From Candidatus Purcelliella pentastirinorum (GTDB lineage Bacteria; Pseudomonadota; Gammaproteobacteria; Enterobacterales; Enterobacteriaceae): a DNA stretch of 64,000 nucleotides. Positions 1 through 64,000 of this stretch are shown in pieces. The stretch covers positions 124,001 through 188,000 of the forward strand of contig NZ_CP028374.1 of the NCBI RefSeq assembly GCF_003391335.1. Reading direction: 5' to 3'. Position 1 is the first letter of the stretch; every line of letters begins with the position of its first letter. A program made the translations under genes and the position numbers. The notes below the pieces were generated by a model. The model was not told where the DNA came from. It made no database searches and saw only the letters and a list, made by a program, of their open reading frames with translations.

Positions 1-1538
1 ATATCAGTACCTCTACCTGCCATATTAGTAGCAATTGTTACTGCACCTGGTTCACCAGCTTTTGCAATAATTTCAGCTTCCTGAACATTAAATTTAGCAT
101 TTAAAACACTATGTTTTATACCTAATTTCTTTAATTCATTAGAAATAAGTTCAGATTTTTCTATAGAAATAGTTCCAACTAAAACAGGTTGTTTTTTTTT
201 AATACAATTAATAATATCTAAAATAATAGCATTTATCTTTTCATTTTCAGTAATATATATTAAATCAGAAAAATCTTTTCTAATCATAGGTTTATTAGTA
301 GGAATAATTACTGTATCAAGATTATAAATAGTATTTAACTCAAAAGACTCAGTATGTGCAGTACCTGTCATACCAGATATTTTTTTATACATTCTAAAAT
401 AATTCTGAAAAGTTATAGATGCTAAAGTTTGATTCTCATTTTGAATATTAACATTTTCTTTAGCTTCTATAGCTTGATGTAAACCATCAGACCACCTTCT
501 ACCAGGCATAATTCTACCGGTATGTTCATCAACAATAATAACTTTATTATTTTTAACAATATAATCAACATTACGAATAAATAAAGTATGAGCTCGTAAT
601 GCTGCTAATATATGATGCATTAATATTATATTAGCAGAAGAATATAAAGATTCTTCACTACTCATAATACCTCTTTCAACCAATAAATTTTCTAATAAAT
701 CCATACCTCTTTCAGTTAAATAAACCTGTTTAGATTTTTCATCAATTGAAAAATGACCAAAACCATCATATACATCAGAATCTTCTTTATCTTGACATAT
801 CAAATTAGGAACGATTTTATTTATTTCAAAATATAAATTAGAATTATTTTCTGTAGGACCTGAAATAATCAACGGAGTACGTGCTTCATCAATAAGAATA
901 GAATCAACTTCATCTACAATAGCATAATATAATTTTCGTTGTACACGATCATTCTTATTAAAAACCATATTATCTCTAAGATAATCAAATACATATTCAT
1001 TATTGGTACCATAAGTTATATCAGCATTATATGCTATTCTTTTTTCTAAAGTAGAAGTGCTGGAAACATTAACACCCACAGTTAATCCAAGAAATGTAAA
1101 TAATTCACGATTATTTTCTGCATCTCTTTTTGCTAAATAATCATTTACTGTAACTATATGTACACCATATCCATTTAAAGAATTCAAATAAGCTGGTAAA
1201 GTTGCAGTTAATGTTTTACCTTCCCCTGTTCTCATCTCTGCAACACAACGTTTGTTTAATACAATTCCTCCAATAAGTTGAACATCAAAATGACGCATAC
1301 CAAATATTCTTTTACTAGCTTCCCTAACAACAGCAAATGCTTCAGGAAGTAATGAATTTAATGATTCACCACTTTTCAATCTATTACGAAATTCAATAGT
1401 TTTATTCTTTAACAAATCATCAGATAATTTAGAAATATCATTCTCAAAAGAATTAATTATATTAACAATCCTATACATACGTTTTAAAATACGATCATTA
1501 CGACTACCAAATAATTTAGTTAAAAACTTTATAAACAT
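1..1538 (-). CDS. secA: Preprotein translocase ATPase SecA, N-terminal part (cut by window edge)
   Basis: SecA is the ATP-driven motor that pushes unfolded precursors through SecYEG in the inner membrane. The first 512 codons are present; the rest (about 390 codons, judged from the 901-residue E. coli protein) lies beyond the left edge. The start reads [16 protein letters not shown], very close to E. coli. Further in come [17 protein letters not shown], the MTGTA motif, [10 protein letters not shown], and finally NMAGRGTD running into the edge. The beginning and the end share one frame, so no net frameshift is present. It is the last gene seen in a leftward run with murC. In enterics ddlB, ftsQ, ftsA, ftsZ, lpxC and secM lie between these two; here only a 300-base gap remains. 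Confidence 0.97.
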
Positions 1539-1838
1539 AATATAATTCTCATAAATAATAAATTAAAATTAACTTTAAACATATTTAAGATCTTTAAAAA
1601 CTTATAATTTTAATTAACCATTTGAAATATAAAAAAATAAGTATTTTATTAAAATTATAATCTTTAGTTTAATATTAAATAATTTAAAAATATATATCCT
1701 ATTAATATCTATACCATAATAAAATAGAATATATGAACTAACTAAAAAATAAAAATATTTTCTTAAATAAACTTGCTAATAATAATTTAATTAATGAATA
1801 CTATATTATTAAAATTTTTATATAATAATTTAATATTA
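1539..1838. other. Intergenic desert where ddlB-ftsQAZ-lpxC-secM stood
   Basis: These 300 bases between murC and secA are almost pure A/T with no open frame of note. By synteny this is where enterics carry ddlB, ftsQ, ftsA, ftsZ, lpxC and secM. I see no readable remnant of any of them, no RNA gene and no convincing terminator. Confidence 0.6.
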
Positions 1839-3281
1839 TTATATTATTTTTAATAATTTTTTAATAACATTAGTTATGTCACCAGCTCCTTGTATTATTA
1901 ATACATCATTACAAGTAAGAATAACTTTCAATTTATCTATCAAAAAATCAAAATCTTTTACAAAAATAGGACTTAATTTGCCAAGTATAAAAATATCACT
2001 ACATAATTTAGTACTATTTATACCAAAAATAGGTAATTCATTAGAAGAATAAATATCAGAAATAAATAAAACATCAACATTAGATAATATATTTATAAAA
2101 TCATTATACAAATCACGAGTACGAGTGAAACGATTTGGTTGAAAAACCATAATTATTCTTCTATTTATCCAGCATTTTCTTGCAGTCAATATAGATATAT
2201 TAATTTCAGCAGGATGATGACCATAATCATCAACAATAATAAAATTGCCAATCCTACCATTAATCATAGATAATGAAAATTTACCAATATATTCAAAACG
2301 TCTTTTTGTACCTTTATATTTTTTTAATACTTTTAAAATATGTTTATCATTAATATTATCTTCTTTAGCAATTATTAATGCTGCTGTAGCATTTAAAGCA
2401 TTATGTTTACCAGGCATATTTAATAAAATTTTAATATCATATTTATTTTTATATAATAGTCTAAAAGAACTCTTTAAACCTATTTGTTTATAGTTATGTA
2501 TATGTACATCAGCATCATTACTAAATCCATAAGTAATAAATTTACGACAAACATAAGGTATTAAATCACGAACAACTAAATCATCTATACATAAAATAGC
2601 TTTCCCATAAAATGGTAAATTATGTAAAAATTTAATAAAAGCATTTTGTAATTTTTTAAAACTTCCATCATAATTACTTAAATGTTCAGCTTCAATATTT
2701 GTTATAATAATTACCATAGGATGAAAAAATAAAAAAGAAGAATCACTTTCATCAGCTTCAAAAATAAAACAATTACTAGAACCTAAAAATGAATAAGAAT
2801 TAATAGATTTAATATATCCACCATTAACAATAGAAGGATTTCTATTGTTATTAAAATAAATATCAAAAATCAAAGCTGAAGTTGTAGTTTTACCATGTGT
2901 ACCAGCAACAGCAATACTATAACTAAAACGAATCAATTCAGATAATATTTCTGCTCTAGAAATAACTGGTATATTTGATTTAAGAGCTGATAAAACTTCT
3001 ATATTATCATTTTTAATTGCACCAGAATAAATAACAACATCAACATTTTTAATATTATTAGAATCATGTTTATGATATACTGAAACTCCTAAAGACAATA
3101 AATAATTAATATTATCATTAATTTTAATATCTGAACCGCTAATAATAAAACCCATATCTAACAAAATTTTAGCTAATCCTACCATGCCAGATCCACCTAT
3201 ACCAATAAGATATATATTTTTAGGAAGATTAATAGAATTAAAAACAGAAAAATTATTTTTAAAATAAGTTAAAAAATTCAT
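1839..3281 (-). CDS. murC: UDP-N-acetylmuramate--L-alanine ligase MurC
   Basis: MurC adds L-alanine to UDP-MurNAc, the first amino-acid step of cytoplasmic peptidoglycan precursor synthesis. The protein has 480 residues (E. coli 491). It shows the N-terminal nucleotide-sugar motif GIGGSG (about 27-32), the ATP-binding loop GTHGKTT (127-133), and the Mur-family C-terminal motif DDYGHHPAEI. All three domains appear complete with no missing catalytic motif. It lies just downstream of murG on the same strand (52 bases) and upstream of secA. Its presence, with murD, murE, mraY and murG, shows that most of lipid II synthesis is still encoded locally. Confidence 0.97.
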   Translation of the reverse strand: MNFLTYFKNNFSVFNSINLPKNIYLIGIGGSGMVGLAKILLDMGFIISGSDIKINDNINYLLSLGVSVYHKHDSNNIKNVDVVIYSGAIKNDNIEVLSALKSNIPVISRAEILSELIRFSYSIAVAGTHGKTTTSALIFDIYFNNNRNPSIVNGGYIKSINSYSFLGSSNCFIFEADESDSSFLFFHPMVIIITNIEAEHLSNYDGSFKKLQNAFIKFLHNLPFYGKAILCIDDLVVRDLIPYVCRKFITYGFSNDADVHIHNYKQIGLKSSFRLLYKNKYDIKILLNMPGKHNALNATAALIIAKEDNINDKHILKVLKKYKGTKRRFEYIGKFSLSMINGRIGNFIIVDDYGHHPAEINISILTARKCWINRRIIMVFQPNRFTRTRDLYNDFINILSNVDVLFISDIYSSNELPIFGINSTKLCSDIFILGKLSPIFVKDFDFLIDKLKVILTCNDVLIIQGAGDITNVIKKLLKII

Positions 3282-3333
3282 TACTATATATAATTAAAAT
3301 ATAAAATATTAATGAAAATAAACTATAAATTAA

Positions 3334-4391
3334 TTAAATACAACTATTAATAATTTTTAATATTCGTTCTAAAGAACCTGGTAAATAAAGAGATTTAGCT
3401 TTAACAGACATCTTAAATAATATTGAACGATTTAATGAATTAAAAATAGAAATAAACATATCAACATTAAATTTTTCTTGTTTACAAATAATTCCAGCAC
3501 CAACCTTCTCTAATAATAAAGCATTAAAATACTGTTGATGATCTGAATGTTCAAAGGGAACTAAAATTGAAGGTAAACCAACCGCTATCAACTCACTAAC
3601 TGTAATAGCTCCAGATTGACAGACAACTAAATCTGCCCATGCATACGCTTTAGCTATATTATGAATAAAATCATTTATTCTATATTGTATAACTCCTATT
3701 TTTTTATAAATAGCATCTATTTCATTAAATGCATTATAACCAACCTGATGCCATAATAATATATTATCTTTTAATAACTTTAACACATCCGGGAAAATAT
3801 CATTAAATATCTTAGCACCTTGGCTACCTCCTATAACAAGAATCCTTATTGGCCCAGAACGATTATTGAATCTTAACTCAGGGGGTAAAATAGAAATAAT
3901 TTCATTTCTTATGGGATTGCCAACTACAATAGAATTTAATATAGCACCTGGAAATGCTTGAATAGATATATTAGCTATTTTAGCTAATAATTTATTAGTA
4001 ATACCTGCTATTACATTTTGTTCATAAATAATTAAGGGTATTCTTAATATCCATGATATTATCCCACCAGGAGCTGAGATATAACTACCTAAACCTAAAA
4101 TAACATCAGGTTTCCAAATTTTTATAATTTTTTTTAATTTATATAAACTACGAAATAAATTAAAAAAAAATAATAAATAAAATTTTAATCCTTTACCTCT
4201 CAATCCATTAATATATATAAAATCAATATTTATATTATATCTGGGTATCAAAAAAGATTCCATTCTATCCTTAGTACCTATCCAAAGTACATCCCATCCA
4301 TTTTTAATGAGAGCTTTTGCTATTACAATGCCCGGAAAAATATGACCACCAGTACCTCCCCCCGTTATTATTATTTTTTTTTTTTAATCAT
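3334..4391 (-). pseudogene. murG: MurG glycosyltransferase, frameshifted at a 12-A tract (possibly rescued by slippage)
   Basis: MurG transfers GlcNAc to lipid I on the inner face of the membrane, making lipid II. The uninterrupted frame 3334-4263 gives 309 residues starting at MESFLIPRY, but homology continues upstream in the same frame through TGGGTGGHIFPG and WIGTKDR, which match the E. coli N terminus. That frame meets a TAA just before any start codon. The natural start is ATG at 4389-4391, followed by ATT and a run of 12 A (coding strand; 4374-4385). With 12 A it reads MIKKKK-stop; with 13 A it reads straight into the glycine-rich loop and gives 352 residues (E. coli 355). The rest is intact, including GGSQGAKI and CQSGAITVSEL. 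It may be a pseudogene, or functional through transcriptional slippage as documented for Buchnera and Blochmannia. Confidence 0.9.
4374..4385 (-). repeat. 12-A homopolymer causing the murG frameshift
   Basis: This is a run of 12 T on the + strand (12 A in the murG coding strand), five bases after its ATG. One more A (or two fewer) restores the murG frame. Long A runs are the known sites of RNA polymerase slippage in AT-rich symbionts, so a fraction of transcripts could be in frame. Confidence 0.85.
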
Positions 4392-4503
4392 CCAAACTCC
4401 AAAAAATATAATATGTAAAATTAAATTAAAAATTATTTTATTAATAAATAATATTATATAATTTAAAATATATTTTCAATAAAAAATATATATAAAAATA
4501 AAA

Positions 4504-5823
4504 TTAATATTTATTTGCAATTCTTAAAAAGTACTTACCCCTCTCTTCAAAATTTTTAAATTGATCAAAACTAGAACAAGCAGGTGAAAATAAAATAACA
4601 TCACCAGATCTAACAATAGGCATTATATTAATAACCAATTCTTCTATAGTATTTCTATAAACAGAAATATTAGGATATGAAGAATAAATGAACATACCAT
4701 CTTTACCAAAACAACACAATTTAATTTTATCTTTATAAAGATAACCATCCAATGAAGATAAAAAAGTACTTTTTAAAATACCACCTAAAAATAACCACAC
4801 AAAACCAATATTATTCTTAAAATTAATTAATGCAGCAAGAGTACTAGATAAATTTGTAGATTTAGAATCATTTATCCATTTTATATTATTTCGTTGATGT
4901 ACTAACTGAAAACGATGTTTTAATCCTTTAAATAAAGAAAATATTCTCAAAATAATTTTTCTAGGAAAAAACATTATATCTGAAATAGCTAATACAGCTA
5001 AACAATTAATATAATTATAAAAACCAAATAATTTTATTTTAGATGTATTTAAAACACGTTCACCATATACGCTAAGCCATAAAGAACCACGATATTTTAC
5101 CATACAATAATCACCTGTATAAGAACCAAAACTAATACATTTTCTAAAAATTTTATTAAATGGAAATGTCAATATATCATCAACATTAACAAGACATATT
5201 TTAGAATTATTATAAATTCTTAATTTAAATGATCGATATTCTATAATATCGTTAAAATAACGATCCATATGATCACAACAAACATTTAATACCGTAGAAA
5301 CTTCAGATGATAAACTAAATATAGTCTCTAATTGAAAACTAGATAATTCTAAAATATACAATTGAGCATAATTTTTTAAAGTATCCAATACAGGAATACC
5401 AATATTTCCTGCCAAAATTACTTTAATACCAGAAGCATTAGCAATTCTATATAATAAACTGGAAACAGTACTCTTACCATTAGATCCGGTAATAGCAACA
5501 ATAGAAATAAATTGCAATTCACGACAAAATAATTCAATATCTCCAATAATTTCTATACCTACTTTTCTAGCATACAATAATGTAGGATCATTTAAAGATA
5601 AACCAGGACTAACAATAATTAAATCAAATAAAATAATATCTTCACATCTTAATGGACCTAATTTATATTTTACAAAATTAGGTAATTTATTTAATTCGGG
5701 AGGAAATTTTCTAGTATCCAATACCATTGGTACAATATCACGTCTTAAAAAAAAATTTATACAAGATAAACCTGTTTTACCTAAACCAATAACAACTATT
5801 TTCTTATTATAATAATTGTACAT
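4504..5823 (-). CDS. murD: UDP-N-acetylmuramoylalanine--D-glutamate ligase MurD
   Basis: MurD adds D-glutamate to UDP-MurNAc-L-Ala in the cytoplasm. The product has 439 residues (E. coli 438). Visible are the N-terminal IGLGKTGLSC motif (about 12-21), the ATP-binding loop GSNGKS (113-118) and the NDSKSTN motif, where E. coli has NDSKATN. It starts 3 bases from the end of mraY, so the two are surely co-transcribed. Downstream, the ftsW gene expected before murG is gone, leaving 112 bases. Confidence 0.97.
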   Translation of the reverse strand: MYNYYNKKIVVIGLGKTGLSCINFFLRRDIVPMVLDTRKFPPELNKLPNFVKYKLGPLRCEDIILFDLIIVSPGLSLNDPTLLYARKVGIEIIGDIELFCRELQFISIVAITGSNGKSTVSSLLYRIANASGIKVILAGNIGIPVLDTLKNYAQLYILELSSFQLETIFSLSSEVSTVLNVCCDHMDRYFNDIIEYRSFKLRIYNNSKICLVNVDDILTFPFNKIFRKCISFGSYTGDYCMVKYRGSLWLSVYGERVLNTSKIKLFGFYNYINCLAVLAISDIMFFPRKIILRIFSLFKGLKHRFQLVHQRNNIKWINDSKSTNLSSTLAALINFKNNIGFVWLFLGGILKSTFLSSLDGYLYKDKIKLCCFGKDGMFIYSSYPNISVYRNTIEELVINIMPIVRSGDVILFSPACSSFDQFKNFEERGKYFLRIANKY

Positions 5824-5826
5824 ATA

Positions 5827-6909
5827 CTAATAAATTCCAAAAATAAATAATCCAAATAATAAAAAAATAAATGAAACAATCCAAAAACAAATAACTATAT
5901 TAGGTTCAAACCAACCTTTAAGTTCAAAATGATGATGAATAGGTGCCATAAGAAAAATTTTTCTTCCAAAAAATTTAAACATAAATACTTGTAAAATAAC
6001 AGATAAAGTTTCTAAAACAAATAAACCACCCATAATAAAAAGTAAAAACTCTTGATGTAATAAAATAGAAATAACACTCAAAGAACCGCCTAAAGCTAAT
6101 GAACCTACATCACCCATAAATATCTTAGCAGGATAAAAATTAAAACATAAAAATCCTAAACAAGAACCTATAACTGATGAACAAAAAATAACCAACTCAC
6201 TAGCATTACACAAATAAGTAATATTAAAATAACTTGAAATGTAAATATCACTACAAAAATAAGATATTAATAAAAAACCAAAAAAAACTAAAATAATTGG
6301 AATAATAACTAAACCATCTAATCCATCTGTCAAATTAACAGCATTACTAGTTCCAATGATAACAAAATAAAAAAATATTATATAAAAAATATCTAATCGC
6401 ATATCTGAATATTTAAAATAATTAAATATAAATTTAGAAAATATTATATTTTTACAATGATAATATATCAAACAAGATAAAGTAAATGCTATTATAGATT
6501 GAAAAAAATACTTACACTTAATACTTATTCCATTAGGATTTCTATTAATTAATTTAAAACAATCATCAATTAATCCAATTAATCCATAACTAAATAATAT
6601 AATAAAAATATATTTTATATAATGATTATAAGAATATGACCAAAATAAAACAGATAAAAAAATTGAAATTATAATTGCTATACCACCCATTGTAGGAGTT
6701 TTATCTTTTAAATAATGTGATTTTGGACCATTTATTCTAATAATCTGATAAATATTAAATTTATTTAATAAATTTATTAAAAAAAAAACTAAAAACAAAG
6801 AAATCAAAAATGAAGTAAAAAAACTCGCAAATATTCTAGTTTTATAAGAAAAAAAAGCAATTAAATAAAAATTAATATTATGAAATAAGTTAGATAAATA
6901 AAAAAACAT
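5827..6909 (-). CDS. mraY: Phospho-MurNAc-pentapeptide transferase MraY
   Basis: MraY is an integral membrane enzyme that joins phospho-MurNAc-pentapeptide to undecaprenyl phosphate, making lipid I. The product has 360 residues, exactly the E. coli length, with many hydrophobic segments. Conserved catalytic sites are seen: the aspartate pair in GLIDDCFKL, the NAVNLTDGLDGL loop, MGDVGSLALGG, and the PIHHHFELKGW loop. An AGAGGTGAG ribosome-binding site precedes the ATG, one of the better ones in the window. murF, which normally sits upstream, is missing. Confidence 0.97.
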   Translation of the reverse strand: MFFYLSNLFHNINFYLIAFFSYKTRIFASFFTSFLISLFLVFFLINLLNKFNIYQIIRINGPKSHYLKDKTPTMGGIAIIISIFLSVLFWSYSYNHYIKYIFIILFSYGLIGLIDDCFKLINRNPNGISIKCKYFFQSIIAFTLSCLIYYHCKNIIFSKFIFNYFKYSDMRLDIFYIIFFYFVIIGTSNAVNLTDGLDGLVIIPIILVFFGFLLISYFCSDIYISSYFNITYLCNASELVIFCSSVIGSCLGFLCFNFYPAKIFMGDVGSLALGGSLSVISILLHQEFLLFIMGGLFVLETLSVILQVFMFKFFGRKIFLMAPIHHHFELKGWFEPNIVICFWIVSFIFLLFGLFIFGIY

Positions 6910-7410
6910 ATATCATCTCACCTCTTAAATATAAACATTATTTATTTCATATATAAATTACAAAATTTAAATAATAAATTTATAATAAATACATATTTAA
7001 AATAATATATTTTTATTATACAAATAATAAATATTTAAAATTAAAATAATTTATTAAACTATTGTTATTATTAATAATTAAATTATTATACAATTATCAA
7101 AATATAATTCGAACTATATTATATAAACGAAATGGAGAATTTAAAATAAAAAACAGTTATATAATAATAAAATTATATATGTAAAAACACTACAATTTAA
7201 TTTTAATCTAATATATTCAATAAATAAATTAATCAAATAAAAAATAATTTATTTTATAATTATTTTGTTATTATAACTTATTAAGATAAATATTTATAAA
7301 CTTTAACCATTAAAAAATAATAAGACTATATCATCCAAATAATTATTATTAAATCAAATTATTACAAATTAATAAAACTATTGAATAATAATTATGTCAA
7401 TCAAAATTAA
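6910..7410. other. Intergenic desert at the murF position
   Basis: These 501 bases separate murE from mraY, exactly where enterics carry murF. I searched the - strand by eye for the MurF motifs (a GTNGKTS-like loop, a DSYNANP-like motif) and saw neither. The stretch is A/T-rich with short frames only. If it is a murF remnant, it has decayed beyond recognition by eye. Confidence 0.6.
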
Positions 7411-8895
7411 TTAAAACGAATATCTTTTTTTTAATGCTTCTCCTACTACTAAATGATCAGAATAATTAACATAACGATTACCAATAATTTGATAATTTTC
7501 ATGCCCTTTACCAGCTATTAAAACTAAATCTTCATTATCTACATATAATATAGTACTAAATATAGCTTTCAAACGATCTAAAAAATATTTCTTGTTATTT
7601 TTATTAGTAAAACCGGATTTAATATCATTGATTATATAAATAGGATTTTCATAACGTGAATTATCCACAGTGATAACCACATAATCAGATAATTGTTCTG
7701 CAATACTACCCATAATAGATCTCTTAGATTTATCACGATCACCTCCGCAACCAAAAATACACCATAATTTATTTTTACAATAAAATCTAGCAGATATCAA
7801 AGATTTTTTTAATGCATCAGGAGTATGAGCATAATCAATAATTACTGTAGGTTTATTAGTTGAATGGAACATTTCCATTCTACCTACAATAGGTTTTAAA
7901 AACTTAGCAGTAGAGATTAAATCAGTTAATGAATATCCCATCCATAAAAGTGTAGCTAAAGATAATAAAATATTAATAACATTAAACTTACCAATTAATT
8001 TAGTACTAAAAATTCCTTTACCCCAAAAAGAATCAAAATAAATAATAGTATTATTAAAATTATACTTTACATTATCTAATTTTAACCAATATTCATTTTT
8101 ACCGAAAAATAAATTACGATTAGTAGTAACACAAACTACCCTAGAAATTTTCTTTACCCAACATTTACCAACATCATCATCTATATTAATAATACTAATA
8201 TCAATATCATGTTTAGAAAACAACAACCATTTAGCTTTTATATATCTTTTCATATCCACATGATAATCAAGATGATCAATAGTAATATTACTAAATATAG
8301 CAGCAGTAAATGGTAAAGATAAGACACGGTTTTGAACAAGACCATGAGAAGATACTTCTATTGAAACAATATCAGCTTTTTGTTTAGAAAAACGATATAA
8401 CATTTTACAGACTTCAACGGCAGATTCTGTAGTATTAATTGAAGGACATAAATCACCATATATACCATTACCAATAGTACCCATAACTGCACCTGTATTA
8501 CCCAACAAAACAACCCATTGAGCAATCAAATGAGAAATAGTACTTTTACCATTAGTACCTGTTATTGCTATTAATCTTAACTTATTAGATATAGGATAAA
8601 ATCGTTGAGAAATAAAGGATAATTTTTTAGATAAATTTAAAAAATAAATTATAGGTACATCACCAAAATATATTATATAAGTATCTAAAAACAAATTATT
8701 TATCTCAACCAATACAGCGCTTGCCCCCCTAATTAATGCATCAATAATATAATTTCTACCATCAACATTATAACCAAGTTTAGCAACAAAAAGATCCCCT
8801 CCAATAATCAATTTACTATTTAAAGATATATTAGATATTTTTATTTTAGGAACATTAAATAACCAGGGTGATAATAAATAATCTAAATATAACAT
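7411..8895 (-). CDS. murE: UDP-MurNAc-tripeptide synthetase MurE
   Basis: MurE adds the third peptide residue, meso-diaminopimelate in Gram-negatives, to UDP-MurNAc-L-Ala-D-Glu. The product has 494 residues (E. coli 495). The ATP loop GTNGKST is at 113-119, VDYAHTPD-like IDYAHTPD at about 353-360, and the C-terminal GKGHENYQ motif is present. The diaminopimelate-recognition motif, DNPR in E. coli, reads DNSR here (411-414): the substrate-binding arginine is kept and proline is replaced by serine. ftsL and ftsI, which should sit between rsmH and murE, are missing, leaving 58 bases. Confidence 0.96.
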   Translation of the reverse strand: MLYLDYLLSPWLFNVPKIKISNISLNSKLIIGGDLFVAKLGYNVDGRNYIIDALIRGASAVLVEINNLFLDTYIIYFGDVPIIYFLNLSKKLSFISQRFYPISNKLRLIAITGTNGKSTISHLIAQWVVLLGNTGAVMGTIGNGIYGDLCPSINTTESAVEVCKMLYRFSKQKADIVSIEVSSHGLVQNRVLSLPFTAAIFSNITIDHLDYHVDMKRYIKAKWLLFSKHDIDISIINIDDDVGKCWVKKISRVVCVTTNRNLFFGKNEYWLKLDNVKYNFNNTIIYFDSFWGKGIFSTKLIGKFNVINILLSLATLLWMGYSLTDLISTAKFLKPIVGRMEMFHSTNKPTVIIDYAHTPDALKKSLISARFYCKNKLWCIFGCGGDRDKSKRSIMGSIAEQLSDYVVITVDNSRYENPIYIINDIKSGFTNKNNKKYFLDRLKAIFSTILYVDNEDLVLIAGKGHENYQIIGNRYVNYSDHLVVGEALKKRYSF

Positions 8896-8953
8896 AAATT
8901 AAAACTCATAAATTATAAAAAATTATACATTTCATTTGATAAATATAAAAAAA

Positions 8954-9910
8954 TTAAATTATTTTTTCAGCCGATCTTAATATAGCACTACGAGATCTAT
9001 AATTTAGTAAAATCGCACTCTCAGCTGGAAATATTTTTTTAAACACCTTTAATCTAATAGTATTGAAATCATTTATTTGAGAATCTAAAATAGGTAATTT
9101 ATAAGGAAAATAAATTTTTTTACCATATTTATTCATAAAATTTTTAATTATACGATCTTCCAAAGAATGAAAACTTATAGTACAAATACGACCACCTATA
9201 TTAAGAATTGATAATAAATATTTAAATATTTTAGTTATTTCATATAATTCATTATTAATATATATTCTAATAGCTTGAAAGGTACGTGTTGATGGATGTT
9301 TATGTGATTTATTAAATACTACAGAAGAAATTAATCTAGAAAGATCACTAGTTCGTTTTAAAATATTAATTTTATTATATTCAACTATTCTATTAGCTAT
9401 TAATTTAGCATAACGTTCCTCACCATATTTCTTTAAAATATGTGTTATTTTAAATGAACTACTAAAAAATAAAAATTTAAATGCTGACATAGAAGAAAAA
9501 TAATCCATTCTCATATCTAAAAAACCATCACGCATAAAAGAAAAACCTCTATTAGGTTCATTCAATTGTAAAGAAGACATACCTAAATCAAATAAAATAC
9601 CATCTATTTTACCAAATATAGAATATTTCTTCACATAATTTATTAATTTAGAAAATCTATCATGAATTATAAATAATCTAGAATCTATAATTTTTTTTGC
9701 TAAAAATATAGAAAATGGATCACGATCTACTACATATAATTTACCAAATTTATTTAATTTAGATAATATTAAATAAGAATGACCACCACAACCAAACGTA
9801 GCATCTACATATATACCATCAGGTTTTATATTTAACATATCAACAGCTTCCTCAAGAAAAACAGTTCTATGTTTAAATTTATCTATAATTATATCTTCAC
9901 TATAATTCAT
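8954..9910 (-). CDS. rsmH: 16S rRNA (cytosine-1402 N4) methyltransferase RsmH
   Basis: RsmH (MraW) methylates N4 of C1402 in the decoding centre of 16S rRNA using S-adenosylmethionine. The product has 318 residues (E. coli 313). The SAM-binding motif DATFGCGGHS is near the N terminus, followed by GILFDLGMSSLQL and FHSLEDRIIKNF, both diagnostic. Its place at the head of the cell-wall cluster is ancestral; mraZ, normally upstream, is absent and folA has moved in 9 bases away. Confidence 0.96.
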   Translation of the reverse strand: MNYSEDIIIDKFKHRTVFLEEAVDMLNIKPDGIYVDATFGCGGHSYLILSKLNKFGKLYVVDRDPFSIFLAKKIIDSRLFIIHDRFSKLINYVKKYSIFGKIDGILFDLGMSSLQLNEPNRGFSFMRDGFLDMRMDYFSSMSAFKFLFFSSSFKITHILKKYGEERYAKLIANRIVEYNKINILKRTSDLSRLISSVVFNKSHKHPSTRTFQAIRIYINNELYEITKIFKYLLSILNIGGRICTISFHSLEDRIIKNFMNKYGKKIYFPYKLPILDSQINDFNTIRLKVFKKIFPAESAILLNYRSRSAILRSAEKII

Positions 9911-9919
9911 ATTAAAAAA

Positions 9920-10429
9920 TTATGTAACTCTATCTAAAATTTCTAAACAATAAGTAAATCTTCCATTAATATTAAATATACATGTTTTTTTATAAATAGA
10001 TTTCCAATTATAAATACTATAATCAGGAAAAAATCTATCACCATAAAAATATTTATAAATATGAGTTAAATATAATCTATCTACATATTTTAATGTCTGT
10101 TTATAAATACTTTCACCTCCAATGATAACAATCTCATCGTTTTTTGGTAAATTACTAAACAAATCTTTAAATGAAGATAACCATATTACATCATTTGCAT
10201 TATATAATTCAAATAAATTAAATTTATAAGAACTAGATCTACTTAGCACTATATTTGTACGTTTTATTAATAATTTACCAATAGATTCCCATGTTAATCT
10301 ACCCATTAAAATAATTTTAAATAATGTATGTTTTTTAAACCATTTTAAATCTTTGGGGATATACCATGGTATTTTATTATTAATACCAATTACCCTATTA
10401 ATAGAAAAAGCAGCTATCATGCTAATCAT
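9920..10429 (-). CDS. folA: Dihydrofolate reductase FolA
   Basis: FolA reduces dihydrofolate to tetrahydrofolate with NADPH. The product has 169 residues (E. coli 159). Hallmarks are MISMIAAFSINRVIG at the start, PWYIPKDLKWFKK with the proton-relay aspartate, MGRLTWESIG, IIGGESIY, and YLTHI near the end. It ends 9 bases before rsmH and is probably co-transcribed with it. It sits back to back with glyA on the other strand, the serine hydroxymethyltransferase that uses tetrahydrofolate. Confidence 0.96.
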   Translation of the reverse strand: MISMIAAFSINRVIGINNKIPWYIPKDLKWFKKHTLFKIILMGRLTWESIGKLLIKRTNIVLSRSSSYKFNLFELYNANDVIWLSSFKDLFSNLPKNDEIVIIGGESIYKQTLKYVDRLYLTHIYKYFYGDRFFPDYSIYNWKSIYKKTCIFNINGRFTYCLEILDRVT

Positions 10430-10546
10430 AAAATTAATTTAATTTAAATAAAATAAATATAATAAAAATTTAGTAAACAATAAAATTTTATATTTTAAAA
10501 AAACATTATAATAATATAAAATCTTAATAAAAAAATAAAAAATATT

Positions 10547-11791
10547 ATGAAAAAAAATATTGATACATATGATAATACATTATGGAAATTAATCCAAGCT
10601 GAAAAAAAAAGACAAAACCAATATATAAATCTAATAGCATCAGAAAACTATGTAAGCAACTGTGTTATGCAAGCACAAGGATCAATTTTAACAAATAAAT
10701 ATGCAGAAGGATATCCCAATAAACGTTTTTACTCAGGATGTAAATATATAGATATTATAGAAACTATAGCCATCGAAAGAGCAAAAAAATTATTTAATGC
10801 TGACTATGTTAATGTACAACCACATTCAGGAACACAAGCAAATTTTGCAGCATACAATGCACTCATTAATTATGGAGATACTATACTTAGTATGAAATTG
10901 ACACATGGAGGACATTTATCCCATGGAGCAAAAATAAATTCATCAGGAAAATTATATAAAGTTATTAATTATGGATTAAATAAAAAAGGTGATATAAACT
11001 ACAAAGAAATACATGAATTAAGCAAAAAATATAAACCAAAATTAATAATAGCAGGATTTTCATCCTATTCAGGAATATTTAATTGGAAAAAAATAAGAAA
11101 AATTGCTGATATAAACAATTCATACCTGCTTGTTGATATGGCTCATATAGCAGGATTAGTCGCAGCTAAATTATACCCAAATCCATTACCATATGCTCAT
11201 GTAGTAACAACAACTACTCACAAAACTTTATCAGGACCTAGAGGAGGGATGATATTAGCTAAAGGGGGAAACAAAATATTATATGATAAACTTGATCGTG
11301 CAATATTTCCAAGAGAACAAGGTGGACCAATGATGCATATTATAGCAGCTAAAGCTGTAGCATTTAAAGAAGCTATGGAAAAAAACTTTAAATTATATCA
11401 AAAACAAACAATACAAAATGCTATAACAATGACAAAAATATTTATTAAAAAAAAATATAAAATAGTATCTGGGTGTACAAAAAATCATATGTTTTTAATA
11501 AATCTATCTAATAAAAATATCACTGGATTAGAAGCTAGTAATATATTATATAAAGCAAATATAGTAACAAATAAAAATTTTATACCAAATGATAAAAAAA
11601 ACGCAACAATAACATCTGGCATTCGTATAGGTACTCCTGCTATAACAAAAAGAGGATTTAAAAAAAAAGAAACAAAAAAAATAACATACTGGATTACTGA
11701 TATCTTAAATAATATCAAAAATAAAAAAAATATAATAAAAATAAAAAAAATGGTAAAAAATCTATGTAATAAATTCCCAATATATAAATAA
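10547..11791 (+). CDS. glyA: Serine hydroxymethyltransferase GlyA
   Basis: GlyA is a pyridoxal-phosphate enzyme that interconverts serine and glycine and loads one-carbon units onto tetrahydrofolate. The product has 414 residues (E. coli 417). The PLP Schiff-base lysine is K226 in TTTTHKTLSGPRGG, and LIASENY, QPHSGTQAN and LVDMAHIAGL are intact. The C terminus is rich in lysine and asparagine, typical of + strand genes here. It converges on suhB, with only 8 bases between the stop codons. Confidence 0.97.
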   Translation: MKKNIDTYDNTLWKLIQAEKKRQNQYINLIASENYVSNCVMQAQGSILTNKYAEGYPNKRFYSGCKYIDIIETIAIERAKKLFNADYVNVQPHSGTQANFAAYNALINYGDTILSMKLTHGGHLSHGAKINSSGKLYKVINYGLNKKGDINYKEIHELSKKYKPKLIIAGFSSYSGIFNWKKIRKIADINNSYLLVDMAHIAGLVAAKLYPNPLPYAHVVTTTTHKTLSGPRGGMILAKGGNKILYDKLDRAIFPREQGGPMMHIIAAKAVAFKEAMEKNFKLYQKQTIQNAITMTKIFIKKKYKIVSGCTKNHMFLINLSNKNITGLEASNILYKANIVTNKNFIPNDKKNATITSGIRIGTPAITKRGFKKKETKKITYWITDILNNIKNKKNIIKIKKMVKNLCNKFPIYK

Positions 11792-11799
11792 AAAAATTA

Positions 11800-12579
11800 T
11801 TATTTAACCAAAATTAACAATTCTTTTAATAAACGAGGATTACCACATATAACATTATCAAATAATAAACAATCACTTCTACCAATAAAATCCGATAAAA
11901 TATTACCTGATTCTATTAACAATAATTCATTAGAAATAAAATCAAAATAATTAAAACCAACTTGCAAATAACCATCAATCTTACCAGCTGCTAGATATGC
12001 CAAATCCAAAGATGGAGATCCAGTATAACGAAAATCAACATGATTATTAATTAATTTATTTAATATTTTTTTATATAAAATTATATCATTATTTAATCTT
12101 GACTTTAAGGATAAAGCTAAAACAATATTTTTCAATTTACAAATAGAATTACTTCTTATTCTAAAACCATTTAATTGAGCACCATTACCACGTACTGCGG
12201 AAAATAAATCGTTACGAATAGGATCATATATTAAAGATATTACAGATCTACCATTTATTATAGCTGATATGGAAATAGAAAAATGTGGAAATTTTCTAAT
12301 AAAATTATTTATGCCATCAAGAGAATTAATAATCCATTTAATATTATTATTTTTAGTAAAATCTAATTTATACTTATTTTTTATAAATATATGATTAGGA
12401 TAATATTTTTGAATAACTTGAATAATAATTAATTTTATAGACCGATTAATATTAACTATAGCTGAACTACTTTTACTTATATTGCTAATATCCAATTTTG
12501 TATAATTTGCATATTTTTGTATCAAAAAATTACCAGCAGATCTAATCGCTTTAATTGCTATATTAAGCATGGGGTTCAT
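11800..12579 (-). CDS. suhB: SuhB, inositol monophosphatase family, catalytic residues lost
   Basis: E. coli SuhB is an inositol monophosphatase that also acts in the ribosomal-RNA transcription antitermination complex. The product has 259 residues (E. coli 267) and aligns along its whole length: start MNPMLNIAIKA, then FRYTGSPSLDLAYLAAGKIDGY. The phosphatase site is broken. E67 of the EES motif is N68, D84 of the IDPLDGTTN motif is N85 with proline changed to serine and the following threonine to isoleucine, and D44 is N45; D87 and the later DF aspartate remain. Loss of several metal ligands argues against phosphatase activity, while the intact frame argues for a retained non-catalytic role. 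Confidence 0.93.
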   Translation of the reverse strand: MNPMLNIAIKAIRSAGNFLIQKYANYTKLDISNISKSSSAIVNINRSIKLIIIQVIQKYYPNHIFIKNKYKLDFTKNNNIKWIINSLDGINNFIRKFPHFSISISAIINGRSVISLIYDPIRNDLFSAVRGNGAQLNGFRIRSNSICKLKNIVLALSLKSRLNNDIILYKKILNKLINNHVDFRYTGSPSLDLAYLAAGKIDGYLQVGFNYFDFISNELLLIESGNILSDFIGRSDCLLFDNVICGNPRLLKELLILVK

Positions 12580-13237
12580 AAATAATAACCTTATAAAATT
12601 AATATAATAAAAAATAATAATAAATTATAAAAAACAAAAATTAATATTACTGCAATATAATATCTAATGATAAAAAATCCGACATAATAAAATTAATATC
12701 TAAAGATAAATTAAATATTTTCAAAATTAAAAAATATTTTTAAAAAAAAAATATAATGAAAATAAATTAAATTATACTTACAAATGATATTTTAAATATA
12801 TACAATAATCAAACTGCATATCAAATTAATAAAATAAATTTTAAAAATATAAATATTAATCGTGTAAACTATAAAATTTATTAAAATATTAAATTTAATA
12901 AAAACAATAAATTTTAACATAAATTTAAAAAAAAAAAGTATCTTATTTATAAATAAAAATAAAATCTATAATTATAATAAAATATTTAATAATTTTTCAT
13001 TTAAATTATTTATTTAATATATTTATAAAACCATCGATACTATTTTGTACTAAAATTAAATCAATAAATTTTTTTAAATTAATCAAAAATTTGATGATAA
13101 AAAACATACATAAAATAATATTTTTAATAAATAAAAAATTAAAATTTTTTATTGACATTAATCATTATTAAATATTTACTATTAAAAATTAATATTTTTA
13201 AAAATTTAAAATTTAACAAAATAAAACGAGATATTTT
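12580..13237. other. Long A/T-rich intergenic region upstream of rpsP
   Basis: This is 658 bases with no credible gene, lying between suhB and rpsP. In enterics ffh lies immediately upstream of rpsP; I see no readable ffh remnant. The right end holds the promoter candidate described separately. The rest is A-rich on the + strand with no stable hairpin or RNA gene that I can recognise. Confidence 0.55.
13152..13182 (+). promoter_or_regulatory. Candidate sigma-70 promoter for the rpsP operon
   Basis: A perfect TTGACA (13152-13157) is followed after 19 bases by TACTAT (13177-13182). It lies about 55 bases upstream of rpsP, the first gene of a ribosomal operon. The consensus -35 box stands out in such A/T-rich sequence; the spacer is longer than the usual 17. 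Confidence 0.45.
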
Positions 13238-13483
13238 ATGATAAAAATACGTTTAGCTCTAAATGGTGCGAAAAAAAAACCATTTTATAATATTATAGTA
13301 ACTGATAAAAGAAACCCTAGAAATGGACGTTTTATAGAAAAAATAGGATTTTTAAATTCCATTACAAAAAATAAAAAAAAAAATATTAAAATAAACATGG
13401 AAAGATTAAAATATTGGAAAAAAACAGGAGCAAAATTATCAAAGAGACTAGAACATTCTATGAAAAAAATAAATAATAAATAA
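13238..13483 (+). CDS. rpsP: 30S ribosomal protein S16
   Basis: S16 is an early-binding protein of the small ribosomal subunit. The product has 81 residues (E. coli 82) and begins MIKIRLALNGAKKKPFYNI, followed by ADSR-equivalent TDKRNPRNGRFIEKIGF. It heads the conserved rpsP-rimM-trmD-rplS operon; rimM follows after 13 bases. Confidence 0.97.
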   Translation: MIKIRLALNGAKKKPFYNIIVTDKRNPRNGRFIEKIGFLNSITKNKKKNIKINMERLKYWKKTGAKLSKRLEHSMKKINNK

Positions 13484-13496
13484 AACATAAATACAA

Positions 13497-14009
13497 ATGA
13501 ACAAAAAAATAAAAAAAAATGAAATAATAATAGGTAAAATAGGGAAAACATTAGGAATAAGAGGTTGGTTAAAAATAAATTCATTTTTCAAAATAAAAGA
13601 AAACATATTTGATTTCAAAATATGGAAAGTTAAAAAAAACAATTATAAATCAATAATAAATATAGAAAAATGGAAAAAACATTATAAAAAAATTATTATA
13701 AAAATAAAAAATATTAATAATATAAATGAAGCAAAAATTTTAACTAATTGTAATATATTAATACATGAAAAACAGATACTTAAAAAAAATTATTTTATAA
13801 TTAATAAAATAATAAATTATAAAGTAATAAATATTAAAGAAAAATATATAGGCAAAATAATAAAACTCATAAATACAAAAAAAAACACTATATTAGTTAT
13901 ACAAAAATATAAAAAAACAAAAAAAAAATTAATACCATTCATAAATAATAAAATAATAAAAAAAATAAATCACAAAAAAAAACAAATTAAAGTAGATTGG
14001 GAAGATTAA
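13497..14009 (+). CDS. rimM: 16S rRNA maturation factor RimM
   Basis: RimM binds S19 and helps mature the 30S head. The product has 170 residues (E. coli 182) and is heavily lysine/isoleucine/asparagine-drifted, so similarity is limited to IIGKIGKTLGIRGWLKI at the start and a C-terminal PRC-barrel-like end with LIPFINNKIIKKI and VDWED. The assignment rests on these and on its place between rpsP and trmD. Confidence 0.92.
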   Translation: MNKKIKKNEIIIGKIGKTLGIRGWLKINSFFKIKENIFDFKIWKVKKNNYKSIINIEKWKKHYKKIIIKIKNINNINEAKILTNCNILIHEKQILKKNYFIINKIINYKVINIKEKYIGKIIKLINTKKNTILVIQKYKKTKKKLIPFINNKIIKKINHKKKQIKVDWED

Positions 14010-14022
14010 CAAATAAAATAAA

Positions 14023-14781
14023 ATGCTGATAGAAATAATAAGTATACTACCAGAAATGTTTGAAACAATAAAAAATTTTAGAAATATAAAGCGTGCTACA
14101 AAAAAAAAATTATTAAAAATAAGATTTTGGAATCCCCGCAATTATACAAAAAATAAAAATAAGAAAATAGATGATTATTTGTATGGTGGAGGAGGAGGAA
14201 TGCTAATGATGTATGAACCTATAATAAATACAATAAAAATTATTAAAAAAAAAACAGGTAAAAACACAAAAGTAATATATCTTTCACCTAAAGGTAAATT
14301 ATTAAAACATAAAAAAATATGCAAAATAATAAAATATAAAAAAATTATAATAATTTGCGGAAGATATAAAGGTATTGATGAAAGAATAATAGAAACAGAG
14401 ATAGATGAAGAAATATCGATAGGAGATTATATATTAAGTGGAGGAGAAATACCAGCAATGGTTTTAATAGATTGTATAACACGTTTAATACCAAATATAA
14501 TTAAACAAAAATCATCTATCACAAATGATTCATTTTATAGAGGAATTTTAGATGCTCCTCATTATACAAGACCATCTAATTTACAAGGTAATAAAGTCCC
14601 ATCAGTTTTATTAAAAGGTAATCATACTAAAATAAATAAATGGAGATTAAAACAAGCATTAGGACATACATGGATAAAAAGACCAGATTTATTAAAAAAA
14701 ATAAAATTAACATTTGAACAAAAAAAATTAATTTCAGAATTTAAAAAAGAATACAACTCGAGGACAAAAAATAATGAATAA
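14023..14781 (+). CDS. trmD: tRNA (guanine-37 N1)-methyltransferase TrmD
   Basis: TrmD methylates G37 next to the anticodon of tRNAs reading CNN codons, preventing frameshifts. The product has 252 residues (E. coli 255). Signature pieces are DDYLYGGGGGMLMM (E. coli DDRPYGGGPGMLMM), IYLSPKG, the trefoil-knot SAM site CGRYKGIDERI and SIGDYILSGGE, and HYTRP near 185. It overlaps the start of rplS by 8 bases, implying translational coupling. Confidence 0.97.
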   Translation: MLIEIISILPEMFETIKNFRNIKRATKKKLLKIRFWNPRNYTKNKNKKIDDYLYGGGGGMLMMYEPIINTIKIIKKKTGKNTKVIYLSPKGKLLKHKKICKIIKYKKIIIICGRYKGIDERIIETEIDEEISIGDYILSGGEIPAMVLIDCITRLIPNIIKQKSSITNDSFYRGILDAPHYTRPSNLQGNKVPSVLLKGNHTKINKWRLKQALGHTWIKRPDLLKKIKLTFEQKKLISEFKKEYNSRTKNNE

Positions 14782-15127
14782 AATTATAAATAAAATAGAA
14801 AAAAAATATTTAAAAAAAAATATACCATTTTTTAAACAAGGAGATTTTATTGAAATAAAAATATTAATAAAAGAAGGAAATAAAAAAAAAACTCAAATAT
14901 TTAAAGGTTTAGTAATTGCAATTAGGAATAGAGGACTTAATTCTTCATTTACTGTAAGAAAAATATCACATGGAGAAGGAATAGAAAGAGTTTTTAATAA
15001 AAATTCACCTATAATAAAAGAAATTAAATTAAATAAAAGAGGTATAGTAAAAAGAGCTAAATTATATTATTTAAGAACATTAAAAGGAAAAGCAGCTAAA
15101 ATTAGAGAAAAACTTATTAAAAAATAA
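14774..15127 (+). CDS. rplS: 50S ribosomal protein L19
   Basis: L19 sits at the interface of the ribosomal subunits. The product has 117 residues (E. coli 115), with FKQGDFIEIKILIKEG, FKGLVIAIRNRGLNSSFTVRK and GEGIERVF as hallmarks. It is the last gene of the rpsP operon; its start lies inside the end of trmD. No clear terminator follows before tRNA-Arg on the other strand. Confidence 0.97.
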   Translation: MNKIINKIEKKYLKKNIPFFKQGDFIEIKILIKEGNKKKTQIFKGLVIAIRNRGLNSSFTVRKISHGEGIERVFNKNSPIIKEIKLNKRGIVKRAKLYYLRTLKGKAAKIREKLIKK

Positions 15128-15215
15128 AAAAAAATTAAGATAAAAAATAATAATAAAAAAACTAAAACAAAATAAAATAAAATAAACCTAAAACTTTTAT
15201 AATAAAAATATAAAA

Positions 15216-15289
15216 TACACCCGAGAGGATTCGAACCTCCAACCGTTCGGTTCGTAGCCGAATGCTCTATCCAATTAAGCTACGGGTGC
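15216..15289 (-). tRNA. tRNA-Arg (ACG)
   Basis: A full cloverleaf can be drawn, with acceptor GCACCCG pairing CGGGTGT (one G-U pair), anticodon loop CTACGAA giving anticodon ACG, and a GGTTCGAATCC T arm. It resembles E. coli argVYZQ, which also lies next to serV and csrA. The ACG anticodon requires the A34-to-inosine deaminase TadA, so tadA is expected elsewhere in the genome. CCA is not encoded. Confidence 0.96.
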
Positions 15290-15317
15290 TAAATAATAAT
15301 AAAATTATACAAAAAAA

Positions 15318-15406
15318 CGGTGAGAGAGGGATTCGAACCCTCGATGCATTTAAAATTACATACTCCCTTAGCAGAGGAGCGCCTTAAACCCCTCGGCCAT
15401 CTCACC
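15318..15406 (-). tRNA. tRNA-Ser (GCT)
   Basis: A class II tRNA with a long variable arm; acceptor GGTGAGA pairs TCTCACC, and the anticodon loop CTGCTAA gives anticodon GCT. It corresponds to E. coli serV and keeps the ancestral order csrA-serV-argV. It serves AGC and AGT codons. CCA is not encoded. Confidence 0.96.
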
Positions 15407-15447
15407 AATAAAACTTTTATAAAAAAATAATTGAATAAAATATAATC

Positions 15448-15627
15448 TTACAAAGATTTTATCTTTTGAATTTTTATTTTTCGATGAACTTCTTCTCTAT
15501 TAATAACAACATTTTTAGGAGCTTTAATACCAACTCTAACTTGATTACCTTTTACACCTAAAATTGTAACAAAAATATTATCATTAATAATAAGAGCTTC
15601 ACCTACACGCCTAGTTAAAATAAGCAT
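15448..15627 (-). CDS. csrA: Carbon storage regulator CsrA
   Basis: CsrA is a small dimeric RNA-binding protein that represses or stabilises mRNAs by binding GGA motifs near ribosome-binding sites. The product has 59 residues (E. coli 61). It starts [14 protein letters not shown] and continues [18 protein letters not shown], and HREEV-like NREEVHRKI, so the core sheet and the RNA-contacting arginine region R44-equivalent are recognisable. It follows alaS downstream by about 100 bases on the other side, as in E. coli alaS-csrA-serV. Retaining a global post-transcriptional regulator in so reduced a genome is notable. Confidence 0.95.
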
Positions 15628-15730
15628 TTTTTATCCCTAAATAAACTACTAAATCAAATTCTAAACTGTAAAATAGAAAATCTAATTTTACAATAAAATA
15701 TTAAAAAAATAAATTAAATATAAAAATTAA

Positions 15731-18367
15731 TTATAGTTTATCAAAAATCCAATGTTTTATTTCATTTACAAATTCATCAGTAAAATAATTATTTTTAATA
15801 CGAAAATTTCCAATATTAGAATTAAAATATATTTTACAATTAACCTTATCAGATAAAAAATTAATTAAATCTTTTTTATCAAATAAATAATCTAAATTTT
15901 CGCTAATATAAAAAATAAAAAAGTAATCATCTTTTATATTAGTAAATAAAAAAATTATTATTTTATTTAAAGTTTTTATCAAAACACACATAATTTTATA
16001 TAAATTATTAATATCTAAATTTAATAAATAATTAAATAAAAAATTAACACCTTTAAAAACTTCTATATTTTTCTTAAGAAAAATAACATTTTTATCTAAA
16101 TCATCTTTTTTACTTTTTTCTGAAAATTTTTTTAATAAATTTAAATTTTTTATTGTAGATATCAAATTATTTTCTAGGTTATCAAAACTACTATTTAATA
16201 ATTTACTAAATAAATTAATTTTAGAATGTAAGGATTGAATATAAGAAATAGCATATCTACCAGTAATAGATTCTATACGACGAACACCTAAAGATACTCC
16301 TTTATCTGAAATAAGCTTTAACAATCCAATATCACCAGTACGTTTTACATGTGTACCCAAACACACTTCAGAAGAAATATCACCTATTTTAACAACACGC
16401 ATAAATTCTTGTTGATATTTTTCATTAAATAAAAAGATAATATTGTTCAATTTAATATCATTTAAATTCATATAAGTTGTTGAGATACTAACATTATCAC
16501 GAATATAATTATTAACAATATTTTCAACCAAAGATAATTCATCAGTAGTCAATGATTTTTTGTGAAAAAAATCAAATCTAAAATATTTATGATTTATAAA
16601 CGAACCTTTTTGAACAACATGTTCACCTAAAACAGTACGTAATGCAGAATGTAACAAATGTGTAGAAGAATGATTTATTTCAATACATTTTCTATGAATT
16701 CTATCAATAGAAGAACATACAACATCAAATAAAGATAAATGACCTGAGATTAAAACACCAATATGAAATATAATATTTCCATACTTCTTTACTTTATCCA
16801 CTCTAAATATACCATTATCATTTTTTAAAATACCTATATCTGATATTTGCCCAGAAGATTCAAAAAAGAACGATGTTTCATCTAAAACAATAACACTCAT
16901 TTGGCCAATAAATATATCTTTAACCATTTTATTAGATTTTAATATCAATAATATTTTACTAGTAATTTCAAAATTAACATATCCATTAAAAACTGATGAA
17001 TAATTACTTAAAATTAAATCACTAAATTTTAGTTTTACAGTATCATCATTATGCATACGTGACCTTTTACGCTGCTTAGACATACAATCTTCATATTCAA
17101 CAAAATTAATTAAAATATTATTTTTAAGACAAATTTCTTTAGTTAAATAAATAGGAAATCCATAAGTATCATATAATTCAAATAATGTTTTACCATCTAA
17201 TACATTAGTTTTTAAATTAATTAATTTTTTATTTAATAATAAAAAACCTTTTTGTAAAGTTCTTGAAAAATGATCTTCTTCAGATTTTATAATAGATGAA
17301 ATACTATTAACATCTAATTTTATTAAATAATTATTTAATTTTAAACAATGAACAAAATAATTAACTAATTTATAAAGAAAACTATGTCTTACACCTAACA
17401 TATAACCGTGAATAATAGACCGTCTAATTAATTTACGTAATATATAACCATGCTTTTCATTTGATGGTAAAATACCATCCTGAATTATAAAAATACAAGA
17501 ACGAATATGATCAGATATAACACGAAAAGAAGTATTAATTAAATCATTACATTTAATTAAATCTGCTATAAAAACAATCATATTATTAAATAAATCAATT
17601 TCATAAACAGAATAAACATTTTGCAAAACAGAAACAATACGTTCCAAACCCATACCAGTATCAACTAAAGGAATCTTTAACGGTATTAAAGATCCATTAA
17701 TATCACGATTGAATTGAATAAATACAATATTCCAAATTTCAATAAATCTTTCTGAATAAATAATGTTTGAATCTGTAATTTTATCAGAAGGGTTTGTAGA
17801 ATTATCATAAAAAATTTCAGTACATGGCCCACAAGGACCTATATTATCCATTTGCCAAAAATTATCAGAAAAACAACCATTATTTTCATTATTTCCAATA
17901 ACAATAATACGATCTGATTTAATACAAATATCTTCAGACCATATTTTATAAGATTCATAATCTTGATAATGTACGGTAACTAATAATCTATCTTTAGGTA
18001 AATTAAAATTATTTGTACCAGTTAATAACTCCCAAGCATAAAAAATAGCTTCTTTTTTAAAATAATCATCAAAACTAAAATTACCTAACATTTCAAAAAA
18101 AGTATTATGAAAATTAGTATAACCAATCTTTTCAAAATCATTATGCTTGCCACCAACACGTAAACAATGTTGAGAAGTAACAATTCTAGAAAAATTAGAT
18201 TTTTTATATCCTAAATAATAATCTTTAAATTGATTCATGCCCGCATTAGTAAATAATAAAGATGTATTTTCAGAAGAAATTAATGATCCACAAGAAAAAA
18301 TCTTATGACCATTATTTTTAAAAAAATCTAAAAATATACGACGTACATTTGTAATATTAAATTCCAT
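15731..18367 (-). CDS. alaS: Alanyl-tRNA synthetase AlaS
   Basis: AlaRS charges tRNA-Ala and clears mischarged serine and glycine. From the ATG at 18365-18367 the product has 878 residues (E. coli 876); a GTG three codons upstream is a less likely start. The aminoacylation core (FTNAGMNQFKD, DNIGPCGPCTEI, DTGMGLERI) is intact, as are the editing-site zinc ligands in HSSTHLLHSALR and CLGTHVKRTGDIG. The C-terminal C-Ala domain has lost its glycine-rich GGKGGGRPDMAQAGG-type motif: the matching region near residue 843 shows no GGxGGG. This domain helps bring tRNA to both sites, so tRNA handling may be weakened. Confidence 0.96.
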   Translation of the reverse strand: MEFNITNVRRIFLDFFKNNGHKIFSCGSLISSENTSLLFTNAGMNQFKDYYLGYKKSNFSRIVTSQHCLRVGGKHNDFEKIGYTNFHNTFFEMLGNFSFDDYFKKEAIFYAWELLTGTNNFNLPKDRLLVTVHYQDYESYKIWSEDICIKSDRIIVIGNNENNGCFSDNFWQMDNIGPCGPCTEIFYDNSTNPSDKITDSNIIYSERFIEIWNIVFIQFNRDINGSLIPLKIPLVDTGMGLERIVSVLQNVYSVYEIDLFNNMIVFIADLIKCNDLINTSFRVISDHIRSCIFIIQDGILPSNEKHGYILRKLIRRSIIHGYMLGVRHSFLYKLVNYFVHCLKLNNYLIKLDVNSISSIIKSEEDHFSRTLQKGFLLLNKKLINLKTNVLDGKTLFELYDTYGFPIYLTKEICLKNNILINFVEYEDCMSKQRKRSRMHNDDTVKLKFSDLILSNYSSVFNGYVNFEITSKILLILKSNKMVKDIFIGQMSVIVLDETSFFFESSGQISDIGILKNDNGIFRVDKVKKYGNIIFHIGVLISGHLSLFDVVCSSIDRIHRKCIEINHSSTHLLHSALRTVLGEHVVQKGSFINHKYFRFDFFHKKSLTTDELSLVENIVNNYIRDNVSISTTYMNLNDIKLNNIIFLFNEKYQQEFMRVVKIGDISSEVCLGTHVKRTGDIGLLKLISDKGVSLGVRRIESITGRYAISYIQSLHSKINLFSKLLNSSFDNLENNLISTIKNLNLLKKFSEKSKKDDLDKNVIFLKKNIEVFKGVNFLFNYLLNLDINNLYKIMCVLIKTLNKIIIFLFTNIKDDYFFIFYISENLDYLFDKKDLINFLSDKVNCKIYFNSNIGNFRIKNNYFTDEFVNEIKHWIFDKL

Positions 18368-18519
18368 AATTATCACTATTAATATAAATAATAAAAAACT
18401 TAAAATAATTTATAAAATAATAAATTAAATATTTAAAAATATACTACATAATTATTTAAAAAATCTATATATAAAAATTAATTAAATATGATCTATAATT
18501 TATTAAAATATTAAAAATT

Positions 18520-18590
18520 AAAAAAAAAAAAAAAAAAAAAAATAATATATTTGAATAAATAATATAAACTTATAAAAAAAAAAAAAAAAA
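18520..18590 (+). repeat. Two very long A homopolymers upstream of groES
   Basis: The + strand has 23 consecutive A at 18520-18542 and 17 at 18574-18590, the second ending four bases before the heat-shock -35 box. No other runs this long were noticed in the window. They could be drift, or could act like an A-tract UP element that bends DNA and binds the RNA polymerase alpha subunit. Confidence 0.85.
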
Positions 18591-18594
18591 TACT

Positions 18595-18622
18595 CTTGAA
18601 AGATTTGAATAATGTCCATATT
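18595..18622 (+). promoter_or_regulatory. Sigma-32 (heat-shock) promoter of groES-groEL
   Basis: CTTGAAA at 18595-18601 matches the sigma-32 -35 consensus perfectly. After 13 bases TCCATATT (18615-18622) matches most of the CCCCATNT -10 consensus. It lies about 95 bases upstream of the groES start. Its survival in a genome with few visible promoters suggests that RpoH control of chaperonin expression is kept. Confidence 0.85.
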
Positions 18623-18717
18623 ACAAGTTTAGGAATGATTACAGAAAATAAAATTTATTTAAGAAATAAATAAATAAATTGTTTGCTTATAAAATATTTA
18701 TAAGGATAAATAATAAA

Positions 18718-20719
<2,002 letters not shown>

Positions 20720-20728
20720 ATATAATCG

Positions 20729-20766
20729 AAAAGCACCCAGTTTTAAAAGGGTGCTTTTGGTTTTTT
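20729..20766 (+). terminator. Rho-independent terminator of groES-groEL
   Basis: AAAAGCACCC (20729-20738) pairs perfectly with GGGTGCTTTT (20749-20758) around a 10-base loop, followed by GG and six T. It begins 9 bases after the groEL stop. It is the only strong GC-containing terminator I found in 64 kb. Confidence 0.93.
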
Positions 20767-20785
20767 AAAAATAAAAAAAAATAAA

Positions 20786-21511
20786 TCAATAAATAAGTGT
20801 ACCAACATTTTCACCCATTATAATACGTTTTATAACACCCTTGCTATTAATATTAAATATACGAATAGGTAATTTATGTTCCTTGGCCATAATAAGTGCA
20901 GTAGAATCCATAATTTTTAAATTTAAATTAAGTATTTCACTATAAGATAATTTATCATATAAAATTGCATTAGGAGAAATAAAAGGATCGGCTGAAAAAA
21001 CACCATCCACTTTTGTACCTTTTAAAATAATATCGGCATTCAATTCAATACCACGCAAACATGCAGCTGAATCTGTAGTAAAAAATGGATTACCAATACC
21101 ACCTACAAAAATAACAATAAAATTTTTTATTAATAAATCAATTGCCTTAAAATAATCATAAGTGTGACAAATACCATCTATAGGAATAGATGACATCAAA
21201 TAAGAATTAACTGAACTATTATTTAATATATTAGATAATGCTAAGCCATTTATGATAGTAGATAACATTCCCATATAATCACAAACAACACGATCTATTC
21301 CAAAATTAGAAATATCAGAACCTCTTACTATATTACCTCCTCCGATAACTAAACCTATTTGTATTCCTAATCGTGAAATACTTTTTATTTCTTTTAAAAA
21401 ATTATTTATAATATTTATATTTATATTAGAACTATCATTTTTACCAAATATTTCACCACTAACTTTTAATAAAATACGACGATATTTAAATTTATCTGTA
21501 TTAATCAACAT
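20786..21511 (-). CDS. pyrH: Uridylate kinase PyrH
   Basis: PyrH phosphorylates UMP to UDP, required for all pyrimidine nucleotides. The product has 241 residues, the E. coli length. It shows RILLKVSGEIFG at the N terminus, GLVIGGGNIVRG, DYMGMLSTIINGLAL, and VGGIGNPFFTTDSAACLRG. It follows tsf by 35 bases, so the ancestral rpsB-tsf-pyrH run is intact; frr, which follows in E. coli, is replaced by the convergent groEL end. Confidence 0.97.
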   Translation of the reverse strand: MLINTDKFKYRRILLKVSGEIFGKNDSSNININIINNFLKEIKSISRLGIQIGLVIGGGNIVRGSDISNFGIDRVVCDYMGMLSTIINGLALSNILNNSSVNSYLMSSIPIDGICHTYDYFKAIDLLIKNFIVIFVGGIGNPFFTTDSAACLRGIELNADIILKGTKVDGVFSADPFISPNAILYDKLSYSEILNLNLKIMDSTALIMAKEHKLPIRIFNINSKGVIKRIIMGENVGTLIY

Positions 21512-21546
21512 AATAAATTCCGTTGTAAAAATTTATAAAAAAAACT

Positions 21547-22347
21547 TTATTCACCAACTCTAAAACAAACAAAATCAATAATTTTAATTCCTTTTTCTAA
21601 TAATACATTTTTTACCTTTTTTTTTGGAGATAAAAGGAAATTTTGTTCAGTTAATACTATATTTTTAATAAACTTCTTTATTTTACCATTAACATATTTT
21701 TTTAATATTTTATTAGATTTACATAATTTTCCTGCAAGAGCTAAATAAACTGATCTCTCACGATCAAGTAATTTAATAGGCACATCTTTTATATAAATAT
21801 ATTCAGGTCTATATGAAACTATATGCATAGCTATATGTTTAGAAAATTCTTTATCTACTTTATCTAAAGAAACTAATGCACCTAAATACATATTATGAAC
21901 GTAACTACCTAAAGTAATATTAGTACCTCCATTTAATGTACTTAACTTTCTTATATTAATATTTTCACCAAATTTAGATATTAAGGTATAACGTTCATCA
22001 TCAAATAAATCTATTAGCTTGCAAAGTTCAGTAATTTTTTCTTTTAATGTAAAAGAAATAATTTTCTTTGCAAAATCTAAAAAAAAAATATTACGAGAAA
22101 CAAAATCCGTCTCACTATTTATTTCAACTATTGCAGCAAAATTATCACTAATACCAGTAAAAATAACACCATTCTTAGTAATATTATTACTTCTATTATA
22201 CGCATAATATTGATCATTTTTTCTTAAATAATCGATAGATTCTTCTATATTATTATTAGTTGCAAACAATGCTTTTTTACAATTTAAAAAACCAGCACCA
22301 GTCAATGAACGAAGTTTTTTAATTAAATTAGAATCAATTTTAATCAT
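21547..22347 (-). CDS. tsf: Elongation factor Ts
   Basis: EF-Ts recycles EF-Tu by exchanging GDP for GTP. The product has 266 residues (E. coli 283). The N-terminal UBA-like domain reads LIKKLRSLTGAGFLNCKKAL, and the TDFVSRN motif (EF-Tu contact) is present as SETDFVSRNIFFL. The core is more diverged (VHNMYLGALVSLDK). It follows rpsB by 61 bases. Confidence 0.96.
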   Translation of the reverse strand: MIKIDSNLIKKLRSLTGAGFLNCKKALFATNNNIEESIDYLRKNDQYYAYNRSNNITKNGVIFTGISDNFAAIVEINSETDFVSRNIFFLDFAKKIISFTLKEKITELCKLIDLFDDERYTLISKFGENINIRKLSTLNGGTNITLGSYVHNMYLGALVSLDKVDKEFSKHIAMHIVSYRPEYIYIKDVPIKLLDRERSVYLALAGKLCKSNKILKKYVNGKIKKFIKNIVLTEQNFLLSPKKKVKNVLLEKGIKIIDFVCFRVGE

Positions 22348-22408
22348 CTTATATATCCCATAATTATTAATAAATCAAAAAAAAAAAAATAAAAAATAAA
22401 AAATAAAA

Positions 22409-23113
22409 TTAATTCAATTTATTATTATTATTGATAATAAAATTTTTATTAATAACACTACTTATTATTTTAAAATATAATTTTATTGATCTTATTGCAT
22501 CATCATTACCAGGAATAATGAAATTAATACCTGAAGGGTCAGAATTAGTATCAACTATAGCAAAAACAGTAATACCTAATTTATTTGCTTCATTTACTGC
22601 AATACGCTCGTAATTAGCATCAATAACAAATAAAGCATCGGGTAAACCACCCATATTTTTAATGCCACCTAAACTATTTTCTAATTTATTTAATTTATGA
22701 TATCTTATTGATGACTCCTTTTTTGTTAATTTTTTAAAAGTACCATCATTAGATTGAATTTTTAATTCTTTAAGATATTTAATGGATTGACGTACAGTTT
22801 TCCAATTAGTCAACATTCCACCCAACCATCTATAATTTACAAAAAATTGTTTATAAAAAATTGCTTCTTTTTTTACTATTTTAGAAGCTGATCTTTTAGT
22901 ACCAACAAATAATATTTTACCTTTATTTTTAATAATTGTGTTTAATTCAATCATAGCATTATTGAACATATAAATTGTTTTTTCAAGATCAATTATATGT
23001 ATATTATTACGTATACCAAATATAAATGGTTTCATTTTTGGATGCCAATAACGAGTTTGGTGACCAAAATGAATACCAGCTTTAATCATATCTTTAATAG
23101 AAAATTCAATCAT
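22409..23113 (-). CDS. rpsB: 30S ribosomal protein S2
   Basis: S2 joins the small subunit late and is needed, with S1, for initiation. I start it at the ATG at 23111-23113 ([19 protein letters not shown], matching E. coli MATVSMRDMLKAGVHFGHQ), because a GGAG ribosome-binding site lies 6 bases upstream; the open frame runs 7 codons further. That gives 234 residues (E. coli 241), with [22 protein letters not shown] and [10 protein letters not shown]. It is divergent from map, as in enterics. Confidence 0.97.
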
Positions 23114-23293
23114 ATCACACTCCACAAATAACAAAAAATAAATAAAAATTATTTTAAATATATATAAATAGATTACTAAAACGATAATAACATACCAAAT
23201 ATAACAAAGAAATCAAAAAAAAAATTTAAACATTGTTGAAATTTATTCAATTTAAATTAAAATAATATTTATTAATAATTATGGAAAAAATAA

Positions 23294-24082
23294 ATGAAAA
23301 TAAATATCAAAAATAAAAAAGAAATAAAAAAGATGCGTAAGGTTGGCAAACTTGCAGCGGAAATATTAGATATGATAGAAAAATATGTTAAACCTGGTAT
23401 AACAACAGAAGAATTAGATAATATATGTAAAAACTATATAAAATATACACAAAAAGCAAAATCTGCATGTCTGGGATATCATGGATTTCCAAAATCTATA
23501 TGTACATCAATAAATGACACAGTATGTCATGGTATTCCTAATAAAACTACCTTGAAAAGTGGAGATATAATAAATATAGATGTTTCAATTATAAAAAATG
23601 AATACCATAGTGATACTTCTAAAATGTTTTTTGTAGGTAAAATAAAAAAAAAAAATGAATATTTATGTAAAATAGCAAAAAAGAGCTTATACAATGCGTT
23701 AAAAATAATTAAACCAAATATTTATATAGAAGATATAGGTTACAACATACAAAAATATGTAGAATCAAAAAAATTTACAATAGTACGAGAATATTGTGGA
23801 CATGGAATAGGAAGAAAATTTCATGAACAACCTCAAGTATTACACTATAAAACAACAAATAATCAAATTAAATTAAAACCAGGTATGATATTTACTATAG
23901 AGCCAATGATAAATATGGGTACAGAAAAAACTAAAATTATGCAAGATGGTTGGACGGTAAAAACAAAAGATTCCAATCTATCAGCACAATATGAACATAC
24001 AATACTAGTAACTAATTTTGGATGCGAAATATTAACATTAAATAAAAGTGATAATATCAAATCAAAATTAATAAATATTTAA
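23294..24082 (+). CDS. map: Methionine aminopeptidase
   Basis: Map removes the initiator methionine from nascent proteins after deformylation. The product has 262 residues (E. coli 264). The metal ligands are in place: two aspartates in INIDVSIIKNEYHSDTSKMF, histidine in CGHGIGRKFHE, and glutamates in TIEPMINMG and AQYEHTILVT. It is divergent from rpsB and convergent with degP. Confidence 0.97.
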   Translation: MKINIKNKKEIKKMRKVGKLAAEILDMIEKYVKPGITTEELDNICKNYIKYTQKAKSACLGYHGFPKSICTSINDTVCHGIPNKTTLKSGDIINIDVSIIKNEYHSDTSKMFFVGKIKKKNEYLCKIAKKSLYNALKIIKPNIYIEDIGYNIQKYVESKKFTIVREYCGHGIGRKFHEQPQVLHYKTTNNQIKLKPGMIFTIEPMINMGTEKTKIMQDGWTVKTKDSNLSAQYEHTILVTNFGCEILTLNKSDNIKSKLINI

Positions 24083-24140
24083 AATAATATAATTTTCTAA
24101 TATATTAATAAATATAAAATATTTAAAATATAAAAAAAAT

Positions 24141-25553
24141 TTATTGTATTAATAAATAAATATTATTTTTGTCACGTTTTATATTAAATACTAATAAAGT
24201 TAATTTAGTATTAAGTATTTCACGCAATTCATTTAAATTACAAACTCTTTGTTTATTAATGCCTAAAATAATATCATTCTTCCTTAACCCTATTCGATAA
24301 GCTGAACTATCAGGTTTAATTTTATCCACCCTAACACCCTTTTCACCATTATTATTATAGTTACTTAAATTAGCACCATCAATTCCAACATACAAAGTTG
24401 AAGAATCAATAATATCCTTTTTACTTTGCTGTAAAACAACTGTAACATAAAATAATTTACTATTACGTATTAAACCTAATCTAATTTTAGTACAAACTGG
24501 TAAAGAACCTATTTCAGCACGTAATGTAGCAAAACTTGGAATATATCTATTATTTATAGAAACAATAACATCACCAGCTCTAATACCACTTTTATAAGCA
24601 GAAGAATGTAATAAAACTTGACTAACAAAAGCACCTTTTTGAACATTAATATTCAATATTTTAGCTAATTCCGCATTTAATTCAGTACCCATAATACCTA
24701 ATTCACCACGTTTTACATGACCATATATAACCATTTGAGTAGTCAAATTTTTTACCATATTACTAGGTATAGCAAACCCAATTCCAATATTACCACCATC
24801 TGGAGCAAATATAGCAGTGTTGATACCAATCAATTCTCCATTTAAATTAACCAGAGCCCCTCCAGAATTACCTCTATTAATAGCAGCATCAGTTTGAATA
24901 AAATTTTCATAATTATCTATATTCAAACCGCTACGACCTAAAGCAGATACAATACCTGTAGTAACAGTATCACCAAAACCAAAAGGATTACCAATAGCAA
25001 CAGCATAATCACCGACTTTTAATAAATCCGAATTAGCTATTTTAATAGAAATCAAATGATCAGCTTTAATTAATTGAATTAAAGCAATATCAGATCGAGG
25101 ATCTCTACCAATAATTTTAGCATCAAAGAGACGACCATCACTTAACTGAACTTGTATACTAGTAGCATGATCAATAACATGATTATTAGTAACAACATAT
25201 CCATTAATACTATTTATTATAACACCAGAACCCAATGCTTTAAATCGTTTATGTTTAGATTCATCATTAAAAAATTCTTTACATAAAGGAGAATTATAAA
25301 GAGGAGAACCCTTTTGACAAAATGGAAAATTATCGCCAAAAAATTGCTGAGGAAATTTATAAGTATGTACAATTGTACTACCTTCAATATTTATACTAAC
25401 AACAGACGGCATTACTTTTTCTAACATAGGAGCTAAACTTGGAACATTATTATTAAAATAAGATAAAGTTTCCGCTGTAATACTTTTTTGAACAAAGACA
25501 AAAAACATACTAAAAATTAAAAAATATTTAAAAAAAAACCTAATATTTACCAT
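24141..25553 (-). CDS. degP: Periplasmic serine protease/chaperone DegP (HtrA)
   Basis: DegP degrades or refolds misfolded envelope proteins. The product has 470 residues (E. coli 474). A signal peptide is visible (charged start, hydrophobic stretch about 6-21, then ITAE). The catalytic triad is intact: H125 in TNNHVID, D155 in SDIALI, and S230 in NRGNSGGAL. Two PDZ domains follow, with GIRAGDVIVSIN and GLRKNDIILGINKQ as their peptide-binding loops. Retention indicates that an outer membrane and periplasm with protein-quality needs still exist. Confidence 0.96.
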   Translation of the reverse strand: MVNIRFFFKYFLIFSMFFVFVQKSITAETLSYFNNNVPSLAPMLEKVMPSVVSINIEGSTIVHTYKFPQQFFGDNFPFCQKGSPLYNSPLCKEFFNDESKHKRFKALGSGVIINSINGYVVTNNHVIDHATSIQVQLSDGRLFDAKIIGRDPRSDIALIQLIKADHLISIKIANSDLLKVGDYAVAIGNPFGFGDTVTTGIVSALGRSGLNIDNYENFIQTDAAINRGNSGGALVNLNGELIGINTAIFAPDGGNIGIGFAIPSNMVKNLTTQMVIYGHVKRGELGIMGTELNAELAKILNINVQKGAFVSQVLLHSSAYKSGIRAGDVIVSINNRYIPSFATLRAEIGSLPVCTKIRLGLIRNSKLFYVTVVLQQSKKDIIDSSTLYVGIDGANLSNYNNNGEKGVRVDKIKPDSSAYRIGLRKNDIILGINKQRVCNLNELREILNTKLTLLVFNIKRDKNNIYLLIQ

Positions 25554-25684
25554 TTTTCATTTCTCTTTTATATAAAAACAACATCAAAAAAAATAACAAA
25601 AATTAAAAATAAAAATATTACAGAAAAAAATAAATATTAAAAAATAAAAAACAAAAAAATTATTTAATAAATAATAATATAATT

Positions 25685-26020
25685 TCATATATTAAAAGAA
25701 AACCCACAACCACAAGTTACTTTTGCATTAGGATTTAATACGGAAAACTTAGATTCAATAATATTTTCAATGTAATCTATTGAACTACCAATTATATACT
25801 GAAAAGTAAATTCATCAACAACTAAAAAAACACCAAATTTATCAAAAACAAAATCATTATCATTTACTTTATCATCCAAAATAAACTTATATTTTAATCC
25901 ATTACAACCACCACCAATTATATAAATTCGTAATTTCATATTTACATTATTTTCATTATTAATTATTTTTTTTAATTTTTTAGCAGCAGCTTTAGTAAAA
26001 GTTAAATTAAAAGATTTCAT
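25685..26020 (-). CDS. erpA: A-type iron-sulfur carrier ErpA
   Basis: ErpA passes Fe-S clusters to target enzymes such as the isoprenoid enzymes IspG and IspH. From the ATG at 26018-26020 the product has 111 residues (E. coli 114); a TTG four codons upstream is possible but less likely. The three cluster cysteines are present, in GGGCNGLKY and CGCGFSFNI. I call it ErpA rather than IscA because the central region (VNDNDFVFDKFGVFLVVDEFT) follows ErpA and because it neighbours mrcB, near erpA in E. coli. Confidence 0.9.
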   Translation of the reverse strand: MKSFNLTFTKAAAKKLKKIINNENNVNMKLRIYIIGGGCNGLKYKFILDDKVNDNDFVFDKFGVFLVVDEFTFQYIIGSSIDYIENIIESKFSVLNPNAKVTCGCGFSFNI

Positions 26021-26108
26021 ATAATATTCCAATTATTATATCTAACAAACATAAATTTATATAAAAAAATAAAATTAATTATACACTAAATACCAAATTT
26101 AAAAAATA

Positions 26109-28484
26109 TTAAAAATATAAACTAAAAAACCTTTTTATCCAATAAATTATTGACTTATTTTTATTTTTATCAAAAACCAATGAATTACTAATACATTCTT
26201 TACCATGATCTTTGCAAAAATGTGAAAAGGAATGATTAAAATCCCAAATTGGTATTTTTCTCCAAATATTATTTTCACAAACTATTTTATTATTATGATC
26301 AATATTTACTCTAAAAATATCAGATAATGGAAATAAAACTAATGGTATAGGTGGTAAATAAGTTAAATAACATTTATACATTTGCATTGCATTAAAATGA
26401 CTTAAAAATAAAGATTTTTTATTATCTATTCCTATCCAAGAAACTATAACATCCTTATAATCTATACCAACAAACCAACTTGACCCAGTACTAAAACTAT
26501 TTTTACCGGCTATATTAGCATGAGGATATAATATATTCAAAGAATTAACAGTTCCTTTAAAAATTTTCTGCATACCATATAAAGTTAACCATGCCGCTTG
26601 AGATCTAACTACATGATTAAATGAATAATGATTATGATAAATAATTTTACCATTTTCTAAAATAATAGATTTAATAATAAATAAACATGATTTATTTCCC
26701 TCATTTGAAATCAACTGAAATATTTGAGCAACTTGAACTGGAGTCATATTAATTAAATTTGAAAAAATAGAATATTTAGATTTATATTTGTACAAACCTA
26801 ATCTAAACCATGTATTTAAAATATTTTTTAAATCCAAATTAATTTTGGAATTTATTAAAGGTACATTCATTAAATTAACTATATCATCAAGTAATATTAT
26901 TCTATCAATAAATTTATTATTATAATTTTTAAATTTAAAATTATTAAAATTAGATAAACCAATTGTCATTGGTTTATTTTCAATCCAAGTATTAAAACCA
27001 TAAATATTAGGATTATCAAGTAAAGATAAATATATAATAATTTTTGCCAATGAACCAATAGATCTACGAGATTCTAATATTTTATTATAATTAATAATTT
27101 TAGTTGACGCACTACCAACAACACCATGTATTTCTCCAGTAAATCTATCTACAATTATCATAAAAGCTTTTAAATTATTCATTTTTAATTTATCACGTGA
27201 AAATAAAATATTTAATTTTACAGATTTTTCAGCAAAATATTGTGATCTTAAATTTAAAGTAGTAAAAATCTTACTACCGGGTATATCATTAATTTTTTTA
27301 CCTAATTTAATTTTTAATTCATGACATAACATTCTCATAAATACAGGTTTTTTAGTTATAGATTTACTCTTAGATAACACACCTAATGGACGATTAATAA
27401 AAAAACAATAATCTTTATAACAAATAATATTTGTATTAAAAATTAATCTTAAAATTAAATTACGACGTCTTAAAACTAATTTAGGATTATTCCATGGATT
27501 ATATATTGAAGCACCTTTAACCATAGATATTAACAATACTTGTTGATCTAACGATAATTCATTAATCGGTCTGCCAAAATAATATATACTTGCAAGAGGA
27601 AAACCTCTAATTTCATAAATTCCAGACTGACCGAAATAAACTTCATTAAAATATAATTCTAAAATACGATTTTTACTATATAAAGCGTCAATAATAATTG
27701 CAATATAAATTTCATTAAATTTACGTAAAAAAGAACGTTTATTACTTAAAAATAAATTCCTCGCTAATTGTTGTGTTAATGTACTAGCACCCTGAACAAT
27801 TTTACCAGCATGAATATTTGCAATAAAAGCTCTACACATTGAAAAAGGATTAATACCACTATGATAAAAAAAATTTTTATCTTCAATAGAAAGCAAAATA
27901 TTTATCATTTTATTAGAAAAATTAGACAACGGTAGGAATAAACGCTCCTCTTTATTTGAAGTATGTATCATATTTACTAAAATAGGATCCAATCTAAAAA
28001 AAAAAATACTTTTATTATTTTTAATATTTATAATATTACTAATTTTATTTTTATTAAAATAAAGACAGACATGAAGTATCCCTTCATTACAATCAGGAAA
28101 ATTAAAAGATCTTCTTATTAATTCAATATTATCTTCTTTAACAATATATTCACCAGAATTATTCAAAACATCAACTTTTAAATAATGATGAAAATTTAAA
28201 ATAGAAATTAAATCACATTTTGTATAAAACATACCAGGTTTAAATTTTAAGATACTTCCATATACAAAAGCTGGTAATTCCCAAACTTTACCATTGATAC
28301 GATTAATAATCTTGTTATTTAAATATAACCCATATACAATAATAACAATTATAGTAATAAAAAATATTTTAGAAAAAAAATTTATTTTATTTATTATTTT
28401 ATAAAAAAAAGATTTAATACTAAAAAATATTTTATTATTAATTTTTTTTTTTTGGAAAACTATTTTTTTATTATCTATAAACAT
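26109..28484 (-). CDS. mrcB: Penicillin-binding protein 1B with degenerate transpeptidase domain
   Basis: PBP1B normally polymerises lipid II (glycosyltransferase) and cross-links the peptides (transpeptidase) in the periplasm. The product has 791 residues (E. coli 844). One membrane segment lies near residues 37-54. The glycosyltransferase is intact: catalytic glutamate E201 in IEDKNFFYHSG, then QGASTLTQQLARN (231-243) and YFNEVYFGQSG. The transpeptidase keeps the nucleophile motif SLAK (478-481), but the SxN motif is LMN (538-540) and the KTGT motif is KNSF (661-664). Two of three catalytic motifs are thus lost, so cross-linking activity is unlikely. A 12-A run codes in frame near residues 11-15. 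Confidence 0.95.
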   Translation of the reverse strand: MFIDNKKIVFQKKKINNKIFFSIKSFFYKIINKINFFSKIFFITIIVIIVYGLYLNNKIINRINGKVWELPAFVYGSILKFKPGMFYTKCDLISILNFHHYLKVDVLNNSGEYIVKEDNIELIRRSFNFPDCNEGILHVCLYFNKNKISNIINIKNNKSIFFFRLDPILVNMIHTSNKEERLFLPLSNFSNKMINILLSIEDKNFFYHSGINPFSMCRAFIANIHAGKIVQGASTLTQQLARNLFLSNKRSFLRKFNEIYIAIIIDALYSKNRILELYFNEVYFGQSGIYEIRGFPLASIYYFGRPINELSLDQQVLLISMVKGASIYNPWNNPKLVLRRRNLILRLIFNTNIICYKDYCFFINRPLGVLSKSKSITKKPVFMRMLCHELKIKLGKKINDIPGSKIFTTLNLRSQYFAEKSVKLNILFSRDKLKMNNLKAFMIIVDRFTGEIHGVVGSASTKIINYNKILESRRSIGSLAKIIIYLSLLDNPNIYGFNTWIENKPMTIGLSNFNNFKFKNYNNKFIDRIILLDDIVNLMNVPLINSKINLDLKNILNTWFRLGLYKYKSKYSIFSNLINMTPVQVAQIFQLISNEGNKSCLFIIKSIILENGKIIYHNHYSFNHVVRSQAAWLTLYGMQKIFKGTVNSLNILYPHANIAGKNSFSTGSSWFVGIDYKDVIVSWIGIDNKKSLFLSHFNAMQMYKCYLTYLPPIPLVLFPLSDIFRVNIDHNNKIVCENNIWRKIPIWDFNHSFSHFCKDHGKECISNSLVFDKNKNKSIIYWIKRFFSLYF

Positions 28485-28624
28485 TAATATGCACCAAATC
28501 TAAAGTATAATTAATAAAAAATAAATATATAAACTATACTCTAATAATAAAAAAATAATAACTTAAAAATAAATTATTATTAAAAAAATAATAAAAAAAT
28601 AAAACATAAAAAATGAGAATTAAT

Positions 28625-28718
28625 ATGCAAAAAAAAAAAATAATAAAAAAATATCGTTACTAAATATTTTAGGAATAACAGATATTAACACTTATAATAC
28701 CAAAATAGGTAAAAATAT
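28625..28718 (+). pseudogene. dksA: Decayed N-terminal segment of dksA (two frameshifts)
   Basis: Upstream of the present dksA start lies the old 5' end. ATG at 28625 begins MQKKK over a 12-A tract and soon reaches a stop. One frame over, the DNA reads [20 protein letters not shown], which aligns with E. coli DksA residues 10-29 (SSLSILAIAGVEPYQEKPGE). One extra A in the 12-A tract (28629-28640) joins start to this segment. A second extra A in the AAAAA at 28711-28715 would give KKYMN and join it to the intact part, as in E. coli EEYMN. Confidence 0.82.
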
Positions 28719-29084
28719 ATGAATTTATCACAAATAAAACATTTCAAAATAATTTTAAACACATGGTATAATAAATTAAAAAAAAAAATAAAAAAACAAG
28801 TATATTATATTAAAAAAGAAACAGATAATTTAGCTGATCCTATAGATAGAGCCTCAAGAGAGGAAGAATTTAAACTAGAATTATATAATAAGAAAAGAGA
28901 AAGAGAATTAATTAAAAAAATAGAAATAACAATAAACAAAATTAAAAACAATAGTTTTGGATACTGTGAATTATGTAAAATAGAAATTGGAATAAAAAGA
29001 TTAGAAGCTAATCCAATTGCTAATTTATGCATAGATTGTAAAATCTTATCAGAAATCAAAGAAAAACAAATTAGACAAAACTGA
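28719..29084 (+). CDS. dksA: RNA polymerase-binding transcription factor DksA, N-terminally truncated
   Basis: DksA enters the RNA polymerase secondary channel and, with ppGpp, tunes rRNA and amino-acid gene transcription. This frame has 121 residues, beginning at the position of E. coli Met32 (E. coli 151). The coiled-coil tip [12 protein letters not shown] keeps the two aspartates and the alanine that act at the active site. The zinc cysteines are C83, C86, C104 and C107 (GYCELC, CIDC). AGGT about 10 bases upstream could serve as ribosome-binding site for the new start. Probably functional as a shortened protein. Confidence 0.93.
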
Positions 29085-29181
29085 TAAAAAAATGAAAAAT
29101 ATTTAATATTAATAATTAAAAATACTTAAATGATTTTTAATAATATGATTATATCAACAAAATATTAGCATTTTTTAAAAT

Positions 29182-29781
29182 ATGAATAAAGGTATATTAT
29201 TTATAATATCAGCACCTAGTGGTACTGGAAAATCTACACTTATTAAATCTTTAATTAAAAAAATATCAAAGTATAAAACTAAAATTTCAATTTCATATAC
29301 AACTAGAAATAAACGTATGGGAGAATTAAATGGTAAACATTATTATTTCATTTCAAGAAATAAATTTAAAAAAATGATTAAAAATAAAGAGTTTTTAGAA
29401 TATGCAATAATATTTGAAAATTATTACGGAACACCAAAAAAAATAATTAAAAATCTTTTATTAAAAGGTATCAACATATTTTTAAATATAAATTGGCAAG
29501 GAGCAAAACAAGTTAAAAAAAAAATAAAGAATAATATAAGTATATATATAATACCTCCATCAATAAAAGAATTAATAAAAAGATTAAAAAAAAGAGGTTC
29601 AGAAAATCAAATAGATATAAAAAAAAGAATAAAACAATCAATGAAAGAAATAAAACATTATATAAAATATGATTATTTGATAATTAATGATAAATTTAAT
29701 GTAGCATTATCTGATCTAAGGAATATTTTTATATCAGAATATAAAAAAATAAAAAATAAGGAAAATATTATACAAACTTAA
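29182..29781 (+). CDS. gmk: Guanylate kinase
   Basis: Gmk phosphorylates GMP to GDP. The product has 199 residues (E. coli 207). The P-loop SAPSGTGKSTL is at 10-20, followed by SISYTTRNKRMGELNGKHY (GMP-binding arginines) and NINWQGAKQVK. It precedes rpoZ by 68 bases, as in E. coli gmk-rpoZ. Confidence 0.96.
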   Translation: MNKGILFIISAPSGTGKSTLIKSLIKKISKYKTKISISYTTRNKRMGELNGKHYYFISRNKFKKMIKNKEFLEYAIIFENYYGTPKKIIKNLLLKGINIFLNINWQGAKQVKKKIKNNISIYIIPPSIKELIKRLKKRGSENQIDIKKRIKQSMKEIKHYIKYDYLIINDKFNVALSDLRNIFISEYKKIKNKENIIQT

Positions 29782-29849
29782 TAAATCTATTGTTAAAAAA
29801 ATAAAACTATTTTAATATATAAATAAACAAGAAAAAAAAAATATAAAAC

Positions 29850-30050
29850 ATGGCACATTTAACTGTTCAAAAAGCAGTAGAAAAAATTGGTAATAGATTT
29901 GATCTAGTATTAGTAGCTGCTCGTAGAGCTAGGCAAATCCAAATAGAAGGTAAACAACCTATGGTTCCCCAAAAAAAAAATAAGGAAACAGTAATTGCAT
30001 TAAGAGAAATTGAAAAAAACTTAATTAATAAAAAAATTTTAGAATGTTAA
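29850..30050 (+). CDS. rpoZ: RNA polymerase omega subunit
   Basis: Omega helps assemble beta-prime into RNA polymerase and forms part of ppGpp site 1. The product has 66 residues (E. coli 91): the conserved core ([36 protein letters not shown]) is complete, while the non-essential C-terminal tail is missing. Spoken with dksA upstream, components of the ppGpp response survive next to each other, though spoT, which follows rpoZ in enterics, is absent here. Confidence 0.95.
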
Positions 30051-30072
30051 AAAAATAAAAAAATATTGTAAT

Positions 30073-30693
30073 ATGAATTTTAATTTAATAAATTATAAAT
30101 TAATTAAATTTATTAAAAGTATAAATAAAATAAAAGATTTACCAAAAGATAAATGTATAGAAATCGCATTTATAGGATATTCAAATGTTGGAAAATCGAA
30201 TACAATAAATGCATTAAGTGGTATAAAAAAGATAGCTTTTACAGGTAAAAAACCAGGAACAACAAAACTAATTAATTTATATCAAATAATAAAAAACTTT
30301 TATCTAATTGATTTCCCTGGATATGGATTTTCAAATATATCATTAAAAAATAAAAATAAACATACGTTTCTTCTAAATAAATATATAAAAAAAAGAAAAT
30401 CATTAAAAGGAATAATAATTTTAATGGATATCAGACAAAAATTAAAAAAATTAGACATAAATATAATTAAAAAAACTATAAAAAAAAAATTAATAATAGT
30501 TTTATTAAATAAAGCTGATAAATTATCAAATAATAAAAAAACTATAAAAAAAAAATACTTTAAAAATGAAATAAAAAAATATAATAATAATATAAATATT
30601 CAAACTTTTTCATCAATAAATAATGAAGGACTTAAAATCTTAAAAAAAAAAATAAATATATGGTTAGCATTAAATATACATTTATTAAAATAA
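30073..30693 (+). CDS. engB: Ribosome-biogenesis GTPase EngB (YihA)
   Basis: EngB is an essential GTPase involved in late 50S assembly. The product has 206 residues (E. coli 210). The G1 loop is FIGYSNVGKSNTINAL, G3 is DFPGYGF, and G4 is LLNKADK. In enterics it is adjacent to polA, as here, although the pair is now in the same orientation with 73 bases between. Confidence 0.95.
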   Translation: MNFNLINYKLIKFIKSINKIKDLPKDKCIEIAFIGYSNVGKSNTINALSGIKKIAFTGKKPGTTKLINLYQIIKNFYLIDFPGYGFSNISLKNKNKHTFLLNKYIKKRKSLKGIIILMDIRQKLKKLDINIIKKTIKKKLIIVLLNKADKLSNNKKTIKKKYFKNEIKKYNNNINIQTFSSINNEGLKILKKKINIWLALNIHLLK

Positions 30694-30766
30694 CAAATTC
30701 TTTAGAAATATTATATCATATATCTAATAAAAGATATAAATTTAATCGAAAAATAAAACATAATCA

Positions 30767-31642
30767 ATGCAAAAAAAAAATCTTTTTCTAATAGATGGAA
30801 CTTATTATTTATATAATTCATATTACATATTCCCATTACTTAAAAACAATACTGGAGAGCCAACAGGTGCTATATTTGGTATAATAAACATGATATATAA
30901 TTTAATAAATACGTTTAATCCTAAACATCTAGCTGTAATATTTGATCATAAAAATAAAAGTTTCAGAAATAAATTATTTAAAAAATACAAATCTAATCGT
31001 TTGCCAATGCCTAAAAATCTAATAAAACAAATAAAACCTGTAAAAAAAATAATAAAATATATGGGAATAAAAAGTATATGTATTTCAGGAGTAGAAGCAG
31101 ATGATGTAATTGGAACAATTGCAAAAAACTACACCAAAAAAAAAAATAATAAAGTTTTTATTAAAACAAATGATCAAGATATGATTCAATTAATAACAAA
31201 AAATATAAAAATATTAACTAAAAAAAATGAAATTTTAGATAAAAATATAATATTAAAAAAATATGGAATATCACCTAAATTTAAAAATGATCATATAGCC
31301 TTATCAGGAGATAAAACAGACAACATACCAGGCATTTCAGGTATAGGAAAAATAACAGCAAATAAATTAATTCAAATATTTGGAAATATAGAAAATATTT
31401 ATCAAAACATAAATAAAATAAATATTATATCCATAAGAAAAAAAAAAGAAATTATTGATAAATTAAAAAAAAATAAAAAAAAAATACTTTTTTATAAATC
31501 ACTAGCAACAATAAGAACCAATATTAAATTAAATATTAATGATAATGACTTATGCATTAAAAACAAAAAAATAAACAAGTTAAGAAAAATATTTAAATAT
31601 TATCAATTAAATAAATTTTTACCTTATTTAAAAAAATATTGA
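30767..31642 (+). CDS. polA: 5'-3' exonuclease domain of DNA polymerase I (stand-alone)
   Basis: This is only the 5' nuclease part of DNA polymerase I, which removes RNA primers and flaps from Okazaki fragments. The product has 291 residues against 928 for full E. coli PolA and ends where the nuclease domain ends. The acidic metal-binding residues are present: VIFDHKNKSFR, SGVEADDVIG, TNDQDMIQL and SGDKTDNIPG. The arginine of DGSSYLYRAY is asparagine here (DGTYYLYNSY). No polymerase fragment can follow, because tRNA-Gly on the other strand begins at the stop codon. Buchnera shows the same reduction. Confidence 0.93.
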   Translation: MQKKNLFLIDGTYYLYNSYYIFPLLKNNTGEPTGAIFGIINMIYNLINTFNPKHLAVIFDHKNKSFRNKLFKKYKSNRLPMPKNLIKQIKPVKKIIKYMGIKSICISGVEADDVIGTIAKNYTKKKNNKVFIKTNDQDMIQLITKNIKILTKKNEILDKNIILKKYGISPKFKNDHIALSGDKTDNIPGISGIGKITANKLIQIFGNIENIYQNINKINIISIRKKKEIIDKLKKNKKKILFYKSLATIRTNIKLNINDNDLCIKNKKINKLRKIFKYYQLNKFLPYLKKY

Positions 31643-31714
31643 GCGGGAAACGAGATTCGAACTCGCGACCCCAATCTTGGCAAGATTGTACTCTACCTAC
31701 TGAGCTATTCCCGC
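31642..31714 (-). tRNA. tRNA-Gly (GCC)
   Basis: Cloverleaf with acceptor GCGGGAA pairing TTCCCGC, anticodon loop TTGCCAA giving anticodon GCC, and T-arm GAGTTCGAATCTC. It matches E. coli glyW, which follows pgsA there as here. Its discriminator base coincides with the last base of the polA stop codon on the other strand. In E. coli cysT and leuZ follow directly; here they lie 3.3 kb away. Confidence 0.96.
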
Positions 31715-31757
31715 TAAAAGTATAATAATAATATTAATTATAACATAATTATATAAT

Positions 31758-32297
31758 CTAAAAATAATTTTTTACTAAATAAAAATATTTAATCATAGAC
31801 CATAAAGTCAATATCATGGATAAATACAATAAAATTGTACCAAAAAAAACAAAAAACTGATTAAAATGCCATAGTAATATTGATATTGTCAACATTTGAA
31901 AAATTGTTTTAATCTTCGCAAGTTTAGAAACTGATAAAATATCTTTTTTACCTGTTATAGACATCCATTCACGTAAAGCTGAAATAATAACTTCTCTTAT
32001 AATAATTATAGATATAGGTAAAGTAATAAAAATAACATGAAAACATTCTACTATTAACAACATGGCAAAAATAGTTAAAAACTTATCAGCTACAGGGTCA
32101 AAAAATTCACCAAAACGAGTAATTTTATTTAGTTGACGAGCCCAAAATCCATCTAATAAATCCGTAAAAGATGCTATTAAAAAAATTAAACTACTGAATA
32201 AAGATGAATATTTAAAAGGCAAATAAAAAATTATAATAAAAAAAGGAATCAAAATTAATCTTAATAGAGTAAAATACATAGGAATATTAAAAAACAT
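31758..32297 (-). CDS. pgsA: Phosphatidylglycerophosphate synthase PgsA
   Basis: PgsA is a membrane enzyme joining CDP-diacylglycerol and glycerol-3-phosphate in phosphatidylglycerol synthesis. I start it at the ATG at 32295-32297 (MFFNIPMYFTLLRLILIPF; E. coli MQFNIPTLLTLFRVILIPF); the open frame runs 15 codons upstream without similarity. That gives 179 residues (E. coli 182). The CDP-alcohol phosphotransferase motif is complete: DGFWARQLNKITRFGEFFD followed by PVAD. Several hydrophobic segments span the protein. Confidence 0.95.
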   Translation of the reverse strand: MFFNIPMYFTLLRLILIPFFIIIFYLPFKYSSLFSSLIFLIASFTDLLDGFWARQLNKITRFGEFFDPVADKFLTIFAMLLIVECFHVIFITLPISIIIIREVIISALREWMSITGKKDILSVSKLAKIKTIFQMLTISILLWHFNQFFVFFGTILLYLSMILTLWSMIKYFYLVKNYF

Positions 32298-32840
32298 AAA
32301 TAAAAAAAACCAAATAATAAAATAAAATATTAAAATAAACACAATTTAAATAAAAATAAAAATAATATAATTATAAATTTTATATAATAAAAAAATAACT
32401 AAAAAAATAAAAATAAATTATAAATATATCATAAATAAAAAATTTTTATTTCTAATATAAAAATTAAAATATTATTTTAAATAATTAATTTAAAAATATT
32501 ATTATTCCATCTATAAATAATAAATTAAATATAATAATACTTATTTATTTGTCAATAAATAGATTAGAATAAATAAAAAAACATTAAAAACGATTTTTAT
32601 TTTTTTTATATAAATACTATTATAAATTAAAATATATTGATAAAATAAATTATTACAAAATTATTTTAAATTAACCAAATATTATAATAAAATTAAAAAT
32701 ATAAAAAAAAAATAATTAATTTTTTAAAATTAAATAATTAAAAAAATAATAAATTATATAAAAATATCATATAAATAATAAAATATTTTATATTAAAAAA
32801 TCTTTAATTGAATTTAAGAATTTAATAGGATAAATAATAA
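32298..32840. other. Intergenic desert between pgsA and accB
   Basis: About 540 bases of A/T with no open frame worth naming, lying between the divergent pgsA and accB. It must contain the accBC promoter, but no -35/-10 pair stands out from the background. I recognise no gene remnant or RNA gene. Confidence 0.55.
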
Positions 32841-33293
32841 ATGGATATTAAAAAAATAAATAGATTAATTAAATTAGTAAAAAAATCAAAAATTACAGAA
32901 TTAGAAATTTCAAATAAAGATGAATCCATTCGTATTAATTATTTAAATAATAAATATCTAATAAATAATTCAGATTACAACCTATACAATAAAAAAAATA
33001 CAGAATATAAAAAAGAAAAAAAAAAAAAAGAATTAACTGGATATAAAATACGTTCCCCCATGGTTGGAACTTTTTATATAACTCCTAATCCAACATCTAA
33101 ACCATTTATAACAATAGGACAAAAAATTAATATAGGCGATACACTTTGTATAATAGAAGCAATGAAAATAATGAATCATATTGAATCAGATAAATCAGGA
33201 ATAATAAAATCAATATTAATAAAAAATGGTCAACCAGTTGAATTTAATGAACCACTAATAATTATAGAATTATTGGATAAAATAATATGCTAA
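32841..33293 (+). CDS. accB: Biotin carboxyl carrier protein of acetyl-CoA carboxylase
   Basis: AccB carries carboxybiotin between the two half-reactions that make malonyl-CoA. The product has 150 residues (E. coli 156). The biotinylated lysine is K109 in [11 protein letters not shown], and the protruding thumb [16 protein letters not shown] is present. The N-terminal half is lysine/asparagine rich linker. It overlaps accC by 7 bases. Biotin supply and the BirA ligase must come from elsewhere. Confidence 0.96.
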
Positions 33294-34633
33294 ATAAAAT
33301 TATAATAGCTAACAGAGGAGAAATTGCATTAAGAATTTTAAGAACATGTAAAGAATTAGGAATCAAAACAGTAGCTGTATACTCAACTGTAGATAGATAT
33401 CAAAAACATGTACTTTTAGCAGATGAATCAATTTGTATAGGATTACCTCAACCAAAAAATAGTTATTTAAATATACCAGCAATTATATCAGCTGCTGAAA
33501 TTACAGGATCAGATGCTATTCATCCTGGATATGGATTTTTATCAGAAAATGCTAATTTTGCAGAACAAGTTGAAAATTCCGGGTTTGTCTTTATAGGACC
33601 TAAACCAGAAACAATCCACCTTATGGGTAATAAAATTTCAGCAATCAATACAATGAAAAAAATAGGTATGCCATGTGTACCTGGGCCAAAAGAACCAATA
33701 AAAAATACTATTAAAAAAAATATTAAGATCGCAGAATCAATAGGATATCCAATAATAATAAAATCAGCAAATGGAGGAGGAGGTATTGGTATTAAAATAG
33801 CTTATAATAACAAACATCTTGAACAATATATAAACATCATACAAAATCAATTTCAAATATCATGTAAAAATAATGAAATATACATAGAAAAATATATAGA
33901 TAAGCCAAGACATATTGAAATACAGATTATCTCAGATGGGAAAGGAAATGTAATTTATTTAGCTGAAAGAGATTGTTCAATACAATATAAACATAAAAAA
34001 TTAATAGAAGAAGCTCCTATATTAAACATAAATAAAAATATCAAAAAAAAAATAATAAAATATTGTATTAAAGCCTGTATAAAAATTAAATACAGAGGAG
34101 TAGGAACCTTTGAATTTTTATATAAAAATGATAAATTCTATTTTATAGAAATGAATACCAGAATACAGGTTGAACATACAATTACCGAAATGATAACAAA
34201 TATAGATATAGTAAAAGAACAAATAAAAATATCATCAGGATACCCATTGTTAATAAAACAAGAAAATTTAAAAATAAATGGATATGCTATAGAATGTCGT
34301 ATCAATGCTGAAGATCCAAATAAATTTATACCTAATTCAGGTAAAATAACACACTTTCATGCTCCTGGAGGATTAGGAGTAAGATGGGAATCACATATAT
34401 ATACAGGATACACAATAACTAATTATTATGATTCTATGATAGGAAAATTAATTACATATGGTAAAAATAGAGAAACAGCAATAGCAAAAATGAAAAATGC
34501 ATTAGAAGAATTAATAATAGAAGGTATAAAAAACAATATAGAATTACATAAAAAAATAATAAAAAATAAAAAATTTAAAAAAGGAAAAATAAATATAAAT
34601 TTTTTAAAAAAAATAATAAAAAATAAAAAATAA
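33287..34633 (+). CDS. accC: Biotin carboxylase AccC
   Basis: AccC carboxylates the biotin on AccB using ATP and bicarbonate. The product has 448 residues (E. coli 449). It shows [16 protein letters not shown] at the start, [15 protein letters not shown], the ATP-grasp glycine loop [13 protein letters not shown], and [17 protein letters not shown] with catalytic glutamate and arginine. It pairs with accB; the carboxyltransferase genes accA and accD are not in the window. Confidence 0.97.
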
Positions 34634-35014
34634 AAAAATAAAATAATATTAAATTAAAATAAAAAACAACCTAATATAAAATATTTTATATAAATAAACC
34701 AAACTTTTTAATCCTAACAATAATTAAATTAAAACATAAAAAAACAAAAAAATATTTAAATGTTAATATCTAAATTAAATAATCTTTTCTATCAATAAAT
34801 AAATAAAATATAAAAATATTTTAATAAATACAATTAATTAAAATACATAAATATACTGTAAATATAAAAAATACTGCATACAAATATAAAAATTAATTAA
34901 AATTTAAATACTAATATTTTAATATTTAATATAAAATATAAAACATTTAAAAAAAAAATTATAAAATATAATATTAATTTTAAATAAAATAAATATTCTA
35001 AAATAAATATATAT
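34634..35014. other. Intergenic desert between accC and tRNA-Cys
   Basis: These 381 bases hold no recognisable gene. The + strand is A-rich with more C than G. A 74-codon frame on the other strand (34897-35121) is only a shadow that runs through tRNA-Cys and part of tRNA-Leu. No remnant is recognised. Confidence 0.55.
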
Positions 35015-35085
35015 GGTACGTTGACAGAGTGGTTATGTAACGGACTGCAAATCCGTATACCTCGGTTCAATTCCGGGACGTACCT
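35015..35085 (+). tRNA. tRNA-Cys (GCA)
   Basis: Acceptor GGTACGT pairs ACGTACC, anticodon loop CTGCAAA gives anticodon GCA, and the discriminator is T, as in E. coli cysT. It is followed after 10 bases by tRNA-Leu, keeping the ancestral cysT-leuZ pair. CCA is not encoded. Confidence 0.96.
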
Positions 35086-35095
35086 TTTATATACC

Positions 35096-35181
35096 GCCCA
35101 GATGGTGAAATCGGTAAACACAAGGGACTTAAAATCCCTCGATCATTTACGATCATGCGGGTTCAAGTCCCGCTCTGGGTA
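35096..35181 (+). tRNA. tRNA-Leu (TAA)
   Basis: A class II tRNA with a long variable arm. Acceptor GCCCAGA pairs TCTGGGT, the anticodon loop CTTAAAA gives anticodon TAA, and the T arm reads CGGGTTCAAGTCCCG. It matches E. coli leuZ. It decodes TTA, by far the most used leucine codon in this genome. Confidence 0.96.
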
Positions 35182-35250
35182 ATTAAAAAAACTAATATTA
35201 CTAAAAAAAATTTCAAAAAATATTATAATTAAAAATAAAAAAGGAAAAAA

Positions 35251-35439
35251 ATGGCCGTACAAAAAAGAAAATCAACGAGATCTAGAAGAGGAATGAGAAG
35301 ATCCCATGACTCACTAAATGAACCTAATATATCAATAGATAAAATATCAAAAGAAAAACATCTTAGATATAATCTAACATATAAAGGATATTACAAAGGA
35401 ATAAGAATACTTAAAAAAACAAAATATCGAAAAAAATAA
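35251..35439 (+). CDS. rpmF: 50S ribosomal protein L32
   Basis: L32 is a small protein of the large ribosomal subunit. The product has 62 residues (E. coli 57), with MAVQKRKSTRSRRGMRRSHD and EKHLRYNLTYKGYYKG as clear matches and a five-residue lysine/arginine extension at the end. AAGGA-type ribosome-binding site precedes the ATG. It opens the fatty-acid operon; plsX, normally next, is missing. Confidence 0.96.
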   Translation: MAVQKRKSTRSRRGMRRSHDSLNEPNISIDKISKEKHLRYNLTYKGYYKGIRILKKTKYRKK

Positions 35440-35589
35440 AAAAAAAAAATAAAAAAACTAAAATATTAAAATAATATAAAATATTCATTTAAAAAAAATA
35501 AAAATTTAATAAAAAATAATAAATATATAAAAAATAATATTATAGTTAAAACAAAATTAAATAAAACATATAGGAAATTTAAAATCAAT

Positions 35590-36543
35590 ATGTATACAAA
35601 AATTATTAGTACAGGTAAATATTTACCTGATAAAATTAGAAATAATAATAATCTAAAAAATATAATAAATAAATCTAATGAATGGATAATAAATAGAACA
35701 GGAATATACGAAAGAAGAATTGCAAGAACGAATGAAACAGTTTCAACCATGGGAAGTATAGCAGCAAAAAATGCTATAAAATCAGCAGGTTTAAAAAATA
35801 ATGATATTCAACTTATAATAGTAGCAACAATTTCTTCTAGCCATGCTTTTCCAAGTTCAGCATGTATAATCCAAAACGAATTAAATATAAAAGATTGTAT
35901 TTCTTTTGATATAGCAGCCGCATGTACAGGATTTATATATGCATTGAGCATAGCTGATCAATATATAAAAAATAAATTTATAAAATTTGCATTAATAATT
36001 GGATCCGATATTCTTACAAGAACATTAAAACCAAAAGATAAAAGGACATTAATTTTATTTGGAGATGGAGCAGGTGCAGTTATATTAAGTAGTAGTAAAA
36101 AACCAGGAATAATATCAACACATTTACATGCATCAGGTAAAGATAGTAAGTTATTAACATTACCTTATCAGAAAAGGAACAAAAGAAAAAAAATATCATG
36201 GTTAAAAATGTCAGGTAATGAAATTTTCAAAATAGCAATAAATAAATCAATAAAAATAATTAATGAAACATTAAATAAAAATAATATTAAACATGAAAAT
36301 ATTGATTGGTTAATACCACATCAATCTAATCTAAGAATAATAAATGCAATTATAAAAAAAATAGGAATAGATATAAATAAAGTAATAATCACATTAGACA
36401 AACATGGTAACACATCATCTGCATCAATACCATTAGCATTAAATCAGGCTATAAATAATGGTAAAATAAAACCAAACAACCTAGTTATATTTGAAGCATT
36501 TGGTGCAGGTATAACGTGGGGTTCAGCTTTAATACGACTTTAA
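35590..36543 (+). CDS. fabH: 3-oxoacyl-ACP synthase III FabH
   Basis: FabH starts fatty-acid synthesis by condensing acetyl-CoA with malonyl-ACP. The product has 317 residues, the E. coli length. The catalytic cysteine is C112 in AAACTGF; the histidine and asparagine are in IPHQSNLRI and HGNTSSASIPLAL. plsX is missing between rpmF and fabH, leaving 150 bases. fabD follows after 14 bases. Confidence 0.97.
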   Translation: MYTKIISTGKYLPDKIRNNNNLKNIINKSNEWIINRTGIYERRIARTNETVSTMGSIAAKNAIKSAGLKNNDIQLIIVATISSSHAFPSSACIIQNELNIKDCISFDIAAACTGFIYALSIADQYIKNKFIKFALIIGSDILTRTLKPKDKRTLILFGDGAGAVILSSSKKPGIISTHLHASGKDSKLLTLPYQKRNKRKKISWLKMSGNEIFKIAINKSIKIINETLNKNNIKHENIDWLIPHQSNLRIINAIIKKIGIDINKVIITLDKHGNTSSASIPLALNQAINNGKIKPNNLVIFEAFGAGITWGSALIRL

Positions 36544-36557
36544 TTTCAAAAAATAAT

Positions 36558-37499
36558 ATGAAAAAATATGGTATGATTTTCCCCGGACAAGGTGGACAAC
36601 ACATTGGTATGTTATATGAATTAAGTAAAAAATATTCTATTGTAAAAAAAACATTCAATATAGCATCTGAAATACTAAATTATGACTTATGGAAATTAGC
36701 ACAAAATGGCCCAAAAAAAGATATGGATAAAACATATAAAACACAACCACTGATATTAACATCATCAATATCAATTTGTAAAATATGGAAAAATAAAAAT
36801 GGGATAAAACCAAATATAATTGTTGGGCATAGCTTAGGAGAATATTCATGTTTAGTATATGCAAAAGTAATAAAATTTGAATGTGCAATAAAATTAGTTG
36901 AACAAAGAGGAAAATTTATGCAACAAGTATTACAAAAAAATAATGGACTAATGAAAGTAATATTAGGTCTAAATATAAAAACTATTAAAAAAATTTGCAA
37001 AAGAAATAAAAAATATGGATTCGTAACAACTACAAATTATAATACACCATATCAAACAGTAATAGCAGGAAATAAAAATTCAGTAGAGAAAACAGCTGAA
37101 GAATGTAAAATAGCAGGAGCTAAAATAATATCATTATCTATAAGTGTACCAGCGCATTGTATTTTAATGAAACCTGCTGCAAATAAACTAGCTAAAAAAA
37201 TAAATAAAATAAAATTTAAAAAACCAATATATCCAATAATAAGTAACTCAACAATATTATGTGAAACTAATCCTAATATTATTAAAAAAAAATTAATAAA
37301 ACAATTATACAAATCAGTAAATTGGATAAAAATAATAAAATATATAGAATCAAAAAAAATTACAAATTTAATTGAAATGGGTCCGGGAAATATTTTAAGC
37401 AACTTAACTCAAGCAATTACTAAAAACATAAAAATAACACAAACAAATAATCCTAAAAATATATCTAAATCACTAAAAATAAATAAGGAAAATAAATGA
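36558..37499 (+). CDS. fabD: Malonyl-CoA-ACP transacylase FabD
   Basis: FabD moves the malonyl group from CoA to acyl carrier protein. I start it at the ATG at 36558 (MKKYGMIFPGQGGQHIGML; E. coli MTQFAFVFPGQGSQTVGML); the frame extends 14 codons into fabH without similarity. That gives 313 residues (E. coli 309). The active-site serine is in GHSLGEY and the histidine in SVPAHC. It overlaps fabG by 4 bases (ATGA). Confidence 0.96.
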   Translation: MKKYGMIFPGQGGQHIGMLYELSKKYSIVKKTFNIASEILNYDLWKLAQNGPKKDMDKTYKTQPLILTSSISICKIWKNKNGIKPNIIVGHSLGEYSCLVYAKVIKFECAIKLVEQRGKFMQQVLQKNNGLMKVILGLNIKTIKKICKRNKKYGFVTTTNYNTPYQTVIAGNKNSVEKTAEECKIAGAKIISLSISVPAHCILMKPAANKLAKKINKIKFKKPIYPIISNSTILCETNPNIIKKKLIKQLYKSVNWIKIIKYIESKKITNLIEMGPGNILSNLTQAITKNIKITQTNNPKNISKSLKINKENK

Positions 37500-38230
37500 A
37501 CTTAAAAAACAAAATAGCACTTATTACAGGAGCAACAAACGGCATAGGTCATGCAATAGCTTATGTATTAAAAAAATATGGAGCATTTATAATTGGGACT
37601 GCAACTAACAATAAAAATGTAAATAAAATAGAAGATTTTTTAAAAAATAAAGGAAAAGGATATTTATTAGATGTAAATGATAAAAAATCAATAATAAATC
37701 TATTAAATGATATAAAAAAAAACTTTGGTAAAATAGATATTTTAATAAATAATGCTGCTATAACTATAGATAAACTATTTATAAAAATGAACGAACAAGA
37801 TTGGCAAAATGTTATAAACACTAACTTAAATTCAATATTTTACATATCTAAAGCAGTCATATTTTCTATGTTAAAAAAAAAACAAGGAAGAATAATATCA
37901 ATAGGTTCAATGATTGCCAATACTGGTAATATAGGACAAGCAAATTATTCTGCATCAAAAGCTGGTTTAATAGCAATGAGTAAATCTATAGCTAAAGAAG
38001 TTGCTTCAAGAGGAATAACAGTGAATGTAGTATCTCCCGGGTTCATAAAAACTAATATGACAAAAAAAATAAAAGAAAAAATATCAAATGAAATTTTAAA
38101 AAATATCCCAATGAAACGTTTTGGTTCAGCAAAAGATGTTGCTTACGCAGTAGCATTTTTAGCATCCGATAAAGCATCATATATAACCGGAGAGACAATA
38201 CATATAAATGGAGGCCTATACATGTCTTAA
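37496..38230 (+). CDS. fabG: 3-oxoacyl-ACP reductase FabG
   Basis: FabG is the NADPH-dependent ketoreductase of fatty-acid elongation. The product has 244 residues, the E. coli length. The short-chain dehydrogenase signature is complete: TGATNGIGHA for cofactor binding, NNAA, and the catalytic S138, Y151 and K155 (YSASKAG). The C terminus GETIHINGGLYMS is standard. It is translationally coupled to fabD. Confidence 0.97.
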   Translation: MNLKNKIALITGATNGIGHAIAYVLKKYGAFIIGTATNNKNVNKIEDFLKNKGKGYLLDVNDKKSIINLLNDIKKNFGKIDILINNAAITIDKLFIKMNEQDWQNVINTNLNSIFYISKAVIFSMLKKKQGRIISIGSMIANTGNIGQANYSASKAGLIAMSKSIAKEVASRGITVNVVSPGFIKTNMTKKIKEKISNEILKNIPMKRFGSAKDVAYAVAFLASDKASYITGETIHINGGLYMS

Positions 38231-38233
38231 TAT

Positions 38234-38300
38234 ATAAGAAATATTATCTTTAAAAATATCTATCAATCAAAATTGAATTGTAATTTTTAAGATATCTTAT
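38234..38300 (+). repeat. Long imperfect inverted repeat between fabG and acpP
   Basis: A nested dyad fills the start of the fabG-acpP gap. ATAAGA (38234-38239) pairs with TCTTAT (38295-38300), and ATCTTTAAAAAT (38246-38257) pairs with ATTTTTAAGAT (38283-38293) with one bulged T. A smaller CAAT/ATTG stem sits in the loop. It begins 4 bases after the fabG stop and could attenuate fabG transcription or control acpP mRNA. Confidence 0.55.
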
Positions 38301-38351
38301 AAACTAAAAAAAAATAATATTAAAACCAATTCTGATAGGAAATTTAACAAT

Positions 38352-38597
38352 ATGGATGATATTAAAGAACGTGTTAAAAAAATTATTAGTGAACAATTAG
38401 GTGTAAAAAAAGAAGAAGTAATCAATACCGCATCTTTTGTAGAAGATTTAGGTGCTGACTCACTCGATACAGTTGAACTAGTAATGGCATTAGAAGAAGA
38501 ATTTGATACAGAAATTCCAGATAAAGAAGCTGAAAAAATTACAACAGTACAAGCAGCTATAAATTATATTAGTAACAATAAAAATTTAAAAAAATAA
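38352..38597 (+). CDS. acpP: Acyl carrier protein
   Basis: AcpP carries growing acyl chains on a phosphopantetheine arm. The product has 81 residues (E. coli 78). The modified serine is S37 in [18 protein letters not shown]. The protein keeps its acidic character while most + strand genes have drifted toward lysine, showing strong selection. AGGA lies about 10 bases before the ATG. Confidence 0.98.
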
Positions 38598-38695
38598 TAT
38601 AATGAATAATTTATTTAAATAATTAAATATCACATAAATTATTAAAAATATTATATAAATTCCTTTTTAAAAAAAAAAAATTAAAGAGGGTAAAT

Positions 38696-39934
38696 ATGTC
38701 AAAACGTAGAGTAGTAATTACAGGAATGGGGATATTAACACCTGTCGGTAACAATGTTAAAACAAATTGGAAATCTATAATATCAGGTAAAAGTGGAATA
38801 GATTATATAAATCATTTTAACATAACCAAACATAAAACACATTTTGCAGGTTTAATAAAAAATTTTATTTTTGACAAAACCATAAATATAAAAAACATCA
38901 AAAAAATAGATAAATTTATACAATATGGAATAATGGCAGGCCATCAAGCAATAAAAGATTCTGGAATACAAATTAACAATCATAATGTTAACCGTATAGG
39001 AGTAGCTGTTGGTTCTGGAATAGGTGGTTTAGGATCAATTGAATATAATCATAAAATATTAATAGAAAAAGGTCCAAAAAAAATAAGTCCATTTTTTGTA
39101 CCATCTACTATAGTAAATATGATATCAGGATATTTAACAATTATATATGGAATTAAAGGCCCAACAATTGCTATTACAACAGCATGTACATCTGGAATAC
39201 ACAATATTGGTCAATCCTTTAGAATAATAACTCACAATGATGCTGATATAATGTTAGCAGGAGCTTCTGAAAAAGCAAGTACTCCATTAGGAATTGGAGG
39301 CTTCAATGCAGCTAGAGCATTATCAACAAGAAATCATGATCCAAAAGGTGCTAGCAGGCCATGGGATGAAGAAAGAGATGGTTTCGTATTAGGTGATGGT
39401 GCTGGTATTCTAATGCTAGAAGAATTACAACATGCAAAAAAAAGAAATGCCAAAATATATGCAGAAATAGTTGGATTTGGTATGAGTAGTGATGCATATC
39501 ATATTACATCTCCTCCAAAATATGGAGATGGTGCAGCACAATCTATGATAAATGCTCTTAAAGATGCTAAAATAAATACTGATAAAATAGGATATATAAA
39601 TGCACATGCAACATCAACAATAAATGGAGATAGAGCGGAAGCTATAGCAATAAAAAATATTTTTAAAAAAAATAAAATATATATAAGCTCCACTAAATCA
39701 ATGACTGGGCACCTATTAGGAGCATCAGGTGCAATAGAATCAATATATTCAATATTAGCATTAAAAAAACAAATAATACCACCAACAATAAATCTAAACA
39801 AAACTGATGAAAATTATGGATTAGATTTTGTACCAAATTATGCTCGTCAAATAAAAAATTTAAAATATAGTTTATGTAATTCATTCGGCTTCGGAGGAAC
39901 AAATGCATCTATTATATTTAAAAAATATGATTAA
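38696..39934 (+). CDS. fabF: 3-oxoacyl-ACP synthase II FabF
   Basis: FabF elongates acyl-ACP with malonyl-ACP. The product has 412 residues (E. coli 413). The catalytic triad is Cys164 in TTACTSG, a histidine in NAHATST, and a histidine in [13 protein letters not shown] gives a strong ribosome-binding site. pabC and mltG, which follow in E. coli, are missing, so tmk comes next after 56 bases. Confidence 0.97.
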
Positions 39935-39990
39935 ACCTAAAAATAAATTTATAAACTTTATAATTAATAACAAATAATTTAAAAAAATAA

Positions 39991-40626
39991 ATGAAAGGAA
40001 AATTTATAGTTATTGAAGGATTAGAAGGCTCAGGTAAAACAACTGCAATTAAATATATAATAAACATATTAAAAAAAAATGGAATTTTAAAATTAAAAAA
40101 AACAAGAGAACCTGGTAGTACATTACTAAATGAAAATTTGAGAAAATTAATTAAACACAGTATAAAAAATGAAATAATTAATAAAAACACTGAATTGTTA
40201 ATATTATATGCTGCTAGAATACAATTAGTAGAAACAATAATAAAACCAAATTTAAATAAGGGTACATGGATTATAGGTGATAGACATAATATGTCATCAA
40301 TTGCATATCAAACAGGTGGAAGAAAAATTGATAAAAAAATAACAAAAACATTAACAAACCTATTCTTAAAAGATTTTAAACCAGATTTAACAATTTACTT
40401 AGATGTTATACCAGAAATCGGATTAAATAGAATTAAAAATAGAAAAAAAAAAGATAGAATAGAAAAAGAATCCTTAAATTTTTTTTATAGAACTAGAAAA
40501 TGTTATTTAAAAATAATAAAAAAACAGAAAAACTTAATATTTATAAATGCAAACAATAAAATAAAACATGTACAAAAAAAAATAAAATTAATTATAAAAA
40601 ATTGGATTAAAAAAAATAATTCATGA
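39991..40626 (+). CDS. tmk: Thymidylate kinase
   Basis: Tmk phosphorylates dTMP to dTDP for DNA synthesis. The product has 211 residues (E. coli 213). The P-loop is IEGLEGSGKTTA, followed by KTREPGST and GDRHNMSSIAYQ (E. coli DRHDLSTQAYQ). It overlaps holB by 4 bases. Confidence 0.96.
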   Translation: MKGKFIVIEGLEGSGKTTAIKYIINILKKNGILKLKKTREPGSTLLNENLRKLIKHSIKNEIINKNTELLILYAARIQLVETIIKPNLNKGTWIIGDRHNMSSIAYQTGGRKIDKKITKTLTNLFLKDFKPDLTIYLDVIPEIGLNRIKNRKKKDRIEKESLNFFYRTRKCYLKIIKKQKNLIFINANNKIKHVQKKIKLIIKNWIKKNNS

Positions 40627-41630
40627 AAAATTATCCATGGCTGAAAAATACATACAGTAATATTATAAATTATTATAAATCAAAATATAAAAAAAACACT
40701 ATTCTTATTTCATCAACAATAGATTTAGGAATAAACATATTATCCTATAATATAGGTAAATGGATTCTGTGTTCAAACAAAAAAAAAATAAATTATTGTA
40801 ATCAATGTATTAATTGTATATTAATGCAACAAAAAAATAATCCAAATTACTATAAAATAACAACAAATAACAAAAATAAAAAAATTAACAAAAAAGAAAT
40901 AAATACTATATTTAATAATATATATAATTTAATTGAAAATAATTATAAAAAAATTGTATTCATAGAAGAAATAGAATATTTTAAAAAATATATAAATAAT
41001 ACCTTCATTGACAATTTAATAAAACCTCAAAAAAATACTTATTTTATACTAAACACAAATAATTTAATAAATATAAAAAAACAAATAAATAATAAAATTA
41101 CAATATGGAAAATAATAAATCCAAATAAAAAAATATGTATAGATTGGATACAAAAAAAAACAAAAATAAAAAAAAAAAAATGTTCAATAGCATTAAAATT
41201 ATCTGAAAAATCACCATTAAAAGCATTAAATATATTAAATAAAAAATATTGGAAAAACAGAAAAAAATTAGAAATAAAATTAATAGAAATATTAAATAAG
41301 GAAAATAAATTAGACTTACTAACTAATTTAAATAATTTAGAAAATATTGAAATCATAAAATGGATATGTGCTATACTTATGGATGCAATAAAATGGAAAT
41401 ACAAAGCATATGATATAATAATTAATAATGATCAATATACATTAATAAAAACTTTATCTAAAAATCTATCGATTTTTTCAATATATAAAAGTATAAAAAT
41501 TTGGATAAAATATATAAATTTATTTGAAATAAATACTGTAAATAAAAAATCAACATTAATAACATCCATACTAAATTGGGAAAATTTTTTATTAAAAAAT
41601 AAAAAAATTAATAAATGTATAAATAATTAA
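40623..41630 (+). CDS. holB: DNA polymerase III delta-prime subunit HolB, SRC motif lost
   Basis: Delta-prime is the stator of the clamp loader that opens the DnaN ring. The product has 335 residues (E. coli 334), one of the most lysine/isoleucine/asparagine-drifted here. It starts MKNYPWLKN (E. coli MRWYPWLRP), and the zinc cysteines C50, C59, C62 and C65 fall at exactly the E. coli positions. The SRC motif (E. coli S157-R158-C159), whose arginine completes the ATPase site of the neighbouring subunit, reads NKI at the same positions (41091-41099). It is translationally coupled to tmk. Confidence 0.93.
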   Translation: MKNYPWLKNTYSNIINYYKSKYKKNTILISSTIDLGINILSYNIGKWILCSNKKKINYCNQCINCILMQQKNNPNYYKITTNNKNKKINKKEINTIFNNIYNLIENNYKKIVFIEEIEYFKKYINNTFIDNLIKPQKNTYFILNTNNLINIKKQINNKITIWKIINPNKKICIDWIQKKTKIKKKKCSIALKLSEKSPLKALNILNKKYWKNRKKLEIKLIEILNKENKLDLLTNLNNLENIEIIKWICAILMDAIKWKYKAYDIIINNDQYTLIKTLSKNLSIFSIYKSIKIWIKYINLFEINTVNKKSTLITSILNWENFLLKNKKINKCINN

Positions 41631-41686
41631 ATCAAAATTTAAGAAAATTAATCTATAAAGATTATAGCTTTAAGGAAAATTGATAT

Positions 41687-43105
41687 ATGTATAAAAATAT
41701 ATTTATCAACTTGCAAAAAATAGGTAAATCACTAATGTTACCAGTATCAGTATTACCATTAGCTGGTATATTATTAGGGATAGGATCTTCTAACTTAAGC
41801 TTTTTACCATACATAATTTCTAAAATTATGGCGGAAACAGGAGGTTCAATTTTTATAAACATGCCATTAATATTCTCTATAGGAGTTGCATTAGGGTTTA
41901 CTAAAAATAATGGAGTTTCTGCATTGGCAGCAGTAATATCATATATAATTATAAATAAAACATTATCAATAATTTCAAATGATTTACATATAACAAAACA
42001 AATTTATGATACAGGAGTAATAGGAGGTATTATAGCTGGATCATTATCAGCAATTATATTCAATAAATTTCATATGATAAAATTACCGGAATATATAGGT
42101 TTTTTTAGTGGAAATCGTTTTGTACCAATCATGTCCGGTGTGTCATCCATTTTAATTGGAATAATATTATCATTTATATGGGCACCAATAGGTAAAACAA
42201 TAGAAAACTTTTCACATTGGGCAGCATATCAAAATCCAATAATAGCTTTTAGTATTTATGGTGTAGTAGAGAGAGCACTAATACCTTTTGGATTACATCA
42301 TATCTGGAATGTTCCATTTCAAATGCAAGTAGGTAATTTCATAAATCATCTAGGACAAACCTTTCACGGAGATATACCCAGATATATGGCTGGAGACATA
42401 ACAGCAGGAAAATTATCAGGAGGTTATTTATTTAAAATGTATGGATTACCTGCAGCAGCTATAGCAATATGGAAATCAGCAAAAAAAGAAAACCAAAAAA
42501 AAATAGCAGGTATAATGTTATCTGGCGCACTAACAGCATTTTTAACAGGTATTACAGAACCAATAGAATTTACATTTTTATTTGTAGCTCCCATATTATA
42601 TATAATTCATTCAATTTTATCTGGATTAGCTTTCGCTATATGTATAATATTAAATATGCGTAACGGAATAAGTTTTTCTCATGGTTTAATAGATTTTATT
42701 TTATTAAGTAATAATGGAAATAAATTATGGCTATTTCCTATAATAGGAAGTTTTTACTCAATACTATATTATAGTATCTTTAAAATAATAATAATTAAAT
42801 TTGATTTAAAAACACCAGGAAGAGAGATATCAAATATCAAGATTAAATACAACACACAAAAAGATATAAATTTTATAATAAAATTAATTAATTCGCTAGG
42901 TGGTAAAGAAAATATCATTAATATAGATGCATGTATTACAAGATTAAGAATAGATTTAAAAAAAATAACAAAAATAAATGAAAATAAATTAAAAGAATTA
43001 GGAGCTGCTGGTATAATAAAAATAGGAAATGGATTACAATTAATTTTTGGTACAAAATCAGATAATATAAAAACAGCAATAGAAAAATATATAAAAAAAA
43101 ATTAA
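41687..43105 (+). CDS. ptsG: Glucose-specific PTS permease EIICB
   Basis: PtsG imports glucose across the inner membrane and phosphorylates it. The product has 472 residues (E. coli 477). The membrane IIC domain begins [19 protein letters not shown] and includes [11 protein letters not shown]. The fused IIB domain carries the phosphocysteine in [11 protein letters not shown] near residue 420. It needs EI, HPr and EIIA-Glc, none of them in this window. It fits with pykF as the route from imported glucose to pyruvate. AAGGA precedes the ATG. Confidence 0.96.
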
Positions 43106-43165
43106 AAATATAAATTTAATTATATAAAATAATAAAATATTTTAAAAATTAAAAATAGGAATTAT

Positions 43166-43510
43166 ATGAATAATATTTTTAATAAAATAATTAATCATAA
43201 AATTAAATCTAATATTTTATATCAAGATAATATAGTAACGGCATTTAAAGATATAAATCCTAAAGCACCAATACATATATTAATTGTATCAAATAAATTA
43301 ATACCAACAATAAACGAATTAAAAAATGAAAAAGATAAAATGATAATAGGACATATGATAATTATAGCTGTAAAATTAGCAAAAAAACAAAAAATAGAAA
43401 AAAGCGGATATAGATTAATAATAAATTGTAATAAAAATGCAGGACAAGAAATATACCATTTACATATACATCTACTTGGAGGAAAAAAATTAGGAAAAAT
43501 TATAAATTAA
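43166..43510 (+). CDS. hinT: HIT-family purine nucleoside phosphoramidase HinT
   Basis: HinT hydrolyses nucleoside phosphoramidates and acyl-adenylates. The product has 114 residues (E. coli 119). The histidine triad is intact in IYHLHIHLLGG, with AFKDINPKAPIHILIV upstream. In E. coli it also lies downstream of ptsG. Its physiological role in a reduced genome is unclear, and its retention is of interest for that reason. Confidence 0.95.
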   Translation: MNNIFNKIINHKIKSNILYQDNIVTAFKDINPKAPIHILIVSNKLIPTINELKNEKDKMIIGHMIIIAVKLAKKQKIEKSGYRLIINCNKNAGQEIYHLHIHLLGGKKLGKIIN

Positions 43511-43577
43511 TAATTTAATTTAAATAAAAAAATATAAATAAACATATATTTTATAAAAAATACCTAAATTAATAAAA

Positions 43578-43599
43578 TATCAATATGCAAATATTGATA
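43578..43599. repeat. Perfect 9-bp hairpin with GCAA loop between hinT and ydiK
   Basis: TATCAATAT (43578-43586) pairs perfectly with ATATTGATA (43591-43599) around GCAA, which on the + strand is a stable GNRA tetraloop. It lies between the convergent ends of hinT and ydiK. It lacks a T run, so it is a weak candidate for a terminator or 3'-end stabiliser of hinT mRNA. Confidence 0.5.
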
Positions 43600-43641
43600 C
43601 TAAATATCTAAATAAAAAGATAATATTTATATATTATTAAA

Positions 43642-44688
43642 TCAATCACCATAAATAAATAAATTTATTGAACGATATAAAATATCTAAAATTACTGGAC
43701 CAATAAAAACACCAATAATACCAAAAGATAAAAAACCACCAAATATTCCAAAAATAATTAATAAAAATGGTATATCATAACTAATTCTAATCAAAATAAA
43801 TCTAAGTATTCCATCTAAAATAGCTACTAAAATACTCCAAATAAAAAGAATACTACCATGAAAAACATCACCCTCTAAATATAAGAATATAATAGATATA
43901 ATTAATATAGGTAATGATCCTATTTGCAATAAAGAAAATAAAATAGCTAATAAAGTCAAAAAACCAGTATATGGCATGTTAGAAAAAAGCAATCCAATAC
44001 CAGATAATATGCCTTGAATCAAAGCTGTTAATAAAACACCTAAAACAATGAATCTTACTGATTTTCCTATAAAATCAAAAATAACCAATCCTTGATCTAA
44101 AAAAAAATCACAAATAAACTTTCTTATACTTTTAGATAACTTATCTCCTTTGAAATATAAAAAAATAACAAATATTAAAGTTGAAATTATATTTAATAAT
44201 AAAGTAGTAAATTGTTTAGCTTGAAATACAAGAAATTCTACTAATTTACCCAAGTAAGGATGTAATTTATTAAAGATTAATATATTATCACTGGAAATAA
44301 ATTTATCGTAATTGATAAATAATTTTTCTCCAATTGAAGGTATCCTAATAAACCAAAATAATTTAGGTAAATTTATATGATTATGTTTAAATTTATTAAT
44401 TAATGGATATATATTATCTATTAAACTACTTAATAAAATAACTATAGGAATAACTAATGACAATAATAAAAAAAACAACATAATAAAAACAGCTAAAAAA
44501 CGTTTATTCCATAGTAAACGTTCAATAAATAATAATATAGGCCAAGTAGAAATAACAATAACACTAGCCCAAGTAAAAGATAGTATAAACGGATTAATAA
44601 TTAAAAAAAATAAAATAAATAAAATAACAATAAAAATAAAAGAAAAAAACATTTTTTTAAAATAAACAATATCCTTCATTATATCCAT
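43642..44688 (-). CDS. ydiK: AI-2E-family membrane transporter YdiK
   Basis: A polytopic inner-membrane protein of the AI-2E/PerM family; the substrate of YdiK is not established. The product has 348 residues (E. coli 370) and about eight hydrophobic segments. It aligns along its length with E. coli YdiK (INPFILSFTWASVIVISTWP against VQPFILGFAWAGTVVIATWP; GIIGVFIGPVILD near the end). ydiK neighbours the suf/pykF region in enterics, which supports the name. Retention of a transporter of unknown substrate in so small a genome suggests a real need. Confidence 0.88.
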   Translation of the reverse strand: MDIMKDIVYFKKMFFSFIFIVILFILFFLIINPFILSFTWASVIVISTWPILLFIERLLWNKRFLAVFIMLFFLLLSLVIPIVILLSSLIDNIYPLINKFKHNHINLPKLFWFIRIPSIGEKLFINYDKFISSDNILIFNKLHPYLGKLVEFLVFQAKQFTTLLLNIISTLIFVIFLYFKGDKLSKSIRKFICDFFLDQGLVIFDFIGKSVRFIVLGVLLTALIQGILSGIGLLFSNMPYTGFLTLLAILFSLLQIGSLPILIISIIFLYLEGDVFHGSILFIWSILVAILDGILRFILIRISYDIPFLLIIFGIFGGFLSFGIIGVFIGPVILDILYRSINLFIYGD

Positions 44689-44913
44689 AAGCAGTAATTA
44701 AACCTAATAAAAGTAAAATAAAAACTTTAAATAATTATTTTTAAATATCTAAAAACAATAAAATGTAATTTAAAATCTAATAATAAATTAATAAATTAAC
44801 TAAAATAAAAAATAAAATTTAATAATCTATATTTTGTAATTATATAATTAATTTGATATTATAAAATTATATTTAAATAATATATATATATATTAAACAA
44901 AAAATTAATTATT

Positions 44914-46326
44914 ATGAAAAAAACTAAAATAGTTTGTACTATAGGCCCTAAAACAGAATCAACAAAAATGTTAACAGCTTTATTAAAAGCTGGTATGAAT
45001 GTAATGAGATTAAATTTTTCACATGGCAGTTACGAAGAACATGAAAACCGTATAAATAACTTAAGAAAGATAACAAAAGAAACTGGAATAAAAGCAGCTA
45101 TTTTATTAGACACACAAGGTCCAGAAATAAGAACTATGAAGTTAAAAAATAATAAAGAAATTAAATTATACAATAATCAAATATTTACTATAACCACAGA
45201 TCAAAATATAAAAGGAGATGAAAAATGTATAGCTATTAATTATGAAAAAATTATACATGATTTAAAAATAGGTAATATTATCCTTATAGATGATGGATTA
45301 ATAGGTATGAAAATAATCGATTTAAATAAAGATAAAATAATATGTAAAGTATTAAATAATGGTATACTAGGCGAAAATAAAAGTATTAATTTACCTGGAA
45401 TATATACTAATTTACCAAGTTTATCTAAAAAAGATAAATCAGATTTAATATTTGGTTGTAAACACAATGTAGATTTCATAGCAGCATCATTTGTAAGAAA
45501 ACTTAATGATGTAATCAATATAAGAAAATATATAAATAAATATAATGGGCAAAAAATACAAATAATATCAAAAATTGAAAATCAAGAAGGATTAAATAAC
45601 TTTAAAGAAATTTTAAAAGTATCAGATGGTATTATGGTAGCAAGAGGTGATCTTGGAGTAGAAATACCTGTAGAAGATGTAATTTTTGCACAAAAGAAAA
45701 TTATAGAACAATGTAATAATCATGGTAAAGTAGTAATTACCGCAACACAAATGTTAGATTCAATGATATATAATCCTAGACCTACAAGAGCTGAAGCTGG
45801 AGATGTAGCAAATGCAATTTTAGATGGTACCGATGCTGTAATGTTATCAGGAGAAAGTGCCAAAGGCAAATATCCAATAGAAGCAGTATCAATCATGAAA
45901 AATATATGTAATAGAACAGATAAAATAATAAAACCTAAAATTAACATAAAAAATAATAATGAAATATTTAGAATAACTGAAGCAGTATGTAAAAGTGCAG
46001 TAGAAACAGCAGAAAAATTAAAATCTCCATTAATAATTGTAACTACTGAAAGTGGTAAATCTGCTAAATCATTACGTAAATATTTTCCTAGTTCAACTAT
46101 ATTAGCATTAACAACAGACAAAAAAACAGCTAATCATTTAATATTAAGCAAAGGTATAGAACCATTTATCATAAAAAAAATAAAATCATCTGATGATTTT
46201 TATTATATTGGAAAAAAAATAGCATTAAAAAAACATTATGCAAAAAAAAGAGATATTGTTATAATGGTATCAGGTGCTCTTGTACCTAAAGGAACAACTA
46301 ATACTATATCAGTACATACATTATAA
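44914..46326 (+). CDS. pykF: Pyruvate kinase I
   Basis: PykF converts phosphoenolpyruvate and ADP to pyruvate and ATP. The product has 470 residues, identical to E. coli PykF. Key motifs are [40 protein letters not shown], and [12 protein letters not shown], then [25 protein letters not shown]. In enterics pykF is next to the suf operon, as here, and the two converge. Confidence 0.97.
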
Positions 46327-46415
46327 TTTAACAATAAAATTTATCATTAAAAAAATATATAAATTTAAAAAAAAAGATATTTTAAATAAACATTAAAATC
46401 AAAAAAATATTAAAA

Positions 46416-46832
46416 CTAAATAAATAATTTTAATTTATTAAAAATATGATTAATAATAGAATTTATACCTTCAACACGAGAATATGTTAAATTATTCATT
46501 AGAGATATTTTTTTTAAATAAAAATAAATATCAAAAGTAATAAATTCATTAACTGTTAACCCATTATAAAACATCAATATAATAGCTATAAATCCTTTAG
46601 TAATTAAAGTATCACTATCTCCATATAATTTAATAATATTTTTAACATCTTTCTTTAAATAAATCCAAACATTACTCTGACAACCAATAATTAAATTTTT
46701 AATAGAATATAAACATGAAGGCATCTTAGGTAAAGACTCACCTAATTCAATTATATATAAATATTTTTCTTCCCAAGATGAAAAATATTTAAAATTAGAT
46801 AATATTTCATCTCTAGTAAACAAAAATTTCAT
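46416..46832 (-). CDS. sufE: Cysteine desulfurase activator SufE
   Basis: SufE accepts persulfide sulfur from SufS and passes it to SufB. The product has 138 residues, the E. coli length. The acceptor cysteine is in IIGCQSNVW, with MPSCLYSIKNLIIG before it. It is the last gene of the suf operon and starts 28 bases after sufS ends. Confidence 0.96.
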   Translation of the reverse strand: MKFLFTRDEILSNFKYFSSWEEKYLYIIELGESLPKMPSCLYSIKNLIIGCQSNVWIYLKKDVKNIIKLYGDSDTLITKGFIAIILMFYNGLTVNEFITFDIYFYLKKISLMNNLTYSRVEGINSIINHIFNKLKLFI

Positions 46833-46860
46833 ACAAATATAAACTCTATTTTATTAATAA

Positions 46861-48099
46861 TTAATATTTATTTAATAAATGATTAATATGAGATAAATAA
46901 AATATTAATTTATCTATTTCCTCTTGAACATTATAAAGTGCAAAAGAAATTCTACACATAGAAGAAACTCCATAATATTCCATTAAGGGCATGGCACAAT
47001 GATGCCCAGTACGTATAGCAATACCATAATTATTCAAAAGAATACCAATATCATAAGCATGTTTTTTTATAAAATTAAAAGATATTATACCTATTGAACG
47101 TTTAGATATACTATATATCTTAAGAAAAGATAATTCACTTAATTTATTTATTGCATAATTATATATTTGCCTTTCATATTTATTAATTAGATTAATATCC
47201 ATAGATTGAAACCATTTTAATGCAGCTCCTAAACCAATAATACCAGATATATTAAGAGTGCCAGCCTCAAAGCGATGAGGAGGGGACAACCAAGTTGTTT
47301 TTTTAGTATTTGATAAATAAACAGTTTTAATCATACCACCACCAACTTGCCAAGGAGGCATATTAATTAATAATTCATACTTACCATATAAAACACCTAC
47401 TCCTGATGGACCATAAATTTTATGAGCTGAAAAAACATAAAAATCACAATTTAAATCCTGAACATCTACTTTTTTATGTAATATAGCTTGAGAACCATCT
47501 ACTAATATAGTAATATTATATTTTTTTGCTATAAAAATTATTTCTTTTAATGGATTAATAACTCCTAAAACATTAGAAATCTCAGTAATTGCTAACAATT
47601 TAGTATTTTTATCTATTAAATAATAAATTTGATCAATATTAAATTCTCCTGAAGGTTCAATATTTAAAACTCTAATTTCAAAACCAATCTTTAAAGATAA
47701 TAATTGCCAAGGAACTATATTTGAATGATGTTCCATAATTGTAATAATTATATTATCAGTACTTCTTAATTTATCACATCCCCAACTATTAGAAACTAAA
47801 TTTATACCTTCAGTAGCATTTTTTAAAAAAACAATCTCTTTTTCAGATGAAGCATTAATAAATTTACCTATTTGAATGCGAACATTTTCTAAACGATTAG
47901 TCGCGCTTGTACTCAAAGAATACACACCTCTATGAACAGAAGAATATTCATATTTATAAAAATCCATTTCTGTATTAATTACACTTAGTGGTTTTTGTGT
48001 AGAAGCTGCATTATCAAAATAAATTAATCTTTTACCATGTACTTTATTTTCTAAAATAGGAAATTGTTTTCTAATAATCAATGGATTCATAAAAATCAC
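46861..48099 (-). CDS. sufS: Cysteine desulfurase SufS
   Basis: SufS is the PLP enzyme that takes sulfur from cysteine for Fe-S assembly. The frame gives 412 residues (E. coli 406). The PLP lysine is in VFSAHKIYGPSGVGVLYG and the persulfide cysteine in IRTGHHCAMPLM. The first codon is GTG (V/MIF aligns with E. coli MIFSVDKV); an ATG three codons later (48090) is an alternative. Either start lies inside the end of sufD, so the genes are coupled. Confidence 0.96.
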   Translation of the reverse strand: MIFMNPLIIRKQFPILENKVHGKRLIYFDNAASTQKPLSVINTEMDFYKYEYSSVHRGVYSLSTSATNRLENVRIQIGKFINASSEKEIVFLKNATEGINLVSNSWGCDKLRSTDNIIITIMEHHSNIVPWQLLSLKIGFEIRVLNIEPSGEFNIDQIYYLIDKNTKLLAITEISNVLGVINPLKEIIFIAKKYNITILVDGSQAILHKKVDVQDLNCDFYVFSAHKIYGPSGVGVLYGKYELLINMPPWQVGGGMIKTVYLSNTKKTTWLSPPHRFEAGTLNISGIIGLGAALKWFQSMDINLINKYERQIYNYAINKLSELSFLKIYSISKRSIGIISFNFIKKHAYDIGILLNNYGIAIRTGHHCAMPLMEYYGVSSMCRISFALYNVQEEIDKLIFYLSHINHLLNKY

Positions 48100-49327
48100 C
48101 GAATAGACGCTTATTAATAAGTTTTAAAATTATATCTCTCAATAAATTATTTTTTACTAAATTAATAATATCATAACTAAATGATGATATAATCATATTT
48201 TTAGCTATTCCACTATCTATACCTCTAGAACATAAATAAAATATTTGATTTTCATCTATCTTTCCTAAAGTAGCAGCATGTGTACATTTTACATCATTAT
48301 TATAAATTTCTAATTTAGGTTCTGTTTCAATATAAGAAAGATTATTTAATAATAGATTTCTACTTATCATTGTAGCATTAACTTTTGATGAATTTTGTAA
48401 TATCTTTACAAGACCTCTAAATTTACCATAAGCAGAAGAAATTATTTTATGTAACTGATAACTTTTAGAATTACGAAAATTATGTTCAACATAAGTATAA
48501 TTATTAAAAAAATTATTCTTAATAGGAACTGATAAACTATTCAATAAAATATTCCCATTTTCACCATTAAATTTAACATTAGTATTATTTCTAATAATAC
48601 CAGATCCTAAAAGAAAAACAGTACTATTAACGAAAGAACCACTATCGATATATATATCATTACAGGAAAAATGATAACTAGAAGAATTTTCTGATAAAAT
48701 TTTTGTATGCTCTAGATATGAATTATTTAAAACCTCTATGACAAATCTAGCACAAGTCAAATGAGAATAATTATTTAAACTAACATAATGTTCAATAATA
48801 TTAATATAAGATGAAGACTCTATAATAATATGATATCTATAATTCAAAACATTAATATCAGATTTTAATCCTGTACTAATATTTAATATATATATAGGTT
48901 TATCATTTAAATTATTAGAATATATATTTAAAATAAAAATTTTATTTAAAATACTTTCTATTAAATGTAAAAAAATATCAAAAGATATAGCAGTAAAATA
49001 ATTATAATAATTTAAAACATTTATATTATTAAATATAATAAATTCAGTATTACTAAAATTACAAACAAAAAAACCATCAATAAAAATTAAACGAATAGAA
49101 TCAATTGGTAAAGATAATTCGTTAATCTTATCTAATAATAAATTTTTATTTACGAAATTAATTAATTTTTTATCAAAAAAATATTTAAACAAATTATATT
49201 CATTAACAGTTAATTTAATATTTAATAAACTTTTCAAATGATTTTTAAAATAATTAGAATAATTAAAACTATCATAAAATAAATCTTTCCATTTATTTAA
49301 AAAAATATCAATTGACAAGCCAGCCAT
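48071..49327 (-). CDS. sufD: Fe-S scaffold subunit SufD
   Basis: SufD forms the SufBC2D scaffold complex with SufB and SufC. The product has 418 residues (E. coli 423). The start MAGL matches E. coli exactly; the C-terminal beta-helix ends in HAATLGKIDENQIFYLCSRG, which holds the conserved histidine region. The N-terminal half is strongly drifted. It overlaps sufC by 20 bases. Confidence 0.95.
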   Translation of the reverse strand: MAGLSIDIFLNKWKDLFYDSFNYSNYFKNHLKSLLNIKLTVNEYNLFKYFFDKKLINFVNKNLLLDKINELSLPIDSIRLIFIDGFFVCNFSNTEFIIFNNINVLNYYNYFTAISFDIFLHLIESILNKIFILNIYSNNLNDKPIYILNISTGLKSDINVLNYRYHIIIESSSYINIIEHYVSLNNYSHLTCARFVIEVLNNSYLEHTKILSENSSSYHFSCNDIYIDSGSFVNSTVFLLGSGIIRNNTNVKFNGENGNILLNSLSVPIKNNFFNNYTYVEHNFRNSKSYQLHKIISSAYGKFRGLVKILQNSSKVNATMISRNLLLNNLSYIETEPKLEIYNNDVKCTHAATLGKIDENQIFYLCSRGIDSGIAKNMIISSFSYDIINLVKNNLLRDIILKLINKRLFGDFYESIDY

Positions 49328-50048
49328 ACCCTTTTTCCTCTAATTTATTCACTAATGAAACATCACCAGAATGAATAAATTTACCATTATATAAAACATG
49401 TACAAAATCAGGTTTAATATAATCTAAAATACGTCTATAATGAGTTATTATAATAAACGAACGAGTATTATTACGTAAATTATTTATAATTTCAGATACT
49501 CTTTTTAAAATATCAATATCTAAACCAGAATCAATTTCATCTAAAACACATAATTTAGGTTTTAAAATTAACATTTGTAATATATCATTACATTTCTTTT
49601 CTCCTCCAGAAAAACCTACATTTACTGAACGAGATAAAAAATCTTTAGATATATTTAACAATTTAATTTTACTATTTAATAATTTATTGAAACTAATATA
49701 ATCTAATTTAATTTTATTATTATATTTACGTAAAGAATTATATGCAGTATATAAAAATAATTTATTAGTAACGCCAGGTATTTCTATAGGATATTGAAAA
49801 GCAACAAAAATACCTCTTTTAGCACGTTCAGAAGCGGATAATTTTAATAAATTATAATTTTTGAAATTAATATTACCTGAAATTACCTTATATTTAGGAT
49901 TTCCAGATAATACTGATGAAAAAGTACTTTTACCAGAACCATTAGGACCCATAATAGCATGTACTTCTCCAGGATTAATATTCAAATTTATATCAAATAA
50001 AATATTTTTATCACTTATATTAACATTTAAATTATTTATTTTAAGCAT
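49308..50048 (-). CDS. sufC: Suf ABC-type ATPase SufC
   Basis: SufC is the ATPase of the SufBCD scaffold. I start it at the ATG giving MLKINNLNVNISDKNILFDI (E. coli MLSIKDLHVSVEDKAILRGL); the frame runs 11 codons upstream. That gives 246 residues (E. coli 248). Walker A is GPNGSGKST, the signature is VGFSGGEKK followed by CNDILQM (E. coli RNDILQM, an arginine-to-cysteine change), Walker B ends CVLDEIDSGLD, and the H-loop is IITHYRRIL. Confidence 0.96.
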   Translation of the reverse strand: MLKINNLNVNISDKNILFDINLNINPGEVHAIMGPNGSGKSTFSSVLSGNPKYKVISGNINFKNYNLLKLSASERAKRGIFVAFQYPIEIPGVTNKLFLYTAYNSLRKYNNKIKLDYISFNKLLNSKIKLLNISKDFLSRSVNVGFSGGEKKCNDILQMLILKPKLCVLDEIDSGLDIDILKRVSEIINNLRNNTRSFIIITHYRRILDYIKPDFVHVLYNGKFIHSGDVSLVNKLEEKGYGWLVN

Positions 50049-50077
50049 ACAAAATATATTCCATTTTTTAAATTTAT

Positions 50078-51517
50078 TCAACCAACACTATTCTCTAAAT
50101 TTATAGATAATAATTTTTTAGCTTCTACAGCAAATTCTAAAGGCAATTCTGTAAAAATTTTTTTACAAAATCCATTAACTATCATAGATACCGCATTGTC
50201 TTGATCAATACATCTTTGAAAACAATAAAATAACTGATCTTCATTAATTTTAGAAACAGTAGCTTCATGTTCTACCTGTGAAGTATTATTTTTAACTTTA
50301 ATAGAAGGAAATGTATAAACTTTACTACTACTACCAATTAACATTGAATCACATTGAGTATAATTTCTAGAATTTGAAGCATATTTATTTATTTTAACTA
50401 TTCCTCTATATGTATTTCTACTCTTAAATGTAGAAATACTCTTAGATATAATTGTAGATCTAGTATTTTTTCCTATATGAAACATTTTAGTACCAGTATC
50501 AGCTTGCTGATAACCTGTAGTTAATGCTACAGAAAAAAATTCACCAATAGAATGATCACCCTTTAATATAACACTTGGATATTTCCAAGTTATAGCAGAA
50601 CCAGTTTCAGACTGCACCCAAGACATATGACTTTTTTTTCCCAAACATAATGCTCTTTTGGTAACAAAATTTAAAATACCATTGTTAATATTATCCCCTG
50701 GAAACCAATTTTGTACTGTAGAATATTTTACTCTAGCATTTTTATGTAAAATAACTTCAACAACAGCTGCATGTAATTGATGATTATGATTAATTGGGGC
50801 AGAACATCCTTCAATATAACTAACATAACTATTTTCTTCAGCTATAATAATTGTTCTCTCAAATTGACCAATATTTTTAGAATTAATTCTAAAATACGTA
50901 GATAATTCCATAGGACAATTTACTCCTTTAGGTACATAAACAAAAGTACCATCTGAAACAACCGCTGAATTTAAAGCTGCAAAAAAATTATCATTAAAGG
51001 GTACAACCATACCTAAATATTTCTTTACCAAAGAAGGATATTTTTGAATTGCATAACTTAAAGAACAAAAAATAATTCCTTTTTTTTTTAAAATATTAAC
51101 ACAAGTCGTTGCAACAGATACTGAATCAAAAATAGCATCAATAGCTACCTTATTATTTTTATTTATTGGAATATTTAATTTATCAAAAGTTTTTTTTACT
51201 TCTTTAGTTAAATAATTATTACTATCATTATTAGATAATTTTTTATTTTTAATATTATTAGAATCTAAATTATTATTAATACATGGAGCTGAATAATAAA
51301 TATATTTCTGATAATTTAATTTTTCATAAAAAGCATTCAACCAATGAGGTTCAGACATATTTTTCCATATTTTAAATGCCTTCATACGAAAATCTAACAT
51401 CCAAGCTGGTTCATTCTTTTTTCTAGATATTGCTGTAATAATATTTTTATTAATACCATAACCTAAATTATTTGTATTTAATTTAGTAAAAAAACCCTGC
51501 TTATATTTTTTAAACAT
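50078..51517 (-). CDS. sufB: Fe-S scaffold subunit SufB
   Basis: SufB receives sulfur and builds the nascent cluster within SufBC2D. The product has 479 residues (E. coli 495). Clear pieces are NEPAWMLDFRMKAFKIW, YVPKGVNCPMELSTYFRIN, QNWFPGD, and the C-terminal HEATVSKINEDQLFYCFQRC that provides the SufB-SufD interface. About 16 residues shorter, mainly in the low-complexity asparagine-rich part near 75-100. Confidence 0.97.
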   Translation of the reverse strand: MFKKYKQGFFTKLNTNNLGYGINKNIITAISRKKNEPAWMLDFRMKAFKIWKNMSEPHWLNAFYEKLNYQKYIYYSAPCINNNLDSNNIKNKKLSNNDSNNYLTKEVKKTFDKLNIPINKNNKVAIDAIFDSVSVATTCVNILKKKGIIFCSLSYAIQKYPSLVKKYLGMVVPFNDNFFAALNSAVVSDGTFVYVPKGVNCPMELSTYFRINSKNIGQFERTIIIAEENSYVSYIEGCSAPINHNHQLHAAVVEVILHKNARVKYSTVQNWFPGDNINNGILNFVTKRALCLGKKSHMSWVQSETGSAITWKYPSVILKGDHSIGEFFSVALTTGYQQADTGTKMFHIGKNTRSTIISKSISTFKSRNTYRGIVKINKYASNSRNYTQCDSMLIGSSSKVYTFPSIKVKNNTSQVEHEATVSKINEDQLFYCFQRCIDQDNAVSMIVNGFCKKIFTELPLEFAVEAKKLLSINLENSVG

Positions 51518-51562
51518 TATTTATCTCATTTAATAAAAAAATTACATATTAAATATAAATTT

Positions 51563-51931
51563 TTATATATTAAAACTTTTACCGCATCTACAAAAACGAG
51601 ATGCTTTAGGATTATTAAAAGTAAACATTGAACTAAATTTATTAATAACATAATCTATTTTAATACCATTAATAAATTCAATATCATTTAAAGAAACATA
51701 TAAAATTGATCCCATATGAGAAAACCTCAAATCACTTTCAATTACAACTTTAACAATTTCCATTTTATAAATTAATCCTGCACATCCAGAATAATAAATC
51801 TTTAATCTAATACCTTTAATATCAAAATCTTTATTAGATAATGAAATAATTTGTTTTGCAGCATTATCAGTTATAATAACATTATATAAAACAGAAGAAT
51901 CTTTAAAAATATTTAAAGTACCTAATTCCAT
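51563..51931 (-). CDS. sufA: A-type Fe-S carrier SufA
   Basis: SufA ferries clusters from SufBC2D to targets. The product has 122 residues, the E. coli length. The three cluster cysteines are in YYSGCAGLIYK and in FCRCGKSFNI, where E. coli has CGCG. It is the first gene of the suf operon, in the ancestral order A-B-C-D-S-E, 45 bases before sufB. Together with erpA it gives two A-type carriers. Confidence 0.95.
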   Translation of the reverse strand: MELGTLNIFKDSSVLYNVIITDNAAKQIISLSNKDFDIKGIRLKIYYSGCAGLIYKMEIVKVVIESDLRFSHMGSILYVSLNDIEFINGIKIDYVINKFSSMFTFNNPKASRFCRCGKSFNI

Positions 51932-52094
51932 ATAATTACACTCTTCATTTATATATTAAACATAATAATAAATAATACTTATATAAATTAGAAATAAAAA
52001 ATATAAATAAAATATAATATTAATACTTCTTTTATTAAATAATTAAAATCAAATATTATTTATAGTAATAAACAAAATAATTTCAATAAAAAAA

Positions 52095-52427
52095 TCAATA
52101 CATGATTTTAATTAAAGAAATAAATAAAGGACCTAAATTTAACAATAAAGCTAAAAAAAACAAAAAAAATAAATTATTAACAATTTTAGACATTAAAAAT
52201 AACATTAATAAATTACAAAAAAAATAATAAATAGTAGTAATCTCTTCTAAAAAATCATCAAATTTACGTAAAAAATATATTTGATTAACAAATAACATCG
52301 CAAAAAATAAAAAACCATAAAATAATAATAAAATTACACAAAATAAAATCAATAAATTATATTTCCAACTAAATATTAATAATATCGACAAAAAAACATG
52401 TATTATAAAATGAAAATAAAATCTCAT
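52095..52427 (-). CDS. ybhQ: YbhQ-like inner-membrane protein
   Basis: A small hydrophobic protein of 110 residues with about four membrane segments. It aligns, as far as I recall the sequence, with E. coli YbhQ (136 residues): FDDFLEEITTIYYFF against VADVLEELTTTWYFG, followed by LMSKIVNNLFFL against LLSRVLENNFLL, then NLGPLFISLIKI against LAGPAVVSLLAK. It neighbours ybhL, whose E. coli locus also contains ybhQ. The function is unknown. The C-terminal charged tail of YbhQ is missing. Persistence in a minimal genome suggests a structural or transport role in the inner membrane. Confidence 0.78.
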   Translation of the reverse strand: MRFYFHFIIHVFLSILLIFSWKYNLLILFCVILLLFYGFLFFAMLFVNQIYFLRKFDDFLEEITTIYYFFCNLLMLFLMSKIVNNLFFLFFLALLLNLGPLFISLIKIMY

Positions 52428-52515
52428 AATAACTAACTAAAAAATAAAACAAAAATATATAACTTCATAAATAATAAAAAAATCTTTTATTAAAAAATAA
52501 AAAATAACAAAAATA

Positions 52516-53232
52516 TTATCTTCTATTATTACCAAAATTACGAATTAATATAATAAATAAATTAATGAAATCAAGATATAAAGTTAAAGCACCGATAATA
52601 GAATAACGACGAAATGAATTCTTATTTTCAATAATAACACTCTCACCAAAATCTTTTAGTTTTTGAGTATCATATGCAGTTAAAATTACAAATACAACTA
52701 TACCAAGATAATTCAAAATACAGGTAAAAAAGGGACTATTTAACCATAAATTAACTATTGTAGCTAATGTAATCCCAATCAATAACATAAAAGCCAAACT
52801 ACCAATTTTAGTTAAATCCCTATTAGTAACATATCCAAAAAAACTCATAACACCAAACATTCCAGAAGTTATTAAAAATAAATTAGCCACAGAAGAAAAA
52901 GTATAAATAAAAAATATACTAGATATAGTTAATCCAGTTAATACTGAATATAACATAAATAAACTAGTACTTAATGTCGCGCTTAATGAATTAATCATAC
53001 CAGATAAAATAAATACTACTAATAATTGTATAATAACCAAACTAAAAAAAACAATCCTATTATTAAAAATTAATTGAATAATTTCAGGAGTATTAGAAAC
53101 AAACCAAGAAACAAAAGATGTTAACAATAAACCACATGTCATCCATCCATAAACATAAGCCATATATGTTTGTAGACTAGTACGACGAGTTTGTTGAATA
53201 ATAGTATTATTTTGACGAGAATATTGTACCAT
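52516..53232 (-). CDS. ybhL: Bax inhibitor-1 family membrane protein YbhL
   Basis: A seven-segment inner-membrane protein of the BI-1/TMBIM family; family members leak calcium or protons, but the role of YbhL is not established. I start it at the ATG at 53230-53232, because AGGAG lies 7 bases upstream; the frame extends 8 codons further. That gives 238 residues (E. coli 234). It matches E. coli YbhL closely: SLQTYMAYVYGWMTCGLLLT, FMLYSVLTGLTISSIF, FVILTAYDTQKLKDFGE, and GALTLYLDFINLF. Confidence 0.94.
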   Translation of the reverse strand: MVQYSRQNNTIIQQTRRTSLQTYMAYVYGWMTCGLLLTSFVSWFVSNTPEIIQLIFNNRIVFFSLVIIQLLVVFILSGMINSLSATLSTSLFMLYSVLTGLTISSIFFIYTFSSVANLFLITSGMFGVMSFFGYVTNRDLTKIGSLAFMLLIGITLATIVNLWLNSPFFTCILNYLGIVVFVILTAYDTQKLKDFGESVIIENKNSFRRYSIIGALTLYLDFINLFIILIRNFGNNRR

Positions 53233-53540
53233 AACTTTTCTCCTAAAATAAAACAAATATTGTTTATAAAATTAATATTCTATTTAATAAATAAATTAAT
53301 CAAATAAAAAATCATAAAATTAAAATAGAAATAAGTTAAATATAATTTGTATTTTTATTAAAATATTAATTTAAAAAAATATAAAAAAACGTTTACAATA
53401 ACAAAAATATAAAATATTTAATAATATATTTATAAAATAAAATTTAACAAACTTTATATAAAATTTTATAAAATAATTATAAAACACAAATAGATAATAA
53501 CAATTTTAAAAAAAAAAGCAAATTAAATTTATTTAAAAAA
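53233..53540. other. Intergenic region between ybhL and nth
   Basis: About 308 bases between divergent genes. Apart from the ybhL ribosome-binding site at its left end I see only A/T-rich sequence, no gene remnant and no RNA gene. Promoters for both genes must lie here but do not stand out. Confidence 0.5.
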
Positions 53541-54176
53541 ATGAATAAAAAAAAAATAAATGAAATAATAAAAATTTTTAAAAAGAAAAATCCTATACCT
53601 AAAACAGAATTAAATTATAAAACACCATTTGAATTATTAATTGCATTAATATTATCAGCTAAATCAAAAGATATACAAGTAAATAAAATTACAAAAAAAT
53701 TATGGAATACAACAAATACACCAAAAAAAATATTAAAACTAGGAAAAAAAAAATTAAAAAAACAAATAAAATCCTTAGGATTATTTAACAATAAAACAAA
53801 AAATATAATAAAAACATGTGAAATAATAATAAATAAACACAAAAATAAAATACCTAATAATAGAAAAGAATTAGAAAAATTACCTGGAATAGGAAGAAAA
53901 TCTTCAAACATTATTTTAAATATATTATACAATAAAAATACAATAGCTGTTGATACTCATGTATTTAGAATATGCAATAGAACTAAAATAGTTACAGGTA
54001 ATACAACAATTAAAATAGAAAAAAAATTAATAAAAATTATTCCAAAAAAATTTAAAAAAAACATACACAATTGGTTAGTATTACATGGACGATACATATG
54101 TAAAGCTAAAAAACCATTATGTAATTCATGTAAAATCAGTAAATTATGTGAATATAAAAGTAAAAACTATTTTTAG
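53541..54176 (+). CDS. nth: Endonuclease III (base-excision repair)
   Basis: Nth removes oxidised pyrimidines and nicks the abasic site. The product has 211 residues, the E. coli length. The helix-hairpin-helix with catalytic lysine is LPGIGRKSSNIIL, the catalytic aspartate is in AVDTHVFRI, and the Fe-S cluster cysteines are in CKAKKPLCNSCKISKLC. One of few DNA repair genes seen here. Confidence 0.96.
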   Translation: MNKKKINEIIKIFKKKNPIPKTELNYKTPFELLIALILSAKSKDIQVNKITKKLWNTTNTPKKILKLGKKKLKKQIKSLGLFNNKTKNIIKTCEIIINKHKNKIPNNRKELEKLPGIGRKSSNIILNILYNKNTIAVDTHVFRICNRTKIVTGNTTIKIEKKLIKIIPKKFKKNIHNWLVLHGRYICKAKKPLCNSCKISKLCEYKSKNYF

Positions 54177-54192
54177 TAAAGAAATAACCGAA

Positions 54193-54933
54193 TTAACATT
54201 CATTAACATTAACTTTTTTTCTATAACTACTCCAATTAAAATTTAACCATAATCCTTTCCCTAAACACATACGATCAATAACCCTTTTACCTAACAAAGT
54301 CCTTAACTTTAAATAATTTAAATTAGATAACATACCAGTGGATTTTTTAGATGAAGAACGTCTATCAACAATTTGATTTATAACAATTTTTTCATATCTA
54401 GATTGAATTTGAACACCTATTTCATCAATAATTAATAAATCTACAGTACTAAAATTTCTTAATAAATATTCTTCACTTAAATTATTATAAACATTAAAAG
54501 TAGATTTCATGCTTGACATTAAATCAGCTACAGTAACTATTAATACACTCTTGTTACGTAAAATCAAATAATTACAAATTGCAGCTGCTAAATGGTTCTT
54601 ACCGGTTCCTGGGTTGCCTAAAAAAACAAAACTAGATATATTATCATTAAATTCTTTGGCATATCTATGTGCTGCATGTAATACTTTCTTATGACCTTCA
54701 TGTTCAATTTGATAATTATTGAAAGAACAATTTATATATAATTCACGTATTCCCGATCTACTAAACATCCTCTGTATTTTAGTTGCTTTATTATCTCTAA
54801 TGATAGAAGCAGAATATAAAACACCTTGCTCTTGATGCCATCTTAATAAATCATTACCCGTAATGAATTTAGGTTTAAAACCTGAAGGTAATAAATTTGA
54901 AAATTTTTTTAAAAATTTTGAAAAATTTTTCAT
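54193..54933 (-). CDS. dnaC: DnaB helicase loader DnaC
   Basis: DnaC loads the replicative helicase DnaB at the origin. The product has 246 residues (E. coli 245), well conserved: Walker A GNPGTGKNHLAAAIC (about 106-120), SVLIVTVADLMSSMK, LLIIDEIGVQ for Walker B, and INQIVDRRSSSKKSTGMLSN. The N-terminal DnaB-binding part (MKNFSKFLKKFSNLLP) is present. It stands alone, without dnaT. Its good conservation contrasts with the truncated dnaA 5 kb away. Confidence 0.96.
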   Translation of the reverse strand: MKNFSKFLKKFSNLLPSGFKPKFITGNDLLRWHQEQGVLYSASIIRDNKATKIQRMFSRSGIRELYINCSFNNYQIEHEGHKKVLHAAHRYAKEFNDNISSFVFLGNPGTGKNHLAAAICNYLILRNKSVLIVTVADLMSSMKSTFNVYNNLSEEYLLRNFSTVDLLIIDEIGVQIQSRYEKIVINQIVDRRSSSKKSTGMLSNLNYLKLRTLLGKRVIDRMCLGKGLWLNFNWSSYRKKVNVNEC

Positions 54934-54987
54934 AAATATAAAAAAAACCTTTAAGTATACATTAAATTAATAAAATTCATAAAATCT

Positions 54988-56346
54988 CTATTTACCAATA
55001 CAAAAATCAGAAAAAATATTATTAAATAATTCTTCAGAAGTAAAAATACCATTAATTCTACCTAATATTTGATAAGCATTACGTAATTCTTCAGCTAATA
55101 ATTCTAATGAATAATTACTTGATAAATAATATTTTGCATTATTCAAATATTTAAGAGATTTTTCTAAAATATCTAAATGTCTACGCCTAGCTAAAAAATT
55201 ACCTTCAATATTCCTAGATGTTTTAATAATATTCTTAATATATTTTTTTAATAAACAAATACCATTACCAGTTAAAGCAGATAAATAAATAATTGGATAT
55301 GAATTAATACTTTCAATACATGGTGATTTATTTAAAAGATCAATTTTATTATTTACAATAGTTATTGGTATACTAGAAAATGTTTTATTTTTTATTAGTG
55401 ATAAATAATCAAAAAGTAAAGACTTATTTTTAATGATATTATTATCTATAACAAAAAAAATATGATCTGCACCTTTTAATTCAATCCAAGCACGATCAAT
55501 ACCTATTTTTTCTATTTCATCATCAGAATCATTTAAACCAGCAGTATCAACAATATGTAATGATAAATGATCAATATTAATATATTCACGTAAAATATCT
55601 CTAGTAGTACCAGGAATATCACTAACTATAGAAATATCATTTCCTGATAATAAATTGAACAATGTAGATTTACCTACATTTGGAAACCCAGAAAAAACAA
55701 ATTTAATTCCTTCACGTAAAACACTACCATCATACGAAGAATGTTTTATATCATTTATTTCATCAATTAAACTATTTATTTCATCTATAAAATTTAGACT
55801 AATATAATCATCATGCAAAAAATCAATATGAGCTTCAATATATACTCTTATATTTTTTAATTTGGACATAACAATATTTACTCTATTAGAAAATAAACCT
55901 TTAAAAGAATTCATTGCTAATCTAGCAACTTTAATAGAATCTGCATTTATTAAATCTGAAATAGCTTCAGCTTGAATTAAATCTATTTTATCATTTAAAA
56001 AAGCTCTTTTCAAAAATTCACCTGGCTCTGCCATTCTAACAATAGATAAAGATAATATATGTTCAATCAATAAATCTATAACAACTAAACTACCATGACA
56101 CTGTAATTCTAAAATATCTTCTCCAGTTAAAGAATTAGGAGCTGAAAAAAATAATGCTATACCTTGATCAATAATTTTATTTCCAGAATCGTAAAAAGGT
56201 AAATATTCAGCATAACGTATTTTAGGAATTTTATTTAATAAATGAAAAGCAACTTCCTTACTATAAGAACCAGAGACACGTAACACCGCTACACCACTTT
56301 TACCTACAGGAGTAACTTGTGCTAAAATAGTATCCGTAAATTCCAT
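54988..56346 (-). CDS. mnmE: tRNA modification GTPase MnmE
   Basis: MnmE, with MnmG, adds the 5-carboxymethylaminomethyl group to wobble uridine of several tRNAs. The product has 452 residues (E. coli 454). The N-terminal domain starts DTILAQVTPVGKSGVAVLRVSG, the G domain has GFPNVGKSTLFN, DIPGTTRD and NKIDLL, and the functional C-terminal FCIGK motif is intact (C449). It lies downstream of yidC, the ancestral place. Confidence 0.96.
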   Translation of the reverse strand: MEFTDTILAQVTPVGKSGVAVLRVSGSYSKEVAFHLLNKIPKIRYAEYLPFYDSGNKIIDQGIALFFSAPNSLTGEDILELQCHGSLVVIDLLIEHILSLSIVRMAEPGEFLKRAFLNDKIDLIQAEAISDLINADSIKVARLAMNSFKGLFSNRVNIVMSKLKNIRVYIEAHIDFLHDDYISLNFIDEINSLIDEINDIKHSSYDGSVLREGIKFVFSGFPNVGKSTLFNLLSGNDISIVSDIPGTTRDILREYINIDHLSLHIVDTAGLNDSDDEIEKIGIDRAWIELKGADHIFFVIDNNIIKNKSLLFDYLSLIKNKTFSSIPITIVNNKIDLLNKSPCIESINSYPIIYLSALTGNGICLLKKYIKNIIKTSRNIEGNFLARRRHLDILEKSLKYLNNAKYYLSSNYSLELLAEELRNAYQILGRINGIFTSEELFNNIFSDFCIGK

Positions 56347-56372
56347 GAATAAATAAATATAAAAAATATTTT

Positions 56373-57989
56373 CTATAAAGTATAGTTTTTAACAGATCTA
56401 TATATAATATGTTGTTGAACAATCGTAATAAGATTACTAACAACATAATATAATACTAAACCAGATGGAAACCATAAAAAAAATATTGTAAATATAAAAG
56501 GCATGATATTCATAACCTTTTGTTGAATTGGATCACTAACATTAGTAGGTGATATCTTTTGAATCATAAACATAGTAATTCCCATTAAAATAGGTAATAT
56601 ATAATAAGGATCTTGAGATGAAAGATCATGTATCCAAAATATAAAATTTGCGTGTCTTAATTCAATAGAATTCATTAACATATAATAAAGAGCTAAAAAA
56701 ATTGGCATTTGAATAATAAGAGGCAAACATCCACCAAATGGATTAACTTTTTCATGTTTATATAACAATATCATTTCCTGAGTAATACGTTTTTTATCGT
56801 TTTTAAACCTTAATCTTATTTCTTCTATTTTAGGTTGTAACATTTTCATTTTAGCAACAGAAACATATTGAACTTTAGTTAAAGGATACATAATCATCCT
56901 TACAAATAATGTAATCATAATAATAGAAACACCCCAATTACCAAATAAATTATGTATTAACTTTAACAAATTAAATAATGGTTGAGAAATAAACCATAAT
57001 AAACCATAATCAACTGTAAAATCTAAATAAGGAGCAACTAGAGATAATTCATTCTGTATTTTAGGACCCAGCCATAAAATTGAATGAAAAATTTTATTTT
57101 TACCGGGAAAAATATTTATTACAGGTGATCTATAACCTATAACTACTATTTTCTTATTTAATAAATAAAAATGATCAGTATAAAATATATTCTTACTATT
57201 ATTATTAGGTATCCACGCTGTAATAAAATATTGTTGAAACATTGAAACCCATCCGCCATAAGTTGATATATTTAAATTATCATTTTTAATGATATCATCA
57301 AATTTATATTTAACATATTTCTTATTCTCAGTAGAATAAGCAGCTCCTCTAAAACTATTAATAGACAATCTACTTTTAGTAAAATTAAAATTTTTTTCTT
57401 CTGGAAGATCAAATGACTGTTTTAATTGATTAAACACGGATAAATGTAAAATATTATGAGAAACATTACTAATAAAATATTTAACATTAACATAATATTT
57501 ACCTCTTTTAAAAATAAACACCTTAGTATAAACAACTCCATCAATATCTGTATATTTAATAGGAACCCTTAATTCATCTTTCCCAGATAATAATTCATAA
57601 TTATTCTTATAAAAATGATAATAATGACGAATAAAATCATTTCTTTTACCAATATTTTCTACCTTTAAAATACCGCTTTGAGCTTGATAAATAAAATTAG
57701 GTAAAATTTCTAAAATTTTATAAGGAGAAAAAGTATTCAACTTATTTGAATAACGTAATAATTCAGCTTGTTCTATATCTCCACCATAGGCATTAATTTT
57801 AACAGATAAAACATCTGTTTTAATATTTATAATACTATTATAATCTTTATATTTATTATTTATTTCAGAAAAATAATTTAAATTATTTTCATGTTTTGAA
57901 AATTGTAAATGATCATTTATCCATGCTTGCCATAAAAAACATGAAACAAATAAAAAAATAATAAAAATAAATCTAAATTGATTATACAT
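56373..57989 (-). CDS. yidC: Membrane protein insertase YidC
   Basis: YidC inserts and folds inner-membrane proteins, alone or with SecYEG. From the ATG at 57987-57989 the product has 538 residues (E. coli 548); a TTG two codons upstream is also in frame. After a signal anchor (IFIIFLFVSCFLWQAWI) comes the large periplasmic domain, then the conserved core with GNWGVSIIMITLFVRMIMYPL, the FGGCLPLIIQMPIFLALY hairpin and LYYVVSNLITIVQQ. It follows yidD closely and overlaps nothing. Confidence 0.96.
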   Translation of the reverse strand: MYNQFRFIFIIFLFVSCFLWQAWINDHLQFSKHENNLNYFSEINNKYKDYNSIINIKTDVLSVKINAYGGDIEQAELLRYSNKLNTFSPYKILEILPNFIYQAQSGILKVENIGKRNDFIRHYYHFYKNNYELLSGKDELRVPIKYTDIDGVVYTKVFIFKRGKYYVNVKYFISNVSHNILHLSVFNQLKQSFDLPEEKNFNFTKSRLSINSFRGAAYSTENKKYVKYKFDDIIKNDNLNISTYGGWVSMFQQYFITAWIPNNNSKNIFYTDHFYLLNKKIVVIGYRSPVINIFPGKNKIFHSILWLGPKIQNELSLVAPYLDFTVDYGLLWFISQPLFNLLKLIHNLFGNWGVSIIMITLFVRMIMYPLTKVQYVSVAKMKMLQPKIEEIRLRFKNDKKRITQEMILLYKHEKVNPFGGCLPLIIQMPIFLALYYMLMNSIELRHANFIFWIHDLSSQDPYYILPILMGITMFMIQKISPTNVSDPIQQKVMNIMPFIFTIFFLWFPSGLVLYYVVSNLITIVQQHIIYRSVKNYTL

Positions 57990-57996
57990 ATACAAA

Positions 57997-58251
57997 TCAT
58001 TTTTTTAATATATTATAAATATTAAATGATAAAGGTAAAAAATCCTTTCCACCTATATTTAAAGAATGACATCTTAACAATCTTAAAAAGATTAAAATAA
58101 TTCCTTTAAATAAACCAAAACGAAATAATGCCATTTGTGCATAAATAGAACATGTGGGATAAAATCTACAAGAAGAAGGTAATAAAAAAAAACTAAATAT
58201 ATTTCGATATAATTCTATTAAACAAATAAAGAAATTAATTATCAATAGCAT
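57997..58251 (-). CDS. yidD: Membrane protein insertion efficiency factor YidD
   Basis: YidD is a small amphipathic protein that assists YidC-dependent insertion. The product has 84 residues (E. coli 85). The family core CRFYPTCSIYAQMALFRFG (E. coli CRFTPTCSSYGIEALRRFG) is clear, and RCHSLNIGGKD follows. It overlaps the end of rnpA by 17 bases, the usual arrangement. Confidence 0.94.
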   Translation of the reverse strand: MLLIINFFICLIELYRNIFSFFLLPSSCRFYPTCSIYAQMALFRFGLFKGIILIFLRLLRCHSLNIGGKDFLPLSFNIYNILKK

Positions 58252-58582
58252 ATTTACACCATAAATTATCTAATAATTTAAATATTTCACTATTATTTAA
58301 ATTACATAAAATTCTTTGAGGAAATATTAAAAAATCAATAAATCTTATATTTTTTTTATTCATTCTAAAACTTTCTCTTAATAATCGCTTTACACGATTA
58401 CGATCATTAGATAACCTAATAACTTTTTTACTAATTATAATACCTAATCTAGGAAAAGTTAAATTATTACAATTAAAATAAACATTTAAAAATAAAGTAA
58501 CTATTCTATTATTTTTAAATAAAATGTTTTTGAACTCAGAATTATATAACAATCTATATTTTTTAGGATAACAGAAATTCAT
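58235..58582 (-). CDS. rnpA: Ribonuclease P protein component
   Basis: RnpA assists the RNase P RNA in trimming tRNA 5' ends. The product has 115 residues (E. coli 119). The signature RNR motif is in LSNDRNRVKRLLRESFR, preceded by PRLGIIISKKVI. The catalytic RNA gene rnpB is not in this window. Confidence 0.95.
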   Translation of the reverse strand: MNFCYPKKYRLLYNSEFKNILFKNNRIVTLFLNVYFNCNNLTFPRLGIIISKKVIRLSNDRNRVKRLLRESFRMNKKNIRFIDFLIFPQRILCNLNNSEIFKLLDNLWCKYAIDN

Positions 58583-58635
58583 AATAAATAAAATAAAAAA
58601 TTAAAAAAATCATAAACAGAATAATATTTTATTTT

Positions 58636-58776
58636 TCACCATAAAACAGTTAAACGAATACGACCTTTAAAACGTCTTCTAGCTAAAATATTACGACCAT
58701 TTTTAGTAGACATTCTAGCACGAAATCCATGTAAACGACTACGCTTTATTAAAGAAGGTTGAAATGTACGTTTCAT
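58636..58776 (-). CDS. rpmH: 50S ribosomal protein L34
   Basis: L34 is a tiny, very basic protein of the large subunit. The product has 46 residues, the E. coli length: [20 protein letters not shown], then [15 protein letters not shown] and a terminal [11 protein letters not shown]. It heads the rpmH-rnpA-yidD-yidC-mnmE run. It is divergent from dnaA, as in many bacteria. Confidence 0.97.
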
Positions 58777-59048
58777 AAATTAAAATTTTCTCATAAATTA
58801 TTCTGTTAAATAAAAACATTAATCTAAATATATAACGTTATATTAAATTAACATCTAAAATAAAAAGTTACAAGATTTAATAAAATAATTAAAAAATAAA
58901 ATATTAAATAATATGTTATATAAAAAAATATAAATTAATTAAATTATATATTCTATGTATACAATTTATATAATATGATATCATTTTAATTATATTAAAT
59001 TTATAATTTTAGATAAATACTTGTTTTTATTAATTTTTAAAAACAGAG
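58777..59048. other. A/T-rich rpmH-dnaA intergenic region, no clear origin
   Basis: In many bacteria the rpmH-dnaA gap holds oriC. I find no TTATCCACA-type DnaA box within one mismatch here. The one near match in the whole gap, TATGGATAA at 59119-59127, lies inside the dnaA fossil and is explained by its coding ancestry. The compositional skew does not visibly change across the gap. Confidence 0.5.
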
Positions 59049-59243
59049 AATATCAAATATTTTTAGCAAAAATTTTTAATAAAGCTAAAAAATAAATTAA
59101 CAACTACATAATTTAGTATATGGATAAAATCCTTACAAACAAAATTTAATAAAAACACTCTAATACTATATGTTTTAAATAAATTAATTTTAAAATTAAT
59201 AAAAAATAAATATATAAATAATATAAATTATTTACTTAAATAA
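59049..59243 (+). pseudogene. dnaA: Fossil of DnaA domain I (two in-frame stops)
   Basis: One frame in this stretch reads as the lost N terminus of DnaA, which binds DnaB and DiaA. From 59061: F-stop-QKFLIKLKNKLTTT-stop-FSIWIKSLQTK, then FNKNTLILYVLNKLILKLIK and NKYINNINYLLK-stop. E. coli reads [21 protein letters not shown], I-R-P-L-Q and so on to KYLNNINGLL. The stops replace W6 (TGG to TAG, 59064-59066) and E21 (GAA to TAA, 59109-59111). The frame ends at 59241, 86 bases before the present dnaA start and in a different frame. Confidence 0.88.
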
Positions 59244-59328
59244 TATTATAATAGTAAAATAAAAAAATAAAATAACAATAAAAAAAAATAAATTAATTAA
59301 TAATAAAAGATACTAAAAAAATAAAAAA

Positions 59329-60363
59329 ATGAATTCAATATATAAATCTAATATTAACAAAAAATATAAATTTAAAAATTTTATAGAAGGTAAATCCAAT
59401 AAATTTGTTAAAACATTAATATTTCAAATAGCAGAAAATTTAGATAAAAAATATAATCCACTTTTTATATACGGACCCACTGGAGTTGGTAAAACACATT
59501 TATTAAATGCTATAGGAAATAAAATAATTTCAAAAAATAATAATATAAAAGTCGTATACGTAAATTCCGAAAGATTTGTTCAATATATGGTTATGGCATT
59601 AAAAAATAATAAAATAGATAATTTTAAAAAATATTATAGATCAGTAAATGTATTATTATTAGATGACATACAATTTTTTGCAAATAAAAAAAGATCACAA
59701 GAAGAATTTTTTCATACATTTAACTCATTATTAGAAGATAAACAACAAATTATATTAACATCTGATAAACATCCCAAAGCTCTTAAAGGATTAAAAAACA
59801 AATTGATATCAAGATTCGAATGTGGATTAACAATGTTCATAAAACCACCAGATTTAAAAACAAGAATAAAAATAATAATTAGAAAAACAAAAAAAAATAA
59901 CATAATATTATCAGATAAAACAGCGGAATTTATCGCTAAATATATAAAAACAAATGTAAGAGAAATAGAAGGTGCATTAAATAGAATTATAGCTAAATCT
60001 AATTTTAAAAAATCAAAAATAACAATTAACTTTGTAAAAAATGTTTTAAAAGATATAATATTTAAAGATAATAAATTAATAACAATAAAAAAAATACAAA
60101 AAACAATAGCAAAATATTATAAAATAAAAATAAATGATATGATATCAAAATGTAAAATAAAATCGATAACTATTCCAAGACAAATTGCAATGATTGTAGC
60201 TAAAAAATTAACAAATTATAGTTTATCCAAAATTGGAAATTCCTTTGGTGGAAGAGATCATACTACTGTATTATACGCATGTAAAAAAATAAAAAAATTA
60301 TGCAGAGAAAATTATAGTCTTGAAGAAGATTTAAATAAAATAATAAAAAAACTTTCTTCCTAA
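59329..60363 (+). CDS. dnaA: Replication initiator DnaA lacking domains I and II
   Basis: DnaA binds and melts the origin and recruits helicase. This frame has 344 residues (E. coli 467) and begins at domain III, KYKFKNFIEGKSN (E. coli HTFDNFVEGKSN). Walker A is GPTGVGKTH (49-57), Walker B LLLDDIQFF, and the DNA-binding domain IV ends SFGGRDHTTVLYACKKI. Domain I lies upstream as a fossil; the linker domain II is gone. Still likely functional for DNA binding and ATP hydrolysis, but unable to contact DnaB through domain I. dnaN follows after 8 bases. Confidence 0.95.
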   Translation: MNSIYKSNINKKYKFKNFIEGKSNKFVKTLIFQIAENLDKKYNPLFIYGPTGVGKTHLLNAIGNKIISKNNNIKVVYVNSERFVQYMVMALKNNKIDNFKKYYRSVNVLLLDDIQFFANKKRSQEEFFHTFNSLLEDKQQIILTSDKHPKALKGLKNKLISRFECGLTMFIKPPDLKTRIKIIIRKTKKNNIILSDKTAEFIAKYIKTNVREIEGALNRIIAKSNFKKSKITINFVKNVLKDIIFKDNKLITIKKIQKTIAKYYKIKINDMISKCKIKSITIPRQIAMIVAKKLTNYSLSKIGNSFGGRDHTTVLYACKKIKKLCRENYSLEEDLNKIIKKLSS

Positions 60364-60371
60364 AAAATAAA

Positions 60372-63951
<3,580 letters not shown>

Positions 63952-64000
63952 ATTAATTAAAATTAAATAAAAAAATAAAATAAATTATCTTAAATATTAC

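Follow-up and report, generated by a model that had tools for sequence, protein, structure and literature searches.

The murG gene of Candidatus Purcelliella pentastirinorum, a probable planthopper symbiont, is probably a working gene that lies off-frame at a run of 12 A residues (A12) close to its start and is rescued by RNA polymerase slippage. The gene is found on the minus strand, with murC and murD on either side, within a 64,000-nucleotide stretch of DNA that was analysed as a whole and is referred to here as the window. The genome that holds the window (G000) is a single contig of 479,855 bases. The sole other genome of the genus to be found (G001) was met in a set of 60 relatives and once more when 392 genomes were drawn from the family; a search of genome contigs for related loci yielded two distant ones. 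In reverse orientation G001 aligns collinearly with the window at about 91% DNA identity, and its murG is off-frame at the same tract by a different amount.

The start region and reading frame of murG

On the coding strand, the start region of murG reads GGAG-TTTGG-ATG-ATT-A12-TAA. The GGAG (4397-4400, minus strand, as are all positions in this section) lies five bases before the ATG start codon (4389-4391). It is Shine-Dalgarno-like and would serve as the ribosome-binding site. The ATG is followed by an ATT second codon (the pair spanning 4386-4391, with ATT at 4386-4388) and then by the A12 tract at 4374-4385, which is T12 on the plus strand. A TAA directly after the tract (4371-4373) ends the zero frame, and the product as written is MIKKKK followed by a stop.

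A tract of 13 A residues gives a protein of 352 codons that begins MIKKKKIIITGGGTGGHIFPG, and one of 10 A residues gives 351 codons. When tract lengths from 9 to 15 were translated, the MurG frame with its GGGTGGH loop (4342-4362) opened at 10 or 13 A only. The original prediction had placed murG one base off at an A12 tract right after its start, with one extra A opening a 352-codon MurG that includes the GGGTGGH, which it called the substrate loop. Both points are confirmed by the sequence and by these translations. The prediction also held that nothing else in the gene is damaged, and indeed the 349 codons and the stop that follow the tract (3334-4383) contain no other lesion. This frame scores 318.3 bits against the NCBIfam model TIGR01133 for murG (cut-off 250.25) and matches the Glyco_transf_28 and Glyco_tran_28_C domains. 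Its assignment to MurG is based on the TIGR01133 score above the cut-off and on the GGGTGGH in the translation. In having one off-frame homopolymer tract and no other damage, the gene resembles the slippage-rescued genes of endosymbionts.

Since a TAA lies in the MurG frame just upstream (4384-4386), an ordinary start codon is unable to serve that frame. No ATG, GTG or TTG occurs in the MurG frame between this TAA and the GGGTGGH. The internal ATG at 4261-4263 opens a frame of 309 amino acids that does not contain the GGGTGGH.

The GGAG, ATG and ATT are the same in G001, but the tract there has 11 A residues (A11) and is also off-frame. As in G000, 10 or 13 A residues are needed, so that the correction for G001 is one A fewer or two more. 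The frameshift is consequently retained in the one other genome of the genus that was found, with the two sisters off-frame by different amounts.

Purifying selection after the tract

Selection was estimated from G000 and G001 by the simple Nei-Gojobori method, which is rough at about 21% G+C. For murG after the tract, with no gapped codon and no stop, dN is 0.030, dS is 0.29 and dN/dS is 0.103, the fifth lowest value among the 17 genes compared. The values for the neighbouring genes are all higher (murC 0.22, murD 0.29, mraY 0.33 and murE 0.19). Relative to G001, the 8,300 bases of non-coding DNA in the window show 164 indel events. Indels at this density would number about 21 in the 1,047 bases of murG downstream of the tract if the gene were neutral, and there are none.

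The constraint extends to the N-terminal end of the frame. The 37 codons from the tract to the internal ATG hold nine synonymous and two non-synonymous codon differences, and 10 of the 11 base differences sit at third positions. The predominance of synonymous differences implies that these codons are translated in the MurG frame. By this comparison, purifying selection on murG is shown to begin directly after the tract despite the frameshift, and murG, as had been predicted, is not a dead gene but one that selection maintains.

In the coding intervals that were listed, G000 and G001 are separated by nine frame-changing indels, among them the murG tract itself. Another, at 53575 near the start of nth, is part of the nth frameshift described below, and the other seven are located at gene ends, at the 5′ edge of a gene or ahead of the likely start codon.

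Explanations for the off-frame tract

It is probable, on the sequence evidence, that RNA polymerase slips on the A12 tract. This would produce a pool of murG mRNA with several tract lengths. On the molecules that carry 13 A (or 10 A), ribosomes starting at the conserved binding site and ATG would make full-length MurG, a product that is expected to be active. Polymerase slippage is preferred over ribosomal frameshifting because the A12 and A11 tracts need different corrections. The simplest view of the off-frame length is that it is a mutation the cell tolerates, as opposed to a dedicated switch. The slippage rescue proposed in the original prediction holds as the best single explanation, given the selection on the frame and the A12 and A11 of the two sisters, while we infer the slippage itself and its frequency.

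A possible but doubtful explanation is an error in the assembly or consensus, or a true mixture of lengths in a population or polyploid cell; the length in the assembly would then be a wrong one or simply the most frequent. Calling the length of a run of 11-12 A is difficult. To gauge such errors, a pattern search was made for tracts of 11 or more A on either strand, which gave 112 in G000 and 127 in G001; 100 and 52 of these, respectively, were examined. A tract was counted as genic when the open frame around it spanned 300 nt or more and either had a start codon ahead of the tract or ran off the edge of the stretch; this test is blind to frameshifts close to a gene's 3′ end. In G000, 79 of the examined tracts (lengths 11-17) are in open frames. 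The remaining 21 consist of murG, the only broken gene found at the 100 examined tracts, and 20 tracts without a broken gene. Six of those 20 were inspected in sequence. The start-proximal tracts of both genomes were viewed by eye, and no further broken gene was seen at them.

In G001, 39 of the 52 examined tracts are in open frames, and two of the 13 others are in broken genes, murG and nth. The window orthologue of nth, the gene of endonuclease III (53541-54173), scores 251.7 bits against TIGR01083 (cut-off 211.7); it is in frame, and its tract is broken up. In G001 the frame of nth is lost about 14 codons past the ATG, at an A11 tract near G001:C1:71500, and the product as written stops at codon 24. 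Downstream of the tract the gene is free of stops, with a dN/dS of 0.147 against G000. It can be read as a repeat of the murG pattern within the genus, and also as a sign of tract errors in G001, since a second off-frame A11 gene is what an error-prone assembly would give as well. For this reason confidence in slippage is lowered slightly.

Random miscalls per tract amount to no more than about 3.7% in G000 (95% bound) and, with nth taken as an error (1 of 40), to no more than about 11% in G001; these bounds cover random miscalls only and not tracts that are truly mixed in the DNA. Such miscalls are rare in the G000 assembly and not frequent in that of G001. At the examined tracts, G000 showed no general homopolymer noise, and the case is less clear for G001 given the off-frame nth. 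An explanation by error further requires that both assemblies err at one and the same tract. Among the tracts examined, the genic ones other than murG (and the G001 nth) are in frame, which indicates that rescue is too inefficient for the frame to drift freely.

Several further sites were considered as candidates for slippage or split genes and rejected. On the G000 contig (C1), the tracts ahead of the genes at 268447 and 306268 adjoin normal ATG starts, the gene at 280086 has an A13 right behind its ATG and is in frame, and the tract at 30185 is the end of a gene. Those at 194890 of the contig and at 22377 of the window are intergenic. Three frames of the window that might have been pieces of split genes match whole families, two adjacent ones an Rpb6-type RNA polymerase subunit and the YihA/YsxC GTPase, and the third L32p. 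A stop in the G001 counterpart of the gene at 61486-63948 precedes a later ATG, the likely start. The longest A runs of the window, A23 and A17, lie close together in non-coding DNA between two genes (18520-18590).

Ribosomal -1 frameshifting on an A-AAA-AAA within the murG tract is quite unlikely as a general explanation, although it is possible for G000 alone. Frameshifting of the dnaX type acts at A-AAA-AAG, and murG resembles it in having an A-rich slippery run and a GGAG-like element upstream. The zero frame of G000 contains the heptamer A-AAA-AAA just before the TAA, and a -1 shift there gives the MurG frame. In G001, however, the same shift on A11 (equivalent to one added A) reads MIKKKK followed by two stops, and a +1 or -2 shift is needed instead. 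The direction is not common to the two sisters, unlike in the dnaX type, and no one ribosomal mechanism fits both.

Initiation after the tract at a rare non-AUG codon, such as one of the ATA codons, would require no correction of the frame. It is very improbable, as the GGAG-ATG-ATT module conserved in both genomes would then be superfluous. The only codons in G000 between the upstream stop and the GGGTGGH are AAA, ATA and ACG, and ATA is a very weak start codon.

The notion that murG is a pseudogene, or yields the 309-amino-acid product of the internal ATG alone, agrees with the broken genomic frame and with the failure to find murF, ddl and FtsW/RodA (see below), but is ruled out for practical purposes by the low dN/dS, the missing indels and the in-frame conservation of the 37 codons ahead of the internal ATG.

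Slippage at homopolymers has precedent in other insect symbionts. It has been reported in a review that 12-50% of transcripts are corrected by slippage in Buchnera and Blochmannia, and that slippage-corrected transcripts occur for cell-wall genes of aphid symbionts (PMC5009743). In Blochmannia vafer there are eight frameshifted genes for which slippage was proposed; rates were tested for four of the eight, with nothing unusual (PMC3017870). Its dnaX, dnaG, dxs, pth, ribF and others resemble murG in that each is intact apart from one frameshift in a poly(A) or poly(T) run. The Blochmannia case differs in that murG is absent from the text of that paper and in that the Purcelliella sisters are off by different amounts.

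Another likeness is provided by murF, which is recurrently frameshifted at homopolymers in several Buchnera lineages (PMC3164680). As with murG, this gene (and also murE and mraY) is a peptidoglycan precursor gene with a single homopolymer frameshift that recurs in relatives. The gene and the lineage differ, the Purcelliella tract is placed directly after the start codon, and RNA evidence is reported for Buchnera whereas the Purcelliella case is known from DNA. Evidence against slippage comes from a genome-wide study in which transcription errors were not seen to restore any reading frame, either in E. coli or in Buchnera (PMC5574713). No report of a frameshifted murG in symbionts was encountered in the titles and abstract openings of the literature searched.

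The peptidoglycan pathway and murG in other small genomes

Both G000 and G001 retain murA, murB, murC, murD, murE, mraY, murG and a class A penicillin-binding protein (PBP). In the window, all of the following lie on the minus strand: murC at 1839-3281 (TIGR01082, 478.2 bits), murD at 4504-5823 (TIGR01087, 343.1 bits), mraY at 5827-6909 (TIGR00445, 347.9 bits) and murE at 7411-8895 (NF001123 and TIGR01085). The PBP, of the PBP1b type and with a transglycosylase domain, is at 26109-28484 (TIGR02071, 756.6 bits, cut-off 717.75). The list of retained genes given in the original prediction (murC, murD, murE and mraY) is correct as far as it goes, and is extended by murA, murB and PBP1b.

The pathway has a hole in the middle. 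Searches for murF in the two genomes match only the three other ligases, the search for ddl gives one weak match below the cut-off in each, and the FtsW/RodA family was not found in either. The G000 match to ddl lies inside the window gene at 33287-34633, which is presumably a biotin carboxylase; bioB is carried by both genomes. The symbiont by itself may be unable to make pentapeptide lipid II. According to a review on obligate intracellular bacteria, MurF and Ddl genes are present in all of the organisms that it considered to have peptidoglycan (PMC5814848).

It had also been predicted that slippage would throttle MurG, and with it lipid II. This claim is weakened on analysis because the 79 other genic tracts of G000 (11-17 A/T) should slip too, and partial loss of correct mRNA would not be special to murG. 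With murF, ddl and FtsW/RodA not found, the supply of lipid II would not be set by MurG alone. A related idea, that the off-frame length of murG was itself selected for a low dose of MurG, fitting a host-dependent wall pathway that already lacks these genes, is considered unlikely.

The survey of murG was extended to another 62 genomes of small size (up to about 1.0 Mb), taken from the 348 with a listed match among the 392 family genomes and excluding G000 and G001. Under lenient criteria, which asked for one aligned piece and a start within 25 codons, murG is whole in 58 of the 62 and broken in four, as judged from the assemblies as given. In one of the four, from another symbiont genus (L045, G019:C1:215200-217000), an A9 tract no more than three codons from the start puts the gene out of frame by one. 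The other three (G201, L147; G282, L144; G349, L145) belong to one genus, g68, and their frames change at A8-A10 tracts near codon 63, not all by an equal amount. Three of the five g68 genomes examined are off-frame and two are in frame. Off-frame A tracts in murG thus recur, at two different places of the gene. If the off-frame length were indeed selected, murG would be a recurrent target of slippage-based dosage reduction, as G019 and the three g68 genomes would illustrate.

Two of the 58 genomes with a whole murG contain in-frame TGA codons, four in G308 (L148) and two in G140 (L132). All four in G308, and one of the two in G140, fall at Trp positions of the window MurG. This suggests that TGA is read as Trp in the murG of these genomes.

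The Purcelliella murG, to judge from its sequence, probably adds a case to the known slippage-rescued genes of endosymbionts, and would extend this form of rescue from the symbionts of aphids and ants to a probable symbiont of planthoppers. A single tract that is off by different amounts in two species provides a test by which polymerase slippage and ribosomal frameshifting can be told apart. With standard gene calling, murG would come out as truncated (309 amino acids) or dead. The presence of MurG protein would bear on whether the symbiont builds a wall at all.
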